From Sulfolobus acidocaldarius SUSAZ (GTDB lineage Archaea; Thermoproteota; Thermoprotei_A; Sulfolobales; Sulfolobaceae): a DNA stretch of 64,000 nucleotides. Below the pieces are notes generated by a model. The model had not been told where the DNA came from. It ran no database searches and saw only the letters and a program-made list of their open reading frames with translations. The stretch covers positions 186,001 to 250,000 of the forward strand of contig CP006977.1 in assembly GCA_000508305.1 (NCBI GenBank). Direction: 5' to 3'. Both the position numbers and the translations under genes were made by a program. Shown here piece by piece: positions 1 to 64,000 of the stretch. Position 1 is the stretch's first letter, and every line of letters begins with the position of its first letter.

Positions 1-334
1 TCCCATAGCCTATTATGGCTCTATCCCCTAACCATTTAACGTACTTCTCTTCAACATTTAAGCCTAAACTTAACCATTTATTGACGACATCATTACTCAC
101 TTTTCCTAGTGTATAAGACGTAAAGGACTTAAGCGGAATATTATGCCTAAGGTAAAACTCCTTGGACAGTATAGAGAGTTCAACATCCTTTCCAACCAAC
201 AACAAAGAGTGAATAAGCGTTGGCGGAAATTTTCTAAATCCACTCTCTACCACAGATACCTCATGACCCTTCTCCTTAAGCATGTGATATATAGAACTTC
301 CTAGTATACCTTTGCCAACTACTAAGACTTTCAC
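1..334 (-). CDS. FAD-dependent oxidoreductase, N-terminal part (cut by window start)
   Basis: The reading frame starts with GTG at 334 and runs off the left edge, giving about 111 residues. The N terminus reads VKVLVVGKGILGSSIYHMLK, a Rossmann dinucleotide-binding motif (GxGxxG) followed by an acidic residue at the end of strand 2 (VSVVES). This is typical of glycine-oxidase/DAO-like flavoproteins, which oxidise amino or hydroxy acids. The substrate cannot be read from this fragment. It is divergent from the gene starting at 371, so the short spacer must hold both promoters. Confidence 0.7.
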   Translation of the reverse strand, partial: MKVLVVGKGILGSSIYHMLKEKGHEVSVVESGFRKFPPTLIHSLLLVGKDVELSILSKEFYLRHNIPLKSFTSYTLGKVSNDVVNKWLSLGLNVEEKYVKWLGDRAIIGYG

Positions 335-370
335 TTAATCCTTAAAGCCTAATACACTAAAAAATTTATT

Positions 371-1168
371 GTGATCGCTGAGGGTTACTTCGTTAAGTAT
401 GAGGGCGTTTATTGGGCTGTTAAAGGATGCTTTCATCCACAAGGTTATGTTGTAGGCATACCTAGGTTGTATAAAGGCGAGAAGATTAAGAGGTATAATG
501 ACGCCATGAGTATCGTAAGAAAGGATTTTCCGCATTTACTACGATATGTTGAGGAGATAGGTGTTGAAGTTCCTTTAATACCCCTTAAGGACTCCGAGGT
601 ACTAAATCCTTTTGACCTTAAGAAGGTAACAGATCCTAAGGTTAAGTACTTTATATCACTATTCAGACATGTGGGAATTACGGGAAGTTTACTCTATTTT
701 CAAGGCAAGAACTTTAACGATATTGATTTACTTTCATTTGACATAGGGAACTATGAGATACTCAGGGAGCTCAGAAGAGCTGGGATAACTAAGTCACTGA
801 GTTCCTTTAACCAAGGTGAGGTTGAAATATTAAACTCTCATGACTTTAATCTGCTAAAAAGGGAGAGAGTTTTGGAAGGAATATTTCACGACATTCCTTA
901 TACTTTTAAGATAGTTGAGTGTGAGGATTTCGGAAAAGTTAAAAGAGTGGAAAGATTTGAGGGGAAGGTAACTATAGACAAAACCTTGAAACCTTATTCT
1001 TTACCCGTAAAGTACCTAACTGATACTGGTCATGTTTTGACGTCTTTTAGAATAAGGTTCACAGAGTTAAAGGAGGGATTAGAGCTTTATGTGGATGGTT
1101 TCTTGCTAGAAAGAGATAAATTCAGTGATATTGATTTAGACATAGCCCGAAAGGTGGAAATTCTTTGA
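371..1168 (+). CDS. Conserved protein with nucleotidyltransferase-like motif
   Basis: 265 residues from GTG 371. A central ITGSLLYF segment followed by NDIDLLSF resembles the GS-(x)n-DxD signature of the polymerase-beta nucleotidyltransferase fold. The N-terminal 90 residues ([12 protein letters not shown]) look like a separate substrate-binding part, and no membrane segments are seen. The TGA stop overlaps the TTG start of moaB by three bases, so the two are probably translated together. The fold call is by motif only and the substrate is unknown. Confidence 0.6.
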
Positions 1169-1701
1169 CAGCACATGAGAAACACAAGGAACATGCACCT
1201 AAGGAAGTGAGGTTTTACGTGATTACGATAAGTACTTCACGATATGAGAAATTCATAAAGAGAGAGACTATTGTAGATGAGTCTGGAGATGCTATAAAGG
1301 AATCAATTATAAGTGAAGGTTATAAGGTGGTAGGGTATACATTGATACCTGATAACAAGATAAAAATACTTAGAGCTTTTTCTGAAGCACTTGATAGTCC
1401 AGATGTGGACGTCATAATTTCAACTGGAGGCACAGGCTACTCTACAACAGATGTCACGGTTGAAACAATAAGAAAAATATTTGACAGGGAGATTGAAGGA
1501 TACGGTGATGTATTTAGAATGGTAAGTTATAATGATCCTAAAGTTAGGTCAGCATCTTACTTATCCAAATCGACTGCTGGGATTATAGGTGATAAAGTTG
1601 TTTTCCTCCTACCTGGGTCACCAGACGCTGTGAAATTAGCAATGAAGGAGCTTATTCTACCGGAGATCGGTCATTTACTCTACTTAGTGAGAGGGAAATG
1701 A
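1165..1701 (+). CDS. moaB: Molybdenum cofactor biosynthesis protein MoaB
   Basis: 178 residues, TTG start overlapping the previous stop. The MoaB/MogA fold is clear: [10 protein letters not shown] near the N terminus, [18 protein letters not shown] in the middle (the GGTG loop that binds molybdopterin) and [16 protein letters not shown] near the end. MoaB adenylylates molybdopterin ahead of molybdate insertion. Length fits the family. Sulfolobales use the tungsto/molybdo cofactor in aldehyde and sulfur oxidoreductases. The stop overlaps the next ATG. Confidence 0.92.
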
Positions 1702-2186
1702 GGCTTTACGCCCACTACGTGTTTACTATAGGTGTGCTCGTATTCATAAATTCGTTTCTTGTGACCCCGTTATCCCCTCCTAATTATTATGACAGTTTGT
1801 TCTACAGCGGTTTACTTTCAGTCTTTTCAAATACCCTTATTGATAGGTTGGGGCATGAAATACGGGGTAAATACATCTCTAGGACTCCTACTACCCACAC
1901 TTTTCCGAGGTCTATGCTTTGGAGCTTACTTATCAGTGTTTTACTTTCTGTTCTCTTCTTTTACGTTAGACATGCTATCCCTTACTATCTGTTGGTTGAT
2001 GGGGTTATTGCTGGTCCTTCCCACATGGTCTTAGATATCTTCACAGAGAGGGGTATATACGTGAAGAGGAATGGCAAGTGGAGAAGGTTTGCTTTAGCCC
2101 ACTTTAGGTATAACAATCCAGCTGTTAATGGGTTGGCTGTGTTGATAGGATTCCTATTGATGACTATACCGTTAGGTGTACTTTAA
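1698..2186 (+). CDS. DUF1286-type integral membrane protein
   Basis: 162 residues, overlapping moaB by four bases. Hydrophobic segments lie at about residues 7-27, 32-45, 72-92, 97-117 and 140-160. A conserved-looking polar stretch ([15 protein letters not shown]) and a histidine-rich stretch ([10 protein letters not shown]) between helices suggest a membrane enzyme or metal-binding protein. The arrangement matches the archaeal DUF1286 family, whose role is not known to me. Translational coupling to moaB need not mean shared function. Confidence 0.75.
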
Positions 2187-2242
2187 ATTTATAATATTAT
2201 TATAGTTGTGTTATTAAAGATAATAACACTAAAAACGAAAGG

Positions 2243-2252
2243 TTTTTAAATA
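2243..2252 (+). promoter_or_regulatory. TATA box for the RelE-like gene
   Basis: TTTTTAAATA lies 22 bases before GTG 2274, the usual distance for a leaderless Sulfolobus transcript. It supports 2274 rather than ATG 2378 as the original start. Confidence 0.5.
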
Positions 2253-2273
2253 TACAGACTTCTAAAGTTAGTT

Positions 2274-2587
2274 GTGGCTTGTGAAAGGTACAAAATAATG
2301 TTCAGGATGAGGAAAGTTAGAAATGAAAAAGACCTACCAGGTTCATAGCAAAGCGGTTCTCTAATATCGAGTACCTAATGCTAATAGTGGACAAATTGGA
2401 ACTCATAAAAAGCAATCCATTTCACTACGCTAGAGAGAAATTGAATAAGGAGGACCTATACGGCAACGATATGTTTTCTATAGAAGTCACTGGTAACATT
2501 AGGATACTTTACAGTGTAGACGCAAAAAACTGTATCATTTACGTTTGGGGGATTGGTTCTCACAAGGACGTTTATGGTCGGGATTAA
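2274..2587 (+). pseudogene. RelE/ParE-like toxin gene with an apparent frameshift
   Basis: The intact frame 2378-2587 gives 69 residues starting MLIVDKLELIKSNP and ending in IRILYSVDAKNCIIYVWGIGSHKDVYG, the C-terminal strand pattern of RelE/ParE-like mRNA interferases. The frame stays open upstream to 2327 and reads RFIAKRFSNIEYL, matching the first helix of these toxins, but has no start codon. A second frame opens at GTG 2274, placed behind a TATA box, and reads FRMRKVRNEK before meeting the other frame at the A-run near 2326-2330. A one-base shift there would restore a protein of about 103 residues. No antitoxin gene is seen directly upstream, so this is a decayed toxin, a sequencing error, or a shorter protein from 2378. 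Confidence 0.55.
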
Positions 2588-2693
2588 GCTCATAATAGGC
2601 TTCAATAAGCATTTGCCTAAACTTCTCTAAGTCCTCATCTGACTCTAGAAGTGGATAACCGTAACCTTTCTCGTCCTTCTCAACTATTTTCAT
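2535..2693 (-). CDS. Possible 52-residue small protein
   Basis: A frame from ATG 2693 encodes an acidic N-terminal part (MKIVEKDEKGYGYPLLESDE, then DLEKFRQMLIEAYYEL) that looks like a real helical protein, while the last 15 residues run antisense into the RelE-like gene. A T-rich element (CCCTTTTTATG) sits about 28 bases upstream. It could be an antitoxin-like protein in convergent position, but this is inference only. Confidence 0.3.
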   Translation of the reverse strand: MKIVEKDEKGYGYPLLESDEDLEKFRQMLIEAYYELNPDHKRPCENQSPKRK

Positions 2694-3385
2694 ATGTATA
2701 AACTTGTCGGAAGAGCATAAAAAGGGCTTTGGACTTGGATGTGTATTGGCTTTGAATTTAATGCCCAGTTAACCGAGGAGAATTTAACTATAGGTATACA
2801 AAAATATTGAAGCCTCACCTTTAATGGAGGGAAAGGAAACCAATAGCTAAAGAAAGACTAGAATATATCTTCTTTATGGCGGAAATCACTGACTATATTT
2901 GATACTGTCAGGGTAATTGACCTTTTTGAAATCTTTTCACGTTATTTACTAACTTGTTGAAAGTTACAAGTCTCTTCCAAACAAAACCTAAATATTTCTC
3001 CTCTTTATTTAGCTCTACACATTACTTAGCAACGCCTAAAACAATTGGTTAAGCCCACAATCGAGGACTTTCGTTAAATGATGAAACTATGCCTAAGATA
3101 CAGGAATCAGCTACTAGGACTCACATAGTTAATATTTCATGGTTATAAGTGACCATAATATGAAAAGTGAGCTTCAACTGTGAAGTTCATTGACAATTTT
3201 GCATACTTTACAACAATATATTTTTATTAAAGGAATATCAAGCTATACTAAGAGAAGAAGAGGGTTATACATCAACAAAATTTCATGTATTAATCTGGAG
3301 TAGGTAATTGCGGGAATGATGGTCAAAAGTTATTTGACTTTCTGATATATTCAGTCTTTTCTTCATCTTTACTCTTTGTAATAAG
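2694..3385. other. Long spacer without a convincing gene
   Basis: About 700 bases with stops in all frames. Short coding-like scraps occur around 3000-3130 but none is longer than about 25 codons. One segment at 2809-2843 resembles the IS605-type hairpin found elsewhere in the window. The region looks like decayed mobile DNA. Confidence 0.5.
2809..2843 (+). repeat. Degenerate copy of the IS605-type end hairpin
   Basis: The order AAGCCTCACCTTTAAT then GGAGGGAAAGGAA follows the better copies at 59001 and 60361 (GCCTCGCC, loop, GGCGGGGAGGAAGTCAG), but the stem is weak and the GTCAG tail is lost. Confidence 0.3.
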
Positions 3386-3393
3386 CTTTTATT
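3386..3393 (+). promoter_or_regulatory. TATA box for the kdgA-kdgK-gapN cluster
   Basis: CTTTTATT lies 24-31 bases before the kdgA ATG at 3417, as expected for a leaderless or very short-leader message. Confidence 0.5.
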
Positions 3394-3416
3394 ATTCAAT
3401 TACAACTACTCTTTCT

Positions 3417-5229
<1,813 letters not shown>

Positions 5230-5258
5230 AAAATCAGCATATTATATTATAACTAATT

Positions 5259-6782
5259 ATGGTAAAGTTAAACGAATTACCTAAAGAGTTTCAAGACCTC
5301 TACACGATCGACTCAGACGGCGTACCTCATTTTAAGACCTTTTTAGCAGGTACTTGGGCATCTTCAAAGGACTTTGAGAACGTGAAGAGCCCAATAGATC
5401 TAGAGGTATACGCGAGAGTTCCTAGGCTCAACTACGAAATGATAGACTCTGTGATAGCAAATATACACTATAAAGGAAGATGGGAAATTAGGGACATTCC
5501 AGGGGAGAAGAGGCTAAAATTGTACGATAGAATTGCAAACCTCCTGGATAAGTATAGAGAGGATTTTATCCAAGTATTAGTAGTAGGAAATGGCAAAACA
5601 GTATCTTCTGCAAGGGGAGAGGTCAATGCGTCAATTGAGAGACTTTTAAGGGCTGACCTGGATGTGAGAAAGCTTTATGGGGAGTACGTTCCAGGCGACT
5701 GGAGTAGTGAGAGCTTAGAGTCTGAGGCTATAATAAGGAGGGAACCATTGGGAATTGTATTGGCTATAACCCCGTTTAACTATCCACTTTTTGATGTGGT
5801 GAACAAGTTCGTGTACTCAACTGTGGCAGGGAATGCTTTTGTACTAAAACCGGCTATCTCAACTCCTATTCCTGCTATAATGTTTGCAAAACTGGCTGAA
5901 ATTGCCGGATTTCCAAAAAATGCTTTAGCGGTGATAACCCTGCCAGGGAAGGAAATGGACAAGGTGGTTCAAGATAAGAGGTTAAGCGTCATCTCCATAA
6001 CAGGAAGCACTGAGACTGGGGAGCACATTATGAAGGTTGGAGGGATAAAGCAATACATAATGGAGCTAGGGGGTGGAGATTCCGTAATAGTTATGAAAGA
6101 TGCAGATATAACTTCTACAGCCCAAAAGATCGTAACAGGAATAACTAGTTATTCAGGACAAAGATGTGACTCCATAAAATTCATTTTCGCGGAAGATGAG
6201 ATATACGAAAAGCTAAAATTGGCTCTAGTAGAAGAATTAAAGAAAATTAAAGTTGGAGATCCTAGAGATCCAAATGTAAATATGGGTCCAATTATAGATT
6301 CAAAAACTGTGGACGAGTTCGAGTTCTCTTTGAAAGACGTAGTTGAGAAGGGAGGAGTGATCCTTTATGGGGGTAAAAGACTGGGTCCCACATATATAGA
6401 GCCAACTGTTATAGAGGCTGATAAAAGTAAGGTGAAAGACCTCTATCTATATAAGAAAGAAGTTTTCCTTTCTATAGCTGTCTTAGTAAAAGTAAACGAT
6501 ATCTCCGAGGCAATAAGTTTATCTAACGAGAGAAGGTACGGGTTAGATGCAGCAATATTTGGTACTGACATAAATGAAATAAGGAGAGCAATAAGGTTCT
6601 TGGAAGTGGGCGCAGTGTACATTAATGATTACCCTAGGCACGGTATAGGTTACTTCCCGTTCGGCGGACGCAAGGATTCCGGAATAGGAAGAGAAGGAAT
6701 AGGTTACACAATTGAGGATGTGACTACGTATAAGACTATAGTATACAATTATAGAGGGAAAGGCATATGGGAGTATTTATAG
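5259..6782 (+). CDS. gapN: Non-phosphorylating glyceraldehyde-3-phosphate dehydrogenase
   Basis: 507 residues of the aldehyde dehydrogenase superfamily. It oxidises glyceraldehyde-3-phosphate straight to 3-phosphoglycerate. Catalytic residues are visible: N174 in TPFNYP, E269 in IMELGGG and nucleophile C303 in YSGQRCDS. The third gene of the kdgA-kdgK-gapN cluster with a 29-base gap, it completes the lower semiphosphorylative pathway. The early C-terminal region includes [10 protein letters not shown], typical of the archaeal GAPN branch. Confidence 0.93.
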
Positions 6783-6838
6783 ATGTAGAACAACCTTCTA
6801 AGAAAGTATTAGTTTAACAGATTAGTGCCCAACGAAAT

Positions 6839-7159
6839 CTATAAGCCTTTTTTACTTTGCAACGTGGGGATAAAGGGCTCACCAGAGAACTCCAACTTGT
6901 CCGTAATCTTGACCTGAATTAACCTGCAGTTACTTCCACAACTTGTCTTTGACTCTGGTTCCTTAAGCATCTCTCCCGTAATAAGGCTAAATACAGCATA
7001 ATGGAATGGACACTTTATCTTATCATCAAATATTTCAACGCCTTTTTCAAGAATAGGTCTTCTCTTGTGAGGGCACCCAGCCAACCAGGTATAAGTTTTA
7101 CCATCCTTTCTATAAATCATTATAGGGTAACCCTCTATTTCTTTAACTTCAATACTCAT
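6839..7159 (-). CDS. Rieske-type [2Fe-2S] ferredoxin-like protein
   Basis: 106 residues. The cluster motif reads GCPHKRRP about 20 residues before CPFHYAVF, giving the two Cys and two His ligands of a Rieske site. No membrane anchor or signal is present, so it is a soluble electron carrier of the dioxygenase-ferredoxin type rather than a respiratory subunit. It is convergent with gapN and has no oxygenase beside it, so its partner is unknown. Confidence 0.88.
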   Translation of the reverse strand: MSIEVKEIEGYPIMIYRKDGKTYTWLAGCPHKRRPILEKGVEIFDDKIKCPFHYAVFSLITGEMLKEPESKTSCGSNCRLIQVKITDKLEFSGEPFIPTLQSKKGL

Positions 7160-7217
7160 GTGATGTAGATACTATGTGTGATCTTAAAAGATTTACAAGT
7201 CACCATTGCCATGAACT

Positions 7218-7239
7218 ATTGCTAATCATGATGAGCAAT
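7218..7239. promoter_or_regulatory. Near-perfect 22-bp palindrome upstream of the Rieske gene
   Basis: Arms ATTGCT and AGCAAT enclose ATCATGAT, itself a palindrome; only one symmetric position fails to match. It lies about 60-80 bases upstream of the Rieske ATG, just beyond a TATA-like CTTTTAAGA on the minus strand, as expected for an activator or dimeric repressor site. Confidence 0.45.
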
Positions 7240-7477
7240 AAAGTGAATTTTGAAAAGGCTAATCTTACAGTAATCCAATTTCCTGTTTTACTACATCAAG
7301 AACAAATTTATAATGTTAAATTCTGATTTCTTACCTGATTAAATAAGGATTTTAGAGCGAAAATTTTTAATTTTTAAAAAACTATTATATAACATTGGGG
7401 GAGTAGATTTTCTTATTATTCCCTCTGTTGAATTAGATTATTTACAGGTCAATTTTTTATCTTTCCAGGAAATTCTC
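7240..7477. other. AT-rich spacer, possibly including the 5' part of the next gene
   Basis: Contains a T/A-rich block near 7361-7380 usable as a TATA box for rightward transcription. From 7394 the plus strand is coding-like in the frame of the small ORF at 7478, but no legal start codon is present. Confidence 0.4.
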
Positions 7478-7618
7478 GTGAAATACGTTGCTAGTAAGTT
7501 TGTAATACGTAGCATTTTGGAGGTGAAAGATTTACTCAGGGTACCGCAATATGTAAGTCAACAGTTAGTCCTAACCGGAGATTACGTAATTCTACCCTCC
7601 AAAGGGATAAGAAAATGA
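7478..7618 (+). CDS. Small hypothetical protein, start uncertain
   Basis: The frame ends with TGA at 7616-7618, overlapping the ATG of the next gene as ATGA. From GTG 7478 it gives 46 residues (VKYVASKFVIRSILEVKDLL onward). The same frame is open and protein-like back to 7397, reading GVDFLIIPSVELDYLQ, but with no ATG/GTG/TTG. A TTG directly before a run of five G at 7397-7401 would give MGGVDFL if the run had six, so a one-base error or mutation is likely. No family recognised. Confidence 0.45.
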   Translation: MKYVASKFVIRSILEVKDLLRVPQYVSQQLVLTGDYVILPSKGIRK

Positions 7619-8082
7619 GTATTAGGGATGTTCTAATCGGTCTGGTTAACCATATGACTGTAGCGGATAGAAAAATAAGATCATATTTACCTTTAAATGG
7701 GAACGAGGCTGTTGAAGTTGAGTCCACCCTTAAGGAGTTGGGATTTGTCTCATGTACTTTTATGTTTAGGGAGGCTAAACGATACATAAAACTGATAGAC
7801 AAGACCAAGAGGGTCTCTGCGTTATTGGATGAAAGATTTTTATCAATTAGTTTCTATAATGTAGTTAAACCTAAGGATAAGGTAGTAAGCAATATAGTTG
7901 ATGCGCTAAATGAAATAGAGGGTTCCAGGATAGGTACAAGGGTGGTTGTACCTAGTATAATGCATGAATTCGATAAAGCCGAAGTGTTAATTTTATTGCA
8001 AAGCTATGGCTATAAGATAGTTAAGGATCATGGGTTTGATTTAATAAATATTCTGAAGGTGAAGGGGGTAATGTGGTCTTGA
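7615..8082 (+). CDS. Hypothetical protein, 155 residues
   Basis: Starts with ATG inside the stop of the preceding small ORF, so it is likely the second gene of a two-gene unit. The protein is mixed alpha/beta with no membrane segment and no Cys-rich motif. It includes VESTLKELGFVSCTFMF and a second similar-looking half (MHEFDKAEVLILLQSYGYKI), suggesting two related subdomains. No family recognised. Confidence 0.6.
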   Translation: MSIRDVLIGLVNHMTVADRKIRSYLPLNGNEAVEVESTLKELGFVSCTFMFREAKRYIKLIDKTKRVSALLDERFLSISFYNVVKPKDKVVSNIVDALNEIEGSRIGTRVVVPSIMHEFDKAEVLILLQSYGYKIVKDHGFDLINILKVKGVMWS

Positions 8083-8311
8083 CTGTTTTTTGGAAGGCGA
8101 TGAAAGAGAAGATAGGTTATTTATAGTTAATTTTGTGGTCCGTTCATTAAATCAATTGAATGTAGCGTATCTTTAGAACGGTATTAGGAGACTTTCGAGT
8201 ATGGTAATTCCCTTAATTCCTCTAAGTCCTGAGTGGTAATCTTAGAAGCTATGTTTTATGAAGTTGAGGACGAACTCAAATCAAGAATTATATCTCGAAT
8301 ATTAAGCTAAT

Positions 8312-8319
8312 TTTATAAA
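8312..8319 (+). promoter_or_regulatory. TATA box for the small membrane ORF
   Basis: TTTATAAA is centred about 26 bases before ATG 8342, a textbook Sulfolobus promoter, and is the main support for the short ORF downstream. Confidence 0.55.
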
Positions 8320-8341
8320 TTTCTCAAGTTTAGACTAATAT

Positions 8342-8485
8342 ATGAATCCCTTTCCATTACTACTGACATTTATGTTGTATTTAAGACCTGTAGTTGGAGA
8401 TTTCGGTATAATATTCCTGTTTCTCTCATTTCTAGCATCACTTATCCTGTTGTTTCTCTCATCTATTTTAGCTATCATTATTTAA
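8342..8485 (+). CDS. 47-residue hydrophobic membrane peptide
   Basis: Almost wholly hydrophobic: one segment at residues 3-14 and a long one at 22-47, joined by RPVVGD. It lies behind a strong TATA box in a leaderless arrangement and ends by overlapping the convergent ORF 8478-8675 by eight bases. No family recognised. Small membrane proteins of this kind are common and poorly annotated in Sulfolobales. Confidence 0.5.
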   Translation: MNPFPLLLTFMLYLRPVVGDFGIIFLFLSFLASLILLFLSSILAIII

Positions 8486-8675
8486 TTAGATTATTTGACG
8501 GATTATTCTGAGTCTTCTGTTGTCTTATTATCATTTCCTGCCTCACTTTTAAGAGTCTTTTTAGTACCTCAGATTTGACTCTCCGCCAGTCCTCCCCATT
8601 TCTCACTTTTATCCTTACTAGGACTGCCACATATTCTTTGTCAAATTGTTCATTAAAGTAGGGACCATTTTCCAC
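8478..8675 (-). CDS. Small charged hypothetical protein
   Basis: 65 residues from GTG 8675. The sequence is highly charged, with a strand-helix pattern (YVAVLVRIKVRNGEDWRRVK, then an arginine/lysine-rich helix). It could be a nucleic-acid-binding protein but has no recognisable motif. It is downstream of the small membrane gene at 8965 on the same strand. Confidence 0.45.
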   Translation of the reverse strand: MENGPYFNEQFDKEYVAVLVRIKVRNGEDWRRVKSEVLKRLLKVRQEMIIRQQKTQNNPSNNLIK

Positions 8676-8686
8676 TTCATAGTCTT

Positions 8687-8965
8687 TTACAACCTGATAA
8701 AAGAATTACAAACCTCGCCTTTTAAGGCGGGGAGTGGGTCAGATGCAACGTTTGGTATCTTTATCTCTCTCACTACTTCCCCTAGGCTCCAACTTAAGAG
8801 GAAACCTAACGCTAGAATTAAGCCAAGTCTTATCCAAAGAATATTGTCAGGAGTAAAAATTCCATTATTCAATTGACTAGATTGAAGCACTCTCAGTATG
8901 TAATTTATAATTCCAAAGGCTACAATAGAGGATAGAAGAATTATGATGAACTTTTGTAACTTCAT
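8687..8965 (-). CDS. Small membrane protein with a C terminus read from a hairpin repeat
   Basis: 92 residues with two transmembrane segments at about 5-25 and 44-62, then a basic cytoplasmic-like tail. The last 16 or so residues (SDPLPALKGEVCN) are translated from the IS605-type hairpin at 8713-8742, so the original C terminus was probably replaced when that repeat arrived. ATG 8965 has a strong TATA box 21-31 bases upstream. No family recognised. Confidence 0.5.
   Translation of the reverse strand: MKLQKFIIILLSSIVAFGIINYILRVLQSSQLNNGIFTPDNILWIRLGLILALGFLLSWSLGEVVREIKIPNVASDPLPALKGEVCNSFIRL
8713..8742 (+). repeat. IS200/IS605-type end hairpin, copy 1
   Basis: CCTCGCCTT and AAGGCGGGG form a nine-base-pair stem (one T-G pair) with a TT loop, followed by AGTGGGTCAG. 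The same order, stem then GTCAG tail, recurs at 59001, 60361 and, inverted, 61684. No tnpA or tnpB is adjacent. Confidence 0.6.
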
Positions 8966-8985
8966 AGATCTAGCATTTTTCAGGA

Positions 8986-8996
8986 ATTATATAAAC
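8986..8996 (-). promoter_or_regulatory. TATA box for the small membrane gene at 8965
   Basis: On the minus strand this reads GTTTATATAAT, 21-31 bases before the ATG at 8965. Confidence 0.55.
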
Positions 8997-9010
8997 TTAT
9001 TACATAACCT

Positions 9011-9045
9011 TACTTCCCCCCAAAAGGCGGGGGTTTCCCCATTAC
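9011..9045 (-). repeat. IS605-type end hairpin, copy 2, inverted and diverged
   Basis: On the minus strand the order is AAACCCCCGCC, TTTT, GGGGGGAAGTAAG, matching the stem-plus-AAGT pattern of the other copies but with a worn tail. It is inverted relative to copy 1, and the pair brackets the small membrane gene. Confidence 0.5.
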
Positions 9046-9246
9046 GTAAATTCATAGAAAACCTAAATGAGTTTTATCCTACATCAAGAATTCATCATAT
9101 CAATTTTTGAATCATTTCTCCAAATAATTTATAAGTAATGACTCTTACTCTTTAATCTAATACATTTCCAATTCTTCTAAAAACAACTCAAAATATAGGA
9201 GAGATTTTCCATAAAATCTTTTAAGTAAATAGATCATATTATAAAT

Positions 9247-10314
9247 ATGTTCTCTTCTGATCCGTCTGTGCAAGCGAGGAAAGAAAAGTTAGATAAAGAG
9301 GAGGAGGTAAGAGCACTACGAGGAGCTTTGATGGCAGAGTTAGACGCAATAAACTACTATCTTCAACAAGGTAAGCTTTTTGAGAACGAACATCTTAAGA
9401 GGGTTCATGAAGATATTGCGAAAGAGGAAATAGCCCATTTTGGAGAGTTTCTAAGGCTACTGTATGAGGTTAGTAAAGAGGATTTTGATTACATAGTTAA
9501 AGGTTGGAAGGAAGCATCAGAACTTATAGGAAGCGGACATGAAATACCAATTCCACGTGGACAAGTGAATGATGATAAGGACAGTGAGCATAAAGAGGAT
9601 AAAACTGATAGTTATCAAAAGGAGCCCTCTGTGGAGGAGATAATTCATGAGGCTTTAAAGCAAAGAAAAATAAGATATGCTGGGACTTTAAGGAGTTACC
9701 CTGATGAGAGCATTTCTCTATTTGGATTTGAGGAGACTGAGAGAGAAGTAACACAGAAAATGGACTCACAACTTTATAAGATAGAGTATTTGAGTGTGGA
9801 GTTCAAAATTAGGAGTGACTTACCTGTAAACAGGACTTTAAATATCATACATAGAGCAGGGGTAAAGTACTCCCTTATGGAAGATGAATTATTACTCTCC
9901 AAGCATCCCTTGTCAATTATAGAAAGGGGTAGGAAAGAAAAAGCATCAGATTGGGATATTCCAGGTAGTATTGCAAACGATATAATAAGAGGAGTACAGA
10001 TCCTAGAGACAAACGGATACTCTGACCCTGTTACGATAATCTCCCCTGAGCTCTACACAAGGCTTTTCCGCGTTTATGATAAGAGTGGTACTTATGAAAT
10101 AAAGTTAGTGAAGCATGCTACAGACATTATAGTATCTCCTTTAATTAGGGGCTTAGCTGTTGTGTCAAAGAAAGGGTTCTACATCATGGAGAATACTCTA
10201 GTTAAGGTAGAGTTTCTAGGAAGAGAAGGGATTAATAGTGATTATATTATATGGGGGAAGATTGCTCCGTACTTAATTGATACTAATGCTGCAGTTGTAT
10301 TTCTTCGCCAATAA
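9247..10314 (+). CDS. Ferritin-like domain fused to an encapsulin shell protein
   Basis: 355 residues in two parts. Residues 15-95 form a ferritin-like helical pair with metal ligands E31 (AELDAINYY) and E61/H64 (KEEIAHFGEF). A charged linker (about 105-128) leads to an HK97-fold shell domain, 128-355: VEEIIHEALKQRKIRYAGTL, a central basic region and the C-terminal DIIVSPLIRGLAVV...WGKIAPYLIDTNAAVVFLR. This is the family 1 encapsulin fusion layout known from Pyrococcus furiosus. The shell self-assembles into a compartment, and the fused domain would face inside and oxidise and store iron. It has its own upstream region and a convergent neighbour overlapping its 3' end by 32 bases. Confidence 0.88.
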   Translation: MFSSDPSVQARKEKLDKEEEVRALRGALMAELDAINYYLQQGKLFENEHLKRVHEDIAKEEIAHFGEFLRLLYEVSKEDFDYIVKGWKEASELIGSGHEIPIPRGQVNDDKDSEHKEDKTDSYQKEPSVEEIIHEALKQRKIRYAGTLRSYPDESISLFGFEETEREVTQKMDSQLYKIEYLSVEFKIRSDLPVNRTLNIIHRAGVKYSLMEDELLLSKHPLSIIERGRKEKASDWDIPGSIANDIIRGVQILETNGYSDPVTIISPELYTRLFRVYDKSGTYEIKLVKHATDIIVSPLIRGLAVVSKKGFYIMENTLVKVEFLGREGINSDYIIWGKIAPYLIDTNAAVVFLRQ

Positions 10315-10873
10315 ATAGACTGTCTAGTATTCTTTCTCTAAAATCTAGAATTTTTTCACTGAAATATAAATATTCACTTAAGTCTGCACCCTTAAAGAAC
10401 TCACTAATCTCATTCACTGTCTCCTTGAGAATTACATTCCTGTTTTGTTTGTCTAAGGATTTAATTATCTCAACTCCTTCCAAATAACTTTCTTTATCTG
10501 ACCATAACTTGAACCTTGTAACAGGTTTGTGCAATATCTCCTGAACGTAATACAGTGGTTTCCAAGCTAACAATACATGACCATGGTCTATGATATATCC
10601 ATAATTATTCTTGGATAGGATATGATCCTCTTTTAAATCAATATTTAGTAGCCACTCCTCAAAGGCTAAAGCCCTCTTTAGCTCTTTCAGGTTTTTCACT
10701 TCAAATGTGGCTCTATCCGGTAGGTAATCCATTACAATCCCCTCACTGGCGACCTCTAAATCAAGGACAGGCATTCCTAAAACTCTTCCTATTCTTGAGG
10801 CAAACAACTCGGATATCACTTCATATTTTGCATGAATGTCATCCTCCTCTTTGAACCTTTTCAGAAACTTCAT
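10283..10873 (-). CDS. HipA-like / atypical kinase-fold protein
   Basis: 196 residues. The order of motifs suggests a small HipA/PI-kinase-like catalytic core: a helix YEVISELFASRIGRVLGMPV, hinge IVMDYLPD (about 46-53), catalytic-loop-like NIDLKEDHILSKN (77-89) with D83 and N89, and metal-binding-like YIIDHGHVLLAW with D96. It is half the size of HipA and lacks the HipA N-terminal domain and an HTH partner. It could phosphorylate a protein or small molecule. It overlaps the encapsulin gene tail to tail; a link is possible but unproven. Confidence 0.6.
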   Translation of the reverse strand: MKFLKRFKEEDDIHAKYEVISELFASRIGRVLGMPVLDLEVASEGIVMDYLPDRATFEVKNLKELKRALAFEEWLLNIDLKEDHILSKNNYGYIIDHGHVLLAWKPLYYVQEILHKPVTRFKLWSDKESYLEGVEIIKSLDKQNRNVILKETVNEISEFFKGADLSEYLYFSEKILDFRERILDSLFIGEEIQLQH

Positions 10874-10922
10874 GACGTAACATTGCGTGGGATCATTTTA
10901 AAAATCTGTTATGAGTCAAAAA

Positions 10923-10930
10923 TTTATATT
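10923..10930 (+). promoter_or_regulatory. TATA box for lysO-like gene
   Basis: TTTATATT lies 21-28 bases before GTG 10951, giving a leaderless transcript for the LysO-MFS pair. Confidence 0.5.
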
Positions 10931-10950
10931 TCTGATATGGAGTATTAAAA

Positions 10951-11805
10951 GTGTTCACTGAAGTTTTTATTTCTGTATATGTTATGGCTTTGATACTAGG
11001 GAGATACATAAAATTACCTAAAGGGGTCTCTGATGGAATAATATCGATGGTGATATTTACTATAGCATTTTGGGGAGGATCTCAGATAGCTGGAATCCAG
11101 TTAGTTGATGCCATATTATTATCATTTCTTCTTGCGCTAGTGATAGCTGTAGTCACTTACGCCCTAGGATTATTTACTGTCTCTAGACTAAATGTAACCT
11201 TCGTTACAAAAGTCAATTGGAAAGTCCAAGCAAAATACATAATCCCATTAGTTTTAGGTTTCATAGTTGGCCTACTACTAAGAGCTAATATTCCTTTTGA
11301 CGACATTATAGATTACGAATTATATATTCTTGCATTAGTTATAGGAATCGATGTAGGGAGCTCTATTAGTCTAAAGACGTTAATGAAGATGAGTAAGCTA
11401 TCTATGTTTGCTGTTATTGTTGACATAATTAGTGCAGTTCTTGTAGCCTTAATTATTTCCCCCATAATTAATTTAAAGGAAGGCTTAATGATTATGTTAG
11501 GATCAGGGTGGTATTCATACACTGGTCCTTTCGTAGCTAGTTATTATGGTCCAATTGCTGGAATAATTGGGTTTTTGGTTAATTTCCTGAGAGAGCAATT
11601 AGCCTTCGTCTTAGTCCCCATTTTCCTGAAGTTTAGACCTACCCCTGTAGGCGCAATAGCAGTAGGTGGTGCAACTTCTATGGACGTTACTCTACCGCTA
11701 TATGTGGAAGTATTGGGAAATGAGTATATGATAGGAGCCATGATAAGTGGAGTTATATTGACAATTGTAGTTCCCATAATTTTACCGTTGGTGAGCATAA
11801 TTTGA
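10951..11805 (+). CDS. lysO: LysO-family (DUF340) exporter
   Basis: 284 residues with about eight transmembrane segments. The family features are present: an early GRYIKLPKGVSD loop, IGIDVGSSISLK and a C-terminal VGGATSMDVTLPLYVEVLG motif containing the conserved TSMD. Bacterial LysO exports lysine; the archaeal substrate is not proven. The last codons overlap the start of the MFS gene, so both carriers are made from one message. Confidence 0.82.
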   Translation: MFTEVFISVYVMALILGRYIKLPKGVSDGIISMVIFTIAFWGGSQIAGIQLVDAILLSFLLALVIAVVTYALGLFTVSRLNVTFVTKVNWKVQAKYIIPLVLGFIVGLLLRANIPFDDIIDYELYILALVIGIDVGSSISLKTLMKMSKLSMFAVIVDIISAVLVALIISPIINLKEGLMIMLGSGWYSYTGPFVASYYGPIAGIIGFLVNFLREQLAFVLVPIFLKFRPTPVGAIAVGGATSMDVTLPLYVEVLGNEYMIGAMISGVILTIVVPIILPLVSII

Positions 11806-12929
11806 ACAAGTGGGTAATTGTCTTCATAACTTCATCCTCCTTTTTTCTAGGCTATTTTGCCAGAGTAGCTTGGAGCATAGTGAGTGTTTATTCCACCTTA
11901 AAACCGAATGAATTTGAAAATGGACTTATATTCTCGTTGTTCTTCATAGCGTATGTTATAGTTCAAATTCCATCGGGACTACTTTCAGATATTTTTAAAC
12001 CTAACTTGATTGCGTTACTATCTCTAATAGGGCTATTTATATCTTCTTTACTCTCTGGTATAGCTCAGACTATACTCACATTGTATGTATCGAGTTTTAT
12101 GATGGGATTTTGCGCAGGATGGATATATCCTGTGACGATAAAGATTCTCACAGCAACATTTTCAAAGAACGAGCTAAACAAGGCTATAAGCTATTATAGC
12201 CTAGCCTGGCCATTGTCAATTGTAATATCTGGTTTAGCGTTACCTGCGATGGCTATTGACCTTGGCTGGAGAGCACCATATTATATGATAGCTGTGATAT
12301 CCTTACTGTTAGGGTTATCATATCTGAAACTGGGTGATGTCAAAAAGGATTTAGATAATAAAAATAATAACAACAAATTATCTTTTTCAGTAATCAAGGA
12401 TAAAAGGGTCTTGGTCGTCAGCGTTGCTGGTTTCCTGTTCTTTTTATCTTATTGGACTATTGCATTATACGCTTATAGGTACTTTCTGTACACAGGTCTG
12501 AACGATTACTTTGCAGGATTGGCATATTCACTCTTAGCTTTGACTGGAATTCCGTCAACCATAATGGCAGGTTTTATAATACAGAGGTTCGGTCCTATAA
12601 AATCCCTAAGTTTATTCGAAGGAGTTTATGGCATACTTACAATTATCTTACCAATTTCTTTAAATTATATTTACATGCTGATAATTGCTGCTGTTATGGG
12701 TTTCGTTAGATTTGTGATAACGCCTGCAAATTCCTCAGCTGTAGCCATGATAGGTGGTAGTAAAGCTGGTAGCGTCTCAGGTATTTCTAACTTCTTCTGG
12801 CAGACTAGCGGAATAATCTCACCTATTGTTGCGTCCTTCATATTAGTAGATTTCAGCTATCTCGCGTTGTGGATATTTTGTGGACTTGTGACACTCGTAT
12901 CAGCTGTCATGTATTATGTGTTACTCTGA
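11802..12929 (+). CDS. Major facilitator superfamily transporter
   Basis: 375 residues, twelve predicted transmembrane segments in two halves separated by a polar loop at about 178-195 (LDNKNNNNKL). The PSGLLSDIF loop after helix 2 is the usual MFS A-motif position. Substrate unknown. It starts in the LysO stop and ends overlapping the convergent RHH gene by 16 bases. Confidence 0.85.
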   Translation: MNKWVIVFITSSSFFLGYFARVAWSIVSVYSTLKPNEFENGLIFSLFFIAYVIVQIPSGLLSDIFKPNLIALLSLIGLFISSLLSGIAQTILTLYVSSFMMGFCAGWIYPVTIKILTATFSKNELNKAISYYSLAWPLSIVISGLALPAMAIDLGWRAPYYMIAVISLLLGLSYLKLGDVKKDLDNKNNNNKLSFSVIKDKRVLVVSVAGFLFFLSYWTIALYAYRYFLYTGLNDYFAGLAYSLLALTGIPSTIMAGFIIQRFGPIKSLSLFEGVYGILTIILPISLNYIYMLIIAAVMGFVRFVITPANSSAVAMIGGSKAGSVSGISNFFWQTSGIISPIVASFILVDFSYLALWIFCGLVTLVSAVMYYVLL

Positions 12930-13411
12930 ACTATCTTTTTGACAAAACGGCCTCTCTGAAGAACCTTTAATTTATTCAAGCTTTTTGGAATATCAAGTTC
13001 ATCTACAGATACAATAGACACTATATAATTTTCAAAAGTCTGCTCATCTATATCAGGAAAGGTCAAACGCTTAATGTTCCTAAATGATAACTGTTTGCCA
13101 TGGTTTATTATTTCTTCCTTGGACAATGTAAGATCGTCCAGATCAGCAATTACCGAAACCCCTTTTCTAGCTTCATTGAATCCCTCCACAAACGATCTAC
13201 CAGTTTCTTTAGCCCTCTGTAATGTTTGGTCTATGACGTTAGCTGTTTCACTTGCTACTCCTAAAAAACTACTCATTGCCTGATTCATTACCTCCCCTAC
13301 AGTTCTTCCACTATCCCTTGCGAAATTTACCATTTTCTCATACAGGTCTTGATCTATTCCCCTTATAGTTATACTTTTCTTTTTCTCCTCTTCAGATGAC
13401 TTGTCAGACAT
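12914..13411 (-). CDS. Ribbon-helix-helix-type conserved protein
   Basis: 165 residues. After an acidic/basic start, ITIRGIDQDLYEKMVNFARDSGRTVGEVMNQAM fits an RHH DNA-binding fold (strand then two helices, residues 14-46). A long helical middle follows, then a C-terminal domain with SFRNIKRLTFPDIDEQTF. Probably a dimeric regulator or chromatin-associated protein. It is convergent with the MFS gene and divergent from the TldD-like gene. Confidence 0.65.
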   Translation of the reverse strand: MSDKSSEEEKKKSITIRGIDQDLYEKMVNFARDSGRTVGEVMNQAMSSFLGVASETANVIDQTLQRAKETGRSFVEGFNEARKGVSVIADLDDLTLSKEEIINHGKQLSFRNIKRLTFPDIDEQTFENYIVSIVSVDELDIPKSLNKLKVLQRGRFVKKIVQSNT

Positions 13412-13490
13412 GTCATACTGTAATACACAGTCACTGTATTTAAATTTTTCGCCATAAAACTTATCAACTGTTGCGTGAAAGTGTAAATAT

Positions 13491-14465
13491 GTGATTTACG
13501 AGGTTGAAGAGGAAATAATTAACTTCACTCCTCAGGGGAACTTCACGGAAAATAGGGTTATTAAAGTTCCTAGAAGAGGAGCCTCAGGGGGCTGTTCGTC
13601 CTTTACACATCCAAGTGTGAAGGATTTTGAGAGAATAAGGGAGATCAATGATGATGAAGCTACAATTGTTATAAAGAAAGTTCGCAGACAAATAAGAGAT
13701 GATGAACACGTTTGCGTTGAGGAGAAAGTTCTCAATTATGTAAGTATAGGTGATCTGAAGTTCGGATATGTGGGAAGTCCGCTTGAGGTAAAAATCTCGC
13801 TGGACTTTTTAAAATCTATAAGGTTTAACGTTTTAGAGGAGAGGGTGTGGAATTTAGGCAGGATCTACGGGATATTAGACCCAGAGGCATCAGCACATGT
13901 TTTTCATAACCTGGTCGAGTTTTTGAAGGGAGACCAACCTAGAATAAGACTTGGAGAGAAGATCTTATCAGATGAAATTTCTATATATGATAACCCCTTG
14001 AATAATTATCTACTTGGCTTTTCAGTTTTTGATGACGAGGGCTATCCTACCAAGAGGAAGGAGATCGTCGCTGACGGTACTGTCTCGTCATATCTTGGGA
14101 CGTCATTTACAAAAAAAGTTGAGCCCGGAAATGCAAGGGGGTTCATACCTAAACCAGACTACTTTAACTTAGAGGTTAATAATGGTAGCTGGAATGTTAA
14201 GGAGATGATTGAAGATACTAAAGGAGATTGGATACTTGTTTCAGGTGTTAAGAGGAGTGAGATAGTGAAAAATAGTATCAGGCTATTTCCAAGAACAGTC
14301 ATATTTAAGGGAAAAGGAGTAGTAGTGAGGGAGATAGCGATTCCTCTGCAAGAGCTATTGACAATTGATGCAGTAAGCAAGGATGGAAGAAGTGTTATGG
14401 TTGATGAAAATCATGGAGCCTATACCCCTTATGTTAGACTTAAGGTAAGACCTATAATATACTAA
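13491..14465 (+). CDS. TldD/PmbA-like protein, short form
   Basis: 324 residues, against about 430-480 for typical TldD/PmbA proteases. The C-terminal half has family-like segments: an ADGTVSSYLGTSFTKK loop, ARGFIPKPDYFNLEV and VSGVKRSEIVKNSIR...ELLTIDAVSKDG. The TldD metal motif HExxxH is replaced by HVFHNLVEF, so catalytic metal binding is doubtful. TldD/PmbA pairs degrade unfolded or modified peptides; no second partner is in the window. Confidence 0.7.
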   Translation: MIYEVEEEIINFTPQGNFTENRVIKVPRRGASGGCSSFTHPSVKDFERIREINDDEATIVIKKVRRQIRDDEHVCVEEKVLNYVSIGDLKFGYVGSPLEVKISLDFLKSIRFNVLEERVWNLGRIYGILDPEASAHVFHNLVEFLKGDQPRIRLGEKILSDEISIYDNPLNNYLLGFSVFDDEGYPTKRKEIVADGTVSSYLGTSFTKKVEPGNARGFIPKPDYFNLEVNNGSWNVKEMIEDTKGDWILVSGVKRSEIVKNSIRLFPRTVIFKGKGVVVREIAIPLQELLTIDAVSKDGRSVMVDENHGAYTPYVRLKVRPIIY

Positions 14466-14508
14466 CTTGTAAAAAAGTGGCTCTTAGTTTCACAGTGTTT
14501 TACCTAAC

Positions 14509-15264
14509 TTACAAGCTATGTGTTAAATAATCAATTCTTCCTCCATCTGCTACTATCACTTGTCCAGTGATGTACCTGGCGTCATCGCTGGATAGGAAGG
14601 TGACTATGCCTGCTATGTCCTCTGGTCTTCCGGTCGTGCGTAGTACTGTTCTATCCCTAAACCACTGTTTAATTTTTTCAGTCTCTTCAGGACTCCTCCC
14701 CGAAACAGTTAAATCAGTCTCCACCCATCCTGGAGCTACAGCGTTAACTCTAATGTTATACTTACCTAACTCAAAGGCTAGTCTCCTGGTTAACATTATA
14801 ACAGCAGATTTGGTTATGGCATAGAACGTCGTTCCAACGGCAGAGGTGCCAACTCCAGCATTTGAGGCTATATTTACAATTACACCTCCTCTTTGTTTCA
14901 TGAAAGGCAGAAAAGAGTGAATTACGTAGATCGTTCCAGTCAAGTTAATATCCATCATTCTCTTGTATTTTTCCTCATCAAACTCTTCAAACGGCATAGT
15001 ATACATGACTCCAGCATTATTTACGATTACATCTATGTTATTTGTAATCTCCCTTACTTTTTTGGAAGCCTCTATAACCTGATCCCTTTTTGATACATCA
15101 CACTTGATTGTGACCATTCCTTTACTTTCCAATTCCTTTGCTTGGCTCTCCGAAGATGCGTAGAGCACAAATACCTTAGCACCTAAGGAGTTAAACCTCT
15201 CAGCTATAGCCCTTCCTATGCCCCTAGTTCCACCAGTTATAACTACGTTTTTACCCTTAAACAT
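14509..15264 (-). CDS. Short-chain dehydrogenase/reductase
   Basis: 251 residues of the classical SDR family. Features: the TGGTRGIGRAIA cofactor loop near the N terminus, NNAGVMYT at about 88, catalytic Ser in VNIASNAG and YAITK as the YxxxK motif. It ends in the usual YITGQVIVADGG substrate loop. FabG/glucose dehydrogenase-like members share this pattern, so the substrate cannot be named. It is divergent from the HAD gene. Confidence 0.88.
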   Translation of the reverse strand: MFKGKNVVITGGTRGIGRAIAERFNSLGAKVFVLYASSESQAKELESKGMVTIKCDVSKRDQVIEASKKVREITNNIDVIVNNAGVMYTMPFEEFDEEKYKRMMDINLTGTIYVIHSFLPFMKQRGGVIVNIASNAGVGTSAVGTTFYAITKSAVIMLTRRLAFELGKYNIRVNAVAPGWVETDLTVSGRSPEETEKIKQWFRDRTVLRTTGRPEDIAGIVTFLSSDDARYITGQVIVADGGRIDYLTHSL

Positions 15265-15315
15265 AAATTCTACTAAAGAATGTCAAAATAAAAGCTAAAC
15301 GTTTACATTTTATAT

Positions 15316-15969
15316 ATGGGCAAAATAGCATGCGTAGATTTAGGTGATACGTTGGTAGCATTTGAGCCGAGAAGATACCAGCTGATATATGATTTTTTGA
15401 GGGACAACGGATACAATGTAAGTTTACTAAAAGTATATAGAGCTTACGTAAGGAGCCTCTCGAAGTCCAATTTTCCTGATGATAATGGTGTAAACCCATT
15501 TGATGTAAAAGACTTCCTTTATGAGTTGGGCTTAGACCCATCTAATGAGAAGTTAACAAAGAAAATTTCGTCTATATCGAGAGGTAGTGAGTACTATATT
15601 TATGATGATGCCATAGATTTCCTAGAGTACCTAAGATCTGAAGGTTATAAAATAGCTCTAGTCTCAAATGCCACCCCTAGGGCAAGGGACGTAGTATACT
15701 CGTTAGGCCTCCATAAATATCTTGACATCCTAATATTCTCCTTTGAAGTAGGGGTCGTTAAACCAAATCCAAAAATTTTCACATATGTTAGGGAGAAATT
15801 AGGCGAGCCAGACTTTCACTTAGGCGATATTGCTGAAATGGATATACAGGGAGCTAAGAGGGCTAGGCTAAAAAGGGGAATTCTTTTGGACAGGTTTGGA
15901 TTCTATGGCACGGATATTAGGACATTGAAAGACGTTATTCGCTTTTTAGAGGCTTTGCGGTCAGTCTAA
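15316..15969 (+). CDS. HAD-superfamily hydrolase
   Basis: 217 residues. Motif I is degenerate, reading CVDLGDTLVAF rather than DxDGT, with D8 and D11 in place. Motif II is ALVSNATP, motif III is VVKPNPKIF and motif IV is HLGDIAEMDIQGAK. This is the subfamily I phosphatase layout with a helical cap at about 20-90. Substrate unknown. The 3' end overlaps the convergent radical SAM gene by 35 bases. Confidence 0.82.
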   Translation: MGKIACVDLGDTLVAFEPRRYQLIYDFLRDNGYNVSLLKVYRAYVRSLSKSNFPDDNGVNPFDVKDFLYELGLDPSNEKLTKKISSISRGSEYYIYDDAIDFLEYLRSEGYKIALVSNATPRARDVVYSLGLHKYLDILIFSFEVGVVKPNPKIFTYVREKLGEPDFHLGDIAEMDIQGAKRARLKRGILLDRFGFYGTDIRTLKDVIRFLEALRSV

Positions 15970-17521
15970 TGAGCCAATATATTGATTTCAGGACTCCAGT
16001 GAGGTTGTTTAAGTTAACCTGTGAGTAAATCTTAGCATGTTCTCCTTTTGTTTCTTTCAATTGCATGAACACAAAGTCTATGCTGGAGAATATTTTATCG
16101 ATCATGATTTGAACTATCTTCCTCACCAGTTTATTTCTCATGCTATTTGTTATTACAGGGATTAGTTGTCTAGTAATTTTCAGATCATAATTCCATGCTA
16201 GGTATAGCAAATCCCAATAGTTTTTAGGAAGCTTCTCAGGCTTAGGGTATGGATTCTTGGAAATGTAAGTTGTTGAGATCGGAATTACAGGTAACGGGAA
16301 TATCCATGTTACCAGTTTATGATCTATCAATGACTGGACTAGGCTGATACTCTGGTCCACGTCTTCTTCAGTCTCATCTGGATAACCTACTGTCATAGTG
16401 TAGCACGGATAGATGTAATTGTCATTCATTATTGCTGTGGCATCTAGGATTACATCTCTCCAGTCCCTGGGAGTCCATGGGAAGGCTTTAGCAGGCATGT
16501 ACTTTTCAATTATCTTCAAACTCCCGCTCTCTAGACCAACTACGGGAGCTGCAGCTCTATCGAAATTATATGAAGCTATTTCTGACATAGCCTTTACAGT
16601 CTTAGGGCTTTCCCTAACTGCCGGTGCCGATATGTGTGGGAACCATATTCCATCAACCCCCATCTTCATAACTTCTGAAAACAGATTTACTATGGCATCA
16701 TGATTAGTCCTCAACTTTTGCGATCCATAAAGTAAGATATCGTCTGTAATGAACTCCACCCTCCTCCACCCACCTTTCATATTTATCACTACTTCTTTCT
16801 TTATGACATCTATAGGTATTGATCTGAAAGTCTCTGGGGTAATTGAACAGAACCTACAACCTCTGGGGCAACCCCTTGTTACCTGAACCTCCCCTAACCT
16901 AGCAGGATTTTGTATTGGAGGAATTTTATCCAGCTTTGGGTTTCTTCCTCTAACTATGGATGGTGGTTCATTCCCATCAAGAATTGACTTAACTAACGGT
17001 GGAAGATCTACTTCTGCCTCTCCTATAAAGACAGTATCTATCCAATCAGGTTTTTTAAGACTGAGTTCCCAGGCTCCTGGACCTCCTGCAATCACTTTCA
17101 TTTTATATTTTTCCTTCAAACTCTTTATCTCCTCACCAAACTCGTCAAAGAACTGGGCGGTCCAAGTAGGACCTCCGCCAAATATGAAACTCAACTTTGC
17201 ACTCACTGGGTTTAAACCATATGGATCGTGGGCTGTAATTCCAATTATTTTAGTTTCCTTGGCAAATTTCTTTAACTTTTCTGGAGGTACTGTAATTACA
17301 CTAAATCCTGAATTTGTGAGTAATGCCTCGATTTTTCTTATGGCGTATGGAGCAAACAGTGCTCTACCATCTTTATCTGTTGGTACAGGGGGAGTGAAGA
17401 ACCTGTTCATAAAAGCTCTTGGAACCAGTCTAGCTGGCATGCAGGCTACATATCCTAGTACACTGGTTCCCCCATAGTCTGTGAAGGATCCTCTATCTGA
17501 TGTAAGGATTATGTCATACAT
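15935..17521 (-). CDS. B12-binding-domain radical SAM protein
   Basis: 528 residues. An N-terminal alpha/beta domain (about 60-190; GITAHDPYGLNP, VIAGGPGAWEL) resembles the cobalamin-binding fold. The radical SAM core follows, with the cluster motif RGCPRGCRFCS (CxxxCxxC) at about 213-223. It belongs to the B12-radical SAM family that includes methyltransferases and ring-modifying enzymes; the substrate is unknown. A cobalamin-type protein is consistent with the BluB-like gene at 26607. Confidence 0.85.
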   Translation of the reverse strand: MYDIILTSDRGSFTDYGGTSVLGYVACMPARLVPRAFMNRFFTPPVPTDKDGRALFAPYAIRKIEALLTNSGFSVITVPPEKLKKFAKETKIIGITAHDPYGLNPVSAKLSFIFGGGPTWTAQFFDEFGEEIKSLKEKYKMKVIAGGPGAWELSLKKPDWIDTVFIGEAEVDLPPLVKSILDGNEPPSIVRGRNPKLDKIPPIQNPARLGEVQVTRGCPRGCRFCSITPETFRSIPIDVIKKEVVINMKGGWRRVEFITDDILLYGSQKLRTNHDAIVNLFSEVMKMGVDGIWFPHISAPAVRESPKTVKAMSEIASYNFDRAAAPVVGLESGSLKIIEKYMPAKAFPWTPRDWRDVILDATAIMNDNYIYPCYTMTVGYPDETEEDVDQSISLVQSLIDHKLVTWIFPLPVIPISTTYISKNPYPKPEKLPKNYWDLLYLAWNYDLKITRQLIPVITNSMRNKLVRKIVQIMIDKIFSSIDFVFMQLKETKGEHAKIYSQVNLNNLTGVLKSIYWLIRLTAKPLKSE

Positions 17522-17741
17522 TAAAAAGAGAATCGAATTCAGATGTTATAAACTTTCTTTTAAAAAGAGTATCAGAAAAGGGATTAAATATTTTATTAAT
17601 GGGAGAAAACTAAAAACTGTTTAATAACTTACCCTATATATTTGGTCTTTTTTAATTAAAAAAATTGTTTGGTGGTAAACTTTTTCTTAACTCAAGATAT
17701 ATCTCTAAAAAACTGACATTTTAAAACTTTAGAAAAAGTTA

Positions 17742-18086
17742 TTATATCAGTAGAGAGGCTAAATGTAATGCACCTAGTATTAGAGCAATGATCACGAATA
17801 TTACAAGTGACAATACCCCAATTACTATAGCTCCGCCCCATCCGACGTTGTATATTTCTCTAATTATTAATAATATTATAATTATACCTATTATAGCTCC
17901 TATAAAATGCAGAAAAGTTGTCAGAACCACGTATATTACTATCGATACTAAACTCACAATCATAGCGTTTCCGAAACTAGATCTTCTAGACACAGCTTTA
18001 GATGCTAGCCACACTGGAATTGATAGTATTATCCAACCTATCAAAAAACTTATTAAAACTATTATTAGGTTAGAAATAGCTGCCAT
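17742..18086 (-). CDS. Four-helix integral membrane protein
   Basis: 114 residues with four hydrophobic segments (about 5-27, 43-60, 60-75, 84-110) and a basic loop KAVSRRSSFGN between the first two. No family recognised. The spacer upstream of the radical SAM gene (17522-17741) shows only AT-rich DNA. Confidence 0.6.
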   Translation of the reverse strand: MAAISNLIIVLISFLIGWIILSIPVWLASKAVSRRSSFGNAMIVSLVSIVIYVVLTTFLHFIGAIIGIIIILLIIREIYNVGWGGAIVIGVLSLVIFVIIALILGALHLASLLI

Positions 18087-18108
18087 AATAATTATTTATA
18101 AAGGTTAG

Positions 18109-18434
18109 TTATAAATAAAGTTTTCCGACCTTTGCATATCAGATTAAAAGTGAAATATGGAGAGACTACGCACGAAAACCAATATAGTTTATCCTATAGA
18201 ATAGGGTAATTATAAAGGTCATGCAAAATTAAGGTCTGAAAGCTAAGTCATTTATAGAAATAAACAGGATTTATGTAAACGGATTTAGTTATTATATTTT
18301 CACTTCTCCTTTCAGATCGACCAATTAAAGATAAGATTTTTACATCATATTGATTAAGTATTTATTTTAATATTTTTCTATGTAAAATAGTGTTGAAATT
18401 TTAGTTCTAAGTGCAAATGGTAGTTCTATGGTCA
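18109..18434. other. AT-rich spacer upstream of the CDF gene
   Basis: No ORF. Two similar short elements, GACCTTTGCAT near 18127 and AGGTCATGCAAAATTAAGGTC near 18218, face each other, and T-rich blocks around 18340-18390 could hold the CDF promoter. I see no RNA gene. Confidence 0.4.
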
Positions 18435-18467
18435 CACATGGGACTTAGAGCACGATCATCCCACGTG
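18435..18467. promoter_or_regulatory. Inverted repeat just before the metal exporter
   Basis: CACATGGGA at 18435-18443 pairs with TCCCACGTG at 18459-18467 (eight of nine positions), with a 15-base centre. It ends two bases before the TTG start of the CDF gene, so it could be an operator for a metal-sensing repressor or an RNA hairpin covering the start. Confidence 0.45.
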
Positions 18468-18469
18468 GA

Positions 18470-19363
18470 TTGTTATTAGGATTTCCCGAAGAAGAAATTT
18501 TAAGTCGAGAACACCATAATATATATCGTAGAGATAACGTGATAAGAATACTAATTTGTTTCTCATTGATTACCGCTAGTCTACTGATTACCTCCATATT
18601 TGCTAACAGTGCTCTATTATTCACTGAATTTATTCACTCACTAGTAGATCTAATCCCCATAGCTTTTGCATTCTATGCATTAAGGATTATTGACAGGATT
18701 GACAGTAAATACACTTATGGATTGCATAGACTTGAAATTGTGAGCTCATTATTCAACATTTTCACCGTAGTAGCAGGAAGCATCTTTAGTGTATATATCT
18801 CTACCGTTGAGTTAATTGAAGGCTCGAGGGGAGACTACTTACTAGTTCTAATCTCTTCCTCTATAGCCCTCTCTTTATCTCTAATAGCCTCTACAGATAA
18901 GAGTGAAGGGGGGAGGGTTAGCGGGAGTAAGTTACATGCGATCCAAGACTCATTGGCATATGTATTAGCTGTTATTTCATCCTTACTCATTATTGCTACG
19001 AAAATATACTTCATTGACCCTGCATCAGCGTATATCTTAAATGGAGTCCTAATAATAACATCACTGAGCTCTTTAAAGTTATCCTATAACATCCTAATGG
19101 AGAAGTCACCTATTGACACAAAAAGTGTGGAAGCTGAATTACAGTCTATTTTTCCTCAAGTTCATCACATTCATGTATGGTCTATATGTGACCATTTAAA
19201 TGTAGCGACACTTCACGTAAAGGAGAATCCTGATCTAACGTTAAGAGAACTTGATAGGAAAAGGGAGTACGCAGAAAAGGTTCTAAGGGAAAAATTTGGT
19301 ATTACTCATGTTACAATACAGTTTGAAGCCAGTAATAAAAAAGAGAAGCTTGAGAAGATTTAA
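18470..19363 (+). CDS. Cation diffusion facilitator (CDF) metal exporter
   Basis: 297 residues. Six transmembrane segments with the metal site residues of CDF proteins: HSLVDLIP in helix 2 (HxxxD, about 56-60) and HAIQDSLAY in helix 5 (HxxxD). A cytoplasmic C-terminal domain carries HHIHVWSICDHL, typical of Zn/Cd/Co exporters. TTG 18470 is the only legal start after an in-frame TAG at 18446; it sits directly behind an inverted repeat. Confidence 0.88.
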   Translation: MLLGFPEEEILSREHHNIYRRDNVIRILICFSLITASLLITSIFANSALLFTEFIHSLVDLIPIAFAFYALRIIDRIDSKYTYGLHRLEIVSSLFNIFTVVAGSIFSVYISTVELIEGSRGDYLLVLISSSIALSLSLIASTDKSEGGRVSGSKLHAIQDSLAYVLAVISSLLIIATKIYFIDPASAYILNGVLIITSLSSLKLSYNILMEKSPIDTKSVEAELQSIFPQVHHIHVWSICDHLNVATLHVKENPDLTLRELDRKREYAEKVLREKFGITHVTIQFEASNKKEKLEKI

Positions 19364-20487
19364 CCTCTATTTTCTAATGGTACGTAATCCCTCTGTGATG
19401 GTCCTACATATAGGGCTCTGGGTCTTATTAACCTGTGTTGCTCTTCCACATACTCAATGAAATGGGCTAGCCATCCTAGAGTTCTAGACAGTGCGAATAT
19501 CCCTGTGAACATGTAGATTGGGAAGCCTATACCATAAAATACAATCCCTGAGTAGAAGTCTGTGTTTGGATAGACTCCTTTACCTGAGAATGTTTCAACT
19601 CCTAACTTTTCAAGTCTTTCAGCAATGTCAAGATACTTCTTAACCTGCTCATTACCACTTGCTAATTCCTCTGCATACTTCTTAAATATTTTTCCTCTTG
19701 GATCAAAAGTCCTGTAAACTCTATGTCCGAATCCCATTAATCTCTTCTTCTTATCCAAGATATTGGTTTTGAACCACTCATCCACTTTTTCAGGAGATCC
19801 TATCTCCACAAATTGCTTAAAGGCTTCCTCAGCAGCTCCTCCATGTAATGGACCCTTTAATGCGGAAAGGGCTGCAACTATACAAGAGTAAAGGTCTGAT
19901 AATGTGGAAGCTGCAACAAGTCCAGCTGTTGTGGATGCAGGAACTTCATGATCAGTGTAAAGTATTAATGCAATATCCATAGCTTTTACTTTCTTGTCTT
20001 CCACATGTCCTCCAAATGCTGCCTCCAAAAAGCTCCTAGCTAAACTCTCACTAGGTTGTGGTATTCTTGGTTTTAATCCCTCCTTAGCCCTATAAATATT
20101 TGCTAATATTGTGGCTGTTTTCGCTACGATCTCTATTGCTATATCCTTGTTTTTTGCCTTCTCCCAGGTGGGATTATAAATTGCTGCAAGTACTCCAAAG
20201 GCTGCTTCCATTAAACCAATAGTCTCTGAGTCTTTAGGTAGTGAGTAAATTAGGTTTATTGCCTGGTCAGGTACTTCGAAGCTCTCATCCAACTTATTTT
20301 TAACTCTCTGGAGATCTGATTTTTTGGGAAGTTCTCCATAAAGCATTAGGTAGATAATTTCCTCGTATGTAGAATATTTTGCTAAATCTTCTATGGTGTA
20401 GCCTCTATACCTTAATATTCCATTTACACCATCAATGTAGGTTAAACTAGTTGATTTTATGTATACGTCTTCTAATCCTCTGCTTAC
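19360..20487 (-). CDS. prpC: Citrate synthase / 2-methylcitrate synthase
   Basis: Family motifs are complete: LMGFGHRVYRTFDPRG, LKGPLHGGAAEEAF and EQHRLIRPRALYVGP, with the catalytic His in the two middle motifs and an Asp region after PNTDFYSG. The first canonical start (ATG 20346) would remove about 47 residues that clearly belong to the enzyme: VSRGLEDVYIK, TYIDGVNGILRYRGY and IEDLAKYS match Sulfolobus citrate synthases. That frame is open from 20514 down but holds no ATG, GTG or TTG. Either a rare start near 20490-20499 is used, or a base is wrong or mutated here. The cluster with prpD and prpB suggests 2-methylcitrate synthase activity. Confidence 0.88.
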   Translation of the reverse strand, partial: VSRGLEDVYIKSTSLTYIDGVNGILRYRGYTIEDLAKYSTYEEIIYLMLYGELPKKSDLQRVKNKLDESFEVPDQAINLIYSLPKDSETIGLMEAAFGVLAAIYNPTWEKAKNKDIAIEIVAKTATILANIYRAKEGLKPRIPQPSESLARSFLEAAFGGHVEDKKVKAMDIALILYTDHEVPASTTAGLVAASTLSDLYSCIVAALSALKGPLHGGAAEEAFKQFVEIGSPEKVDEWFKTNILDKKKRLMGFGHRVYRTFDPRGKIFKKYAEELASGNEQVKKYLDIAERLEKLGVETFSGKGVYPNTDFYSGIVFYGIGFPIYMFTGIFALSRTLGWLAHFIEYVEEQHRLIRPRALYVGPSQRDYVPLENRG

Positions 20488-20495
20488 TGACGTAT

Positions 20496-20711
20496 TTAAT
20501 CCCCTCTTACATGATTAATGTTTACTTCTCTGATTAAATCTCTAGTTGAAATGATTCCCTTAATTTTACCAGATTTGTCAAGGTTTAATGAGTATCTTTT
20601 GTAAATTGTGTGAAATGTTGGATCTCTTAAATAGTTAAAATAGTTTTTACCTAACTTTTCATAGAAAAAGTTATCTTTAAAAATTAACATGCCTGTAATA
20701 TAACTCTTCAT
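20496..20711 (-). CDS. CBS-domain-like fragment between prpB and citrate synthase
   Basis: 71 residues. The C-terminal part SGKIKGIISTRDLIREVN has the strand-turn-helix signature of a CBS domain, but only one half-motif is present, so it is shorter than a working CBS pair. ATG 20711 has a TATA-like TTTATAGT about 30 bases upstream. It ends overlapping the upstream-extended citrate synthase frame. It may be a regulator remnant, or the source of a translational coupling that lets citrate synthase start at an unusual codon. Confidence 0.45.
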   Translation of the reverse strand: MKSYITGMLIFKDNFFYEKLGKNYFNYLRDPTFHTIYKRYSLNLDKSGKIKGIISTRDLIREVNINHVRGD

Positions 20712-20735
20712 GTTTACTTATATCCTTTTAGTAAA

Positions 20736-21578
20736 CTATAAATCTTTTGCAAGTTGTTTATCTAAATCTTCATAAGAGTAATATTTAATAACCTCATACT
20801 GCTCTTTCCTAGTCATCATCTTATCTAAGAGAGATTTCTGGGTTCCCTCTCTCATTAAGACTTCAAGCGCATCCTTCATTGCCTTTGCTGCAACTCTAAA
20901 TATGGTAACAGGGAATATTACATATTTATATCCCATCTCTCTAAACTCCTTGGCCGTAATGTATGGCGTCTTTCCAAATTCTGTCATATTTGCCAAAAGA
21001 GGTGCCTTGACCTCCTTAGCAAACTTTTGGAACTCATCCTTAGATTCCATAGCTTCAGGGAATATTATATCTGCGCCAGCCTCTAGGTATGTCTTTGCTC
21101 TCTGAATCGCGTCATCAAGACCATTCACTGCTCTAGAGTCAGTTCTGGCTATTATCAGCATGTCCTTACGGGCTTTAAGTGCTGCTTTTATTTTAGATAC
21201 CATGTCCCTTGGGTGCACAACTTCTTTACCATCCAAGTGACCGCATTTTTTGGGTAAAACTTGATCCTCTATCTGAATCGCATTAGCTCCCGCACTTTCT
21301 AAAACTTTTACGGCTCTATATACATTTAAAACTTCACCAAACCCAGTGTCTGCATCAACAATTATTGGTATATCAGTGACTTCCCTTATTCTCCTTATAA
21401 TCCAGGCTAATTCATCAAGTGTTATTATGCCTAAATCTGGCATACCGAGGGAAGAGGTATATGCACCGCCTGAAAGGTAAACTGCTTTAAATCCAACTTG
21501 CTCAGCTAGAAGGGCAGTAAATGGATTGAATACTCCAGGAATTAATAAAAAATTAGCCTTCTTTAATAGCTCTGACAA
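20736..21578 (-). CDS. prpB: 2-methylisocitrate lyase
   Basis: 280 residues of the isocitrate lyase/PEP mutase family. It splits 2-methylisocitrate to pyruvate and succinate. The catalytic loop PKKCGHLDGK and the metal-binding VDADTGFG are intact, with RTDSRAV in the barrel. It lacks the long insertion of true isocitrate lyases, fitting PrpB. Its start overlaps the end of prpD by 26 bases. Confidence 0.88.
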   Translation of the reverse strand: MSELLKKANFLLIPGVFNPFTALLAEQVGFKAVYLSGGAYTSSLGMPDLGIITLDELAWIIRRIREVTDIPIIVDADTGFGEVLNVYRAVKVLESAGANAIQIEDQVLPKKCGHLDGKEVVHPRDMVSKIKAALKARKDMLIIARTDSRAVNGLDDAIQRAKTYLEAGADIIFPEAMESKDEFQKFAKEVKAPLLANMTEFGKTPYITAKEFREMGYKYVIFPVTIFRVAAKAMKDALEVLMREGTQKSLLDKMMTRKEQYEVIKYYSYEDLDKQLAKDL

Positions 21579-22848
21579 GATCTCTCACCTTAATTGTGTC
21601 TAACTGCAAAACTGAATTTATTTGTTTTTCTGACATTCCTAACTTTTTAGCCTTTTCTACAACTTCATCCTCGCTCATGGGATTAGCGTAATGTCCTCTA
21701 GGTACTCTAACTTCTGCAGAATATTCTCCCTTACTTGTAATCACCGTTACTTTTGTGGGTAATTCTCTAGCATAAACCTTCGTGTAATCTTCTCTCTCCA
21801 CTACCTCCACTTTCTTCATCAACTCTTCTAACTCCTTATAACCAATTAAATTGTATGAATCTAACCACAGGTACTTCTTAAGGAGTGTAACGGTGATTAT
21901 GAAAGGTATACTGTGATCTGCAGTTTCCTTATTTCTAGGCTTCCATTTGTCCTCAGTATCTGCTAAAATACTCTTCCCTGCCTCATACGTTTCGACAACT
22001 ATCTTCTTTATCTCTCCCTCATAATTTATTTTCATACCAGCCTCAACAAGTGCCTCAGCGTGGTATTCCACTGGGTATTTCTTCAACATGGTCCTTAGTA
22101 TAGCCTTACCCTCTGTTAATTTGAACTTGGAATAATCCATGTCCTTAGCTATGATCGAGGAGAAACCGAACACCCCAGAGAATGGTAGCTCAGGTCCAGT
22201 AAATCCGTTCTTTGCCATAAGTGTAGCAAAAACAGCATTTCTTACTGCCTCTGCTGTGGCTCCTGCTTTCCACATGGTTAGCTTTCCACTTCTTGTCTCT
22301 CTAAGTGCCACATGTGGAACTATGGTAAGTGAAATTGCATTCTTAGCTTTCTCCTTATCTAAAGACAATAGATTAGCCATTCCAGCAGCCGCACCTATTC
22401 CTAAAAAATTTACATGGTCAAAGCCCTTCTTTCTTAATGACGTTGTGTCACAAAGATTCACCCCAACTTCATAGCCCACAGCAATAGCCCTAATTAAGTC
22501 TTCACCCTTCAAATCGAATATTGATGCTAATGTAAGTAATCCTCCTATCATGTCACTTGGGTGAAGTGGTTCAAGGCTAAGATAAGTATCGTTAAAATCA
22601 AGGTAACGGATTAACAGTGTGTTGTAGAATGAGGCAAAATCTGGGCTTGCCTTCATTCCGTTTAGCATAGGAGCTTCTCCAGGGAAGTATTTAGCTGTCT
22701 CTTGTGCAACTTTAGCAGGTTGAGAGTTTATAGACGCTAGAGCTACCGCAACGCTGTCCAGAACACGTTTCTTTACTTCTTTTACCACATCATCACTTAC
22801 TTTAGTTACGGAAGATGCGAACTCCGCTATTGTATCGGAGAGTTCCAT
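21553..22848 (-). CDS. prpD: MmgE/PrpD family 2-methylcitrate dehydratase
   Basis: 431 residues. The order LDSVAVALAS near 30, then PLHPSDMIGGLL, VNFLGIGAAAGMA, TMWKAGATAEAVRNAVFATL and the late KKYPVEYHAEA match MmgE/PrpD. It dehydrates 2-methylcitrate to methylaconitate without an iron-sulfur cluster. It is the first gene of the minus-strand prpD-prpB-CBS-synthase unit, with a TATA-like element at 22868-22880. Confidence 0.87.
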   Translation of the reverse strand: MELSDTIAEFASSVTKVSDDVVKEVKKRVLDSVAVALASINSQPAKVAQETAKYFPGEAPMLNGMKASPDFASFYNTLLIRYLDFNDTYLSLEPLHPSDMIGGLLTLASIFDLKGEDLIRAIAVGYEVGVNLCDTTSLRKKGFDHVNFLGIGAAAGMANLLSLDKEKAKNAISLTIVPHVALRETRSGKLTMWKAGATAEAVRNAVFATLMAKNGFTGPELPFSGVFGFSSIIAKDMDYSKFKLTEGKAILRTMLKKYPVEYHAEALVEAGMKINYEGEIKKIVVETYEAGKSILADTEDKWKPRNKETADHSIPFIITVTLLKKYLWLDSYNLIGYKELEELMKKVEVVEREDYTKVYARELPTKVTVITSKGEYSAEVRVPRGHYANPMSEDEVVEKAKKLGMSEKQINSVLQLDTIKVRDLVRAIKEG

Positions 22849-23020
22849 GTAGTCATATTACTGGTACAACTTAAAAATTTAATAATTGTCAATAATCTTC
22901 TCCTTATTTATATTAAAGTACTTTATTTTTACAAACACTGTTCATACAAGATCATTCTATAATACTATATTAATAAATGTACAAAGTAAGATATGGTATT
23001 GTTTTATTTAAATTGGTTAA

Positions 23021-23028
23021 GTTTAAAT
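23021..23028 (+). promoter_or_regulatory. TATA box for mdh
   Basis: GTTTAAAT lies 24-31 bases before the mdh ATG at 23052. With the minus-strand prpD promoter it shares the 200-base divergent spacer. Confidence 0.5.
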
Positions 23029-23051
23029 CTTTCTAACGTAGATTTTAGGCT

Positions 23052-23972
23052 ATGGTAAAAGTAGCCTTTATAGGAGTGGGAAGAGTAGGTCAAACTATAG
23101 CTTACAATACAATAGTCAACGGCTATGCAGATGAAGTAATGCTTTATGATGTAGTTCCAGAGTTACCAGAGAAATTTGAGCATGAAATTAGGCATGCATT
23201 AGCAGCTTTAAGAGTGAAGACTGAACTACTGAGTACCAATAACATAGATGATATTTCTGGGGCAGATATTGTAGTAATCACAGCAGGAAAACCAAGAAAA
23301 CCTGGTATGAGTAGAAGGGATCTATTCATCGACAACGCCAAGATAATGATAGATCTAGCAAAGAAACTTCCAAAGAAAAACAAAGGCGCAATGTATATCA
23401 TGGTAGCCAACCCAGTGGATATGATGGCATCAGTATTCATGAAGTACTCTGGAGAGAATACAATTAGCACCGGTAACCAAGTGGAGACAATGAGAATGAG
23501 ATCTTACATTGCTAAGAAATTGAATATACCAGCATACGAAGTAGGAGGATATGTAGGCGGTGAACACGGAGAGGCTGCAATGGTACTATGGAGTACTGTA
23601 ACAGTGAAGGGTAAACCTTTCAGTGAGAGTTTAGGCGTAAATAAGGCTGAGGTAGAAGATTACGTTAAGAAAATTGCTGCTGAAATAATAAGAGTTTTAG
23701 GCGGAACAACATGGGGTCCAGGTGCTGATATTGAAGAGGTTATCAGAAGTGTCGCACTTAATGAGGGTAAAGTTATGTCTGTTGCATTCCCTCATAAATA
23801 TGAGGACGAGATAATTCACATAAGTGAACCAGTTGTTGTAGGTAGAACCGTAGGTCCTGCACTGACTTCAGCGTTAGATGAAAATGATAAAGCTAGACTG
23901 TTACAGGCTATAAAAGAAGTTTATAACGTTTATAAGAGTAACTTAAAAGAGTTAGAGCAAGTAATATCTTGA
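23052..23972 (+). CDS. mdh: Malate dehydrogenase (LDH/MDH family)
   Basis: 306 residues. NAD(P) site [11 protein letters not shown], acidic D33 region at the end of strand 2 (MLYDVVPE), then [17 protein letters not shown], the mobile loop that sets malate preference with arginines, [10 protein letters not shown], and catalytic His in GGEHGEAAM. It interconverts malate and oxaloacetate in the citric acid cycle. It is divergent from the prp genes, one base before the next gene, and probably co-transcribed with it. Confidence 0.92.
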
Positions 23973-23973
23973 C

Positions 23974-24873
23974 ATGTTAATACTCTCAACAGAAAAACTT
24001 CCCGATGAATGTAAGAGACTTCTGCCTAATGTAAAGGACCAATTCAGCGAAGACGATGTGCCAAAAGCAGACATTTTAATGTTATGGCCTCTTCAAGCTA
24101 AGGTGTTTTTACCAAAGGCTAAATCCGTAAAAGCAGTCCAAACTTTTTCTGCAGGTGTCGATGATTTTCCATTTTCCCTCCTACCTAAAGGAGTAGATGT
24201 TTTTTCCAATGCAGGAGCTTACTCAGTTTCAGTTGCTGAACACGCTTTTGCTTTGATAATGACTTTAGCCAAGGGGATAGGAAAGAGAGATAGAACATTT
24301 AGACCATATCCATTGACTGGTGTAAATTTAATGGTCTTAGGAGGAGGAGGTATAGGCTCAGAGGTAGCAAGAATAGGCAAAATGGGCTTTAACATGTATG
24401 TCATAGGTGTCTCTAGATCCTTTAAGAGACCTGAACTTTTCGACGAGAAGCACAACATCTCTGAGCTCAAGGACATAATAGGCAAGGCTGATATCATAGT
24501 AGATACACTACCTTTAAGTAAATTAACAAATGGTATTCTCGACTACGATATGCTCTCTAGGGTGAAAGAAAATACAATCATTGTGAATGTAGGTAGGGGG
24601 GAGACAGTAGTGGAGGAAGATATCTACAGATTATTAAAGGAGAGGAAGGATGTTAGGTTTGGTACCGACGTATTTTGGAGGAAAAATGGGGTAGAGGACT
24701 TTAACAGTAAGTTGTGGGAACTGGACAACTTCACCGGAACTCCTCATACTGGAGGAGCTTACGGAAATGATGTGGTTAAGACAAATGCTATAATTGAAGC
24801 TTGTAAGAATGTGTACAACTACATTACCAGTGGAAATGCTGAAAATAAAGTTAGGATTGAGGACTATTTGTAG
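23974..24873 (+). CDS. D-2-hydroxyacid dehydrogenase
   Basis: 299 residues of the D-isomer-specific family. Cofactor motif VLGGGGIGSEVARIGKMG at about 111-127, IVDTLPLSKLTNG, then NVGRGETVVEED with the catalytic Arg-like loop, and FTGTPHTGG containing the catalytic His. The shorter N-terminal domain resembles the glyoxylate/hydroxypyruvate reductase branch. It follows mdh with one base between, suggesting a shared message; the substrate is unknown. Confidence 0.87.
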   Translation: MLILSTEKLPDECKRLLPNVKDQFSEDDVPKADILMLWPLQAKVFLPKAKSVKAVQTFSAGVDDFPFSLLPKGVDVFSNAGAYSVSVAEHAFALIMTLAKGIGKRDRTFRPYPLTGVNLMVLGGGGIGSEVARIGKMGFNMYVIGVSRSFKRPELFDEKHNISELKDIIGKADIIVDTLPLSKLTNGILDYDMLSRVKENTIIVNVGRGETVVEEDIYRLLKERKDVRFGTDVFWRKNGVEDFNSKLWELDNFTGTPHTGGAYGNDVVKTNAIIEACKNVYNYITSGNAENKVRIEDYL

Positions 24874-24936
24874 CCTATAATCACATATAGAATTTTTTAA
24901 GGCAAATTTTTAAACTGATATGACCTTAAATAAATT

Positions 24937-25386
24937 GTGACTTACTGGATAATACCGGTGCAAGAGGACTTCTGGGAGGCAGTGTCTTCGCTGAATGTAT
25001 TTGGGCACAATAAAGAGAGGGCGACGAGATATATCAAGAAGGGAGACTTACTCATATTTTATGTCAACAAGTATTATGCTAAAAGATTAGGAGGAATGTT
25101 TGTTGGAATATATAGGGTATCATCTGATTGGTATACCGACACTACACCGCTTTTTCCTGATGAAAAGTTACAAAATAAAGTTATTCACACCTATAGAATC
25201 AACATCGAACCACTGTTAGCAGGTAAATGCCCAGTTAGAGATATACTTTATGAACTTTCCTTTATAGAAGACAAATTTCAATTTTCGAAATTTCTTAGGA
25301 ATGTTCCAGGTAATCTCAGGAGACCTGTACCTGTGAATGATGCGAAACTTATAGAGGAATGCATAAAAAAATCTAATGAAGTATAA
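24937..25386 (+). CDS. EVE-domain (PUA-like) protein
   Basis: 149 residues from GTG 24937. The pattern [14 protein letters not shown] at the start, [29 protein letters not shown] and [14 protein letters not shown] matches the EVE/UPF0310 fold, which binds modified bases in DNA or RNA. A standalone EVE protein could act in RNA metabolism or as a modified-base reader. A TATA-like TTTTTAAACTG lies about 25 bases upstream. Confidence 0.8.
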
Positions 25387-25433
25387 AATTCACTTTATCT
25401 ATCACTTATAAACCTTCACTAATACTAAATTTT

Positions 25434-26597
25434 ATGATTAGAAGAAAACGCCTCCTAATGCACGTAGGACCAGTCGATATATACGATGAAGTATTATATG
25501 CGGGATTAAAACACAATGTAGGCTTCTCATCAGAGGAGTTTGTACAGGCATTTCAGTTTTGCCTTAAGGAAACTAGAAATTTATTCAGAGTGGATGACAA
25601 TTATCAGCCATTCATTATACCAGGTGGTGGAACCTCTGCAATGGAAAGCGTGACCTCTTTCCTACCAAGAGACAGTAAAGTCTTAGTTGCCTCTAATGGT
25701 GTCTTTGGTGACAGATGGGTAAATATTTTCAGGAGATACCCTCTGAAAGTTGATTATCTAGGTAGCGAGGTTGGGGATTACGTCTCATTGGAGAAGTTAG
25801 AAGAAAAGGTAAGAAAAGAGAGATACAATCTGGTTACACTTACTCACGTTGAGACAAGTACAGGTGTCAGGCAACCTATAGAGGAGACGGTAAAGAGAAT
25901 AAGGGACTACGTGGACCTAATAGTTGTCGATGGAGTCTCAAGTGTAGGCGCGGAGGAGGTAAGGGCTAAAGATTGGAGAGTTGACATTTACTTAACAGCT
26001 AGCCAAAAGGCAATAGGTGCTCCCCCAGGTTTAGGAATTTTAGTTGCCTCTGAAAAGGCTATGGAGTTAATTAAGGGGGATAGTGTTGCTGGTTATTACT
26101 TAGATTTAAGGAACTGGCTTCCTGTCATGAGGAGTATGGAAGACGGAAAAGGATCATACTTCGCAACACCACCAGTACACACTATGTTCATGCTAGCGCA
26201 AGCCTTCAAGTTAATACAGGAGGAGGGATTAGATAATAGGATAAAAAGGCATCAAAAGGTCGCTAAAGTAATAAGGGCAGGTATAGAGAGTATGGGATTG
26301 CGACTTGTAGCTAAAAGACCCGAATCCTACAGTAATACCGTAACAGGAGTAATACTAAATAAGGTCAGGGCTGAGGAGGTCTTAAAAGAGATAGTTAATG
26401 AGGGAGTGGAATTAGCTCCAGGAGTTCATCCTGCTCTGCAGGGCAGATATTTGAGAATAGGTCATATGGGATGGGTTACTCCTAACGACGCTGTAGTCAC
26501 TATCTCAGCTGTTGAAAGAACCTTGAGAAAACTTGGAGAAGATATCAATGTGGGGAGTGGTGTGAGGTCTGCCCAAGCTTTTATACTAGATGGATAA
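25434..26597 (+). CDS. Class V aminotransferase (alanine-glyoxylate / serine-pyruvate type)
   Basis: 387 residues. PLP lysine in [12 protein letters not shown], aspartate in [12 protein letters not shown] and glycine-rich PGGGTSAME near 65. The C terminus [15 protein letters not shown] is typical of the alanine-glyoxylate and serine-pyruvate branch. It probably transfers amino groups between alanine or serine and glyoxylate or pyruvate. Nine bases before the BluB-like gene, so an operon is likely. Confidence 0.87.
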
Positions 26598-26606
26598 TCT
26601 ATCCAT

Positions 26607-27272
26607 ATGGACATATATGAGGCTATAAAGAAGAGAAGAGACGTAAGGAGTTACTACAGGAAAGACCCCATACCTGATGAAGTCTTAGCAAAAATTTTAA
26701 TGGCTGCACACTTAGCACCATCTGTAGGTTTTTCTCAGCCCTGGAACTTCATAATTATCAGAGATATAGAAAAAAGGAAGAAAATAAAAGAGCTCGTCCA
26801 GAAGGAGAGGGAAAATTTTAGACAACAATTAAGTGAAGAGAGAAAAGAGATTTTTGATAGGATAAAAATAGAGGCAATACTAGATACGCCAATTAACATA
26901 GCAGTAACATGTGACCCACAAAGGTTTGGTCCTAATGTATTGGGTAGAAGTACTATGCCGTACTTATGTCAATATAGTACCGTTTTGGCGATCGAGAACC
27001 TATGGTTAGCATCTACCGCAGAAGGTATAGGAGTAGGTTGGGTAAGTTTCTTCCACAAGGAAGACGTAAAGAGAATTTTGAATATTCCCGATTCAGTGGA
27101 CTTAGTAGCTTACCTTACGTTAGGTTATGTAACTCATTTTCCAGACAGACCTGAACTAGAGGAAAAGGGATGGCTCAAAAGGTTGCCATTAGAGGATTTA
27201 GTATTTGAAGACGCATACGGAAAGAGACCATCAGATAACATGGTATTAGCGATCAAGAACGTGAAACTTTAA
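26607..27272 (+). CDS. bluB: BluB-like flavin destructase (nitroreductase fold)
   Basis: 221 residues. [15 protein letters not shown] at about 36-50 and [20 protein letters not shown] with GIGVGWVSF match BluB, which cleaves FMN to 5,6-dimethylbenzimidazole for cobalamin. General nitroreductases lack this long TMPY...ENLW stretch. BluB in an archaeon is notable because many archaea use other lower ligands. It is adjacent to an aminotransferase rather than cobalamin genes, so a related FMN-dependent function remains possible. Confidence 0.72.
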
Positions 27273-27399
27273 GGAGAAGAGATTAAAAATCTGAAAATTA
27301 ATTTTCTATTTTACTAACCCTTCAATTTTTATGACGCAATGGAGATAAGTAGTTACAGATGAGGCATCAGCCATAGTTTTACCTTAATCATGAATTAAC

Positions 27400-27633
27400 T
27401 TAATTTGAGCTTTTCTTAAGCCTCTTAATAATTCTCAGTGTTATCTGACCAATTGATGAGATAAGCAAAAATTCTACTATATACACTATAACTGAATACA
27501 AAAGGAGAAAAGGTATAGAAGTAGCCAATTCATATACTATCTGTCCATAGATGACTCTCATAGCTTCTATTCCAATCCTTACATCTATGAACGTAAATAG
27601 GAGGGACAGTAGAGCGAAAATAACCAACTTCAT
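27400..27633 (-). CDS. Small two-helix membrane protein
   Basis: 77 residues with hydrophobic segments at about 3-18 and 36-66 and a basic C terminus (LRIIKRLKKSSN), so the C terminus is probably cytoplasmic. No family recognised. Confidence 0.5.
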   Translation of the reverse strand: MKLVIFALLSLLFTFIDVRIGIEAMRVIYGQIVYELATSIPFLLLYSVIVYIVEFLLISSIGQITLRIIKRLKKSSN

Positions 27634-27745
27634 GCTTTTAGTATGGTTTAACCTTATAGATAAGCTTTACTTTTAGAAAGATCTTATTTTTTAAAAATGT
27701 AAAAAGTGAAACTTTCGATTAATTACACTTATTCTACCAAAAGTG

Positions 27746-28231
27746 TTAAGAGGCTTTCTTCAGGTATGTTATAAGTCCACCAGTTTTCAATATCTCTAAT
27801 GGCATTCCTGAAATGCCCTTACCCTTTAATACTTTACTTCCGTTAACTACGATTTCCCCTGTCTCAACATTTACTCTCACTAGGTCACCCTGGTTAATCT
27901 CCTTCGTAGCGTTCTGAAGTGTTATTACAGGCAATCCGTTATTAATAGCGTTTCTGAAGAAAATTCTGGCAAATGATTCTGCTATTATTGCCTTTACTCC
28001 CGCAGCCTTAAGAGCCATTGCAGCCTGTTCTCTGGAGGATCCCATTCCGAATACCTTCCCTGCTACAATTATCACTCCTGAGGATGCTTTCTTATAGAAT
28101 TCTGGATCTAATGGTTCCATTGCATGCTGGGCTAAATACTGTGGATCAGTGTACTTTAGGTACTTGGCGGGAATAATAATGTCTGTATCTATTTTGTCTC
28201 CAAATTTTAGAACTTTAGCTTCTATTATCAT
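27746..28231 (-). CDS. leuD: 3-isopropylmalate dehydratase small subunit
   Basis: 161 residues, the aconitase swivel domain: [16 protein letters not shown] near the N terminus, [21 protein letters not shown] and [17 protein letters not shown]. It pairs with the large subunit just upstream, their ends sharing one base. The pair isomerises isopropylmalate in leucine synthesis; a homoaconitase role in lysine synthesis is an alternative in this lineage. Confidence 0.9.
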
Positions 28232-29475
28232 TATAATCTCCTCGGGTCAGTTATTTTACCTTCTAATGCAGTAGCCGCAGCCACTGCGGGTCCTGATAGA
28301 TAGACTTTTGCGTCGGGGCTTCCCATTCTTCCTTTGAAGTTTCTCGAACTTGTCGAGATTATTGTCTCTCCTGGACCTGCTATACCAAAATGTCCTCCTA
28401 AACATGGACCGCACGTCCCATAAGTTATTATAGCCCCAGCATCAGCTAACGTCTGCACATAACCTAGCTCTAATGCTTTCTTGAACAGCTGATAAGAGGC
28501 TGGAATCACAATTGTTCTTGTTTTAACTTTCTTTCCTTTCAGTATCTTGGCTGCCATCTCAAGATCGCTTATTCTTCCATTGGTGCAAGATCCTATGAAA
28601 ACTTGATCTACTGGTATACCTTCTATCTCATTCACAGTCTTTACGTTATCTACGCTATGAGGAGCAGCAACCAGAGGGTCTAATTTAGATAGATCAATAT
28701 TATATTCATCAACATATTTTGCATCTGAATCAGGAGTCACCATCTGTGGCTCATATCCTCTAGCTGTCTTTATGTAGTTGAATGTTTCTTGATCTGGAAC
28801 AAACATCAATGCATCCGCATTCATTTCAATACCCATATTAGAGACTGTAGCTCTGAAGTCCATTGGTACGGCTGAGGGCTCTTTCACGAAAATCTCAAGA
28901 GACATTCCGTTAAAGTAATCAGCCTTAAAGTCTCCTAAGATCTTAAGGGCTATATCCTTACCGTTTATCCATCTCGCTGGTTTTCCTTCCAGTGTTATCT
29001 TAAATGGCTGTGGAACCATTACCCATGTCTTTCCAGTTATAACCGCTGCTGCTACGTCACTTGCTCCTAAACCTTGCGCAAATGCCCCAACAGCACCTGA
29101 TGTGCTGGTGTGACTATCTGCTGCTACTATAACTTGACCAGGATTAGCATACCTCTCGATCATTATCTGGTGTAATATTCCTGAGTTTATATCATAGAAG
29201 TTAGGCACTGAGGTTTTCTTTACGAAGTTTCTAATTTGCCCTTGAATTTCTGCACTCCTTACATCTGGGGGTGGTGCTAGGTGGTCGAAAGCTATAACTA
29301 ACTTCTCTCTATCAAACACTTTGAGAGTTCCCACATCTTCCATTACTTCTATGACGTGATATCCAGTTAAATCATGAAATGCAACCAGATCTACTTTTAT
29401 TTCTGTTACATCTCCTGGAGAGACATTTTTACCTGAAGCTCTACTTAATATTTTTTCCGTAAGAGTTTGTGGCAT
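28231..29475 (-). CDS. leuC: 3-isopropylmalate dehydratase large subunit
   Basis: 414 residues. The 4Fe-4S ligands are in [12 protein letters not shown] and [32 protein letters not shown] and DGD-type substrate loops are also in place. Length fits the short archaeal LeuC/HacA class. It is first in a two-gene unit with leuD; a T/A-rich block at 29490-29510 may be its promoter. Confidence 0.9.
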
Positions 29476-29538
29476 TAGGTTTATTAGAAACTATAGTAGA
29501 AAATAAATATTACTTTAAAGAGTAGTTCTAACTTAAAA

Positions 29539-30375
29539 CTATTTAGTCATTAAAAGATTCTTTTTCTTCTCCCTACTCTTTTCTGCTATCTTTGACGCAT
29601 AAGCTCCTCCGAAGTAAAGCATGGAGAGAATAATTCCTATGATAGTTTCAATTATACCGCCTGTAGTACCAGGAGATATAATATACGCAATAATAAAAGA
29701 TAATAGTACACCCCACCTCCAATTCTTAAACCATGTTGATGACTTTATCAATCCCACGAGAGTGAGCATATACATTATAAGAGGCATTTCAAATGCAATT
29801 CCTGTACCAGCCATTAGGAGTATTATAGTACTTATATACGAATTAAATCCTAGTGTAGGTTCAACTCCCAGTGAGACGTCCAGCCTATATATGAATATTA
29901 ACATGAAGGGTAAAAGCATAAAGTATGCGAATACTGAGCCAGCTACAAATAATAGCATTCCTGGAATTACTAACCTCCTAAAAGTCCTCTTTTCATGCTC
30001 ATACAACCCTGGAGACACGAATGCCCAAAATTCCCTTAATAAAATAGGTAATGAAGAGAAGATTGATAAGTAGACCGAAACAGTTATTGTGGTCAGTAAA
30101 GCTTCAAATGGAGATAGGGTTATCAGAATTAAGTCTTTTGGAATTGGTCTCATTAAGACCTCTCTAGTGAATTGGACTGATATGCTGTCATATAATGTAG
30201 GATAAAGTATGGGTATAGAGTAAGTTCCAATTTTAATAGTTGTAATTCCAAAAGTGGTGTAAATTGTAAGGAAGACAAGAAATGAGACTATAACTCTCCT
30301 TGTTCTGCGTAATAACTCCCTTATATGCTCTATTAACGGTTGCTCCTTATCTTCCCTTGCCTTCTGATAACTCAT
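29539..30375 (-). CDS. tatC: Twin-arginine translocase subunit TatC
   Basis: 278 residues, six transmembrane segments. The N terminus PLIEHIRELLRRTRRVI is the TatC signal-peptide-binding region with the conserved glutamate, and the first periplasmic loop and the SPGLYEHEKR cytoplasmic loop are present. It accepts folded proteins with RR signals. It overlaps the preceding TatB-like gene by 29 bases and ends the tat unit. Confidence 0.92.
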   Translation of the reverse strand: MSYQKAREDKEQPLIEHIRELLRRTRRVIVSFLVFLTIYTTFGITTIKIGTYSIPILYPTLYDSISVQFTREVLMRPIPKDLILITLSPFEALLTTITVSVYLSIFSSLPILLREFWAFVSPGLYEHEKRTFRRLVIPGMLLFVAGSVFAYFMLLPFMLIFIYRLDVSLGVEPTLGFNSYISTIILLMAGTGIAFEMPLIMYMLTLVGLIKSSTWFKNWRWGVLLSFIIAYIISPGTTGGIIETIIGIILSMLYFGGAYASKIAEKSREKKKNLLMTK

Positions 30376-30730
30376 TGTCTACTCCTCTATTCTTCTTAAG
30401 CTCATTTAACTCTTTCTCAAGCTCTTTGATCCTCTGCTCGAGTAGATCTATCTTATAGTTCTTAACACTGTAATTTACTGGTGTATTATTATTTGTCTCA
30501 TAATACATGGTTCTCGAAACTTCAGAAAGAGGTCTAACTACCTCCTCATTACTTTGAGCAATTTCATTGAATTCACGTTTTAGTTCATTTACAATCTCAG
30601 TCTGCTTTCTCCTTAATTCATTGTATGTCTTTACCACATTTTTTATGGTGGATATAGAGTTTTTGTCACCTGCTAATAGAATTATGCCTAACACAATTAT
30701 GATCAAAAAACCATCTATTGAAGAAACCAA
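30347..30730 (-). CDS. TatA/TatB-like protein with long coiled coil
   Basis: 127 residues. One short N-terminal membrane segment (DGFLIIIVLGIILLA, about 6-21) is followed by an amphipathic helix and a predicted coiled coil (LLEQRIKELEKELNELKK, about 95-113). The usual TatA FG hinge is replaced by GDKNS. Placed between tatA and tatC, it is probably a second TatA-like or a TatB-like subunit. Confidence 0.7.
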   Translation of the reverse strand: MVSSIDGFLIIIVLGIILLAGDKNSISTIKNVVKTYNELRRKQTEIVNELKREFNEIAQSNEEVVRPLSEVSRTMYYETNNNTPVNYSVKNYKIDLLEQRIKELEKELNELKKNRGVDNELSEGKGR

Positions 30731-30757
30731 TAACTTTCACCATTATCAGCTCTGCTG

Positions 30758-31048
30758 TTAGCTCTGTCCACTCTGCTGTTTTTGTTTCTTTAACTCCTCT
30801 AACTCTCTCTGTAAATCCTGAATCTTCTTTTGAAGTTCTGCCTCTTTATCAACGGGTTGCTGAGCCTGTTGAGCTTGTTGCATTTGCATTAGCTCCATCT
30901 CAGCCTCCATCTTACCTTTCTTGAACTCGCCGATAGATTTCCCAAGTGATCTGAATAGTTCAGGAAGTTTAGTTGCTCCAAAGAACAATATGGCAGCTAC
31001 AATAAGTACAACTAACAACTGATCCCAGTTGCCAAACATATTTATCAT
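30758..31048 (-). CDS. tatA: Sec-independent translocase subunit TatA
   Basis: 96 residues. Membrane helix LLVVLIVAAILFFGATKLPEL with the FG hinge, amphipathic helix FRSLGKSIGEFKKG, then a glutamine-rich and charged tail (MQMQQAQQAQQ; KKIQDLQRELEELKK). First gene of tatA-tatB-like-tatC, with a strong TATA box upstream. Confidence 0.92.
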   Translation of the reverse strand: MINMFGNWDQLLVVLIVAAILFFGATKLPELFRSLGKSIGEFKKGKMEAEMELMQMQQAQQAQQPVDKEAELQKKIQDLQRELEELKKQKQQSGQS

Positions 31049-31066
31049 TATATATCTCGTTTCGTT

Positions 31067-31076
31067 ATTTATAAAC
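31067..31076 (-). promoter_or_regulatory. TATA box for the tat unit
   Basis: On the minus strand GTTTATAAAT ends about 19 bases before the tatA ATG at 31048. Confidence 0.55.
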
Positions 31077-31257
31077 TTTTTTCACTATTAATTTATCGTT
31101 GATCTTAAGCTAAACACTGATTAAGTTACCTTGTGGGCAAGAAATTATCTTGTGTCTAAGGTTTAAATTACATAACGAGAATTTCTTTAGATACTATTAA
31201 ATTTTGAAGAAAAGCTTTTAAATACTTCAAGTTAAGAGACGGATTGGGCGGTGGTAA

Positions 31258-32043
31258 GTTGGAAGAATCCTAGAGGGCATTAATCTAGGTTATGCTTATG
31301 TAGACGCAAATTTCGTATTTAAGAATGTGAATCTTGAGACTCATGAGAATGAACTAGTTAGTATTGTAGGACCTTCAGGGATAGGGAAATCTACCCTTCT
31401 GAGAATATTAGGCGGATTTACAATTCCAACAGAAGGAGAGGTAAGGTTAGAGGGTAACAAGATCTCTAGACCAACACCAAAGATATCATTGATTCATCAA
31501 TCCATAGTTACTTTTCCTTGGATGACAGCTCTCGATAACGTCAAGTTAGGGTTAAAATATAGGAAGTTACCCAAAGAGGAGGAAAATAAGATAGCTAAAA
31601 GAATGTTAGAGTTAGTTGGTCTATCAGGGTTCGAAAACTTTTATCCTAAGCAATTAAGCGGAGGAATGAGGCAGAGAGTAGCTATTGCTAGAGCACTAGT
31701 AGCCGATCCTCTTGTCCTTCTTATGGATGAGCCTTTCTCTCACTTAGACGAGTTAACCGCAGAAGGACTGAGACAAGAGATATATCAATTATTATTCAGT
31801 GAGGAGGTTCCTTTAAAATCCGTAGTTTTAGTTTCACATAATTTGAATGAGGTAGTTGAACTTGCAGATAGGGTGTATATACTCAACGGTTTTCCCGCTA
31901 CAGTAATAGGTGAGGTAAAAATCGAATTAGAAAGACCAAGAGATCCCAAAGACACGAAGTTTACCGAGTACGTTGATGTACTTTACAAACTTCTTAGTCC
32001 CAAAGCAAAGAAAATTAGTGACTCCAAGGGTGAACTAATATGA
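31258..32043 (+). CDS. Anion-type ABC transporter ATP-binding protein, start unclear
   Basis: Walker A is VGPSGIGKSTLL, the signature is LSGGMRQRVAIARAL, Walker B is LVLLMDEPF and the H-loop is VVLVSHN. GTG 31327 would leave out the first ABC strand; the frame upstream reads ILEGINLGYAYVDANFVFK, normal for the family, but has no legal start back to the TAA at 31255. A TTG at 31259 (TTGGAAGAA) would join it if one more A were present near 31266. The protein stops at the point where the usual C-terminal AAA-associated domain should begin; a matching free domain is encoded at 51922-52392. The stop overlaps the permease ATG. Confidence 0.88.
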   Translation, partial: VGRILEGINLGYAYVDANFVFKNVNLETHENELVSIVGPSGIGKSTLLRILGGFTIPTEGEVRLEGNKISRPTPKISLIHQSIVTFPWMTALDNVKLGLKYRKLPKEEENKIAKRMLELVGLSGFENFYPKQLSGGMRQRVAIARALVADPLVLLMDEPFSHLDELTAEGLRQEIYQLLFSEEVPLKSVVLVSHNLNEVVELADRVYILNGFPATVIGEVKIELERPRDPKDTKFTEYVDVLYKLLSPKAKKISDSKGELI

Positions 32044-33671
32044 GCGCACTCTTAGAAATCGTCATTGCTACTTTATTTACTCTAGCTAGAGTATGGATAA
32101 CAATTGCCCTATCCATCATCACTGGTTGGTTTTTAGGTTATCTTGCTATAAAGAGTCGTATCGTAGAGAATGTATACGTGAGTCTCATTGAGATTTTTGA
32201 ATCGGTGCCCGTATTCAGCTTCTTACCTATAGTTCTTATATTCTTCGTGTTCACTATTGGAGGAAATTTAGGTATTCAGTTAGCGGTTTTGTTTCTTGTA
32301 TTCACCGCAGTAGTATGGAATATCTGGATGGGTATTTACCAAGCATATAAGACTATTCCCCAGGATATGTTAGAGGTCTCTGAAAACTATAGATTTTCAC
32401 TTATGGACAAATTCTCAAAGCTATATATACCCTACAGCATGCCACGCATTGCTTCAAACTTATTTCCAAGTTTCGTCAACGCTCTATTTTACATAACTGT
32501 GAGTGAAGTATTTAGCGTAGGGAATTCGCAGTATCAGGTTTTCGGAATTGGTTCTCTTATAAATTACTTTGTGAATAATGGGCTATACAATGACGCTCTC
32601 ATCGGAATAATCATTTTGATCATATGGGTTATAATATTTACTCTTGTATTGAGAGAGTTAGCGGAGTATATCATTTCAAGATTCGGGCTAGATACTGAGA
32701 TTAAAGTTAGAAAAAGAGGGAGGCTTAGCATTCGCTATTCCTCCAGGATAAGTAGTGGACTCTCCACAATAGTCAAGTTAGGAAAAGCTTTCACCATACC
32801 TGTTGCTAGAAGAAGTGTGAGACAAGTAAGAGTAGAGGAGGAAAGGGAAAGAAGTAAAGCGAGTAATTTATGGAAATACGTAGGTATCTTAATATCAGTC
32901 TTAATTCTGTCTTTCATTCTATATGGCTCCATCTCTGTTATAATATCAGTACCGTTAGCTACCTGGTCGTATTTGGTATCTAACACTCCTTTTGCTTTAC
33001 TCTCAATAGCTGTTGATTACATAAGGGTCACAGTAGTTACTTTAATTTCATTACTCATCGCTATATTCCTAGGATACTTTATAGCTGTGCACAAGAGAAT
33101 AGAGAGAGTAATACTACCACTAATTCAGATTGTCGCTGCAGTTCCAGCCCCTGTTTATTTTCCGTTTCTTTATGCATTTTCCATTTCTTTTATAAGCCAT
33201 TTGTTTGGAGCGTTTACCAACGAGTTTTATGTTCTACTCCTTGGATTCTTATCTACTTTCTATTATTCATTTTTCAGCTACTACATAGGAGTTACCAGTA
33301 TGCCTGTTCAGTTTTGGGAGATAATGAAAAATTACGAATTGTCATTTTGGCAGAAGCTTAGGCAAATAGTCTTACCTTCCACAATGCCTTACCTCATTAC
33401 AGGCATAACTTCCACAGTAAATAGCACTTGGGGAGGCTTAGCCATAGCAGAGTATTGGCCAAATATCACGCAGGATCATAATTTATACGTTAGGACGGGT
33501 TTGATGAAGGATATTGTCTTATTTACAAATCAAGGCGCAATTGGGTTAGCATCATGGTTTTCGTTGATTTTTGCTATAATAGTTGTTGCCTACTCTATTT
33601 TGTTCACGAGGAAACTTATGGATTTAGCTAGGAGAAAATATATTGCAGAGGAAGGAGTTTATTTAGCATAA
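32040..33671 (+). CDS. Duplicated ABC permease (COG4986 class)
   Basis: 543 residues made of two BPD_transp_1 permease halves in one chain. The coupling EAA-like loops are YKTIPQDMLEVSENYRFS (about 103-120) and SMPVQFWEIMKNYELSFW (about 420-437). A basic linker lies between them (about 225-275). This matches the COG4986 duplicated permease of nitrate/sulfonate-type systems, which pairs with an ATPase and often has no recognisable binding protein; none is nearby here. The transported anion is unknown. Confidence 0.88.
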   Translation: MSALLEIVIATLFTLARVWITIALSIITGWFLGYLAIKSRIVENVYVSLIEIFESVPVFSFLPIVLIFFVFTIGGNLGIQLAVLFLVFTAVVWNIWMGIYQAYKTIPQDMLEVSENYRFSLMDKFSKLYIPYSMPRIASNLFPSFVNALFYITVSEVFSVGNSQYQVFGIGSLINYFVNNGLYNDALIGIIILIIWVIIFTLVLRELAEYIISRFGLDTEIKVRKRGRLSIRYSSRISSGLSTIVKLGKAFTIPVARRSVRQVRVEEERERSKASNLWKYVGILISVLILSFILYGSISVIISVPLATWSYLVSNTPFALLSIAVDYIRVTVVTLISLLIAIFLGYFIAVHKRIERVILPLIQIVAAVPAPVYFPFLYAFSISFISHLFGAFTNEFYVLLLGFLSTFYYSFFSYYIGVTSMPVQFWEIMKNYELSFWQKLRQIVLPSTMPYLITGITSTVNSTWGGLAIAEYWPNITQDHNLYVRTGLMKDIVLFTNQGAIGLASWFSLIFAIIVVAYSILFTRKLMDLARRKYIAEEGVYLA

Positions 33672-33699
33672 ACTTATTTCTTTCTAAGTACTCCTTATT

Positions 33700-33756
33700 G
33701 TGAATGATGTGGAATCCGGGATCTGAGAATGATGACAAAAAGCGCGAGCGCTGATT
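33700..33756 (+). ncRNA. C/D box sRNA (2'-O-methylation guide)
   Basis: All four boxes are in order and well spaced: C ATGATGT at 33703-33709, D' CTGA at 33722-33725, C' ATGATGA at 33728-33734 and D CTGA at 33750-33753. The D' guide is 12 nt (GGAATCCGGGAT) and the D guide 15 nt (CAAAAAGCGCGAGCG). By the five-nucleotide rule the D guide would direct methylation of the C in a target reading CGCTCGCGC. It lies in the gap between the ABC permease and accC, in a GC-rich island of an AT-rich spacer. The target RNA is not identified here. Confidence 0.82.
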
Positions 33757-33813
33757 ATAATTTGATCTGTAATGAGAAAAATTGGATGTATAAATTTTTT
33801 ATATCTGTTTATG

Positions 33814-33822
33814 CTTATATAA
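33814..33822 (+). promoter_or_regulatory. TATA box for the carboxylase genes
   Basis: CTTATATAA ends 14 bases before ATG 33836; a second AT-rich TATA-like element (ATAAATTTTTT) lies further upstream at about 33789. Confidence 0.45.
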
Positions 33823-33835
33823 CTTAGTTGATTTT

Positions 33836-35368
33836 ATGCCCCCATTTGGAAAAGTCTTGGTCGCAAATAGGGGAGAAATAGCAATAAGGGTAATGAAAGC
33901 GGTAAAGGAAATGGGAATGAAAGCAGTGGCAGTGTATTCAGAGGCTGACAAGAACTCTCTTCATGTTAAGTACGCTGATGAAGCCTACTATATAGGGCCG
34001 TCTCCGGCAATCCAAAGCTACTTGAATATAGAGTCAATTATTAGCGTAGCTGAGAAAGCACATGCTGATGCAGTTCATCCGGGTTACGGTTTCCTGTCTG
34101 AAAGGGCAGATTTCGCAGAAGCAGTGGAAAAAGCAGGGATGGTGTTCATAGGACCTTCTCCCCATGCAATGAACTCCATTAAAAGTAAACTCGACGGAAA
34201 GAGACTTGCAAAGGCTTCTGGAGTTCCCATATCACCTGGTTCTGATGGACCAGTGGAGAATTTAGATGAGGCTATTAAGATTGCAGAAAGGATAGGATAC
34301 CCTATAATGGTGAAAGCAGCCTATGGAGGAGGAGGTACAGGTATAACTAAGGTAGATTCTCAAGAGCAGCTAGTTGATGTTTGGGAAAGAAATAAGAGAT
34401 TGGCATACCAAGCATTTGGAAAAGCTGATTTATATATAGAGAAAGCCGCAGTAAATCCCAGACACATAGAGTTTCAACTTATAGGAGATAAATATGGTAA
34501 TTACGTGGTTGCCTGGGAAAGAGAGTGCACGATACAGAGGAGAAATCAAAAACTGATTGAAGAAGCTCCCTCACCTGTAGTTAAGATGGAAGAAAGAGAA
34601 AGAATGTTCGAACCCATAACAAAATTTGGGCAATTAATAAGATATCACACCTTAGGTACATTTGAGACAGTGTTCTCCGATGTAAGCAGAGAGTTTTACT
34701 TCCTTGAGCTAAACAAGAGGTTACAAGTGGAACATCCAATAACAGAGACCATATTCAGAATAGATCTAGTGAAACTACAGATAAGATTAGCTGCCGATGA
34801 ACATTTACCCTTCACACAAGAGGAATTGAATAAGAGGGTAAGAGGACACGCAATAGAATATAGAATTAACTCAGAGGATCCAATGAATGAATTTTCTGGA
34901 AGTTCGGGAATTATTACCTATTATGAGGAGCCCTCAGGACCTGGAGTTAGAGTAGATAGTGGAATCACCTTAGACAGTTATGTTCCACCTTTCTACGATT
35001 CATTAATAGCTAAGTTGATAGTTTACGGTGAAGATAGGATCTCAGCACTACAGTCAGGGCAAAGGGCTCTGAACGATTTCAAAATTGGTGGCGTAAAAAC
35101 GACAATAGAATTATATAAATGGATAACGAGGGAAGAAGATTTTGTAAATGCCAAATTTACTACGGCATACATAAGTCAGAAAACAAAAGAGTTTTTAGAA
35201 TACCTGAAGAGAAAAGAGATGACTAAAGCTGTTATAGCATCAGTCATGTACAGTAAAGGGTATGTTAAAAAGAGTGGTAACGGCAAAAAGGAGACAGTTT
35301 CAAATAATAAAAACAAATGGAAGACTTATGGAATAATGTCACAATCTTCATATAGGGTGTTGTGGTAA
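33836..35368 (+). CDS. accC: Acetyl/propionyl-CoA carboxylase, biotin carboxylase subunit
   Basis: 510 residues. N-terminal FGKVLVANRGEIAIRVMKA, ATP-grasp glycine loop KAAYGGGGTGITK, ECTIQRRNQKLIEEAPSP, and the catalytic FLELNKRLQVEHPITE with the conserved Glu/Arg. It carboxylates biotin with bicarbonate and ATP. In Sulfolobales this enzyme serves the 3-hydroxypropionate/4-hydroxybutyrate carbon fixation cycle and fatty-acid-like chemistry. The stop overlaps the start of accB. Confidence 0.93.
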   Translation: MPPFGKVLVANRGEIAIRVMKAVKEMGMKAVAVYSEADKNSLHVKYADEAYYIGPSPAIQSYLNIESIISVAEKAHADAVHPGYGFLSERADFAEAVEKAGMVFIGPSPHAMNSIKSKLDGKRLAKASGVPISPGSDGPVENLDEAIKIAERIGYPIMVKAAYGGGGTGITKVDSQEQLVDVWERNKRLAYQAFGKADLYIEKAAVNPRHIEFQLIGDKYGNYVVAWERECTIQRRNQKLIEEAPSPVVKMEERERMFEPITKFGQLIRYHTLGTFETVFSDVSREFYFLELNKRLQVEHPITETIFRIDLVKLQIRLAADEHLPFTQEELNKRVRGHAIEYRINSEDPMNEFSGSSGIITYYEEPSGPGVRVDSGITLDSYVPPFYDSLIAKLIVYGEDRISALQSGQRALNDFKIGGVKTTIELYKWITREEDFVNAKFTTAYISQKTKEFLEYLKRKEMTKAVIASVMYSKGYVKKSGNGKKETVSNNKNKWKTYGIMSQSSYRVLW

Positions 35369-35871
35369 TGAAGATCATAAAAGTAGTTACAGATCAGGGA
35401 GATTCTTACACTTTCGTCACAGAGAAGAGGGATAATAAGGATTTAATGAAAGCAGAGGGAGCAGAATTTGAGGTTGAATACCTGGGAGCTGGATGGAGAG
35501 AGGGAGAACACTTAATTAAAGTCAATGGCGAAGTCCACACTATCTCCATAATTAATGGTCATTTAGTTATTGATAATGAAACGTTATTTAAAGTTGATAG
35601 GGTTATTGAAGAGTCTTTAAGCGAAAAAGTGTCATTTGAGGAAATACTTAAGGGCAAGGAGGGAGAGATTGTTTCACCTTTACAGGGTAGAATCGTCCAG
35701 ATAAGGGTAAAGGAGGGCGACGCAGTGAATAAGGGTCAGCCCTTATTATCAATTGAGGCAATGAAGAGTGAAACAGTAATATCAGCATCTAAGGGAGGAG
35801 TTGTGAAGAAAATTTTGGTAAAACCCGGACAGGGTGTTAAGAAGGGAGACCTTCTTTTAATTATTGAGTAG
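35368..35871 (+). CDS. accB: Biotin carboxyl carrier protein of acyl-CoA carboxylase
   Basis: 167 residues from ATG 35368, which overlaps the accC stop (TAATG); a GTG six bases earlier is an alternative. The C-terminal biotinyl domain has the modified lysine in IEAMKSETVIS and the usual GRIVQIRVKEGDAVNKGQ hairpin. The N-terminal half is a separate domain that probably docks onto the other subunits. It lies between accC and the carboxyltransferase. Confidence 0.92.
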   Translation: MKIIKVVTDQGDSYTFVTEKRDNKDLMKAEGAEFEVEYLGAGWREGEHLIKVNGEVHTISIINGHLVIDNETLFKVDRVIEESLSEKVSFEEILKGKEGEIVSPLQGRIVQIRVKEGDAVNKGQPLLSIEAMKSETVISASKGGVVKKILVKPGQGVKKGDLLLIIE

Positions 35872-35912
35872 TTATGGGGTGAGGTCAAATTACATCCACA
35901 TATGATAAAATA

Positions 35913-37448
35913 TTGGAAGAATTGAAAAAGAAGAAGGAATTGGTATGTAAGGGGGGAGGAGAAGAGAGAATTAAAGCACAGCACGATAAGGGAAAATTGA
36001 CCGCTAGGGAGAGATTATCATTACTGTTTGATGATAATACATTCCAGGAATTTATGGGATTTGCAACAACAAAGGCTACGGAATTCGGTCTAGACAAGAA
36101 CAAGGTCTATGGTGACGGTGTAGTAACGGGATGGGGAAAAGTTGAGGGAAGAACTGTTTTCGCCTATGCACAAGACTTCATATCATTAGGAGGTACATTG
36201 GGCGAGGTACATGCTAACAAGATTGCTAGAGTTTATGAGTTAGCCCTTAAGACAGGGGCACCTGTTGTAGGAATAAATGACTCAGGTGGAGCTAGAATAC
36301 AGGAAGGAGCAGTTGCACTGGAAGGCTATGGTGCAGTGTTTAAGATGAATGTTATGGCATCAGGTGTTATACCACAGATAACTATTATGGCTGGACCTGC
36401 TGCAGGAGGTGCAGTTTATTCTCCCGCATTAACAGATTTCATTATAATGATTAAAGGAGATGCTTACTACATGTTTGTAACAGGACCAGAAATAACTAAG
36501 GTAGCTCTAGGTGAAGAAGTCAGTTATCAAGATCTAGGAGGAGCAGTAGTACACTCAACTAAATCCGGTGTAGTGCACTTCATGGCTGAAAATGAACAAG
36601 ACGCAATAAACATAACTAAGAAACTGTTATCATACCTCCCCTCTAACAACATGGAGGAACCACCATATATAGATACAGGCGATTCTGCAGATAGAGATGT
36701 GTCAGGAGCCGGTGATATAATTCCATCAGACCCCGTAAAGCCGTATAGTATGAGGGAGTTAATATACAGGACGGTCGATAACGGTGAGTTCCTAGAAGTC
36801 CATAAGTATTGGGCAAACAATATCATCATTGGATTTGCAAGAATAGGTGGGAATGTGGTTGGTATAGTAGCCAACAATCCGGAGGAGTTTGGCGGTGCAA
36901 TCGACGTTGATGCTGCAGATAAAGCAGCTAGGTTTATAAGGTTCTGTGATGCCTTCAACATACCTCTGATAAGCTTAGTTGACACTCCTGGTTACGTTCC
37001 AGGCACTGAGCAGGAGTATAAAGGGATTATAAGACATGGGGCTAAAATGTTGTATGCCTTCGCTGAAGCTACTGTCCCAAAGATTACTGTAATACTGAGA
37101 AAGTCCTATGGCGGAGCTCATATAGCTATGAGCATAAAGAGTCTAGGTGCTGACTTAGTTTATGCCTGGCCTAATGCAGAAATAGCTGTTACAGGACCAG
37201 AAGGGGCAGTTAGAATATTGTACAAAAGAGATTTGCAGAAGATGAGCAATCCTGAGGATTATATAAAACAAAAGATAGAGGAATACAGGAGATTATTTGC
37301 AAACCCATATTGGGCAGCAGAAAAGGGTCTAATTGATGATGTGATAGAGCCTAAAGATACAAGGAGGATAATTTACTTTTCTTTGGAAATGTTAAAGAGC
37401 AAGAGAGAGTATAGGTATCCTAAGAAGCATGGGAACATTCCACTGTAA
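35913..37448 (+). CDS. pccB: Acyl-CoA (propionyl/acetyl-CoA) carboxyltransferase subunit
   Basis: 511 residues of the crotonase-fold carboxyltransferase family: KLTARERLSLLFDD at the start, GINDSGGARIQEG, GPAAGGAVYSPALTDF, and SLVDTPGYVPGTEQE and KSYGGAHIAM in the second half. It transfers CO2 from biotin to acetyl- or propionyl-CoA. TTG 35913 is used here; the frame is open further up and reads TYDKILEEL, but the only ATG in that frame (35874) is followed by GGG and then a stop. Confidence 0.92.
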   Translation: MEELKKKKELVCKGGGEERIKAQHDKGKLTARERLSLLFDDNTFQEFMGFATTKATEFGLDKNKVYGDGVVTGWGKVEGRTVFAYAQDFISLGGTLGEVHANKIARVYELALKTGAPVVGINDSGGARIQEGAVALEGYGAVFKMNVMASGVIPQITIMAGPAAGGAVYSPALTDFIIMIKGDAYYMFVTGPEITKVALGEEVSYQDLGGAVVHSTKSGVVHFMAENEQDAINITKKLLSYLPSNNMEEPPYIDTGDSADRDVSGAGDIIPSDPVKPYSMRELIYRTVDNGEFLEVHKYWANNIIIGFARIGGNVVGIVANNPEEFGGAIDVDAADKAARFIRFCDAFNIPLISLVDTPGYVPGTEQEYKGIIRHGAKMLYAFAEATVPKITVILRKSYGGAHIAMSIKSLGADLVYAWPNAEIAVTGPEGAVRILYKRDLQKMSNPEDYIKQKIEEYRRLFANPYWAAEKGLIDDVIEPKDTRRIIYFSLEMLKSKREYRYPKKHGNIPL

Positions 37449-37614
37449 GAATGCAATTATTTTCTCCTTTTTCTGCTTCTATACAACTTTTCTTACCTAA
37501 GGCTAGAAGTATTAATGAGAACTTTTGGAGTACATCACAGTCGTCCTTAAATATCACTTTACCGTTTAAGTAATCAAGCAATAATTCTTGCAGCCTCTTT
37601 GACAATTTTCTCAC
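37420..37614 (-). CDS. Small protein overlapping the hel308 and pccB ends
   Basis: 64 residues starting [20 protein letters not shown] and containing three Cys in the second half ([24 protein letters not shown]). It starts inside the last 41 bases of hel308 in another frame and runs into the pccB end from the opposite strand. Composition looks protein-like, but both overlaps could also make it a shadow. Confidence 0.4.
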
Positions 37615-39691
37615 CTAGATTTTGTCCGAGTAAACTCTTTACTCTCTCAGGTTTCATAACTATGTCCTCAGGTTTCTTTATTCCCTGGTTGAATAATAAT
37701 CGAGCTCTAGCTCTACCTATACCTGGAACTCTGACCAACTCTAACAACTCCTCCTTAACCCCGTCGGCTATCCTCTTATGTAACTTCTCTAGAACTGAGG
37801 CATGTTGATTTAAATCAAGGATTGAAGATACGTGAAAAGCACCATATGTCAACCACTCCATTGTGTCAACTATTGCCCTTAAATCTCCTGATCCTATGCC
37901 ATATTTACCAAGTATTGTATCTTCATCTACCTCCTCAATCCAGTCCTTAAGAATAAATGCCACTTTGAGTGCTGAAATGTAATTTGAAAACTCAAGTTCA
38001 TCATCAGGTTCATCTATTATTAGCTCACAGTCTAAATTGTCAAGTAGGGCGTCTTCTTCATTTCTACCTACACTTACTAAGGGTCCATCAGGTGTGTAAG
38101 CTATCAAGTGAAAATAGGCTATATCACATGGACTCTCAGCTCTCTCCAGGTAATTCTTAATTGTAACTGCAGTAAAGGGATTTAGGTAAAGGTCTGACAC
38201 TCTCCTGCCGAATTTTGTTAACTGGAGTCTATCGTCATCACTCATTATGAACTCGTTTTTACTTAACCAGTCAATGGCGTTGTTGTAGTATTTCCTGACA
38301 AGTTGCTTAGACAACATTGTATCTTCCACATAATCCTTGAGTCTGTCTTCAGTAATTTCACCTTCTGATGCTATTAAACTTAACACGAAAGAGAAGAACG
38401 GTCCCTCAGCACCCAGTTTTGACTCTATGGGCTCTATGTCTGAATGGAGGTACTTATCTATTACCTTATCGACCTCTACTTTAGACCTTACCAGAATAAT
38501 AGCCTCTCCGTGATCATCATAACCAGGTCTGCCCGCTCTTCCGCTCATTTGTCTGTACTCCATAGTCGATATCATTTCCGTAAAACCAACTATCTTCCTG
38601 TTGAATCTGTAAATATCACCTATTACTACTGCTCTCGCAGGAAGATTTACTCCAGCGGCTAGTGTGGGAGTGGCTGTTATAACTTTAATAATTCTTTCCC
38701 TAAACGAGGCTTCTATTATATCCCTTAAGCCCTTTGACAGACCAGCGTGATGAAAAGCTACTCCTCTTACAATCAAATTATACAGTACTTCTTTCTCGTT
38801 GCTTCCAGCATCTTCTACTTCCTTTATCCTCTCGGCTGCTTCTAACAGTTTTTTATCATCTAATTTAACAAAATTCATATACTGTGAGATCTTCATTGCT
38901 GTGGTCTCAGCGTATTTTCTTGACGACCTAAAAATTATTACCTGACCTCCTTTGGACAATATGTCTAATGTGTAGGCCATTATAGGGTCGTCTCCCTTTA
39001 ACTTGTTCGTTGTCCCATCAGAGTAAAGAATTATGTGCCCTTTTTTCCCTTCTGAATACATAACCCCTTCCTTCAATGGTACAGGTCTCCAATTGGTTGC
39101 AACTATATCAGCGTTTAACCATTTTGCCACATCTTTCGCATTTCCAATGGTAGCACTTAAAGCTAGGATAGTTCCCTGTCTCTTAGCCCTCACGGCTACA
39201 CCTTCAACCACAGGACCACGATCTCCATCATTCATATAATGGAATTCGTCCAACACGAAGTAATCAATGTCCTTCAACCACTCAGCGCTGTGCCTCCACA
39301 ACGAATCTAGTTTCTCGTATGTTGTAACGATTATGTCAAAGTTACGTAACCAAGGATCATCAGTATCATAGTCTCCACTGGTTACACCTACCTTAAAGCC
39401 AAGTTTTTCCCAATCTTTAAAAGTGGAGTACTTCTCGCTGGTTAGAGCTCTCAGAGGAGTTACATAGATCGCTTTACCGCCCTTATTCAGTAAATGGGAT
39501 ATCATCCCCAATTCTGCCATAAGAGTCTTACCTGAGGCAGTAGGAGTAGTTATGAGAAGCCTCTTGTCCTCTATCAAACCTTTTTTCACAGCTTCGGTCT
39601 GGGGAGGGTTAAGCTTCTTAATACCCCTGCTCTTTATTATGTCCTTGACCTTATTATCGACAGGCAAATCTTCTACGGTTATTTCTTCCAT
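37574..39691 (-). CDS. hel308: Hel308 (Hjm) DNA repair helicase
   Basis: 705 residues. Motif I is [14 protein letters not shown], motif II LDEFHY (DExH), motif III LSATIGN, and motif [13 protein letters not shown]. Winged helix and ratchet domains follow, and a C-terminal helix-hairpin-helix [14 protein letters not shown] is present. It is a 3'-5' ski2-like helicase that removes lagging strands at stalled forks. An upstream T/A-rich region separates it from the RHH-Pit genes on the other strand. Confidence 0.94.
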
Positions 39692-39853
39692 ATCCTAAAC
39701 GTTACCCATTATTTTGTAGGATTTATAAGCATTTTCCCCCTTATATGAAGTTTTTACTTACGTTTTCTTAATACTACCATTAATAAACTTTTCCTTTACT
39801 TCTTTACTAGTTATACTTATCTCTTATGACATAATATGATATTGTGATCACTT

Positions 39854-40051
39854 ATGAATGGCGTCAAGAAACTCGACGATAATACCTTTGAACTTGAAAT
39901 GAGCGGTGTTAAAACCATTTCCTTTAAACTTGATGATGACTTTTTGCAGGAAGTCGATAAAATGGTAAGACTTCTTGGTTATACAAATAGAAGTGATCTT
40001 ATAAGAGATGCTATACTTGAATACATCAGTGAGTTAGAAGATAAAACATGA
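39854..40051 (+). CDS. Ribbon-helix-helix regulator
   Basis: 65 residues with KTISFKLDDDFLQEVDKMVRL then GYTNRSDLIRDAILEYI, a complete CopG/NikR-like RHH domain. The stop overlaps the start of the phosphate permease by four bases (ATGA), so it may be an autoregulator of that gene. Confidence 0.82.
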   Translation: MNGVKKLDDNTFELEMSGVKTISFKLDDDFLQEVDKMVRLLGYTNRSDLIRDAILEYISELEDKT

Positions 40052-41019
40052 TAGATTTAAACCTTATACTATCTATACTTATATTTATTTTTGGTATTAC
40101 ACTGTCTTTTATAGTAGGTGGTAATAACTCTGCAATATCTTTGGGGATTTTAGTTTCGACAAATGTAATGAAGCGAAAATATTCGTATCTGATTAGTGCA
40201 ATCTCTATATTTTCAGGGGCATCGATTGGAAGTCTAACCATGTTTAAGAGTGTACATGGAATAGTTAATACGTCGGATGAGCTATTAGCAAAAGTTATCA
40301 TAGTATGTATACTCTTTTCATCAATACTATCCTTCTTCTATCTAAATAGAATGGGGGTTCCTACTGCTCTAAGCCAAATGATATATCCTTCTTTAGCAGT
40401 CATCTCACTAGTCACTAGGATAGTTTTCCTTTGGAGCGCTTTCCTTGTGACTTTAGTGTCCTGGATGATTTCACCATTAATAGCAATAATTTTTGCTCTT
40501 TTATTATACAGATTAGTCCATACCTTTTTGAAGAGTACAAAAGGGATAATCGAACAGGTGAAGTATTATAGGGTAATCATATTGATAGCCTCTGCATTGA
40601 CGTCATTTGTGACAGGGGCTAATGCTGTAGGTATTATAATCTCAACTGGGCTCTTTGCATTACCAGAATACATAATAGTACCATGTTATGCACTAGCAGC
40701 TGCCATAGGGATTTACCTGAGTTCATGGAGGGCAGTGATCACAGTAGGTTTTAGGGTGACCAAGCTAGGTTATGCAAGTGCGTCCTCAGCACTTATAGGA
40801 AGCGCATTAGTATCTGAAGTTTTTACGGTGTTTAGTGTGCCCATATCTATTACGCAAACAGTTATGGGAGGAATAATAGGTTTAAGTTTTAGGAGTCTTA
40901 CCTCTGATATAGAGAAGCAGTTAAAACAAATAGGTCGCGGTTGGTTACTATCTCCAACATTTTCTATTATAGTATCTTTAGCCTTGTATGGTATAATCAG
41001 AAGTATTTTAGGATTTTAA
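40048..41019 (+). CDS. pit: PiT-family inorganic phosphate transporter
   Basis: 323 residues with about ten transmembrane segments. The PiT repeats are visible as VGGNNSAISLGILVSTNVM (about 22-40) and TGANAVGIIISTGLF (about 189-203). It carries phosphate with a proton or cation. It is coupled to the RHH gene and convergent with a PhoU-like gene, overlapping by 12 bases. Confidence 0.88.
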   Translation: MIDLNLILSILIFIFGITLSFIVGGNNSAISLGILVSTNVMKRKYSYLISAISIFSGASIGSLTMFKSVHGIVNTSDELLAKVIIVCILFSSILSFFYLNRMGVPTALSQMIYPSLAVISLVTRIVFLWSAFLVTLVSWMISPLIAIIFALLLYRLVHTFLKSTKGIIEQVKYYRVIILIASALTSFVTGANAVGIIISTGLFALPEYIIVPCYALAAAIGIYLSSWRAVITVGFRVTKLGYASASSALIGSALVSEVFTVFSVPISITQTVMGGIIGLSFRSLTSDIEKQLKQIGRGWLLSPTFSIIVSLALYGIIRSILGF

Positions 41020-41670
41020 TGTAGCGTATAATATTTCTATACTTAGTACTGCACTCTCCATGCTATCCAATATATCGTCAAGGAAAAATATGGCATCTCT
41101 TGTCTGTAAGAGACTTATTAGATGGAGTGAATCCTCCATATCGTATAGCCTCGTTATGATCATGTCTTTAATTTCATCTCCACTCCTCTCCAACATCTGC
41201 ACCTCTTTTCCAACTTTAAGGGCTGAGGCTATGTCCTTTGGTAATAGGGACAACATTAAAACTACTTTATCAGATGCCTCAAGAATTATAGAAATATATG
41301 AGAGAAGACTTTCCTTCAGAGTTGTCAGACACTTTTCATCAACTCTCCTGGCTGTCAACGCCCTACCTGCGTCCTTCGCTGAAGCACTTGCCCTGTATAG
41401 ATCTTGTGTAAGCATAACTATAGCCTCCTTAAAGTCCGGCAGAAACGCTTCACTGTATATCACTGAGAGTAACTCCTCCCTAGTCATGCTTATCTTTTCA
41501 TTCAAAGATTTGATTTTAATTAGACTACTGTTTTTCATGTCGTCGTCCTTGACCAATAGGGCGTTTATTAACTGTCTCAAAGCTTCAGCTGTAGTTTTCA
41601 AATCTTCTCCTATTTTAATTAGCTTGTCAAATACCTCTTGCTCTCTGTTGATTCTAATTTTTAGTACCAT
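41008..41670 (-). CDS. PhoU-like (DUF47/TIGR00153) protein
   Basis: 220 residues, nearly all helical, with paired helical-bundle repeats (REELLSVIYSEAFLPDFKEA; LYRASASAKDAGRAL; MLERSGDEIKDMI). DUF47 proteins are PhoU relatives usually found with Pit transporters and thought to control them. The convergent position next to pit supports this. Confidence 0.82.
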   Translation of the reverse strand: MVLKIRINREQEVFDKLIKIGEDLKTTAEALRQLINALLVKDDDMKNSSLIKIKSLNEKISMTREELLSVIYSEAFLPDFKEAIVMLTQDLYRASASAKDAGRALTARRVDEKCLTTLKESLLSYISIILEASDKVVLMLSLLPKDIASALKVGKEVQMLERSGDEIKDMIITRLYDMEDSLHLISLLQTRDAIFFLDDILDSMESAVLSIEILYATLKS

Positions 41671-41725
41671 AATATCAAGATAGAATCTCTTCTCTTCTGA
41701 ACTTAAAAGGATTTTCCTCTTAAGA

Positions 41726-42859
41726 CTACTCCTTTAACCCTTCCGCTAAACTTCTCAATTTCCTAAGTGCAAAATCCCTGTCTTTCTCTTCGGTCTTGAT
41801 CCTTTGTAGTATATCCTCTAGGGTGTAGATTACCTCATAGGCAACCTTCCTGTTAACTGGAAATGGAATACCGTCCTTTCCTCCAATTGCATAAGCATAT
41901 TTGAAGGGATCATAAGGCATGTTAACAGGGTCGTTATAGGAGGGTGGTTCATTGTATACTAAATCTGCCACAAGATATAATGCCTTAGTACTAGATGGAC
42001 CTAAACCATGTAAGAGTGCCTCCTCTAAATTAGACGGGTTTACTTCGTATACCTTATGTAGTATTTGCCTAATTTTGGATATCTCTATTGGCTTCATGTA
42101 AATTCTCCTCTTCTTTACATCAACCTTGAACGCAGAGGGATTATCTAGTGTGGTCTGTCCTTTTATCATATTTTCAGCCTTTATTACGTCATTAATTAAC
42201 TTCTCAGGAGGCTCTCTAAGGAGGTCAACAATCAACTTTCTCGTATTCTCCGCATTCTTATCTACGGCATTTATGGCAATTTCCTGTTTTACACCCATTA
42301 TGCCTTTGTGCGGTTCAAGCAGGAAGTTTTCAGTAGAAATCCAATGGTACCTCCTGGCAAATCTGGTCTCCAGATTCATTCCCTGTTGTATAATACCCCA
42401 TTTTCCGCTTTCACTAACTAAAACTGAGTGGTGATATAGGGTATGTCCATCCTGAATTAGTGTACTATCGACTTTAGCCACTAATCTACTGGCTCTTTCA
42501 ATCTTTTCAAGGTTTACAGAAAATTTTCCTCTAAGGCTGTTTAATTCATCAGGGACTTTTAAGGCATTTTTGCCTTTACCGCCTAATATCGCTATTCCTT
42601 CTTCCTCTGGTTTTATAACTTCTTTGAGTATTCCTAACGTAACTGTGGTTGAACCAGAGGAGTCCCAATCCATGCCTATGATGTTATTAAATCCTTGAAA
42701 CCATAGAGGGTTTGACAATCTCTCAACTACTTTATCTGGACCCCACTCAACTATCATCACGTCCACAATAGCCTTTGACAACCTCCTCATAATACTTGCT
42801 AACCAATAGGGAACTTTACCTGTGTGAAGCGGTAAATCTGCTATTCCTTCGAGACCCAC
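41726..42859 (-). CDS. DUF763 family protein
   Basis: 377 residues. The start GIADLPLHTGKVPYWLA and the mid-region RYHWISTENFLLEPHKGIMG are characteristic of DUF763, a family found mainly in thermophiles and archaea. A conserved LLHGLGPSSTKALYLVADL helix near 275 suggests a nucleic-acid role, but no function is established to my knowledge. Confidence 0.85.
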   Translation of the reverse strand: MGLEGIADLPLHTGKVPYWLASIMRRLSKAIVDVMIVEWGPDKVVERLSNPLWFQGFNNIIGMDWDSSGSTTVTLGILKEVIKPEEEGIAILGGKGKNALKVPDELNSLRGKFSVNLEKIERASRLVAKVDSTLIQDGHTLYHHSVLVSESGKWGIIQQGMNLETRFARRYHWISTENFLLEPHKGIMGVKQEIAINAVDKNAENTRKLIVDLLREPPEKLINDVIKAENMIKGQTTLDNPSAFKVDVKKRRIYMKPIEISKIRQILHKVYEVNPSNLEEALLHGLGPSSTKALYLVADLVYNEPPSYNDPVNMPYDPFKYAYAIGGKDGIPFPVNRKVAYEVIYTLEDILQRIKTEEKDRDFALRKLRSLAEGLKE

Positions 42860-42896
42860 AAATAGCTTTTCTAGTAGTAATACGATTTATATTTTG

Positions 42897-43559
42897 ATGC
42901 TAATAGCAGCAACATCAGACATCCATTCACCTAGATATCTAACACAGTTCTTTGCTTCATTTAATTTGATAAGGAATCTCTCCATTGACGTATTCCTTTT
43001 AGCAGGTGATTTAGCAAATGAAGGAGAGTACATACATTTTAAACCGGTATACGATGTTCTAAAGAGGTTTAGAACAATAGCAGTATTTGGAAATGAGGAC
43101 TTTAGGGAGAACAGGGATTCGTATAAGGAAACTTATCCTGATATAAAATGGTTAGAAGAGGATATTGTGGAGTTCAAGGTGGGAGATATCTTAGTCAGCG
43201 TAATTGGTAGTGACGGCGTTTTAGAAGAACCTACAAAGTGGCAAAAACTTAACGGTATTGATGAGAACTATTATAGGGAGAAGGCTAAAAAGATAGAGGA
43301 TTTACTGTGTAAGGCTAGAGGAGACGTGAAGTTACTCCTAACACATTACGCATGTACATTTAGGACTGTCCAGGGAGAGAAAAAGAGTATATTTCCCTAC
43401 CTGGGTTATAGAATACTTGAGAAAACCGGTTGTTTACCCCATTTGGCTGTACATGGTCATGCACATCACTCTAAAGTCACTCAAGGCTTGGTTAGAGGAG
43501 TGAGAGTTTATAATGTTGCGTTACCTGCTAATCATAAGATTGTCTTAATAAGGTTCTAG
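42897..43559 (+). CDS. Calcineurin-like metallophosphoesterase
   Basis: 220 residues from ATG 42897 (a TTG three bases earlier is possible). Metal motifs are ATSDIHSP (DxH), AGDLANEG (GD), FGNEDF (GNxD/E), LLTHYAC and HGHAHHSK (GHxH). It could cleave phosphodiesters in nucleotides or nucleic acids. It converges with the TnpB-like gene, three bases apart. Confidence 0.87.
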   Translation: MLIAATSDIHSPRYLTQFFASFNLIRNLSIDVFLLAGDLANEGEYIHFKPVYDVLKRFRTIAVFGNEDFRENRDSYKETYPDIKWLEEDIVEFKVGDILVSVIGSDGVLEEPTKWQKLNGIDENYYREKAKKIEDLLCKARGDVKLLLTHYACTFRTVQGEKKSIFPYLGYRILEKTGCLPHLAVHGHAHHSKVTQGLVRGVRVYNVALPANHKIVLIRF

Positions 43560-43562
43560 ATA

Positions 43563-44384
43563 CTAACAAGTATATTTACATTGTAGTGCCAGGTTATACG
43601 CAGCGTTAAAGTCTCTGTCAGCCTTGTAACCACATGATGGACAGACAAATAGCGGTCCCATCACTTCACCTCTCCTGAATCCACAGTTAGAGCAAATTTT
43701 GCTTGTGTAATATGGGGGAAGTTTTCTGAACTTAACTCCCTTCCTATATAGGTGACTCTCTAGTTCTTTCTCCACAGTTCTCAGTGCACTGCCTATTTTA
43801 CTTTCAAAATACTCTAAATCCTCTATTGCAACTACTTTAGGGTTAAGGTCTTGGATAAATGACACAACATCTCTTATGATATTACCAATCTTACCCTTTA
43901 TCGTCCTTATTTCAGAAACTCCTTGCGGATCACCGATTACCTTTATCATCTCTTCAGTTATGACATCGTTTCCCCAATATCTTACCTTCCAGAGGTTATC
44001 TTCTCTAATCGACACCACTGTGATTAAGTGCCTAACCCCGATATCAATACCAACTATTGATTTAGGCTTTTCATAAGCAAGAAAAACTCTCACGTCGTCT
44101 GAAAATTCAGCTATAGCATAGAGAGGAGGTGATCTTCTTGTTGAACTCACTAGAGCATCGACTTCAGGTATTCTATAGGGACTTGTATTTCCTATTATTC
44201 TCAATGGACCGTATCTTATTTTGTTACTTGAGGAGGTGGCTTGATAATACAATTCACGGGGTATATTTGAGGGAGGTGGACCTCCCTTCACTATCTTCGA
44301 GTACTCCCTGATAAACAAAATCTGTTTATGAATCTCTTTTAATTTTCCGTAATTCAAAATTTTAGCTTCTATCAGCTCTTCCAT
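43563..44384 (-). CDS. TnpB-like RuvC nuclease, shortened, no element ends
   Basis: 273 residues against about 370-420 for typical IS605 TnpB. The catalytic half is complete: RuvC-I IVGIDIGVRHLITVV with D114, RuvC-II VVAIEDLEYF with E188, zinc finger C231/C234 and C248/C251, and RuvC-III KADRDFNAAYN with D256/D258. The N-terminal 105 residues do not show the usual TnpB WED/REC pattern. Only three bases separate its stop from the convergent phosphoesterase, so there is no room for an IS605 right end or an omega-RNA 3' of the gene. It follows the amidotransferase gene by 26 bases and has its own AAATTTAAATG promoter element. It looks domesticated. Confidence 0.85.
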   Translation of the reverse strand: MEELIEAKILNYGKLKEIHKQILFIREYSKIVKGGPPPSNIPRELYYQATSSSNKIRYGPLRIIGNTSPYRIPEVDALVSSTRRSPPLYAIAEFSDDVRVFLAYEKPKSIVGIDIGVRHLITVVSIREDNLWKVRYWGNDVITEEMIKVIGDPQGVSEIRTIKGKIGNIIRDVVSFIQDLNPKVVAIEDLEYFESKIGSALRTVEKELESHLYRKGVKFRKLPPYYTSKICSNCGFRRGEVMGPLFVCPSCGYKADRDFNAAYNLALQCKYTC

Positions 44385-44410
44385 AAGATTAATTATGATT
44401 AGACATACAT

Positions 44411-45124
44411 TTAAATTTCGATTACACTACCCTGTCTTAATTCCTCACCTTTAACTCCATAGTAATACATAACAGTGGAAGAGAAAACAAAGTTTTCATA
44501 TCTATACATCTTGTAGTAATCTTCAACATCCCTCATCTTATTCTTATTGTAATAATGACCGACCAAGAGAGATACATCCTCATTACTTAAAGATAAGAGT
44601 ATTGAGTTCAAAGTGACTGAAAACTCAGACAGCTTGATTATTGTCTCCTCATAGGCTCTCTTCACATCAAGGTTGTTTCTATCGATGTTCTTTATTATTT
44701 CTTGCAGGAAAAGGTAACTATCTGTTGAAGGGTAGTTTGGGTCTTCAAATGCTTTTCTACTTATAGATCCATTATGGGCGAAGTAAATATCCAGATTCTT
44801 TGTCCTCACGTGATATGGGTGATTATGCCTTACTCCTAGAAGAAAACCCTTTCCAGCTCTCCTGACATGAATCATGCCTATTACTCTGTCTCCTTTTAAT
44901 AGGCTTGCAATGTCATAAAACGTGGGATCATCATATATAGGAATTGGAGACTTGAAGTAGAGTACTCTAGGTTTATTATCCCTATATATTATTGCTGAAA
45001 TTCCCCAACCATGAGGGTGATTCAGGTATCTGGAGAACAAATCATTTCTTGCAGCGTCAATTAAGGCTTTCAAAGCCTTATGGTCAACCTCACCTTTTAC
45101 TGAAAACCCTAATAATCTACACAT
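44411..45124 (-). CDS. Class II glutamine amidotransferase
   Basis: 237 residues with N-terminal nucleophile C2 (MCRLLGFS), then NHPHGWGISA, VRRAGKGF and YFAHNGSIS (the NG oxyanion pair), the YafJ/EgtC-type Ntn-hydrolase layout. It has no synthetase domain, so it would hydrolyse an amide or serve a separate partner. It overlaps the MBL gene by eight bases. Confidence 0.85.
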   Translation of the reverse strand: MCRLLGFSVKGEVDHKALKALIDAARNDLFSRYLNHPHGWGISAIIYRDNKPRVLYFKSPIPIYDDPTFYDIASLLKGDRVIGMIHVRRAGKGFLLGVRHNHPYHVRTKNLDIYFAHNGSISRKAFEDPNYPSTDSYLFLQEIIKNIDRNNLDVKRAYEETIIKLSEFSVTLNSILLSLSNEDVSLLVGHYYNKNKMRDVEDYYKMYRYENFVFSSTVMYYYGVKGEELRQGSVIEI

Positions 45125-45812
45125 TTAATACTAACCCATCATATGCTACTATATAATTCTTGGCTATTAATTTAACTTGATCTTCTATTTGCGAAGGTAT
45201 ATGTGTCATAACCAACTTGTTAGGACTTGAAAACATTGATAGTAGTTGCTTAACAGATGTATGCCCATACTTAGAGCACTCCTCTAGACAACTTGCTTCA
45301 TGAATGACCAAATCAGCATCCTTGATTTCCTCCATAACTGGCTCACAGGGTTGGGACGTGTCTCCTGTGTAAACAATTTTTCTTTTACTATCAGTTATCA
45401 CATACGAAACAGCGTATATTGCATGGCAAGCCTCTACAGAATATACGTTTAAGTCCCCTACCTTTCCATTAGGCTTACTTTCCTCAACCAGCCTTATGTT
45501 TATGCCATTCCACCTCTGATAAGAGCTCAATATTTCATATAGTCCAGGGGGAGATTTAATTTCCACATCAGGAAGACCGAAGATTCTTCTGTATATTAAA
45601 TGATCAGGGATCCCGTTTATATGATCAATATGTAAGTGTGTTACAAATATAGTTGAGAAATCTACTAGGTCCAGGTCATCTAATTTGAAACTAGCTCCAG
45701 AACCTAAATCCAGTAGTATTGACGCTTCGCTCCCTTTAACATATATGGAGGACTTCACTCTTTTACTCCCTTTTGTTGATCCTGCTCCAGTTCCCACAAA
45801 GGTTATTTTCAC
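45117..45812 (-). CDS. Metallo-beta-lactamase hydrolase, RNase Z-like
   Basis: 231 residues. GTGAGSTKGSKR, then the zinc motif THLHIDHINGIP (HxHxDH), ACHAIYAVSY, VYTGDTSQPCEP and LVMTHIPSQ. It resembles short RNase Z/ElaC-type proteins, but the exosite arm of a true tRNase Z is not apparent, so another phosphodiesterase role is possible. First in a unit with the amidotransferase and probably the TnpB-like gene. Confidence 0.83.
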   Translation of the reverse strand: MKITFVGTGAGSTKGSKRVKSSIYVKGSEASILLDLGSGASFKLDDLDLVDFSTIFVTHLHIDHINGIPDHLIYRRIFGLPDVEIKSPPGLYEILSSYQRWNGINIRLVEESKPNGKVGDLNVYSVEACHAIYAVSYVITDSKRKIVYTGDTSQPCEPVMEEIKDADLVIHEASCLEECSKYGHTSVKQLLSMFSSPNKLVMTHIPSQIEDQVKLIAKNYIVAYDGLVLNV

Positions 45813-45905
45813 TTCTCCTCACTCTCTAAATACATTATACAGTAAGGACATGGGCTTTTATGTTTGCTATTTAACCTTTTTATTCCGACCTTATTCCTGG
45901 GTTTT

Positions 45906-46772
45906 TCACTCTTTTTCAATTAATTCACTCACCTCGCTCAACCTGGGTCCTAAGGCACCTATCCTTGTAGTTGAATACGCTGAGATTATGTTAGAGATTC
46001 TCACCGCCCTCTCTAAACTATAGCCCTTCTCAAGGTAAACCGCCAGGGATGCATTAAAAACATCACCAGCTCCTGTAGTGTCAATAGCGTCTACTGTAAG
46101 TGTAGGGATTAAAATTCTCCTCTCCCTTGTGCCTATGTAAGCTCCCTTTTCACCTAACGTTACTATTACTGCCCTCTTAACTTTCTTTAAGAGTAAGTCT
46201 ATTCCGTAGTTGAAATCTTGAGTGCCTGTCAATTCCTTAAACTCAATTTCATTTGGCGTCAAAATATCAACGTATTCGAGCAGGGACTTGTCATTAAGAA
46301 CAGCAGGGGCTGGATTTAATATTTTAACACCGGGGAACTCCTTCAATGCTTTCTTAACAATGTTCTCGTTCACTTCCAATTGTGTAAGTAAAATATCTCC
46401 ATTTAAACATCCATCTAAGTCCTCTTCATTGAGGAGAGCATTTGCTCCTCTATTCACAACTATGAAGTTCCTCCCTTTCCTATCAAAGACTATGTAAGCA
46501 GAGCCTGTTAACGCGTTTTTAATTTTCACATACGCAATATCTAACCTTTCGTCCTCCCAAAATTTTATAGCCCTTTTTCCGAACTCGTCATTACCCACTG
46601 CAGAGATTAACCTAACGCTTCCACCTAATCTTGACGCAGATACAGCTTGATTTGAGCCCTTCCCTCCGTGATCTATGTAGACACCATCACTGAAAACTGT
46701 TTCTCCCTCTGATGGGAAATCTCTAACCTTAATTAGAAAATCCACATTATAACTTCCAACAACAACGATCAT
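45906..46772 (-). CDS. rbsK: Ribokinase-like PfkB sugar kinase
   Basis: 288 residues. VVGSYNVDFLIKV at the start, HGGKGSNQAVSASRLGG at about 37-53 (substrate glycine motif) and DTTGAGDVFNASLAVYLE with the catalytic Asp. The double glycine/NQA motif is that of ribokinase; a nucleoside kinase role is an alternative. The start overlaps the thiD-like stop by four bases. Confidence 0.82.
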   Translation of the reverse strand: MIVVVGSYNVDFLIKVRDFPSEGETVFSDGVYIDHGGKGSNQAVSASRLGGSVRLISAVGNDEFGKRAIKFWEDERLDIAYVKIKNALTGSAYIVFDRKGRNFIVVNRGANALLNEEDLDGCLNGDILLTQLEVNENIVKKALKEFPGVKILNPAPAVLNDKSLLEYVDILTPNEIEFKELTGTQDFNYGIDLLLKKVKRAVIVTLGEKGAYIGTRERRILIPTLTVDAIDTTGAGDVFNASLAVYLEKGYSLERAVRISNIISAYSTTRIGALGPRLSEVSELIEKE

Positions 46773-47977
46773 TTTGACACCCTTTTAAGTTTCTCTATCA
46801 TCTCTTCTACAGTGTTAGCCGTGAGATAAGCCCTACCTTCATGTAGTATTAGGTCTCCATCAAGACCGCTCTTTGTAATTTTTATTATACCCTCCTGAAC
46901 AGCGTTAAGAAGATTACTGTTTAAGGAAACTGATAGAACTATTCTCCTTTTATGCTCATTGGCAATTTGTGTAACCTTATTATTGAGGTTTATTAGTACA
47001 GGTCCATCAACCTTAATCTTATCTAGGTAAGGTATTATACCTCCGGCTAATGTCGCAACGTCTTGATAACTGGTTAGAACAGCAACATTACTCTTGTCTT
47101 CCTCCTCCAATACAGTCCTTATTAATTTAGGATTTCTTTCTAGTTGCCACAACAAATTCTCTGCATCCTCCCTTGCAGTTTCTCTTTCGATTATCCTTTC
47201 CACATTAGAAAAAGGATCAACTGGACCATTACCCTCCCCTAAATCTAATGAGTACTCTATTGATTTTGACACAAACTCCTTAGCCATCTTTATTGCTTCC
47301 TTAATTTTGTGACCCTTAGCTAAATACGCGGTGAGAGAGGCAGAGAACACATCCCCACTTCCATGAGTGTTCTTAGTTTCCATCTTTTTACTCTGTAATT
47401 CAATCTCTTCTCCCTGAACAATGGCATAATCCATTCCTCCTAAGCTTCCCCCTCCTTTTACAACAACATCAACGCCATACTTAGTATAGATCTCACGAGC
47501 AGTATCTTTAAGGTCTAGTAAGTTCTCAATTTTCCTTCCTACTATTTTCTCGGCTTCGAACTTATTCGGAGTGAGTATTACGGATTCCCTTATCAACTCT
47601 TTTAAAGCTGACACAGTATCCTCTGTTACCAGTAGGTCGCCTGATTTAGCTACCATTACCGGGTCAAGTACTAGCCTTATGTTGTATTCCCTTACCTTTT
47701 TTCTCACTACCTCAACTATACGGGAGTTAGCTAGCATTCCTGTTTTTGCGTACTCAGGCTTTAGGTCAGTCATAATCACATCTATTTGAGACTCCACAAA
47801 ATCTGGAGGAACTTCAAGGACTTTGAATACACCTTTAGTGTTTTGTGCCGTTAAGCCTGTGACTACTACTGTCCCGAATACGCCTAATGCTGTGAAAGTT
47901 TTTAGATCAGCTTGTAATCCTGCACCTCCACCTGAATCACTGCCTGCTATTGTCATAACTACAGGTCTTTTCCTCAC
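46769..47977 (-). CDS. thiD: ThiD hydroxymethylpyrimidine (phosphate) kinase with C-terminal extension
   Basis: 402 residues. Residues 1-265 are a complete Thi[42 protein letters not shown] and [19 protein letters not shown] with the catalytic Asp/Cys-site region. Residues about 275-402 resemble a shortened ThiN domain ([39 protein letters not shown]), lacking the usual ThiN basic/aromatic catalytic segment. Full ThiD-ThiN fusions make thiamine phosphate; this tail may only bind or sense it. Confidence 0.85.
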
Positions 47978-48017
47978 AAATAATTAGAGTGAAGGGCATG
48001 AATAAAAATAATTCTAG

Positions 48018-48629
48018 TCACTTTATTTTCTTGTAGGGACACAACGTCTTAAAGACACAATATTCACATTCCCAGGAATAACGTGGAGCTATCTTAGCCT
48101 TCAACGTCTCTTCTGCTAATCTTATTATAGTGACCTCCTCAGCGGGTTCGTTTATCGAGTATTCGGTGACCCTATCTGGTGTTACATATACCAAAAGTCC
48201 TCTTTTTAACCCAAAAAGCCAAAGGTAAATTTGCAGTTGATATTTGTGATGTTCATGTGGTAGACTTCTGTCTGCCCTAGCGCTCTTTATTTCCACTATG
48301 ACTTTTTCATCGTTTATCTGTATTATGGCGTCTGCTCTACCCTTAATCTTTATCTCCTTTCCGTCTACTGGAATAGTCTTCTCTCCTTCAACTTCGATTT
48401 GAGAGTTGGGGTATACACTCTTTATGAATTCCTGTAGTCCTAAATGAACAAGGTCTCCGAGCATAGTAGCTGGAGTGAATGCTTCAGATAGTGCAATCTC
48501 TTTATACATGGTCTCAAATCTAAGTTTCATGGGGCATCTCAGTATGTCTGTAACGTATAATACTCCTTCTTCTCTTTGGTGGGACATATAGTCCTTTATC
48601 CTGGAATTTATAAGAGCCTCAACTAGCAT
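48018..48629 (-). CDS. Cas4-like RecB-family exonuclease, solitary
   Basis: 203 residues. Iron-sulfur ligands C32 and C188, C191, C197 (WECEYCVFKTLCPY) flank a RecB nuclease core: H62 in GDLVHLG, D100 in GRADA, E113/K115 in IVEIKSAR and Q131/Y135 in YQLQIYLW. This is the Cas4/DUF83 layout, like the stand-alone S. solfataricus SSO0001 type. No CRISPR array or other cas gene is in the window, so a repair role is more likely. Confidence 0.88.
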   Translation of the reverse strand: MLVEALINSRIKDYMSHQREEGVLYVTDILRCPMKLRFETMYKEIALSEAFTPATMLGDLVHLGLQEFIKSVYPNSQIEVEGEKTIPVDGKEIKIKGRADAIIQINDEKVIVEIKSARADRSLPHEHHKYQLQIYLWLFGLKRGLLVYVTPDRVTEYSINEPAEEVTIIRLAEETLKAKIAPRYSWECEYCVFKTLCPYKKIK

Positions 48630-48632
48630 AAG

Positions 48633-49808
48633 CTACACCTCAGGTACTGATATCTTCCCACTTCTCTCCGTCTTTATCCAAACTCTTGGAACTCTCACTA
48701 TTTCCAAGAATACTGCTGTGACATTTAATAACATTACGAAATTCATGTAAATGAGGGATAGTATAGAGTATTGATATTCAATTAAGTGTTTTCTCGATAT
48801 TCCAAGTGCTGTTATGAAAGACAAAAGAGTTGCTGTAGAAACAATTACCATGGTCACGACGAAAAGCGGTGTTTGATATATTAGGACTAGGGAGTAATTT
48901 ACGAGGTTCATCAACATAAATATAGGAGTTCCTATAAGGAGTATTCCGTCAAATATCCTGGGATCAATCTTCTTGGGCATGGATAATGAAATTTCAAAGT
49001 GTCCCCTGTACCACCTCAACCTCTGCCTTATTAACCATCTCAAACTACTGGCGACTTCTCTCCATGCAACCACATTAGGGTTATACATTATTTTGTAACC
49101 AGCACTAGTCAGTTTTACACTCAAATCCAAATCTTCGGTTAAGCTATATTCATTCCATCCCCCCATCTCCTCTATAATGGATTTTTTAACGAATGTGCAA
49201 GTACCCTCTAAGGGAACAAACAATCCAAATCTGGCTCTTCCACCGATAGAGTACTCATTAAAAAGCTCTTCAAGGCTGGCAAATCTCGTTATTATACTTT
49301 CCCTAACATTTATTGGAATTAACTTTCCTTGAACAGCCACAACGTTATCTGAATTAAAGGATCCTGACACATAGCTTAAAACATCTAACCTAGGAAATGT
49401 GTCTGCGTCAAATACTCCTATTATATCAAATTTTGCAAGTTTCATGGCATAGTTCAACGCCCTGCTCTTTCCATTAGTAACATTAGATTTATCCAGCTTG
49501 ACACATCTCACATTATCGTAATTCTCTTCGTAGTTTTTACAAATTTGAAAAGTCCTATCTGTTGATCCGTCCTCAACAACTATAATCTCATATTTAGATT
49601 TATCATATTCTTGGTTTATTAACCGATCAAGGAGTCTGCCTAAAACCTTCTCCTCATTTTTTGCTGGCACTAGAATAGAGAAAGTTTTATCGCTGTATTC
49701 TATTTTTTGGTTCATCCTCCAAGTAAGCCCATAGAATGATAGAGCACTGTTATAAATGTTCCATGATGAAACTAGTATGCTAAAGAATACTACGATTTCA
49801 TTAAGCAT
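48633..49808 (-). CDS. Membrane-bound family 2 glycosyltransferase
   Basis: 391 residues. A membrane anchor at about 1-20, GT-A domain with SILVPAKNEEKVLGRLL, VVEDGSTDRTF, GVFDADTFPRLD (DxD), SLTEDLDLSVKL and RQRLRWYRGHFE (QxxRW), then three or four C-terminal membrane segments. It resembles cellulose synthase/hyaluronan-like processive enzymes; product unknown, possibly a surface glycan. Upstream of the Cas4-like gene by three bases. Confidence 0.88.
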   Translation of the reverse strand: MLNEIVVFFSILVSSWNIYNSALSFYGLTWRMNQKIEYSDKTFSILVPAKNEEKVLGRLLDRLINQEYDKSKYEIIVVEDGSTDRTFQICKNYEENYDNVRCVKLDKSNVTNGKSRALNYAMKLAKFDIIGVFDADTFPRLDVLSYVSGSFNSDNVVAVQGKLIPINVRESIITRFASLEELFNEYSIGGRARFGLFVPLEGTCTFVKKSIIEEMGGWNEYSLTEDLDLSVKLTSAGYKIMYNPNVVAWREVASSLRWLIRQRLRWYRGHFEISLSMPKKIDPRIFDGILLIGTPIFMLMNLVNYSLVLIYQTPLFVVTMVIVSTATLLSFITALGISRKHLIEYQYSILSLIYMNFVMLLNVTAVFLEIVRVPRVWIKTERSGKISVPEV

Positions 49809-49846
49809 TGATAATCCTTTTCCAATCTATATATTAAAACTCTTTC

Positions 49847-50179
49847 GTGGTATTAGACTATAATACTGGGATTAGGAGTTACCTTAATACACTGCCCTTT
49901 AGCGTAAAAGAGAAAATGCCCAATATATGTATTGTGAGAGAGCTACTGGGTGACTACGAGAAGAGGGGGGAGAGCCTGAAAAGACTAGGCAAGTTCGTGG
50001 CACTAGTACTAGACGATCCATTTCATGCCACAACAGTAACCGGACTAGCACTTTACGGCATGGGTAAAATAGCAGAGAGAAGAACAAACTACGGTCTAAG
50101 ACTGGCATATATAAGTGTCAAAGAAGGAGAGAAAGCCCTTAAGGAAGGGCTATTAGACATAATATCTTTAAGGTTCTAA
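49847..50179 (+). CDS. Conserved hypothetical protein, 110 residues
   Basis: Helical, soluble, starting at GTG 49847 behind an AT-rich block (ATATTAAAACTC). Contains LVLDDPFHATTVTGLALYGMG, repeated small residues suggesting helix packing. Seventeen bases before the UPF0282 gene, so co-transcribed. Family not recognised. Confidence 0.65.
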   Translation: MVLDYNTGIRSYLNTLPFSVKEKMPNICIVRELLGDYEKRGESLKRLGKFVALVLDDPFHATTVTGLALYGMGKIAERRTNYGLRLAYISVKEGEKALKEGLLDIISLRF

Positions 50180-50195
50180 GGAGATAAAATAACAA

Positions 50196-51125
50196 ATGGA
50201 ATTTAAACCTTTAGCGTTTGAGAGCCTTGGAGTAAGGTCGCAGGCAACACTGGTGGAGACAAAGGATGCGAGAATACTGATAGACCCTGCGGTATCCTTA
50301 GCTCCAAGGAGGTTTGGCTTACCCCCTCACCAGATCGAGGTCGACAGGCTCACGGAACTTGCAAAGAAAATATATGAGGAGGCAAAAAGTGCGGACATCA
50401 TAATAATAACCCACTATCATTACGATCACCATGATCCAGGATATGTCATCCCACTAGACATATACCAAAACAAGACTGTGTACATTAAGGATCCACAAAA
50501 CTTCATAAACCCAAGCCAAAAGTTCAGGAGAGCTCCACGCTTCATTAAAACTATATCAGGAAAGCCTAAAACAATAGAAAGTGCAGATGGTAAAGTTGTA
50601 AAGTATGGCTCAACTACTATTCAATTTTCAAAAGCCGTTCCTCATGGTGCCGATGAGAGACTAGGGTATGTGATACAAGTAGCTATAAATGATAAGGACT
50701 CAACTGTACTATTCACATCCGATATAGAAGGAGCACCGAAGAATTCACATATAGACTTCATTAAGTCAGTGAGACCAAATTTCCTTATAATAGACGGACC
50801 ATTAAGTTACCTACTAGGAAGAGCACTGTCACAGGATGAACTTGACACAGAGATAAAAAACATGGAAGAAGTGGTTAGAAATGGTTTGCAGTACGCTATA
50901 ATTGATCATCATATGCTCAGGGATCCAAATTACGAAGGTGTGTTAAAACCTGTGAAAGAGGTTGCAAACAGCGTAGGTTGTAAAGTAATTTCGGCTTCCG
51001 AGTATCTGAGGGAACCACCTCAGTTACTTGAGGCAAAAAGAAGGGAACTATTCCAAAGAGATAATAGACCTGCTAAAATACCTAGGGGGTTAGCTAAATT
51101 ACTAAGTGCTGGGGAAGGGGGATAA
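50196..51125 (+). CDS. UPF0282 metallo-beta-lactamase-fold protein
   Basis: 309 residues. Zinc motif [35 protein letters not shown] and [12 protein letters not shown], and [16 protein letters not shown] near the N terminus, are hallmarks of the archaeal UPF0282 family. An enzymatic role is likely but the substrate is not established. An AAGGAGAT ribosome-binding-like element precedes the ATG. Confidence 0.87.
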
Positions 51126-51837
51126 AGTAAGATATTATCATACCGGCGAAATAACTGCCTACTAGTGCAATTAACCCTGTGCCAATCTGCTCAAAAGCAC
51201 CCCTACTCTTACTGAGACCAGTATATCTAGTAGATAAGACACCGAAAATAGCCAATGTGATAAGTATAACAGCCATTGAGGACACAACTAAATATAGGAA
51301 ATGTATTGAAAAGAACATCCCTAAAATAAATGGTATTAGTGGTATAATACCACCGACTATTAAGTAAAAGGACATTAGAAATCCTAACTTTACTGGACTC
51401 TCAAATTCCTCCGGTGTCATCTTTAGCTCATGGATTAACATCTCTTGTAGTACAACGTACTTATTGGTCATTATCTTGCTAGCAATTTTTTCAGCTTCAC
51501 TCTCTGTTAACCCCTTCTGCATATAAAATGATTTAAGTTCTTCTTTTTCTTTTTCAGGATAGTTTTCTATTTCGAACTTCTCCTTCTTTATTTCATTCTC
51601 TATTATTTGAGATCTGACTCTAGTGGATATATATTCCCCTACGCCCATGGAGAAAGCCTGGGCTATAGTTGCGAGCAAACCTGTTACTAAGACTATTAAA
51701 GGGTCATGAGAGTAACCTGATGCGCCAGATATTAAGGCGCCTACGCCTATGAGCCCGTCTTGTATTCCGAAAACTTTAGTTCTGAAGATATCAGCTTCAT
51801 GCGTATTATGAACAATTGGCTCCTCCATTATATTCAT
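51094..51837 (-). CDS. VIT1/CCC1-family iron or manganese transporter
   Basis: 247 residues. [18 protein letters not shown] at the first helix, [13 protein letters not shown], a hydrophilic metal-binding stretch with Glu pairs at about 78-140 ([31 protein letters not shown]), then three more helices. VIT1/CCC1 proteins move Fe2+ or Mn2+ across membranes. It could complement iron handling by the encapsulin at 9247, though 41 kb away. Convergent overlap with UPF0282 of 32 bases. Confidence 0.86.
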
Positions 51838-51921
51838 GGTTAAACTTTACATTTTTAAACTATTCTTGAATTACGCCCCATCAAAATTAGTAATACAGTA
51901 ATACGACAAATCATAATTAGC

Positions 51922-52392
51922 TTAGGGGATAGCGTATTCCTCTCCATCCTTCTTCAGGAAATTAGAGTATATACCCCATTCAGTTAATATTATCTCCAGA
52001 TCTCTTAGCCCTGAGGGACTACTGTATAATGTAATTCCCTTTTCTTCAAGTGACTTCAACAAATCCTCAGTCTTAAATCTCTTCAAAACCTTAGCTGTTT
52101 TGAAAGGTTCAATCCTATCTAAGGATTCCCTTAATAACTCTTTTCTTCTCTTAATATTTCCTTTGATAAACTCTATTCCCTTATCTGTTATTATAGTGTC
52201 CCCTTCAATTAGATTAATAAAACCCATTGAGTTTGCTGCGTAAAGAATAGGCATTAGTTCATCAATATCGACCTCCAGTTCCTTCTCTAGAACGTAAACG
52301 TCAGCTTTTCCATCAAAGGTGTTGTATAGAACTGAAAGTAATCCTAATAGGTCTGCTACTCTTGCATCCGGATGTAAGGGTCCCTCTACCAT
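51922..52392 (-). CDS. Free-standing AAA-associated C-terminal domain (COG4754)
   Basis: 156 residues beginning HPDARVADLLGLLSVLYNTF and continuing ADVYVLEKELEVDIDELMPI, then a second part with LRESLDRIEPFKTAKVLK. This is the domain usually fused to the ATPase of COG4986-type ABC systems. The ATPase at 31258-32043 lacks it. A split pair working in trans is the simple reading. Confidence 0.78.
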   Translation of the reverse strand: MVEGPLHPDARVADLLGLLSVLYNTFDGKADVYVLEKELEVDIDELMPILYAANSMGFINLIEGDTIITDKGIEFIKGNIKRRKELLRESLDRIEPFKTAKVLKRFKTEDLLKSLEEKGITLYSSPSGLRDLEIILTEWGIYSNFLKKDGEEYAIP

Positions 52393-52432
52393 TCAATTTC
52401 ACTATTTAATCTAAAACTATTTTAATCTTTTC

Positions 52433-53821
52433 CTAAGCTTCATATTCAACTGGATCTTTCAATCCATTTACCTCAAACGCCACTTTTCTCATATAGCATG
52501 GACCACATTTACCACAGTGCTTATTACCTCCCTCATAACAACTCCAAGTTAAATGTAATGGGGCATCAATCTGGACACCTAGTTTAACTATTTCATGTTT
52601 CACTAGATTCCCAACAGGCATTAACACTTCGACTTTCTTATTGGGACCAACAGCGTAGGGAACTAGCCTAGAGAACATCCTTACAAATTCCATCTCGTTA
52701 TCAGGATATGCACCAGCCTCCTCTAAGTTTATACCTGACGCGATTGCGTCAAAACCATAAGCTTCAGCTATTGCCAAAGCCACTGAGAAGAATATCAAGT
52801 TTCTAGCTGGAACCCATTCATGGGCAAACTCGGCACCTTCTTCTCCCTTCCTATCCTTTACTATCTCTCCACTACTACCTTTTATTAGGGTTGAATGACC
52901 CACAATTTTGAATAAGTCTGTATCTATTTCTACAAAAGGAACATTTAGGTACTCAGAGATTTTTCTCACAGCTTCCTTCTCTTTTTCCTCTGCCCTGTGA
53001 TGATAGTTGAAGTGAAGAAGTGTGACCTCATGACCTTGCCTGACTAGGTAAGTTGTAGCTACAGTGGAATCTAGACCACCACTTGCAACTACTAAAATTC
53101 TCTTCTTACTTTTCTCTTTTAACAATGGAACTTTCCTGATCTCAAGTTTGTCATTAACCATGACAACAGAATAGGGATCTAACTTTGTTATATTGTCAAG
53201 CTCAGTTGCCTCAAAGTAATCATCTAAAGATGTAAAGAACACAGCCCCTAGATCTCTATCATACATCATATAAACAGGCTTAAAGTTTTGGGCTATAAAT
53301 ATCCTGTCTGGATTCTTTTTATCTCCTATAACTAGCGCGAAACTCCCTCTAATGTTATTCAGAATTTCCGTTAATGAGTCCAAGTTACCATTCCATGACC
53401 TGTCCAGTACAGGGGGGAGTACTGAACTGTCTATTCTCGATAATTTAGACACTTTATACTTCTTCTCTAATTCCATGTCATTGGCTATTATACCGTTATG
53501 GGTGACAACAAATCTCTCTCCCTCAAAGGGTTGTATGTCATTTTCAGTTTTACGTCTCACGTATTCAGTCGTTGGTTCGGCCCTATTGTTGGCTATAACC
53601 ACTTTACTGTTCTCATCAAGTATCCCGTATAATTTTTCCTCTTGAAGAGATGGCTTCCCCACATGCTTTGAGGATTTAGTAGACCCGTCACTTTGAATTA
53701 CAACTATTCCAAAACTATCCCTTCCTCTATCTTCAGCCCTGATTAAGATTTTGGCTAATTTCTTCTCGATTTCCTTGTAATTGCGAGGATTTAGAATTAA
53801 TACTCCGGTTACACTACACAT
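52433..53821 (-). CDS. queC: GAT-QueC: glutamine amidotransferase fused to QueC, archaeosine pathway
   Basis: 462 residues in two domains. Residues 1-230: class II amidotransferase with C2 (MCSVTG), R80 and N109/G110 (THNG). Residues 240-462: QueC PP-loop ASGGLDSTV (SGGLDST at 247-253) and zinc cysteines C428, C436, C439, C442. Crenarchaea use this fusion, known as GAT-QueC, in archaeosine formation on tRNA G15, where the glutaminase part supplies ammonia. Some archaea use ArcS instead; I see no ArcS here. Confidence 0.87.
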
Positions 53822-53839
53822 GGTTAGGAAAATAGGAAA

Positions 53840-53844
53840 GGAGG
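53840..53844 (+). promoter_or_regulatory. Shine-Dalgarno element selecting a TTG start
   Basis: GGAGG ends ten bases before TTG 53855 and supports that start for the helicase over any later ATG. Confidence 0.55.
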
Positions 53845-53854
53845 AGTAATAAAA

Positions 53855-56095
53855 TTGTCCACTGAATTAATTGATAAGGTATCAGAGAGGTTATCGTATT
53901 TTAACGTCAAGATTGCCCACATATTTACGGAGACTACTCTTGAACCAGATTTAGGGTCTAAGATAGAGGACTTACCATTAGATGGACATTTGAAACAAAT
54001 GCTGAAGCAAGTGGGGATACACAGACTCTATAAGTTTCAAGAGGAGGCTTATAACAAAATAATTAAGGGAAAAAATGTCATGATAGTTTCTGGAACAGGA
54101 ACAGGAAAAACTGAAGCGTTCTTAATTCCTTTATTGGATCTTGCATTAAAAGGGGAGAGGAGTGTTTTAGTCTATCCCACGAAGGCATTAGCTCGTGATC
54201 AGTTGGAGAGAGTGAGGAGATTAGCATCATCGCTAGAAGTAGAGATGGGAGTTTTTGATGGAGATACGCCTGAAAGAGAGAGGAAGCGATTATATGAAAA
54301 TCCTCCACACATTCTGATTACAAACCCTGATATGATTCACATAGGTCTACCTCTCAGCTATAGGTTTAGAAGGCTGATTAGAACAGCGGATCATTTCGTA
54401 TTTGATGAAGTTCACTCATACGATGGTGTTTTAGGCTCACATTTAAGGATGATTAGTGATAGGTTAAGGAAGTTAACTGATTACCATGTTATAGGCTCGA
54501 GTGCAACAATAGACGCATCTCCATACTTGTTTGAGGAGTTATTTGGAGTCAAAGGAGAGATAATTTATGGCTTACCTAGAAGAAAAGGTGTCGCAATACA
54601 TGCTTTATTAAACATTGGATCAGCTAGTAGGTGGACTCTCTCTGCATACCTTACCGCATTTCTTGTGAAGGAAGGTTACAAGGTTCTCACGTTCGTGGAC
54701 TCTCAACAAATGGCTGAGCTAATTGCCAAGATAACGAGTAGGTTTGGTGAAGATGAAATTCATGTTCACCGAGCTGGGATAAATAAGGAAGATAGGCTAA
54801 AAGTTGAAGAATCAATTAAATCAGGGAAGATTAAAGGAGTCATAGCTACTCCTACCCTTGAACTAGGGATAGATATAGGCGACTTAGATGTGGTAATAAT
54901 GGCTGAAAATCCTCCAAACTACACAAGGTATCTGCAGAGGGCTGGTAGAGCAGGGAGGAAAAGTAAGATTGGTTATATCTTCACCTTGTTAGGGGAAGAC
55001 CCTATAGATGCCTATTACCTCAGAAAGCCTACTGAATTTTTCAATAGGAAAGTCTTACCGTTGGCATTTGATGTGAATAATAAGGAAGTTATAAAGATTC
55101 ACGCTGCAGCTTATTTAGCTGAAAAGGGAAGTTTAAGATTAGGAAGAGCAATTCCTAAAGCATGGGTCAAAGCCTATGAGGAGTTGGAAAAGGATGGAAA
55201 GGTAAAAATTGGCGACAACATTGTTTCAGCTTTGCCTCCTCTATACTCCTACGTAAGATCAACTTACTTAAGGTCTACAGGTCCTATGGTGGGTCTTTAT
55301 GACAAGGATGGAAATAAATTAGGAGAGAGGGAGTTGCCTGTTGCACTTTATGATATTTATCCTCAGGCAATTTACTTTATATCTAAAAAGAATTACGTTG
55401 TTGAAGACCTAAAATTAGACTCTCTAAGAGCTACACTGAGGAGAGTGAGAGACGATTTAAGTTATTACACTAAACCCGTTTACTCCACACACCTTCTGAC
55501 CTTCGAAGAGATTGAGGAAAGAAAAGTATTTGGTCTTCCTGTAAAGTACGGAATATCTGAAATAATGATCAGTGTAGATGGTTTTGCCACATATGAAATA
55601 TCAGGAAGTAAAAATAAGCCTAAACAGGAGTTTTTCTATAAAGAGCCCATAACATTTACTTATATTACAAAGGGAATTCTAATTAAACACCCAATATTGG
55701 AAGAGTTTAATGAATTTGATTTAATTGAGGCTTATCATGCCACAGAACACGTTTTGATTTCTTCAGCGAGGGTAGTTGCAGGGGCATCCATGACAGATCT
55801 AGCTGGCATAAGCTACCCCACTGGACATGTAATGATATATGACTCTATTGTTGGAGGAAGTGGAGTGAGTAAGTTGTTGTATGATAGGTTGGAGGAAGCT
55901 TATGACATATCTATAGATATTACAGGAAAGTGTGATTGCGAAGACGGTTGTCCCAAATGTATTTATAGCCCATACTGTGGTAATAATAATAAAATTTTAT
56001 CTAGAAGAAAATCTCATAAATTGATGACTAAAATTAAACTTGGTGAATTCGATAATTCGGTTGCACAAAATATTAATGGTAAACCCATAGTTTAG
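53855..56095 (+). CDS. DEAD/DEAH helicase with C-terminal zinc region (COG1205, MrfA-like)
   Basis: 746 residues. Q-like motif [11 protein letters not shown], Walker [23 protein letters not shown] (DEVH), [25 protein letters not shown] and [10 protein letters not shown]. The C-terminal DUF1998-like part ends in a four-cysteine cluster ([16 protein letters not shown]), as in bacterial MrfA, a mitomycin repair helicase. It probably acts in DNA repair. Start chosen from the strong upstream GGAGG. Confidence 0.9.
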
Positions 56096-56125
56096 TTTTT
56101 AAAGGATAAAGTTAATGTTGGTCCC

Positions 56126-56975
<850 letters not shown>

Positions 56976-56986
<11 letters not shown>

Positions 56987-57344
56987 TAGTGTAATGAGCT
57001 ACACACTTAGAATTGGTGTAATAATAAGCATTGCATTGATAATTCTTGGATTCATATTATTAGCCCAGGATCCCACAGCTCTTCAACGTTTAGCATCAAG
57101 GCATTCAATATTTAACACATCAAGAGTGAGTCCAATACAGGTTTTGCAAGGTTTAAATCGTTTCGATGGTGTAGACTATATTTTATTTGGTCTAATAGTA
57201 TTGATAGCAACTCCGGTCATTAGAGTTATTTTAGGACTAGCTGGATTCATCGCAGAGAGGAATAAGCTTTACATAGTGATTACTTTTATAGTATTATTAG
57301 ACTTGATTATTGCAATCTTCATAATCCCCTTCCTGTACAAATAA
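56976..57344 (+). CDS. DUF1634 membrane protein
   Basis: 122 residues from ATG 56976 (GTG 56967 is an alternative). Three membrane segments (about 12-30, 58-82, 93-118). DUF1634 regularly accompanies TSUP permeases, and it starts inside the end of that gene. Confidence 0.8.
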
Positions 57345-57347
57345 ACA

Positions 57348-57851
57348 ATGGTAATAGAGATTTGTACTGATGGAGAAAGAATAGGAGTTAAATTAGGATC
57401 AGAAGTAATTAGTGTAGAGAATAACAAGCCCATAAAACTGAAGGAAGTATATTGTTTAAAATTCGAGGACTTAAGGTATGATGGGAACAAGCTTAGATAT
57501 AAAGATATTGTTATTCCTTTACCAAATCTGCCTGGCGATTTGAAATTACTAAAACTAATTTATTTGGTATCAGGTGAGGCTTCAAACGAGCTTTGGTACT
57601 GCTGTTCCTGTGAAATTCACGTGGACACAAAAATAAGGGATACAAAGTTAGATGAGGGTTTATCTCCTATTTATTCTAGGTTCTGTGGGAATTATGGTTT
57701 AATTACTCCAAAACACTGTATTGCCAATGAGACTTTTGCTATTTTCGGTAATGATCATAAAGGAGTTATCTTAGCTTATCAGGAGTTTATATCGTTTATT
57801 AAGGAAATCGGAAAAATTTTATTAAAACTAAAAGTATATTCGCATCTGTGA
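57348..57851 (+). CDS. Unknown protein with a Cys-rich region
   Basis: 167 residues. The N-terminal half is beta-rich (IEICTDGERIGVKLGSE). A later stretch LWYCCSCEIHVD, then RFCGNYG and PKHCIA, gives a CC-x-C plus two more Cys and a His, suggesting a metal-binding site. Three bases after DUF1634 and ending four bases into the next gene. No family recognised. Confidence 0.65.
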   Translation: MVIEICTDGERIGVKLGSEVISVENNKPIKLKEVYCLKFEDLRYDGNKLRYKDIVIPLPNLPGDLKLLKLIYLVSGEASNELWYCCSCEIHVDTKIRDTKLDEGLSPIYSRFCGNYGLITPKHCIANETFAIFGNDHKGVILAYQEFISFIKEIGKILLKLKVYSHL

Positions 57852-58285
57852 ATAATCAAATAGTTAGTTACTACTCATACGTTCTCATATTTTCATCCAT
57901 TCTAATAATAATAGGATTAGTATTGGGTGGCTTTACACCAATAAATGAACAAGTGGCAACACCCAGTTATGATCTAGCATTACCTGTAAGCTTAAGCTTT
58001 TCAGCCTTCATACTCCTAATTATTTTCATTTTTTCCTCTATTATCCTGTGGGGCTCCAAGAGTTTAACCTCGAACTTGATTATAGATTCCTCTGCGCTTT
58101 CCTTCTCAATCCTTAACTACGTGAATTTTTATGTCATATATGAGATATGGAGACCTGAAATCATCCCATTACCATTGTTCTTTTACATACACTACAGCAA
58201 CATAAATGAGCTTACAGTCGATTTCGGACAAATAGCCTTAATCATATTCTTCTACAGGCTCTATAAGAGAAATAAAAGTGTTTAG
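57848..58285 (+). CDS. Four-helix membrane protein
   Basis: 145 residues with hydrophobic segments at about 8-28, 43-66, 78-98 and 104-115. Starts with GTG in the previous stop, so it is probably the last gene of the TSUP-DUF1634 unit. No family recognised. Confidence 0.6.
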   Translation: MNNQIVSYYSYVLIFSSILIIIGLVLGGFTPINEQVATPSYDLALPVSLSFSAFILLIIFIFSSIILWGSKSLTSNLIIDSSALSFSILNYVNFYVIYEIWRPEIIPLPLFFYIHYSNINELTVDFGQIALIIFFYRLYKRNKSV

Positions 58286-58302
58286 AAATTAGTTAAGAAA
58301 AA

Positions 58303-58875
58303 TTATTTTCTTGATCTTAATAGGGCAATTATAAGTATAGCCATTATGATTATGATACCAGCGCCCACTAAATAATACGCAGCTTGCTCTAGTTTTGTTA
58401 TCAGAAATCCAATTTGATAATAATATATATACCCTAGAATTGCTAAAGTTGAATCCCATATTAAATGTCCTAAGAAAGTTAGAATCAAAAAGTTAAAAAT
58501 GTTCATGGCTGCTAGACCGGCTGGGAAAGATATTAAGGCTCTAATTTCAGGTACAAACCTAAAACCAAAGACCGCATAATTGCCATATTTTTTAAACCAA
58601 CCATTTAATCTATCTAGTCTTTTACTGGTCAACCGGAATAGCTTACCATATCTTTTAAGAAAAGGTAGCCCTAATTTAAACGCAATATAGTAGTCTATTA
58701 TTGATCCTACTAGACTTCCTAGAGTTCCCACTATTATACCAAGAAATAGATCCATGTTTCCTGTTCTAGAGTAGTATCCTATATATGGCATTATCACCTC
58801 ACTAGGTATGGGAAATCCTATACCCTCTAATATCATCAACGAGAAAATTATCAGATAGTTTGTACTTACATTCAT
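58303..58875 (-). CDS. DedA-family membrane protein
   Basis: 190 residues. LEGIGFPIPSEVIMPYIGYY at the N terminus, GSIIDYYIAFKLG, then FGFRFVPEIRALISFPAGLAAM, the conserved DedA signature (GRFxPxxRxxxxxxAG). DedA/VTT proteins scramble lipids or protect against membrane stress. Convergent with the preceding four-helix gene. Confidence 0.87.
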   Translation of the reverse strand: MNVSTNYLIIFSLMILEGIGFPIPSEVIMPYIGYYSRTGNMDLFLGIIVGTLGSLVGSIIDYYIAFKLGLPFLKRYGKLFRLTSKRLDRLNGWFKKYGNYAVFGFRFVPEIRALISFPAGLAAMNIFNFLILTFLGHLIWDSTLAILGYIYYYQIGFLITKLEQAAYYLVGAGIIIIMAILIIALLRSRK

Positions 58876-58997
58876 TAACCTCAGTACATAAATTGGCTTT
58901 AAATATTTTTTGAGAAATAGAATTATTATAGATGTTAATTATATTATGAAAGAGTCTTTGCAGTGAAACTCTATATATCGGTAGTTACAAGAGAATG

Positions 58998-59031
58998 AAA
59001 GCCTCGCCATTTAGGGCGGAGAGGAAGTCAG
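58998..59031 (+). repeat. IS605-type end hairpin, copy 3
   Basis: GAAAGCCTCGCCATTTAGGG followed by CGGAGAGGAAGTCAG. Stem CTCGCC/GGGCGG-AG with an ATTTAG-like loop; the GGAAGTCAG tail is identical to copies 4 and 5. No tnpB next to it. Confidence 0.6.
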
Positions 59032-59108
59032 TACGAACAAGTTTTAGCCTTGAATTTTGATATCAACAATGTAAGAATGGCAGATTAACTGAAGTATAAG
59101 ACATATAA

Positions 59109-59612
59109 CTAGAGGGATTTTTGAGCAATGCTAAGTGCAGCTTCTTCCTGTGCCTCAATAATTTTATAGTAAAGTCTCAATGCATTAAGGATTAACTTTA
59201 ACCCACTTTTTATGTTGGCTTCATTTACTTTGATGGAGACACAACAGTCCTTAATTCTTAACTCAAAATTATCTCTTACTACGTTATTTATTAGATCTAT
59301 TCCTGGAAATGGCTGAAGGCATAATTCATAAGAGGTCTCCACGTAACTCTCAGCTATTTGAAGTGGTAATACATTCCGAAAATTTCCAGGCTTCCATAAT
59401 ACCTCATGAAAACTCCCCATGTCGAGTTCTTCTAACTCTTTAAGCCTATCCTTAGGAAAAGTGCTCTCTACTACAACAGCATATCTCCCAAACTCCTTAG
59501 CAAGATAACCTCCTTCCAACTCCATCCATCCTTGTAATACCCTTTGAACTTTAAACTTGGCTATGGAGTTTCGAAATTCATAAACGTTGATGTATATTTC
59601 TAGGCGAGTCAA
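59109..59612 (-). CDS. Conserved hypothetical protein, C terminus Pcc1-like
   Basis: 167 residues. The last third (FELRIKDCCVSIKVNEANIK then SGLKLILNALRLYYKII) follows the strand-strand-helix pattern of Pcc1, a KEOPS subunit, but the protein is twice the usual length. The N-terminal part is mixed alpha/beta with EGGYLAKEFGRYAVVVES. Could be an archaeal Pcc1 paralogue; weak by eye. Confidence 0.5.
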   Translation of the reverse strand: MTRLEIYINVYEFRNSIAKFKVQRVLQGWMELEGGYLAKEFGRYAVVVESTFPKDRLKELEELDMGSFHEVLWKPGNFRNVLPLQIAESYVETSYELCLQPFPGIDLINNVVRDNFELRIKDCCVSIKVNEANIKSGLKLILNALRLYYKIIEAQEEAALSIAQKSL

Positions 59613-59728
59613 TACGTCCTCCCAATTTTAAATACTTTGATCTAGTCTAAATTTATTCGTATCCCGATAACTTAAGCACGGTTGATCTATTGGGCAATTA
59701 ATAAATACTTACAATAGTTATATTAGTT

Positions 59729-60124
59729 GTGCTCGTGTCCCAATTAGTTTCGAGAAAGCCAGTCACCGTTGACCTCAAGACTAGTATAAAGGATGCCACA
59801 AAGGTAATGAGGAGGGAAGGGGTTGGTTCCTTAGTTATTGTAGATAATGATTTTCGACCAGTAGGGATCGTTACTGAAAGGGATATAGTTTATGCTATCG
59901 CTCAAGATATTCCTATAGACACTCCAATAAGCGAAATAATGAGCAGAGATCCTGTGTCAATTAATGGGGGCTCAGATGTAAGTGAGGCAGTTGCACTAAT
60001 GACATCTAGGGGAATTAGACACCTTGTGGTTATTAATAACGAGGGCAGGACAATAGGGGTAATTTCCGTGAGAGATGTGGTAAAAGCAGTTGGAGCTATA
60101 GCATTAGACTTAGCCTTTTGGTAA
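59729..60124 (+). CDS. CBS-pair protein
   Basis: 131 residues from GTG 59729: two CBS motifs, GSLVIVDNDFRPVGIVTERD and RHLVVINNEGRTIGVISVRD, each ending in the conserved (T/S)xRD. Such stand-alone CBS pairs sense adenine nucleotides. Neighbours give no clear target. Confidence 0.85.
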   Translation: MLVSQLVSRKPVTVDLKTSIKDATKVMRREGVGSLVIVDNDFRPVGIVTERDIVYAIAQDIPIDTPISEIMSRDPVSINGGSDVSEAVALMTSRGIRHLVVINNEGRTIGVISVRDVVKAVGAIALDLAFW

Positions 60125-60356
60125 AATATATGGTTTTCACTCTTATGAATTAGTTATTACCCATTCCTAAACTACTGATCCCACCTAAAACTAAGTCCTC
60201 TAAATTATCCATAGTATTTGTAATAATCTAATTAAAGATTAGAGAAATTTAGTTAAGGGCTGTTTCTATTAAGTGTTCATAAACTCACGTTTTTACTTTG
60301 TTTACATTTTCCTAGAGGATTAAAGCTCTAGGTCAGTGATTATTTTACTAAATGAG
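60125..60356. other. Spacer with a perfect seven-base hairpin
   Basis: No ORF over 20 codons. It holds the hairpin at 60311-60332 and a smaller AATCT/AGATT inverted repeat near 60225-60240. It continues into IS605-type hairpin copy 4. Confidence 0.4.
60311..60332. repeat. Perfect inverted repeat CCTAGAG/CTCTAGG
   Basis: Seven paired bases around an eight-base loop (GATTAAAG), followed by TCAG, so its tail reads AGGTCAG like the tails of the IS605-type hairpins 30-60 bases further on. It may be an imperfect relative or a separate structure. Confidence 0.45.
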
Positions 60357-60390
60357 GAAAGTCTCCCCTTCAGGGCGGGGAGGAAGTCAG
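60357..60390 (+). repeat. IS605-type end hairpin, copy 4
   Basis: CTCCCC and GGGGAG form a six-base stem around TTCAGGGC, followed by GAAGTCAG. Same tail as copies 3 and 5. It is 77 bases beyond the stop of the AAA ATPase gene. Confidence 0.6.
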
Positions 60391-60466
60391 ACTGTTTATA
60401 TGGCAACGTTAAATCAAATTCAATAAATTCATACTGTATTCCGTGTTATTTCCACTTTGACTTTTT

Positions 60467-61465
60467 CTATTTTTCATTTAAGATCGTTTTGTACATAGGG
60501 TCTATAATCCTGTAACCATTGACATCCTTCTTAACTAATCTAGCATTTACTAACTGCTTTAGAGCATGATTAAATACCCAATCCTTAAACTCTCTCTTCG
60601 TTAAACCCTCCGTTAAGTTCTTGAGTTCCTTCCATGAAACCTCTTCTACTAAGCATAGGGATCTAAGTATTGCCCTTTGGGTATCGCTTAGTCGTCCTAG
60701 CTCATCCTTTATTACTCCTTCGGCTACCTTTTTAACCATATCTTTAGCCTTGTTATGACTATAACCAAGGTTTCTAAAGCTACCGTAGTACGTTAACCAC
60801 CCCTGTATCCCCCTATATGTCATTACGCTCTCTTCAATTTCATCTTCGCTCAGTTCTATACCACATCTCTCCGAGCCAGTTTTAAGAAACCTTCTACCTA
60901 ATTCTTCTGAGAATGGATAGATTTCAATTGATAGTATAGGTTTACCCTTGAGTACACTACTAACTTTTCCTTTCCCCTCGCCTGATAGTGCCTTTGAGAG
61001 TCCTATCATTGAACCCGTGAACACAAATCTAATTTCGGATTCGTTGTAGACATTCGATAGTAGTGACAAAAACCACGGTGAGACTACGTTTTGAACCTCA
61101 TCTACTAAAACAATTTTATGATCGAGTTTTTTTAGAAGTGACCTCACTCCCTTTAGGGGAGTTTTCTGTATCTCTAGCCTCAGTACTTTCAAATCCAAAG
61201 AGAGCCTCAAGGATAGGCTAGATTCTATCAGCTCTTCACCGAATTGTTTTATGGATCTAATATTTGTAGCATCAACATATATTCCGTTTAGCTCGTTAGC
61301 CACTATTTTGAGTATTGATGTTTTTCCAGTCCTCTTTGGACCTATAAGTAGAGGCCAAAATTTTCCTTGAACGAGTTTCTCGACCTCGTTTAGAATTTCC
61401 TCAGAGTCAAAGAAGTCTTCCCGGGTGGATTTTGGATAGGGATCGAAAAGTTTGCAGATAGCCAT
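60467..61465 (-). CDS. Archaeal-type AAA ATPase
   Basis: 332 residues from ATG 61465; an upstream ATG (61531) would add 22 residues that look non-coding because they include a repeated operator-like sequence. The start CKLFDPYPKSTREDFFDSEE is typical of this family. Walker A is GPKRTGKTS, Walker B is KIVLVDEVQNV (DE), then FVFTGSMIG (sensor 1), and the C terminus is a winged-helix region (EEVSWKELKNLTEGLTKREF). These pfam01637 ATPases abound in Sulfolobus mobile and accessory regions. It is bracketed by inverted IS605-type hairpins. Confidence 0.82.
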   Translation of the reverse strand: MAICKLFDPYPKSTREDFFDSEEILNEVEKLVQGKFWPLLIGPKRTGKTSILKIVANELNGIYVDATNIRSIKQFGEELIESSLSLRLSLDLKVLRLEIQKTPLKGVRSLLKKLDHKIVLVDEVQNVVSPWFLSLLSNVYNESEIRFVFTGSMIGLSKALSGEGKGKVSSVLKGKPILSIEIYPFSEELGRRFLKTGSERCGIELSEDEIEESVMTYRGIQGWLTYYGSFRNLGYSHNKAKDMVKKVAEGVIKDELGRLSDTQRAILRSLCLVEEVSWKELKNLTEGLTKREFKDWVFNHALKQLVNARLVKKDVNGYRIIDPMYKTILNEK

Positions 61466-61484
61466 ATTAGTTACTAATATAGCT
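61465..61484. repeat. Palindromic direct repeat, copy at the ATPase start
   Basis: TATTAGTTACTAATATAGCT; its inner TATTAGTTACTAATA is a near palindrome. It begins at the first base of the ATPase ATG (minus strand), so a bound protein would cover the transcription or translation start. Confidence 0.6.
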
Positions 61485-61562
61485 TTATCCATATTTATTT
61501 TACCCCGTCTCATGAGAGCTATTTCTCTCATAATTTTCTACTTTTATGGACTATAGAAACCC

Positions 61563-61582
61563 TATTAGTTACTAATATAGCT
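61563..61582. repeat. Palindromic direct repeat, upstream copy
   Basis: The same 20 bases as 61465-61484, in the same orientation, 98 bases away. A partial third match (TATTAGTTCCTAGGATA) lies near 61953 beside the etfB promoter. Confidence 0.6.
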
Positions 61583-61683
61583 CTTACGGAGGGTTATTAA
61601 CTTATGTATTTTAGCTCAAGAGTTTTTATTCAAGTTCAGGAAATATAAGCTGATATGAGTTTTGTCTCAATGTCCATCATTTT

Positions 61684-61719
61684 CTGACTTCCTCCCCACC
61701 ATAAATGGCAAGGCTTTCA
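61684..61719 (-). repeat. IS605-type end hairpin, copy 5 (inverted)
   Basis: On the minus strand: GAAAGCCTTGCCATTTATGG then TGGGGAGGAAGTCAG. The stem GCCA/TGGT with flanking pairs and the GGAAGTCAG tail match copies 3 and 4. Orientation is opposite to copy 4, on the other side of the AAA ATPase gene. Confidence 0.6.
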
Positions 61720-61946
61720 TCATTTTGTAATTTTCCTGCTTTTATGTATTAAATAAAGATTTATTTTTAACTCTTATCTCTAGGTGAAAGTGACTTTTTT
61801 TAAATATATATGCATGAGTTTTCATTAGAAATATAGATAAGACTTCTTTTAGTTAAAATTTTTTTATATTTATAATTTAGAGCATTATTGATGGTATTAG
61901 ATATATCTGTAACAATATTACTTAACTAATTTCTTATCGTATCAAC

Positions 61947-61956
61947 AAAATATATT
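61947..61956 (+). promoter_or_regulatory. TATA box for etfB-etfA-fixC
   Basis: AAAATATATT ends 23 bases before GTG 61980. Confidence 0.45.
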
Positions 61957-61979
61957 AGTTCCTAGGATAAATATAACGT

Positions 61980-62711
61980 GTGAACGTAGTAGCCCTTTTT
62001 AAGATAGTCCCAGATGATACTTTAATAAAAGTAACAGGAAGTACTCTAGATCTAAATGTACCAGCGAAAATAAGCACATACGATAAGAGCGCTATTGAAG
62101 AGGCTATAAGAATAAAAGAAAAACACGGTGGAAAGGCAATAGGTGTAACAGCAGGTAATACAGATAGAAAGGCAATTAGGGAAGCCTTAGCAATGGGTCT
62201 AGACGAGGTTATAGCTATAGATATGAAAGAACAAGATATTTACAGTACAGCAAGTATGATAGCAGACCAATTAAAACAACTCAATCCTGATCTTGTGATA
62301 GGTTCAGAGGCTACAACAGATAGCAGCGGTGGTATATTTCCTGCATATCTAGCTGGTTTACTTGGACTGCCTTTAATTAGTTATGTTAAGTCCATTACAA
62401 TAGAAGGAAAGAAAATCAGAGCTGAAAGAAACTTAATCTCATCTACTGAAATAGTTGAGTCAGAATTACCACTTGTAATTTCAGTGGTAGGAGAGATAAA
62501 CACGCCTAGAATACCTACAGTTAAGCAGATACTTGAGTCCTCTAAAAAGCCTGTAAAGAGCGTAAATGCAAATGTAAAGCCGTTGGTAAAGTTAGCGTCA
62601 GTATCTCCTTATGTAATCCAGAGGAAAAAGATAATAATAGATGGCTCTAAGATGGAAGAGGCTGTTGATAAACTACTTTCATACTTGAGGCAAGAAGGGG
62701 TGATTTCATGA
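61980..62711 (+). CDS. etfB: Electron transfer flavoprotein beta subunit
   Basis: 243 residues. Begins NVVALFKIVPD as in EtfB, with AIEEAIRIKEKHGGKAIGVTAG, GLDEVIAID, and LVIGSEATTDSSGGIFPAYLAGLLGLP. It holds AMP or, in bifurcating types, a second FAD. First gene of an etfB-etfA-fixC unit that moves electrons from acyl-CoA or other dehydrogenases to quinone. Confidence 0.92.
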   Translation: MNVVALFKIVPDDTLIKVTGSTLDLNVPAKISTYDKSAIEEAIRIKEKHGGKAIGVTAGNTDRKAIREALAMGLDEVIAIDMKEQDIYSTASMIADQLKQLNPDLVIGSEATTDSSGGIFPAYLAGLLGLPLISYVKSITIEGKKIRAERNLISSTEIVESELPLVISVVGEINTPRIPTVKQILESSKKPVKSVNANVKPLVKLASVSPYVIQRKKIIIDGSKMEEAVDKLLSYLRQEGVIS

Positions 62712-63553
62712 ACATAGTTGCCTATTCTGAAGATCCTGAATACATAAAGGTAGCATCAAGTTATTTTTCAAATGAAAAGATAGTAGCAGTCTCGACATCA
62801 GATACAAAGTATGCAGATGAATTACATCTCATAGATAAGATGGATGAGGAAGCCATAGCAAAATACCTAGCATCACTCAAGCCAGATCTACTTATAACAG
62901 GAAGCACAAAGAGGGATAAAGTAATAGGAGCTTATGCAGCTGGTTTACTAAAATACCCCATTTTACCTGATGTAATTGACATATCTGGAAACAAAGCTAA
63001 AAGAGTAGTTTATAGCGGAATGGGGATTGCTGAGCTTGAATTTAATACCCCAATTGTGGTCTCCATATCCAAGAAGAACGTCGAAGCAAAAGAGAGGCAA
63101 ACACAGAAAAAGAACGTTAATTTAGAGGAGGGTAAGGTTAAGAAAATTGAGGTTAAGCAAAAAGGTGGAGAAGGAGTAGATCTATCCTCTGCTCAGATAA
63201 TAGTCTCAGTGGGAAGAGGGATAGGTTCTAAGGAGAATATAAAGTTCGCTGACGAGTTGGCTAGAGCCATAGGAGGAGCTTTAGGTGGAAGCAGACCTAT
63301 TACCGCTGATTTAGGTTGGTTACCAGAGGATAGACAAATTGGTTTGTCTGGTCTAAAAGTAAAGCCAAAAGTATACTTCGCTCTAGGAATATCAGGTCAG
63401 CCGCAGCACTTAGCTGGTATAAAGGATACTAAGATAATAGTAGCAGTAAATACAGACAAGAATGCACCTATAGTCGAAAACGCTGACTACATAGTTGTTG
63501 GGGATGTAATAAAATTCTGCCAAGAAATGGTGAAAAAAGTGGGTAAGAAATGA
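62708..63553 (+). CDS. etfA: Electron transfer flavoprotein alpha subunit
   Basis: 281 residues. The C-terminal FAD domain is present: IIVSVGRGIGSKENIKFADELARAIG, GGSRPITADLGWLPEDRQIGLSG, KPKVYFALGISGQPQHLAGI and VAVNTDKNAPIVENADYIVVGD. The N-terminal domain is rather short. Overlaps etfB and fixC by four bases each. Confidence 0.92.
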   Translation: MNIVAYSEDPEYIKVASSYFSNEKIVAVSTSDTKYADELHLIDKMDEEAIAKYLASLKPDLLITGSTKRDKVIGAYAAGLLKYPILPDVIDISGNKAKRVVYSGMGIAELEFNTPIVVSISKKNVEAKERQTQKKNVNLEEGKVKKIEVKQKGGEGVDLSSAQIIVSVGRGIGSKENIKFADELARAIGGALGGSRPITADLGWLPEDRQIGLSGLKVKPKVYFALGISGQPQHLAGIKDTKIIVAVNTDKNAPIVENADYIVVGDVIKFCQEMVKKVGKK

Positions 63554-64000
63554 GTTTTGATGCTGATGTAATTGTAGTTGGTGGAGGCTTAGGTGGACTA
63601 TCTGCTGCAATAACAGCAGCCAAAGAAGGGTTAAGTGTAATAGTATTAGAGAGGGGAGACTACAGTGGTGCAAAAAATGTATCAGGAGGAAGAATGTACA
63701 TACATGCTCTACAGAAACTTATACCAGATGCGTTAGAGAGAGCCCCTCTTGAGAGACCTATAACTAAGGAAACATTTGAATTTTATTGCAGTAATGACAG
63801 GAAACTGTCTTTTTCTTTTGAAGAAAAAGGAAAGAAGAATAGTTACTCTATATTAAGAGCAAAATTTGATAGATGGCTTGCAAGTGAGGCAGAAAATCTA
63901 GGTGTGTTGATCTCGTATTCAACGTTAGTCACAAATGCTCAAAGAGAAAGTGGAGGGATTAATCTAGAGACCAACAGAGGAAACCTGAGAGCACCCTTGG
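63550..64000 (+). CDS. fixC: FixC-like ETF:quinone oxidoreductase, 5' part (cut by window end)
   Basis: First 150 residues. VIVVGGGLGGLSAAITAAKEG is the FAD-binding motif, followed by VLERGDYSGAKNVSGGRMY, typical of FixC/ETF-QO. The ATG overlaps the etfA stop. A FixX-type ferredoxin is usual downstream but lies outside the window. Confidence 0.9.
   Translation, partial: MSFDADVIVVGGGLGGLSAAITAAKEGLSVIVLERGDYSGAKNVSGGRMYIHALQKLIPDALERAPLERPITKETFEFYCSNDRKLSFSFEEKGKKNSYSILRAKFDRWLASEAENLGVLISYSTLVTNAQRESGGINLETNRGNLRAPL

What the first reader, a model, noticed from the sequence alone, without database searches (positions are those of the whole stretch)
9247..10314. Encapsulin shell fused to its own ferritin-like cargo in a thermoacidophile
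One gene encodes a ferritin-like helical pair with visible metal ligands (E31, E61, H64), a charged linker and a full HK97-fold encapsulin. Each shell subunit would carry iron-oxidising cargo inside. The linker at about 105-128 is strongly charged. An iron compartment stable near pH 2-3 outside and high temperature would be of interest; this seems the most complete new-type system in the window.
Basis: partly seen in the sequence, partly recalled or inferred. Interest (0 to 1): 0.75.

Follow-up and report, generated by a model that had tools for sequence, protein, structure and literature searches.

The report
Known ferritin-fused encapsulin of Sulfolobaceae
The gene really encodes an iron-oxidising ferritin-like domain joined to a virus-like protein shell, but this fusion is an already described kind found across many archaea, including other heat- and acid-loving relatives, so it is a sound annotation rather than a discovery.

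Summary
One 355-residue ORF (9247-10314, +) encodes an EncFtn-type ferritin-like domain (about 1-97), a charged disordered linker (about 98-128) and a complete HK97-fold encapsulin shell (about 129-355). A family profile aligns end to end with the Pyrococcus furiosus virus-like particle 2e0z (E 3.7e-83), the AlphaFold model's best PDB match is 2e0z, and E31/E61/H64 match the known EncFtn di-iron ligands E32/E62/H65. The ligands are conserved in all but one relative, and the gene is under purifying selection.

The claim of a 'new-type system' fails. Archaeal Flp-fusion encapsulins are a published subgroup of Family 1, mostly crenarchaeal; P. furiosus and Sulfolobus solfataricus members are reported as T=3 shells. 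Homologues occur in 17 of 31 family genomes. The 'pH 2-3 outside' point is not relevant to a protein with no sign of export. The gene stands alone; its neighbours are conserved only within the genus.

Side results: the acidophile copies form a clade with Thermoplasmata, suggesting transfer; within Sulfolobaceae the gene is often absent, pseudogenised or interrupted by a transposon; one species keeps an intact shell with a ligand-less ferritin domain. Interest is low.

The parts
9247..9537 (+). EncFtn/Flp ferritin-like domain, residues 1-97; helices 17-44, 48-75, 77-94; di-iron ligands E31, E61, H64
9538..9630 (+). charged, disordered linker, residues about 98-128
   Evidence: pLDDT below 50 at 101-124; composition; most variable part of the alignment
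9631..10314 (+). HK97-fold encapsulin shell domain, residues about 129-355, with stop codon
   Evidence: Pfam Linocin_M18; profile match to encapsulin shells; Foldseek best hit 2e0z
9217..9225 (+). possible archaeal TATA box (CTTTTAAGT) about 22 bases before the ATG, compatible with a short or absent leader
   Evidence: read directly in the sequence; inference only

Best explanation
This is a Family 1 Flp-fusion encapsulin. The C-terminal domain assembles into an icosahedral shell (most likely T=3, 180 subunits, by homology). The N-terminal ferritin-like domain is thereby held inside, where pairs of subunits form di-iron ferroxidase centres (E31, E61, H64 from two chains) that oxidise Fe2+ and deposit Fe3+ in the shell for iron storage and protection from oxidative stress. 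Shown here: domain order, full-length homology, ligand conservation, predicted shell fold, purifying selection. Inferred from relatives: assembly, T number, cargo placement, ferroxidase activity and physiology.
For: Full-length profile match to 2e0z, E 3.7e-83, and to 5n5e over profile positions 2-97. The AlphaFold model's best PDB match is 2e0z (TM 0.83 by target length). Ligands E31/E61/H64 are conserved in all but one of the 60 aligned sequences where the region is present and equal E32/E62/H65 of R. rubrum EncFtn (PMC5012862). The D-x3-EE-x-A(T)-H motif said to be typical of archaeal fusion-FLPs is present as D56..E60 E61 I62 A63 H64 (PMC11202242). dN/dS against the congener is about 0.09 overall and 0.02 in the ferritin domain. 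Published Flp-fusion encapsulins of P. furiosus and S. solfataricus form T=3 capsids with internal Flp (PMC8346489).
Against: No biochemical data for this protein. Identity to P. furiosus is low (about 20% in the shell by structure alignment). How 180 fused Flp domains pair inside a shell is unresolved even for P. furiosus (PMC11202242). The genome also has a ferritin-family gene and rubrerythrin-family genes, so the encapsulin need not be the main iron store.
Confidence: 0.93

Rival explanations
1. The HK97-fold domain is a captured viral capsid gene or provirus remnant rather than a cellular compartment.
For: Encapsulins share the HK97 fold with tailed-phage capsids, and phage-like genes near the S. 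solfataricus encapsulin have been reported (PMC7355545 citing Heinemann 2011).
Against: No match in 50,697 phage records and no capsid family in PHROGs. Best profile and fold matches are encapsulins, not phage capsids. The gene is fused to a ferritin-like domain in dozens of archaea. The adjacent genes examined are metabolic, transport or unknown.
Confidence: 0.03
2. The shell has a role other than iron oxidation in Sulfolobaceae, and the ferritin domain is partly dispensable.
For: In G022 (same family) the fused domain lost E61 and H64 (K and Q) while the shell still scores strongly as Linocin_M18.
Against: In the window protein the ferritin domain is the most constrained part (dN/dS about 0.02) and all ligands are kept. 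G022 sits on a long branch (1.07), as expected of a decaying gene.
Confidence: 0.04

Closest known systems
Pyrococcus furiosus Flp-fusion encapsulin / virus-like particle (PDB 2e0z; Flp domain 5n5e)
   Same: Same domain order, similar length (345 vs 355 aa), same di-iron ligands, charged linker, shell fold
   Different: Low sequence identity; falls in a separate, well-supported clade of the tree
Sulfolobus (Saccharolobus) solfataricus Flp-fusion encapsulin
   Same: Reported Flp-fusion T=3 shell (PMC8346489); relatives in the window's family are mostly 38-47% identical over nearly the full length
   Different: Different species and genomic neighbourhood; the S. solfataricus record itself was not compared by name here
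EncFtn/EncB cargo with separate shell (R. rubrum, M. xanthus, H. ochraceum)
   Same: Same ferritin-like fold and ferroxidase ligands
   Different: There the cargo is a separate protein loaded by a C-terminal targeting peptide

Membership tests
Family 1 encapsulin, Flp-fusion subgroup | HK97-fold shell domain of the Linocin_M18/encapsulin family | tested here: met
   Pfam above cut-off; profile and fold matches to encapsulin shells. NCBIfam encap_f1 matched below its cut-off.
Family 1 encapsulin, Flp-fusion subgroup | N-terminal EncFtn/Flp domain in the same polypeptide | tested here: met
Family 1 encapsulin, Flp-fusion subgroup | Di-iron ligands Glu, Glu, His (R. rubrum E32, E62, H65) | tested here: met
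   E31, E61, H64 in the window; conserved in relatives
Family 1 encapsulin, Flp-fusion subgroup | Archaeal fusion-FLP motif D-x3-EE-x-A/T-H | tested here: met
   D56-IAK-E60-E61-I-A63-H64 (motif from PMC11202242)
Family 1 encapsulin, Flp-fusion subgroup | Self-assembly into an icosahedral shell with internal cargo | not testable with these tools
   needs purification and electron microscopy
Family 1 encapsulin, Flp-fusion subgroup | Ferroxidase activity and iron storage | not testable with these tools
   needs an assay

The most novel reading that the evidence does not exclude
In Sulfolobaceae the encapsulin shell can outlive its ferroxidase: one species (G022) keeps a full fused shell whose ferritin domain has lost two of three iron ligands, which might mean that the shell serves a second purpose unrelated to iron oxidation in this lineage, including in the window's organism.
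Probability: 0.07. Interest if true: 0.45.

Novelty: already known. Interest (0 to 1): 0.15.

Why it matters
It confirms a well-conserved Flp-fusion encapsulin in a thermoacidophile whose congener carries a 95% identical copy, so it could be a convenient native system for studying how fused ferritin domains pair inside a shell, which the literature calls unresolved. By itself it adds a member, not a kind.

Tried and rejected
A scan of genome contigs with the single sequence found no relatives because the patterns were too specific; repeating it with the family alignment worked. A conserved operon was sought: flanking genes (Rieske protein, unknown proteins, LysO exporter, MFS transporter and others) are conserved beside the gene only in the congener (a weak MFS match in one other genus is not counted), so no partner gene is supported. 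A phage or provirus origin was checked and not supported. Standalone Flp genes in other archaea were checked for an adjacent shell; none was found in the stretches held, apart from split frames in L049 and L086 and the broken G146 copy.

Full report
Observation. The window holds one ORF of 355 codons at 9247-10314 on the + strand with an ATG start. It is the only copy in the genome, a 2.06 Mb single contig. A congener, G032, has a 95% identical orthologue. G032 is 2,225,959 bases long, which from memory is the size of the Sulfolobus acidocaldarius DSM 639 genome; this name was not verified.

Ferritin part. Residues 5-97 match NCBIfam EncB_fam (E 3.5e-13) and residues 15-83 match ferrit_encaps (E 2e-11), both below the models' curated cut-offs. 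The P. furiosus Flp domain 5n5e matches with E 3.2e-14 over residues 3-95. The model has helices 17-44, 48-75 and 77-94 with pLDDT mostly in the 80s, the EncFtn pattern. E31, E61 and H64 sit where R. rubrum EncFtn has Glu32, Glu62 and His65, the residues shown to bind iron between two chains (PMC5012862). The D-x3-EE-x-A/T-H motif of archaeal fusion-FLPs (PMC11202242) is present.

Shell part. Pfam Linocin_M18 is matched above its cut-off, but only over profile positions 100-248, so completeness was tested further. A profile of 28 relatives aligns with 2e0z from position 1 to 360 (E 3.7e-83) and with shell-only encapsulins over about 117-360. The predicted model (mean pLDDT 83.4, shell blocks 83 or above) has 2e0z as its best PDB match, with TM 0.83 by target length, followed by other encapsulin shells. 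pTM is 0.62, as expected with a flexible linker between two domains.

Linker. Residues 101-124 have pLDDT below 50. The stretch 98-130 has 10 acidic and 5 basic residues of 33; the matching stretch of P. furiosus is also charged (7 and 4 of 28), so it is not unusual.

Selection. Against the G032 orthologue (60 base and 16 residue differences) dN/dS is about 0.086 overall, 0.02 in the ferritin part, 0.18 in the linker and 0.10 in the shell (few substitutions, so the per-domain values are rough). This indicates a functional gene whose ferritin domain is the most constrained part.

Surroundings. The upstream gene (8687-8965, -) is divergent and the downstream gene (10283-10873, -) is convergent, overlapping the 3' end by 32 bases, so the gene is probably transcribed alone. 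A possible TATA box lies about 22 bases before the ATG (inference). The neighbours are conserved in the congener only.

Distribution and tree. Relatives occur in 91 of 147 genomes sampled from the order (some matches are to standalone Flp genes only) and 17 of 31 in the family. In a maximum-likelihood tree the Sulfolobaceae proteins and two Thermoplasmata proteins form one group apart from the other archaea including P. furiosus (100/100), which suggests transfer among acidophiles; the root is a midpoint and direction is not shown. The gene decays repeatedly in the family: six in-frame stops in G146, a Mutator-type transposase inserted after about residue 56 in G153, a 319-residue truncated copy in G141, and loss of E61 and H64 in G022 with an intact shell.

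Comparison with what is known. PMC8346489 describes archaeal Flp-fusion encapsulins, mostly crenarchaeal, with P. furiosus and S. solfataricus members as T=3 capsids holding Flp inside. The 2024 structural review treats fusion-FLPs as one of four classes (PMC11202242). The window gene meets every defining feature that could be tested. It is a further member of a known subgroup, and the subgroup had already been studied in S. solfataricus.

Mechanism and open points. Best reading: a cytoplasmic icosahedral shell that carries its own ferroxidase. Assembly, triangulation number, iron content and physiological role are inferred.

Noticed in passing
L012:1495-2529 (G022, same family): Flp-fusion encapsulin whose ferritin domain has lost E61 and H64 (K and Q) and other usual residues nearby, while the shell scores more strongly as Linocin_M18 (84 bits) than the window's (53 bits). 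It is on a long branch. Either decay or a shell without ferroxidase.
   Followed up: partly
L141:2181-3284 (G153), L011 (G146), L008 (G141): Encapsulin genes broken in species of genus g4: one by a Mutator-family transposase insertion, one by six in-frame stops; a third is truncated to 319 residues.
   Followed up: partly
L034:498-1514, L035:6965-8014, L049:6986-7992, L086:6965-7991: Thermoplasmata contigs (L034, L035, Thermogymnomonas L086) and an uncultured archaeon (L049) carry Flp plus encapsulin sequence. L034 and L035 group with Sulfolobaceae in the tree, suggesting horizontal transfer among acidophiles. In L049 and L086 the frame appears split.
   Followed up: partly
L036:1513-1872 and L037:105-464: Nearly identical contigs binned as Micrarchaeota and as Marsarchaeota encode a standalone Flp domain 63% identical to the window's, with no shell gene found on the stretches held; at least one bin assignment is probably wrong.
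   Followed up: partly
L123-L130, and L072 and many of L077-L110: Many archaea have a standalone Flp of about 100 residues without a shell gene nearby, like the short FLPs (s-FLP) described in bacteria.
   Followed up: partly
window 10283-10873 (-): Unknown 196-residue protein, convergent with and overlapping the encapsulin gene's end by 32 bases; weak matches to PHROG families 3162 (E 2.4e-5) and 11186 of unknown function.
   Followed up: no

Follow-up and report, generated by a model that had tools for sequence, protein, structure and literature searches.

A TnpB-derived single-copy host gene of Sulfolobaceae with an invariant RuvC nuclease site and a predicted reduction of the REC domain

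In TnpB the omega-RNA scaffold is held by the WED and RuvC domains, and in the ISDra2 protein a REC domain of four helices (residues 13-116) reads the TAM together with WED (PMC10097598). The TldRs are nuclease-dead TnpB-like repressors, in which the nuclease site has been lost and guide RNA and DNA binding have been kept (PMC13418256). All of the TnpB descendants in the literature that we covered kept the RNA guide, Cas12 together with the nuclease and TldR with the nuclease lost. The protein described here is encoded in a stretch of 64,000 nucleotides from Sulfolobus acidocaldarius SUSAZ (contig CP006977.1, positions 186,001 to 250,000), which is called the window below. Our search found no paper on this protein in the literature that it covered; the main text of the S. 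islandicus essential-gene paper names no TnpB, and the only TnpB treated in the S. acidocaldarius RNA atlas is another one, Saci_1941.

Descent from TnpB is clear by sequence, and we describe the product as a TnpB-derived host protein. With the TnpBs of IS200/IS605 and IS607 elements (ISDra2 TnpB, 8h1j/8exa) it shares the RuvC D-E-D site, the CCCC TNB, the WED fold and the order WED/REC-RuvC-TNB. In contrast to them, it lies outside any element, its predicted REC is much smaller, the C-terminal domain is gone, the basic RuvC segments are reduced, no right end or omega-RNA was found, and the gene is single copy and vertically inherited. We did not file it as a strict TnpB, because it lacks a full REC in the predicted model and element ends of the resident type and because its score against the curated NCBIfam guided_TnpB model (69.7 bits) is below the cut-off of 100. 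Like the TldRs, which are tied to host or phage genes, it is a TnpB homologue detached from its transposon; unlike them, it has an invariant RuvC site, and the guide and TAM machinery is reduced instead. Cas12f and the miniature type V effectors give the best sequence and fold matches over the C-terminal half, but they differ in that the present protein is far smaller, has lost most of REC and has no CRISPR array beside its gene (no array-like repeat was seen in window 38000-50000). The RuvC Holliday-junction resolvase has in common with it, by fold comparison only, an RNase H-like nuclease core, whereas the WED N-lobe and the zinc ribbon are absent from RuvC.

The locus and its conservation in Sulfolobaceae

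The open reading frame proposed by the sequence-only reading proved to be real, on the minus strand (Table 1), and the tight spacing that it had described holds at the locus, with 26 bases between the amidotransferase gene and the TnpB-like gene and 3 bases between the latter and the convergent phosphoesterase gene. The TTTAAA box of the TnpB-like gene overlaps the amidotransferase stop codon, and most of the 30 genomes that carry the gene have a TATA-like box some 25-30 bases upstream of its start codon, which suggests that it would have its own leaderless promoter. The SUSAZ genome is one contig of 2,061,920 bases and contains the gene once. Window 41008-41670 is a PhoU_div match, in agreement with the PhoU-like gene Saci_0266 (PMC5554439), and by counting three genes on from Saci_0266 the TnpB-like gene would be the orthologue of Saci_0269.

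Table 1. Positions of the features in the window and the basis of each assignment.
Feature	Position	Strand	Basis or remark
TnpB-derived host gene, 273 aa	43563..44384	-	single full-length copy; Cas12f1-like TNB zinc domain, TnpB/Cas12f relatives
N-lobe, residues 1-106: WED beta-barrel split by short REC remnant	44067..44384	-	predicted model, pLDDT 87.5
Reduced REC insert, residues 12-55, helices 15-31 and 43-50, between WED strands 1 and 2	44220..44351	-	predicted models compared with PMC10097598
RuvC-I catalytic Asp114 (GIDIGVRH)	44043..44045	-	D in 30/30
RuvC-II catalytic Glu188	43821..43823	-	E in 30/30
RuvC-III catalytic Asp258 (DRDFNAAYN)	43611..43613	-	D in 30/30
TNB CCCC zinc ribbon, Cys231/234/248/251	43632..43694	-	four Cys in 30/30
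TATA-like box TTTAAA	44410..44415	-	25 bases before TnpB-like start codon
Class-II glutamine amidotransferase, conserved 5' neighbour	44411..45124	-	PF13230
Metallo-beta-lactamase-fold (MBL) protein (RNase Z-like), conserved neighbour	45117..45812	-	family match and synteny
Convergent calcineurin-like phosphoesterase	42894..43559	+	PF00149
43-nt element, copy 1	58989-59031	+	
43-nt element, copy 2	about 60347-60390	+	
43-nt element, copy 3	about 61687-61729	-	

Exactly one copy per genome was found in 30 of the 31 Sulfolobaceae genomes, including all 28 of good quality, and the sole genome without it is a MAG of 79% completeness; such a pattern of single-copy orthologues is far beyond chance. 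All family copies are full length and stop-free, with 41-100% identity to the query. A search of 197 genomes of the order gave no match outside Sulfolobaceae at 1e-25, and in a phylum-wide search with a 25-row profile (300 genomes) ordinary TnpBs matched at the RuvC and zinc part only, never at the N-lobe. No relative was found in the viral contigs searched, and the plasmids and phages searched held distant TnpBs only.

The sequence-only reading had proposed that the order MBL-amidotransferase-TnpB-like be sought in other Sulfolobales, and that absence from the syntenic position together with flanking element ends would speak against domestication. The opposite was observed: in 26 of the 30 genomes the gene follows this amidotransferase gene and is oriented alike, and none of the 30 copies has a sense-oriented right end of the resident type within 600 nt. 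The ancestral-looking order is ThiD - PfkB - MBL - amidotransferase - TnpB-like, and the gene is located elsewhere in a few genomes (G159; G119 and G171; G167). A position so close to the amidotransferase gene leaves no room for transposon ends. On the 3' side, many genera have a convergent HDAC-like deacetylase gene that touches or overlaps the TnpB-like stop codon, and in another arrangement a Xaa-Pro-peptidase-like gene follows closely (both names come from reading the sequences rather than from a family search), the phosphoesterase being found in this place in S. acidocaldarius; in most genera, neighbouring genes leave no room on this side.

Within genera, the dN/dS of the gene is mostly 0.01-0.1. 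Its tree recovers the same genera as that of the Hel308 helicase, with nearly the same within-genus order and a similar deep split. The single copy, the agreement with the Hel308 tree and the invariant active site show vertical inheritance under strong active-site constraint. A mobile or recently inserted element is ruled out by the one copy per genome, the synteny, the lack of resident-type ends and the lack of relatives on the viral contigs searched, and a pseudogene by the zero stops in 30 genomes and the low dN/dS. Domestication, which had been suggested on the basis of one sequence, is thereby well backed, and from these comparisons it seems very nearly certain that the TnpB-like gene is a domesticated host gene.

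Several features of the neighbourhood were seen in passing. A DUF763 protein (PF05559, 400 bits) is encoded at window 41726-42859, adjoining the phosphoesterase. Five genes upstream of the TnpB-like gene, at window 48018-48629, there is a solo Cas4-family/PD-(D/E)XK nuclease gene, which in many Sulfolobaceae genomes lies beside ThiD inside the same conserved cluster; from gene context, it is a possible functional partner of the TnpB-like protein. In three genera, a conserved ORF of 87-89 aa is present between the amidotransferase and the TnpB-like gene (loci L046, L047, L048, L049, L050 and L066).

Architecture of the protein

The three RuvC motifs and the zinc finger, previously described as intact from a single sequence, are so throughout the family: D114, E188, D258 and the four zinc cysteines are invariant over the 30 genomes despite pairwise identities down to 36%, and Arg118-His119 after motif I, identical in 30/30, are signature residues specific to the family. 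The active site is almost certainly needed by the protein, and we consider it likely, with good confidence, that the protein would be an active nuclease. Pfam recognises the zinc-ribbon part only (PF07282, 65 bits against a cut-off of 26.3). In a 455-aa TnpB of the same genome (L069, G000:C1:1772572-1773726), noticed in passing, motifs I and III retain Asp and the RuvC-II Glu is apparently replaced (VYLGYPYF); this TnpB is possibly nuclease-dead or has a rearranged site.

The AlphaFold model of the full protein has a pLDDT of 77 and a pTM of 0.55, and the models rest on an alignment of three sequences. The predicted order is a WED-type strand, a two-helix insert of some 44 residues and then the remaining WED strands; the insert thus compares, in the model, with the 104 residues of REC in ISDra2 TnpB, and the full four-helix REC with its TAM-reading residues is not found. 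When the isolated N-lobe was compared with solved structures by VIA, TnpBs came first (8exa, 8h1j, 8iaz), followed by Cas12f, at low Z scores of 4.8-4.0 and an rmsd of about 5, with all 106 residues aligned to TnpB 3-175 (Z 4.8, rmsd 5.3 and 106 aligned for residues 3-175 of ISDra2 TnpB; Z 4.0 for ISFba1 TnpB). Foldseek gave no significant match for the isolated N-lobe against the PDB (best E 0.48). Since the N-lobe aligns best to TnpB 3-175, and REC of ISDra2 TnpB occupies the place of the insert, the missing part is most of REC. The protein had been read as about 100 residues short at the N terminus; this needs correction, as motif I comes 77 residues early (D114 here, D191 in ISDra2 TnpB, PMC10097598) and the missing stretch is, according to the model, internal. 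N-terminal truncation is ruled out, the N-terminal WED strand being present in the model and REC being shrunken.

The RuvC lobe is also reduced. The span from motif I to motif III is 153-154 residues, as compared with 174-183 in TnpBs, a shortfall of about 25 residues inside RuvC; by hhalign, two parts are shortened, the basic helix segment that separates motifs I and II and the NRR/H loop that follows motif II. Net charge between motifs I and III is +2.0 to +4.6 per 100 aa, compared with +6.0 to +14.7 in ten TnpBs, a mean drop of more than half. The C-terminal domain or tail is absent. The protein is still mildly basic, with a pI of about 9. When the NUC lobe was aligned by VIA, RuvC resolvases stood on a level with the Cas12 entries (Z 13.8, rmsd 3.0 and 126 aligned for the resolvases), a likeness of shared fold that shows no function.

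Element ends, guide RNA and possible function

Immediately behind the genes of the resident TnpBs in the SUSAZ genome there is a common right-end core, GCCCTTTAGGGCGGGGAGGAAGTCA. In a search that covered ends of this resident type, the 600 nt that follow each of the 30 TnpB-like copies were free of a sense-oriented core, and the copies are flanked by host genes. There was no Rfam match around the gene. Extra synonymous conservation, as a sign of a hidden omega-RNA, was not seen at its 3' end; four resident TnpB paralogues taken as the control were too similar for a clear contrast, with no sharp 3' rise either. Orphan right-end elements were rejected as an RNA source: a genome has between 0 and 47 cores, whereas the TnpB-like gene is present once, so that the counts do not track it, and five genomes that carry the gene (G022, G078, G175, G155 and G125) have none. 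In one genome (L046, on contig C33 of G183), the stop codon is followed within some tens of bases, near the contig end, by a GC-rich hairpin that resembles a right end in antisense orientation, GAAGCCCCGTGAGGGCGGGG; it probably marks where a separate IS element, directed at the TnpB-like gene, ends.

The protein probably serves a new job for the cell, and what we regard as the best explanation overall, at about even confidence, is a TnpB-derived host nuclease of RuvC fold that is RNA-independent or structure-directed. A TnpB would have lost its transposon before or early in the Sulfolobaceae radiation and would thereafter have passed down the lineage as a host gene, in one copy and under a promoter of its own. 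Strong selection would have kept the RuvC-fold nuclease site and the zinc ribbon, and most of the TAM-reading REC, much of the basic surface that holds omega-RNA and the C-terminal tail would have been lost. The present protein would hydrolyse nucleic acid by the two-metal RuvC mechanism, needing neither a TAM nor a guide RNA of the transposon type. Its substrate would be selected through its shape or with the help of a partner; candidates are DNA that is branched or single-stranded and structures of RNA and DNA, which could be contacted via the remaining WED barrel. Here nuclease activity, guide-RNA independence and the nature of the substrate are what we infer. An RNA-independent nuclease is favoured because the TAM-reading and omega-RNA-holding parts are the ones that are reduced, and that the protein works without a TnpB-type guide RNA has about even odds or slightly better. 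The wider proposal, that a TnpB shed its guide-RNA and TAM machinery and kept the nuclease, taking the path opposite to that of TldR and ending as a core RuvC nuclease of Sulfolobaceae that needs no RNA, is put forward tentatively, at a confidence just short of even. If true, it would add a third route of domestication, with the nuclease kept and most of the target-reading lobe shed in a family-wide single-copy gene, and it would offer for study a minimal RuvC-TNB nuclease of natural origin, in hosts that are open to genetics (S. acidocaldarius and S. islandicus).

The main rival is that the protein is an RNA-guided nuclease still, in which a compact guide RNA made elsewhere replaces the lost REC and directs the cutting of specific DNA. 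The nuclease site and the WED barrel are indeed retained, the REC-less IscB and IsrB use bulky omega-RNAs instead of REC (PMC10097598), and the SUSAZ genome harbours orphan right-end or omega-RNA-like elements of 43 nt. The protein may also bind RNA, since it is mildly basic and has kept WED, one of the two omega-RNA-binding domains of TnpB. However, the RuvC charge is more than halved on average with the basic segments shortened, the orphan elements match the right end of the resident TnpBs themselves and are missing from the five core-free genomes, and there is neither an Rfam RNA nor, in most genera, room 3' of the gene; we therefore consider this rival rather unlikely, if far from negligible. 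An RNA made elsewhere, as the sequence-only reading had suggested, could still exist, but nothing observed speaks positively for the idea: reduction has affected the parts that bind RNA and read the TAM, and core-free genomes keep the gene.

The precedent of the TldRs, TnpB descendants that act without cutting (PMC13418256), could speak for a regulatory or structural nucleic-acid-binding protein in which the RuvC residues are there for the fold or to bind metal and not to cut. But TldRs lost their catalytic residues, and here all three are invariant over 30 genomes whose proteins diverge to 36% identity, which makes such a role improbable. An antagonist of the resident TnpBs, which would restrain IS200/IS605 elements by competing with them for target sites, right ends or omega-RNAs, might be expected, since Sulfolobaceae genomes carry many TnpBs and the gene is TnpB-derived; yet the invariant D-E-D site would not be needed, the RNA-binding surface is precisely the reduced part, and conservation is equal in genomes with few TnpB candidates (4 in G022 and 5 in G108), so that this role appears more improbable still. 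Finally, a TnpB-like sequence and a short protein are what a TnpB pseudogene, in decay or of recent insertion, or a TnpB that is part of a mobile element would present, but the single intact and syntenic copy per genome, the low dN/dS, the lack of resident-type ends and the searches of viral contigs, plasmids and phages refute this.

The 43-nt insertion in the window

A separate observation concerns an element of 43 nt that contains no gene but has the hairpin found at the right end of the resident TnpB elements, with the consensus AAAATGATGAAAGCCTCGCCCTTTAGGGCGGGGAGGAAGTCAG behind TTAC. The right-end core occurs 45 times in the SUSAZ genome (control 0), 8 times in G032 and 0-47 times in other Sulfolobaceae. 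The 20 orphan-site stretches that were read are parts of an insertion of about 43 nt that starts behind TTAC (in a few cases TTAT or similar) and ends in AAGTCAG. It looks like an extremely small MITE derived from a TnpB element, or a solo omega-RNA end. Of the three copies in the window (Table 1), two have precise empty sites behind TTAC in G032, and the third is common to both genomes.
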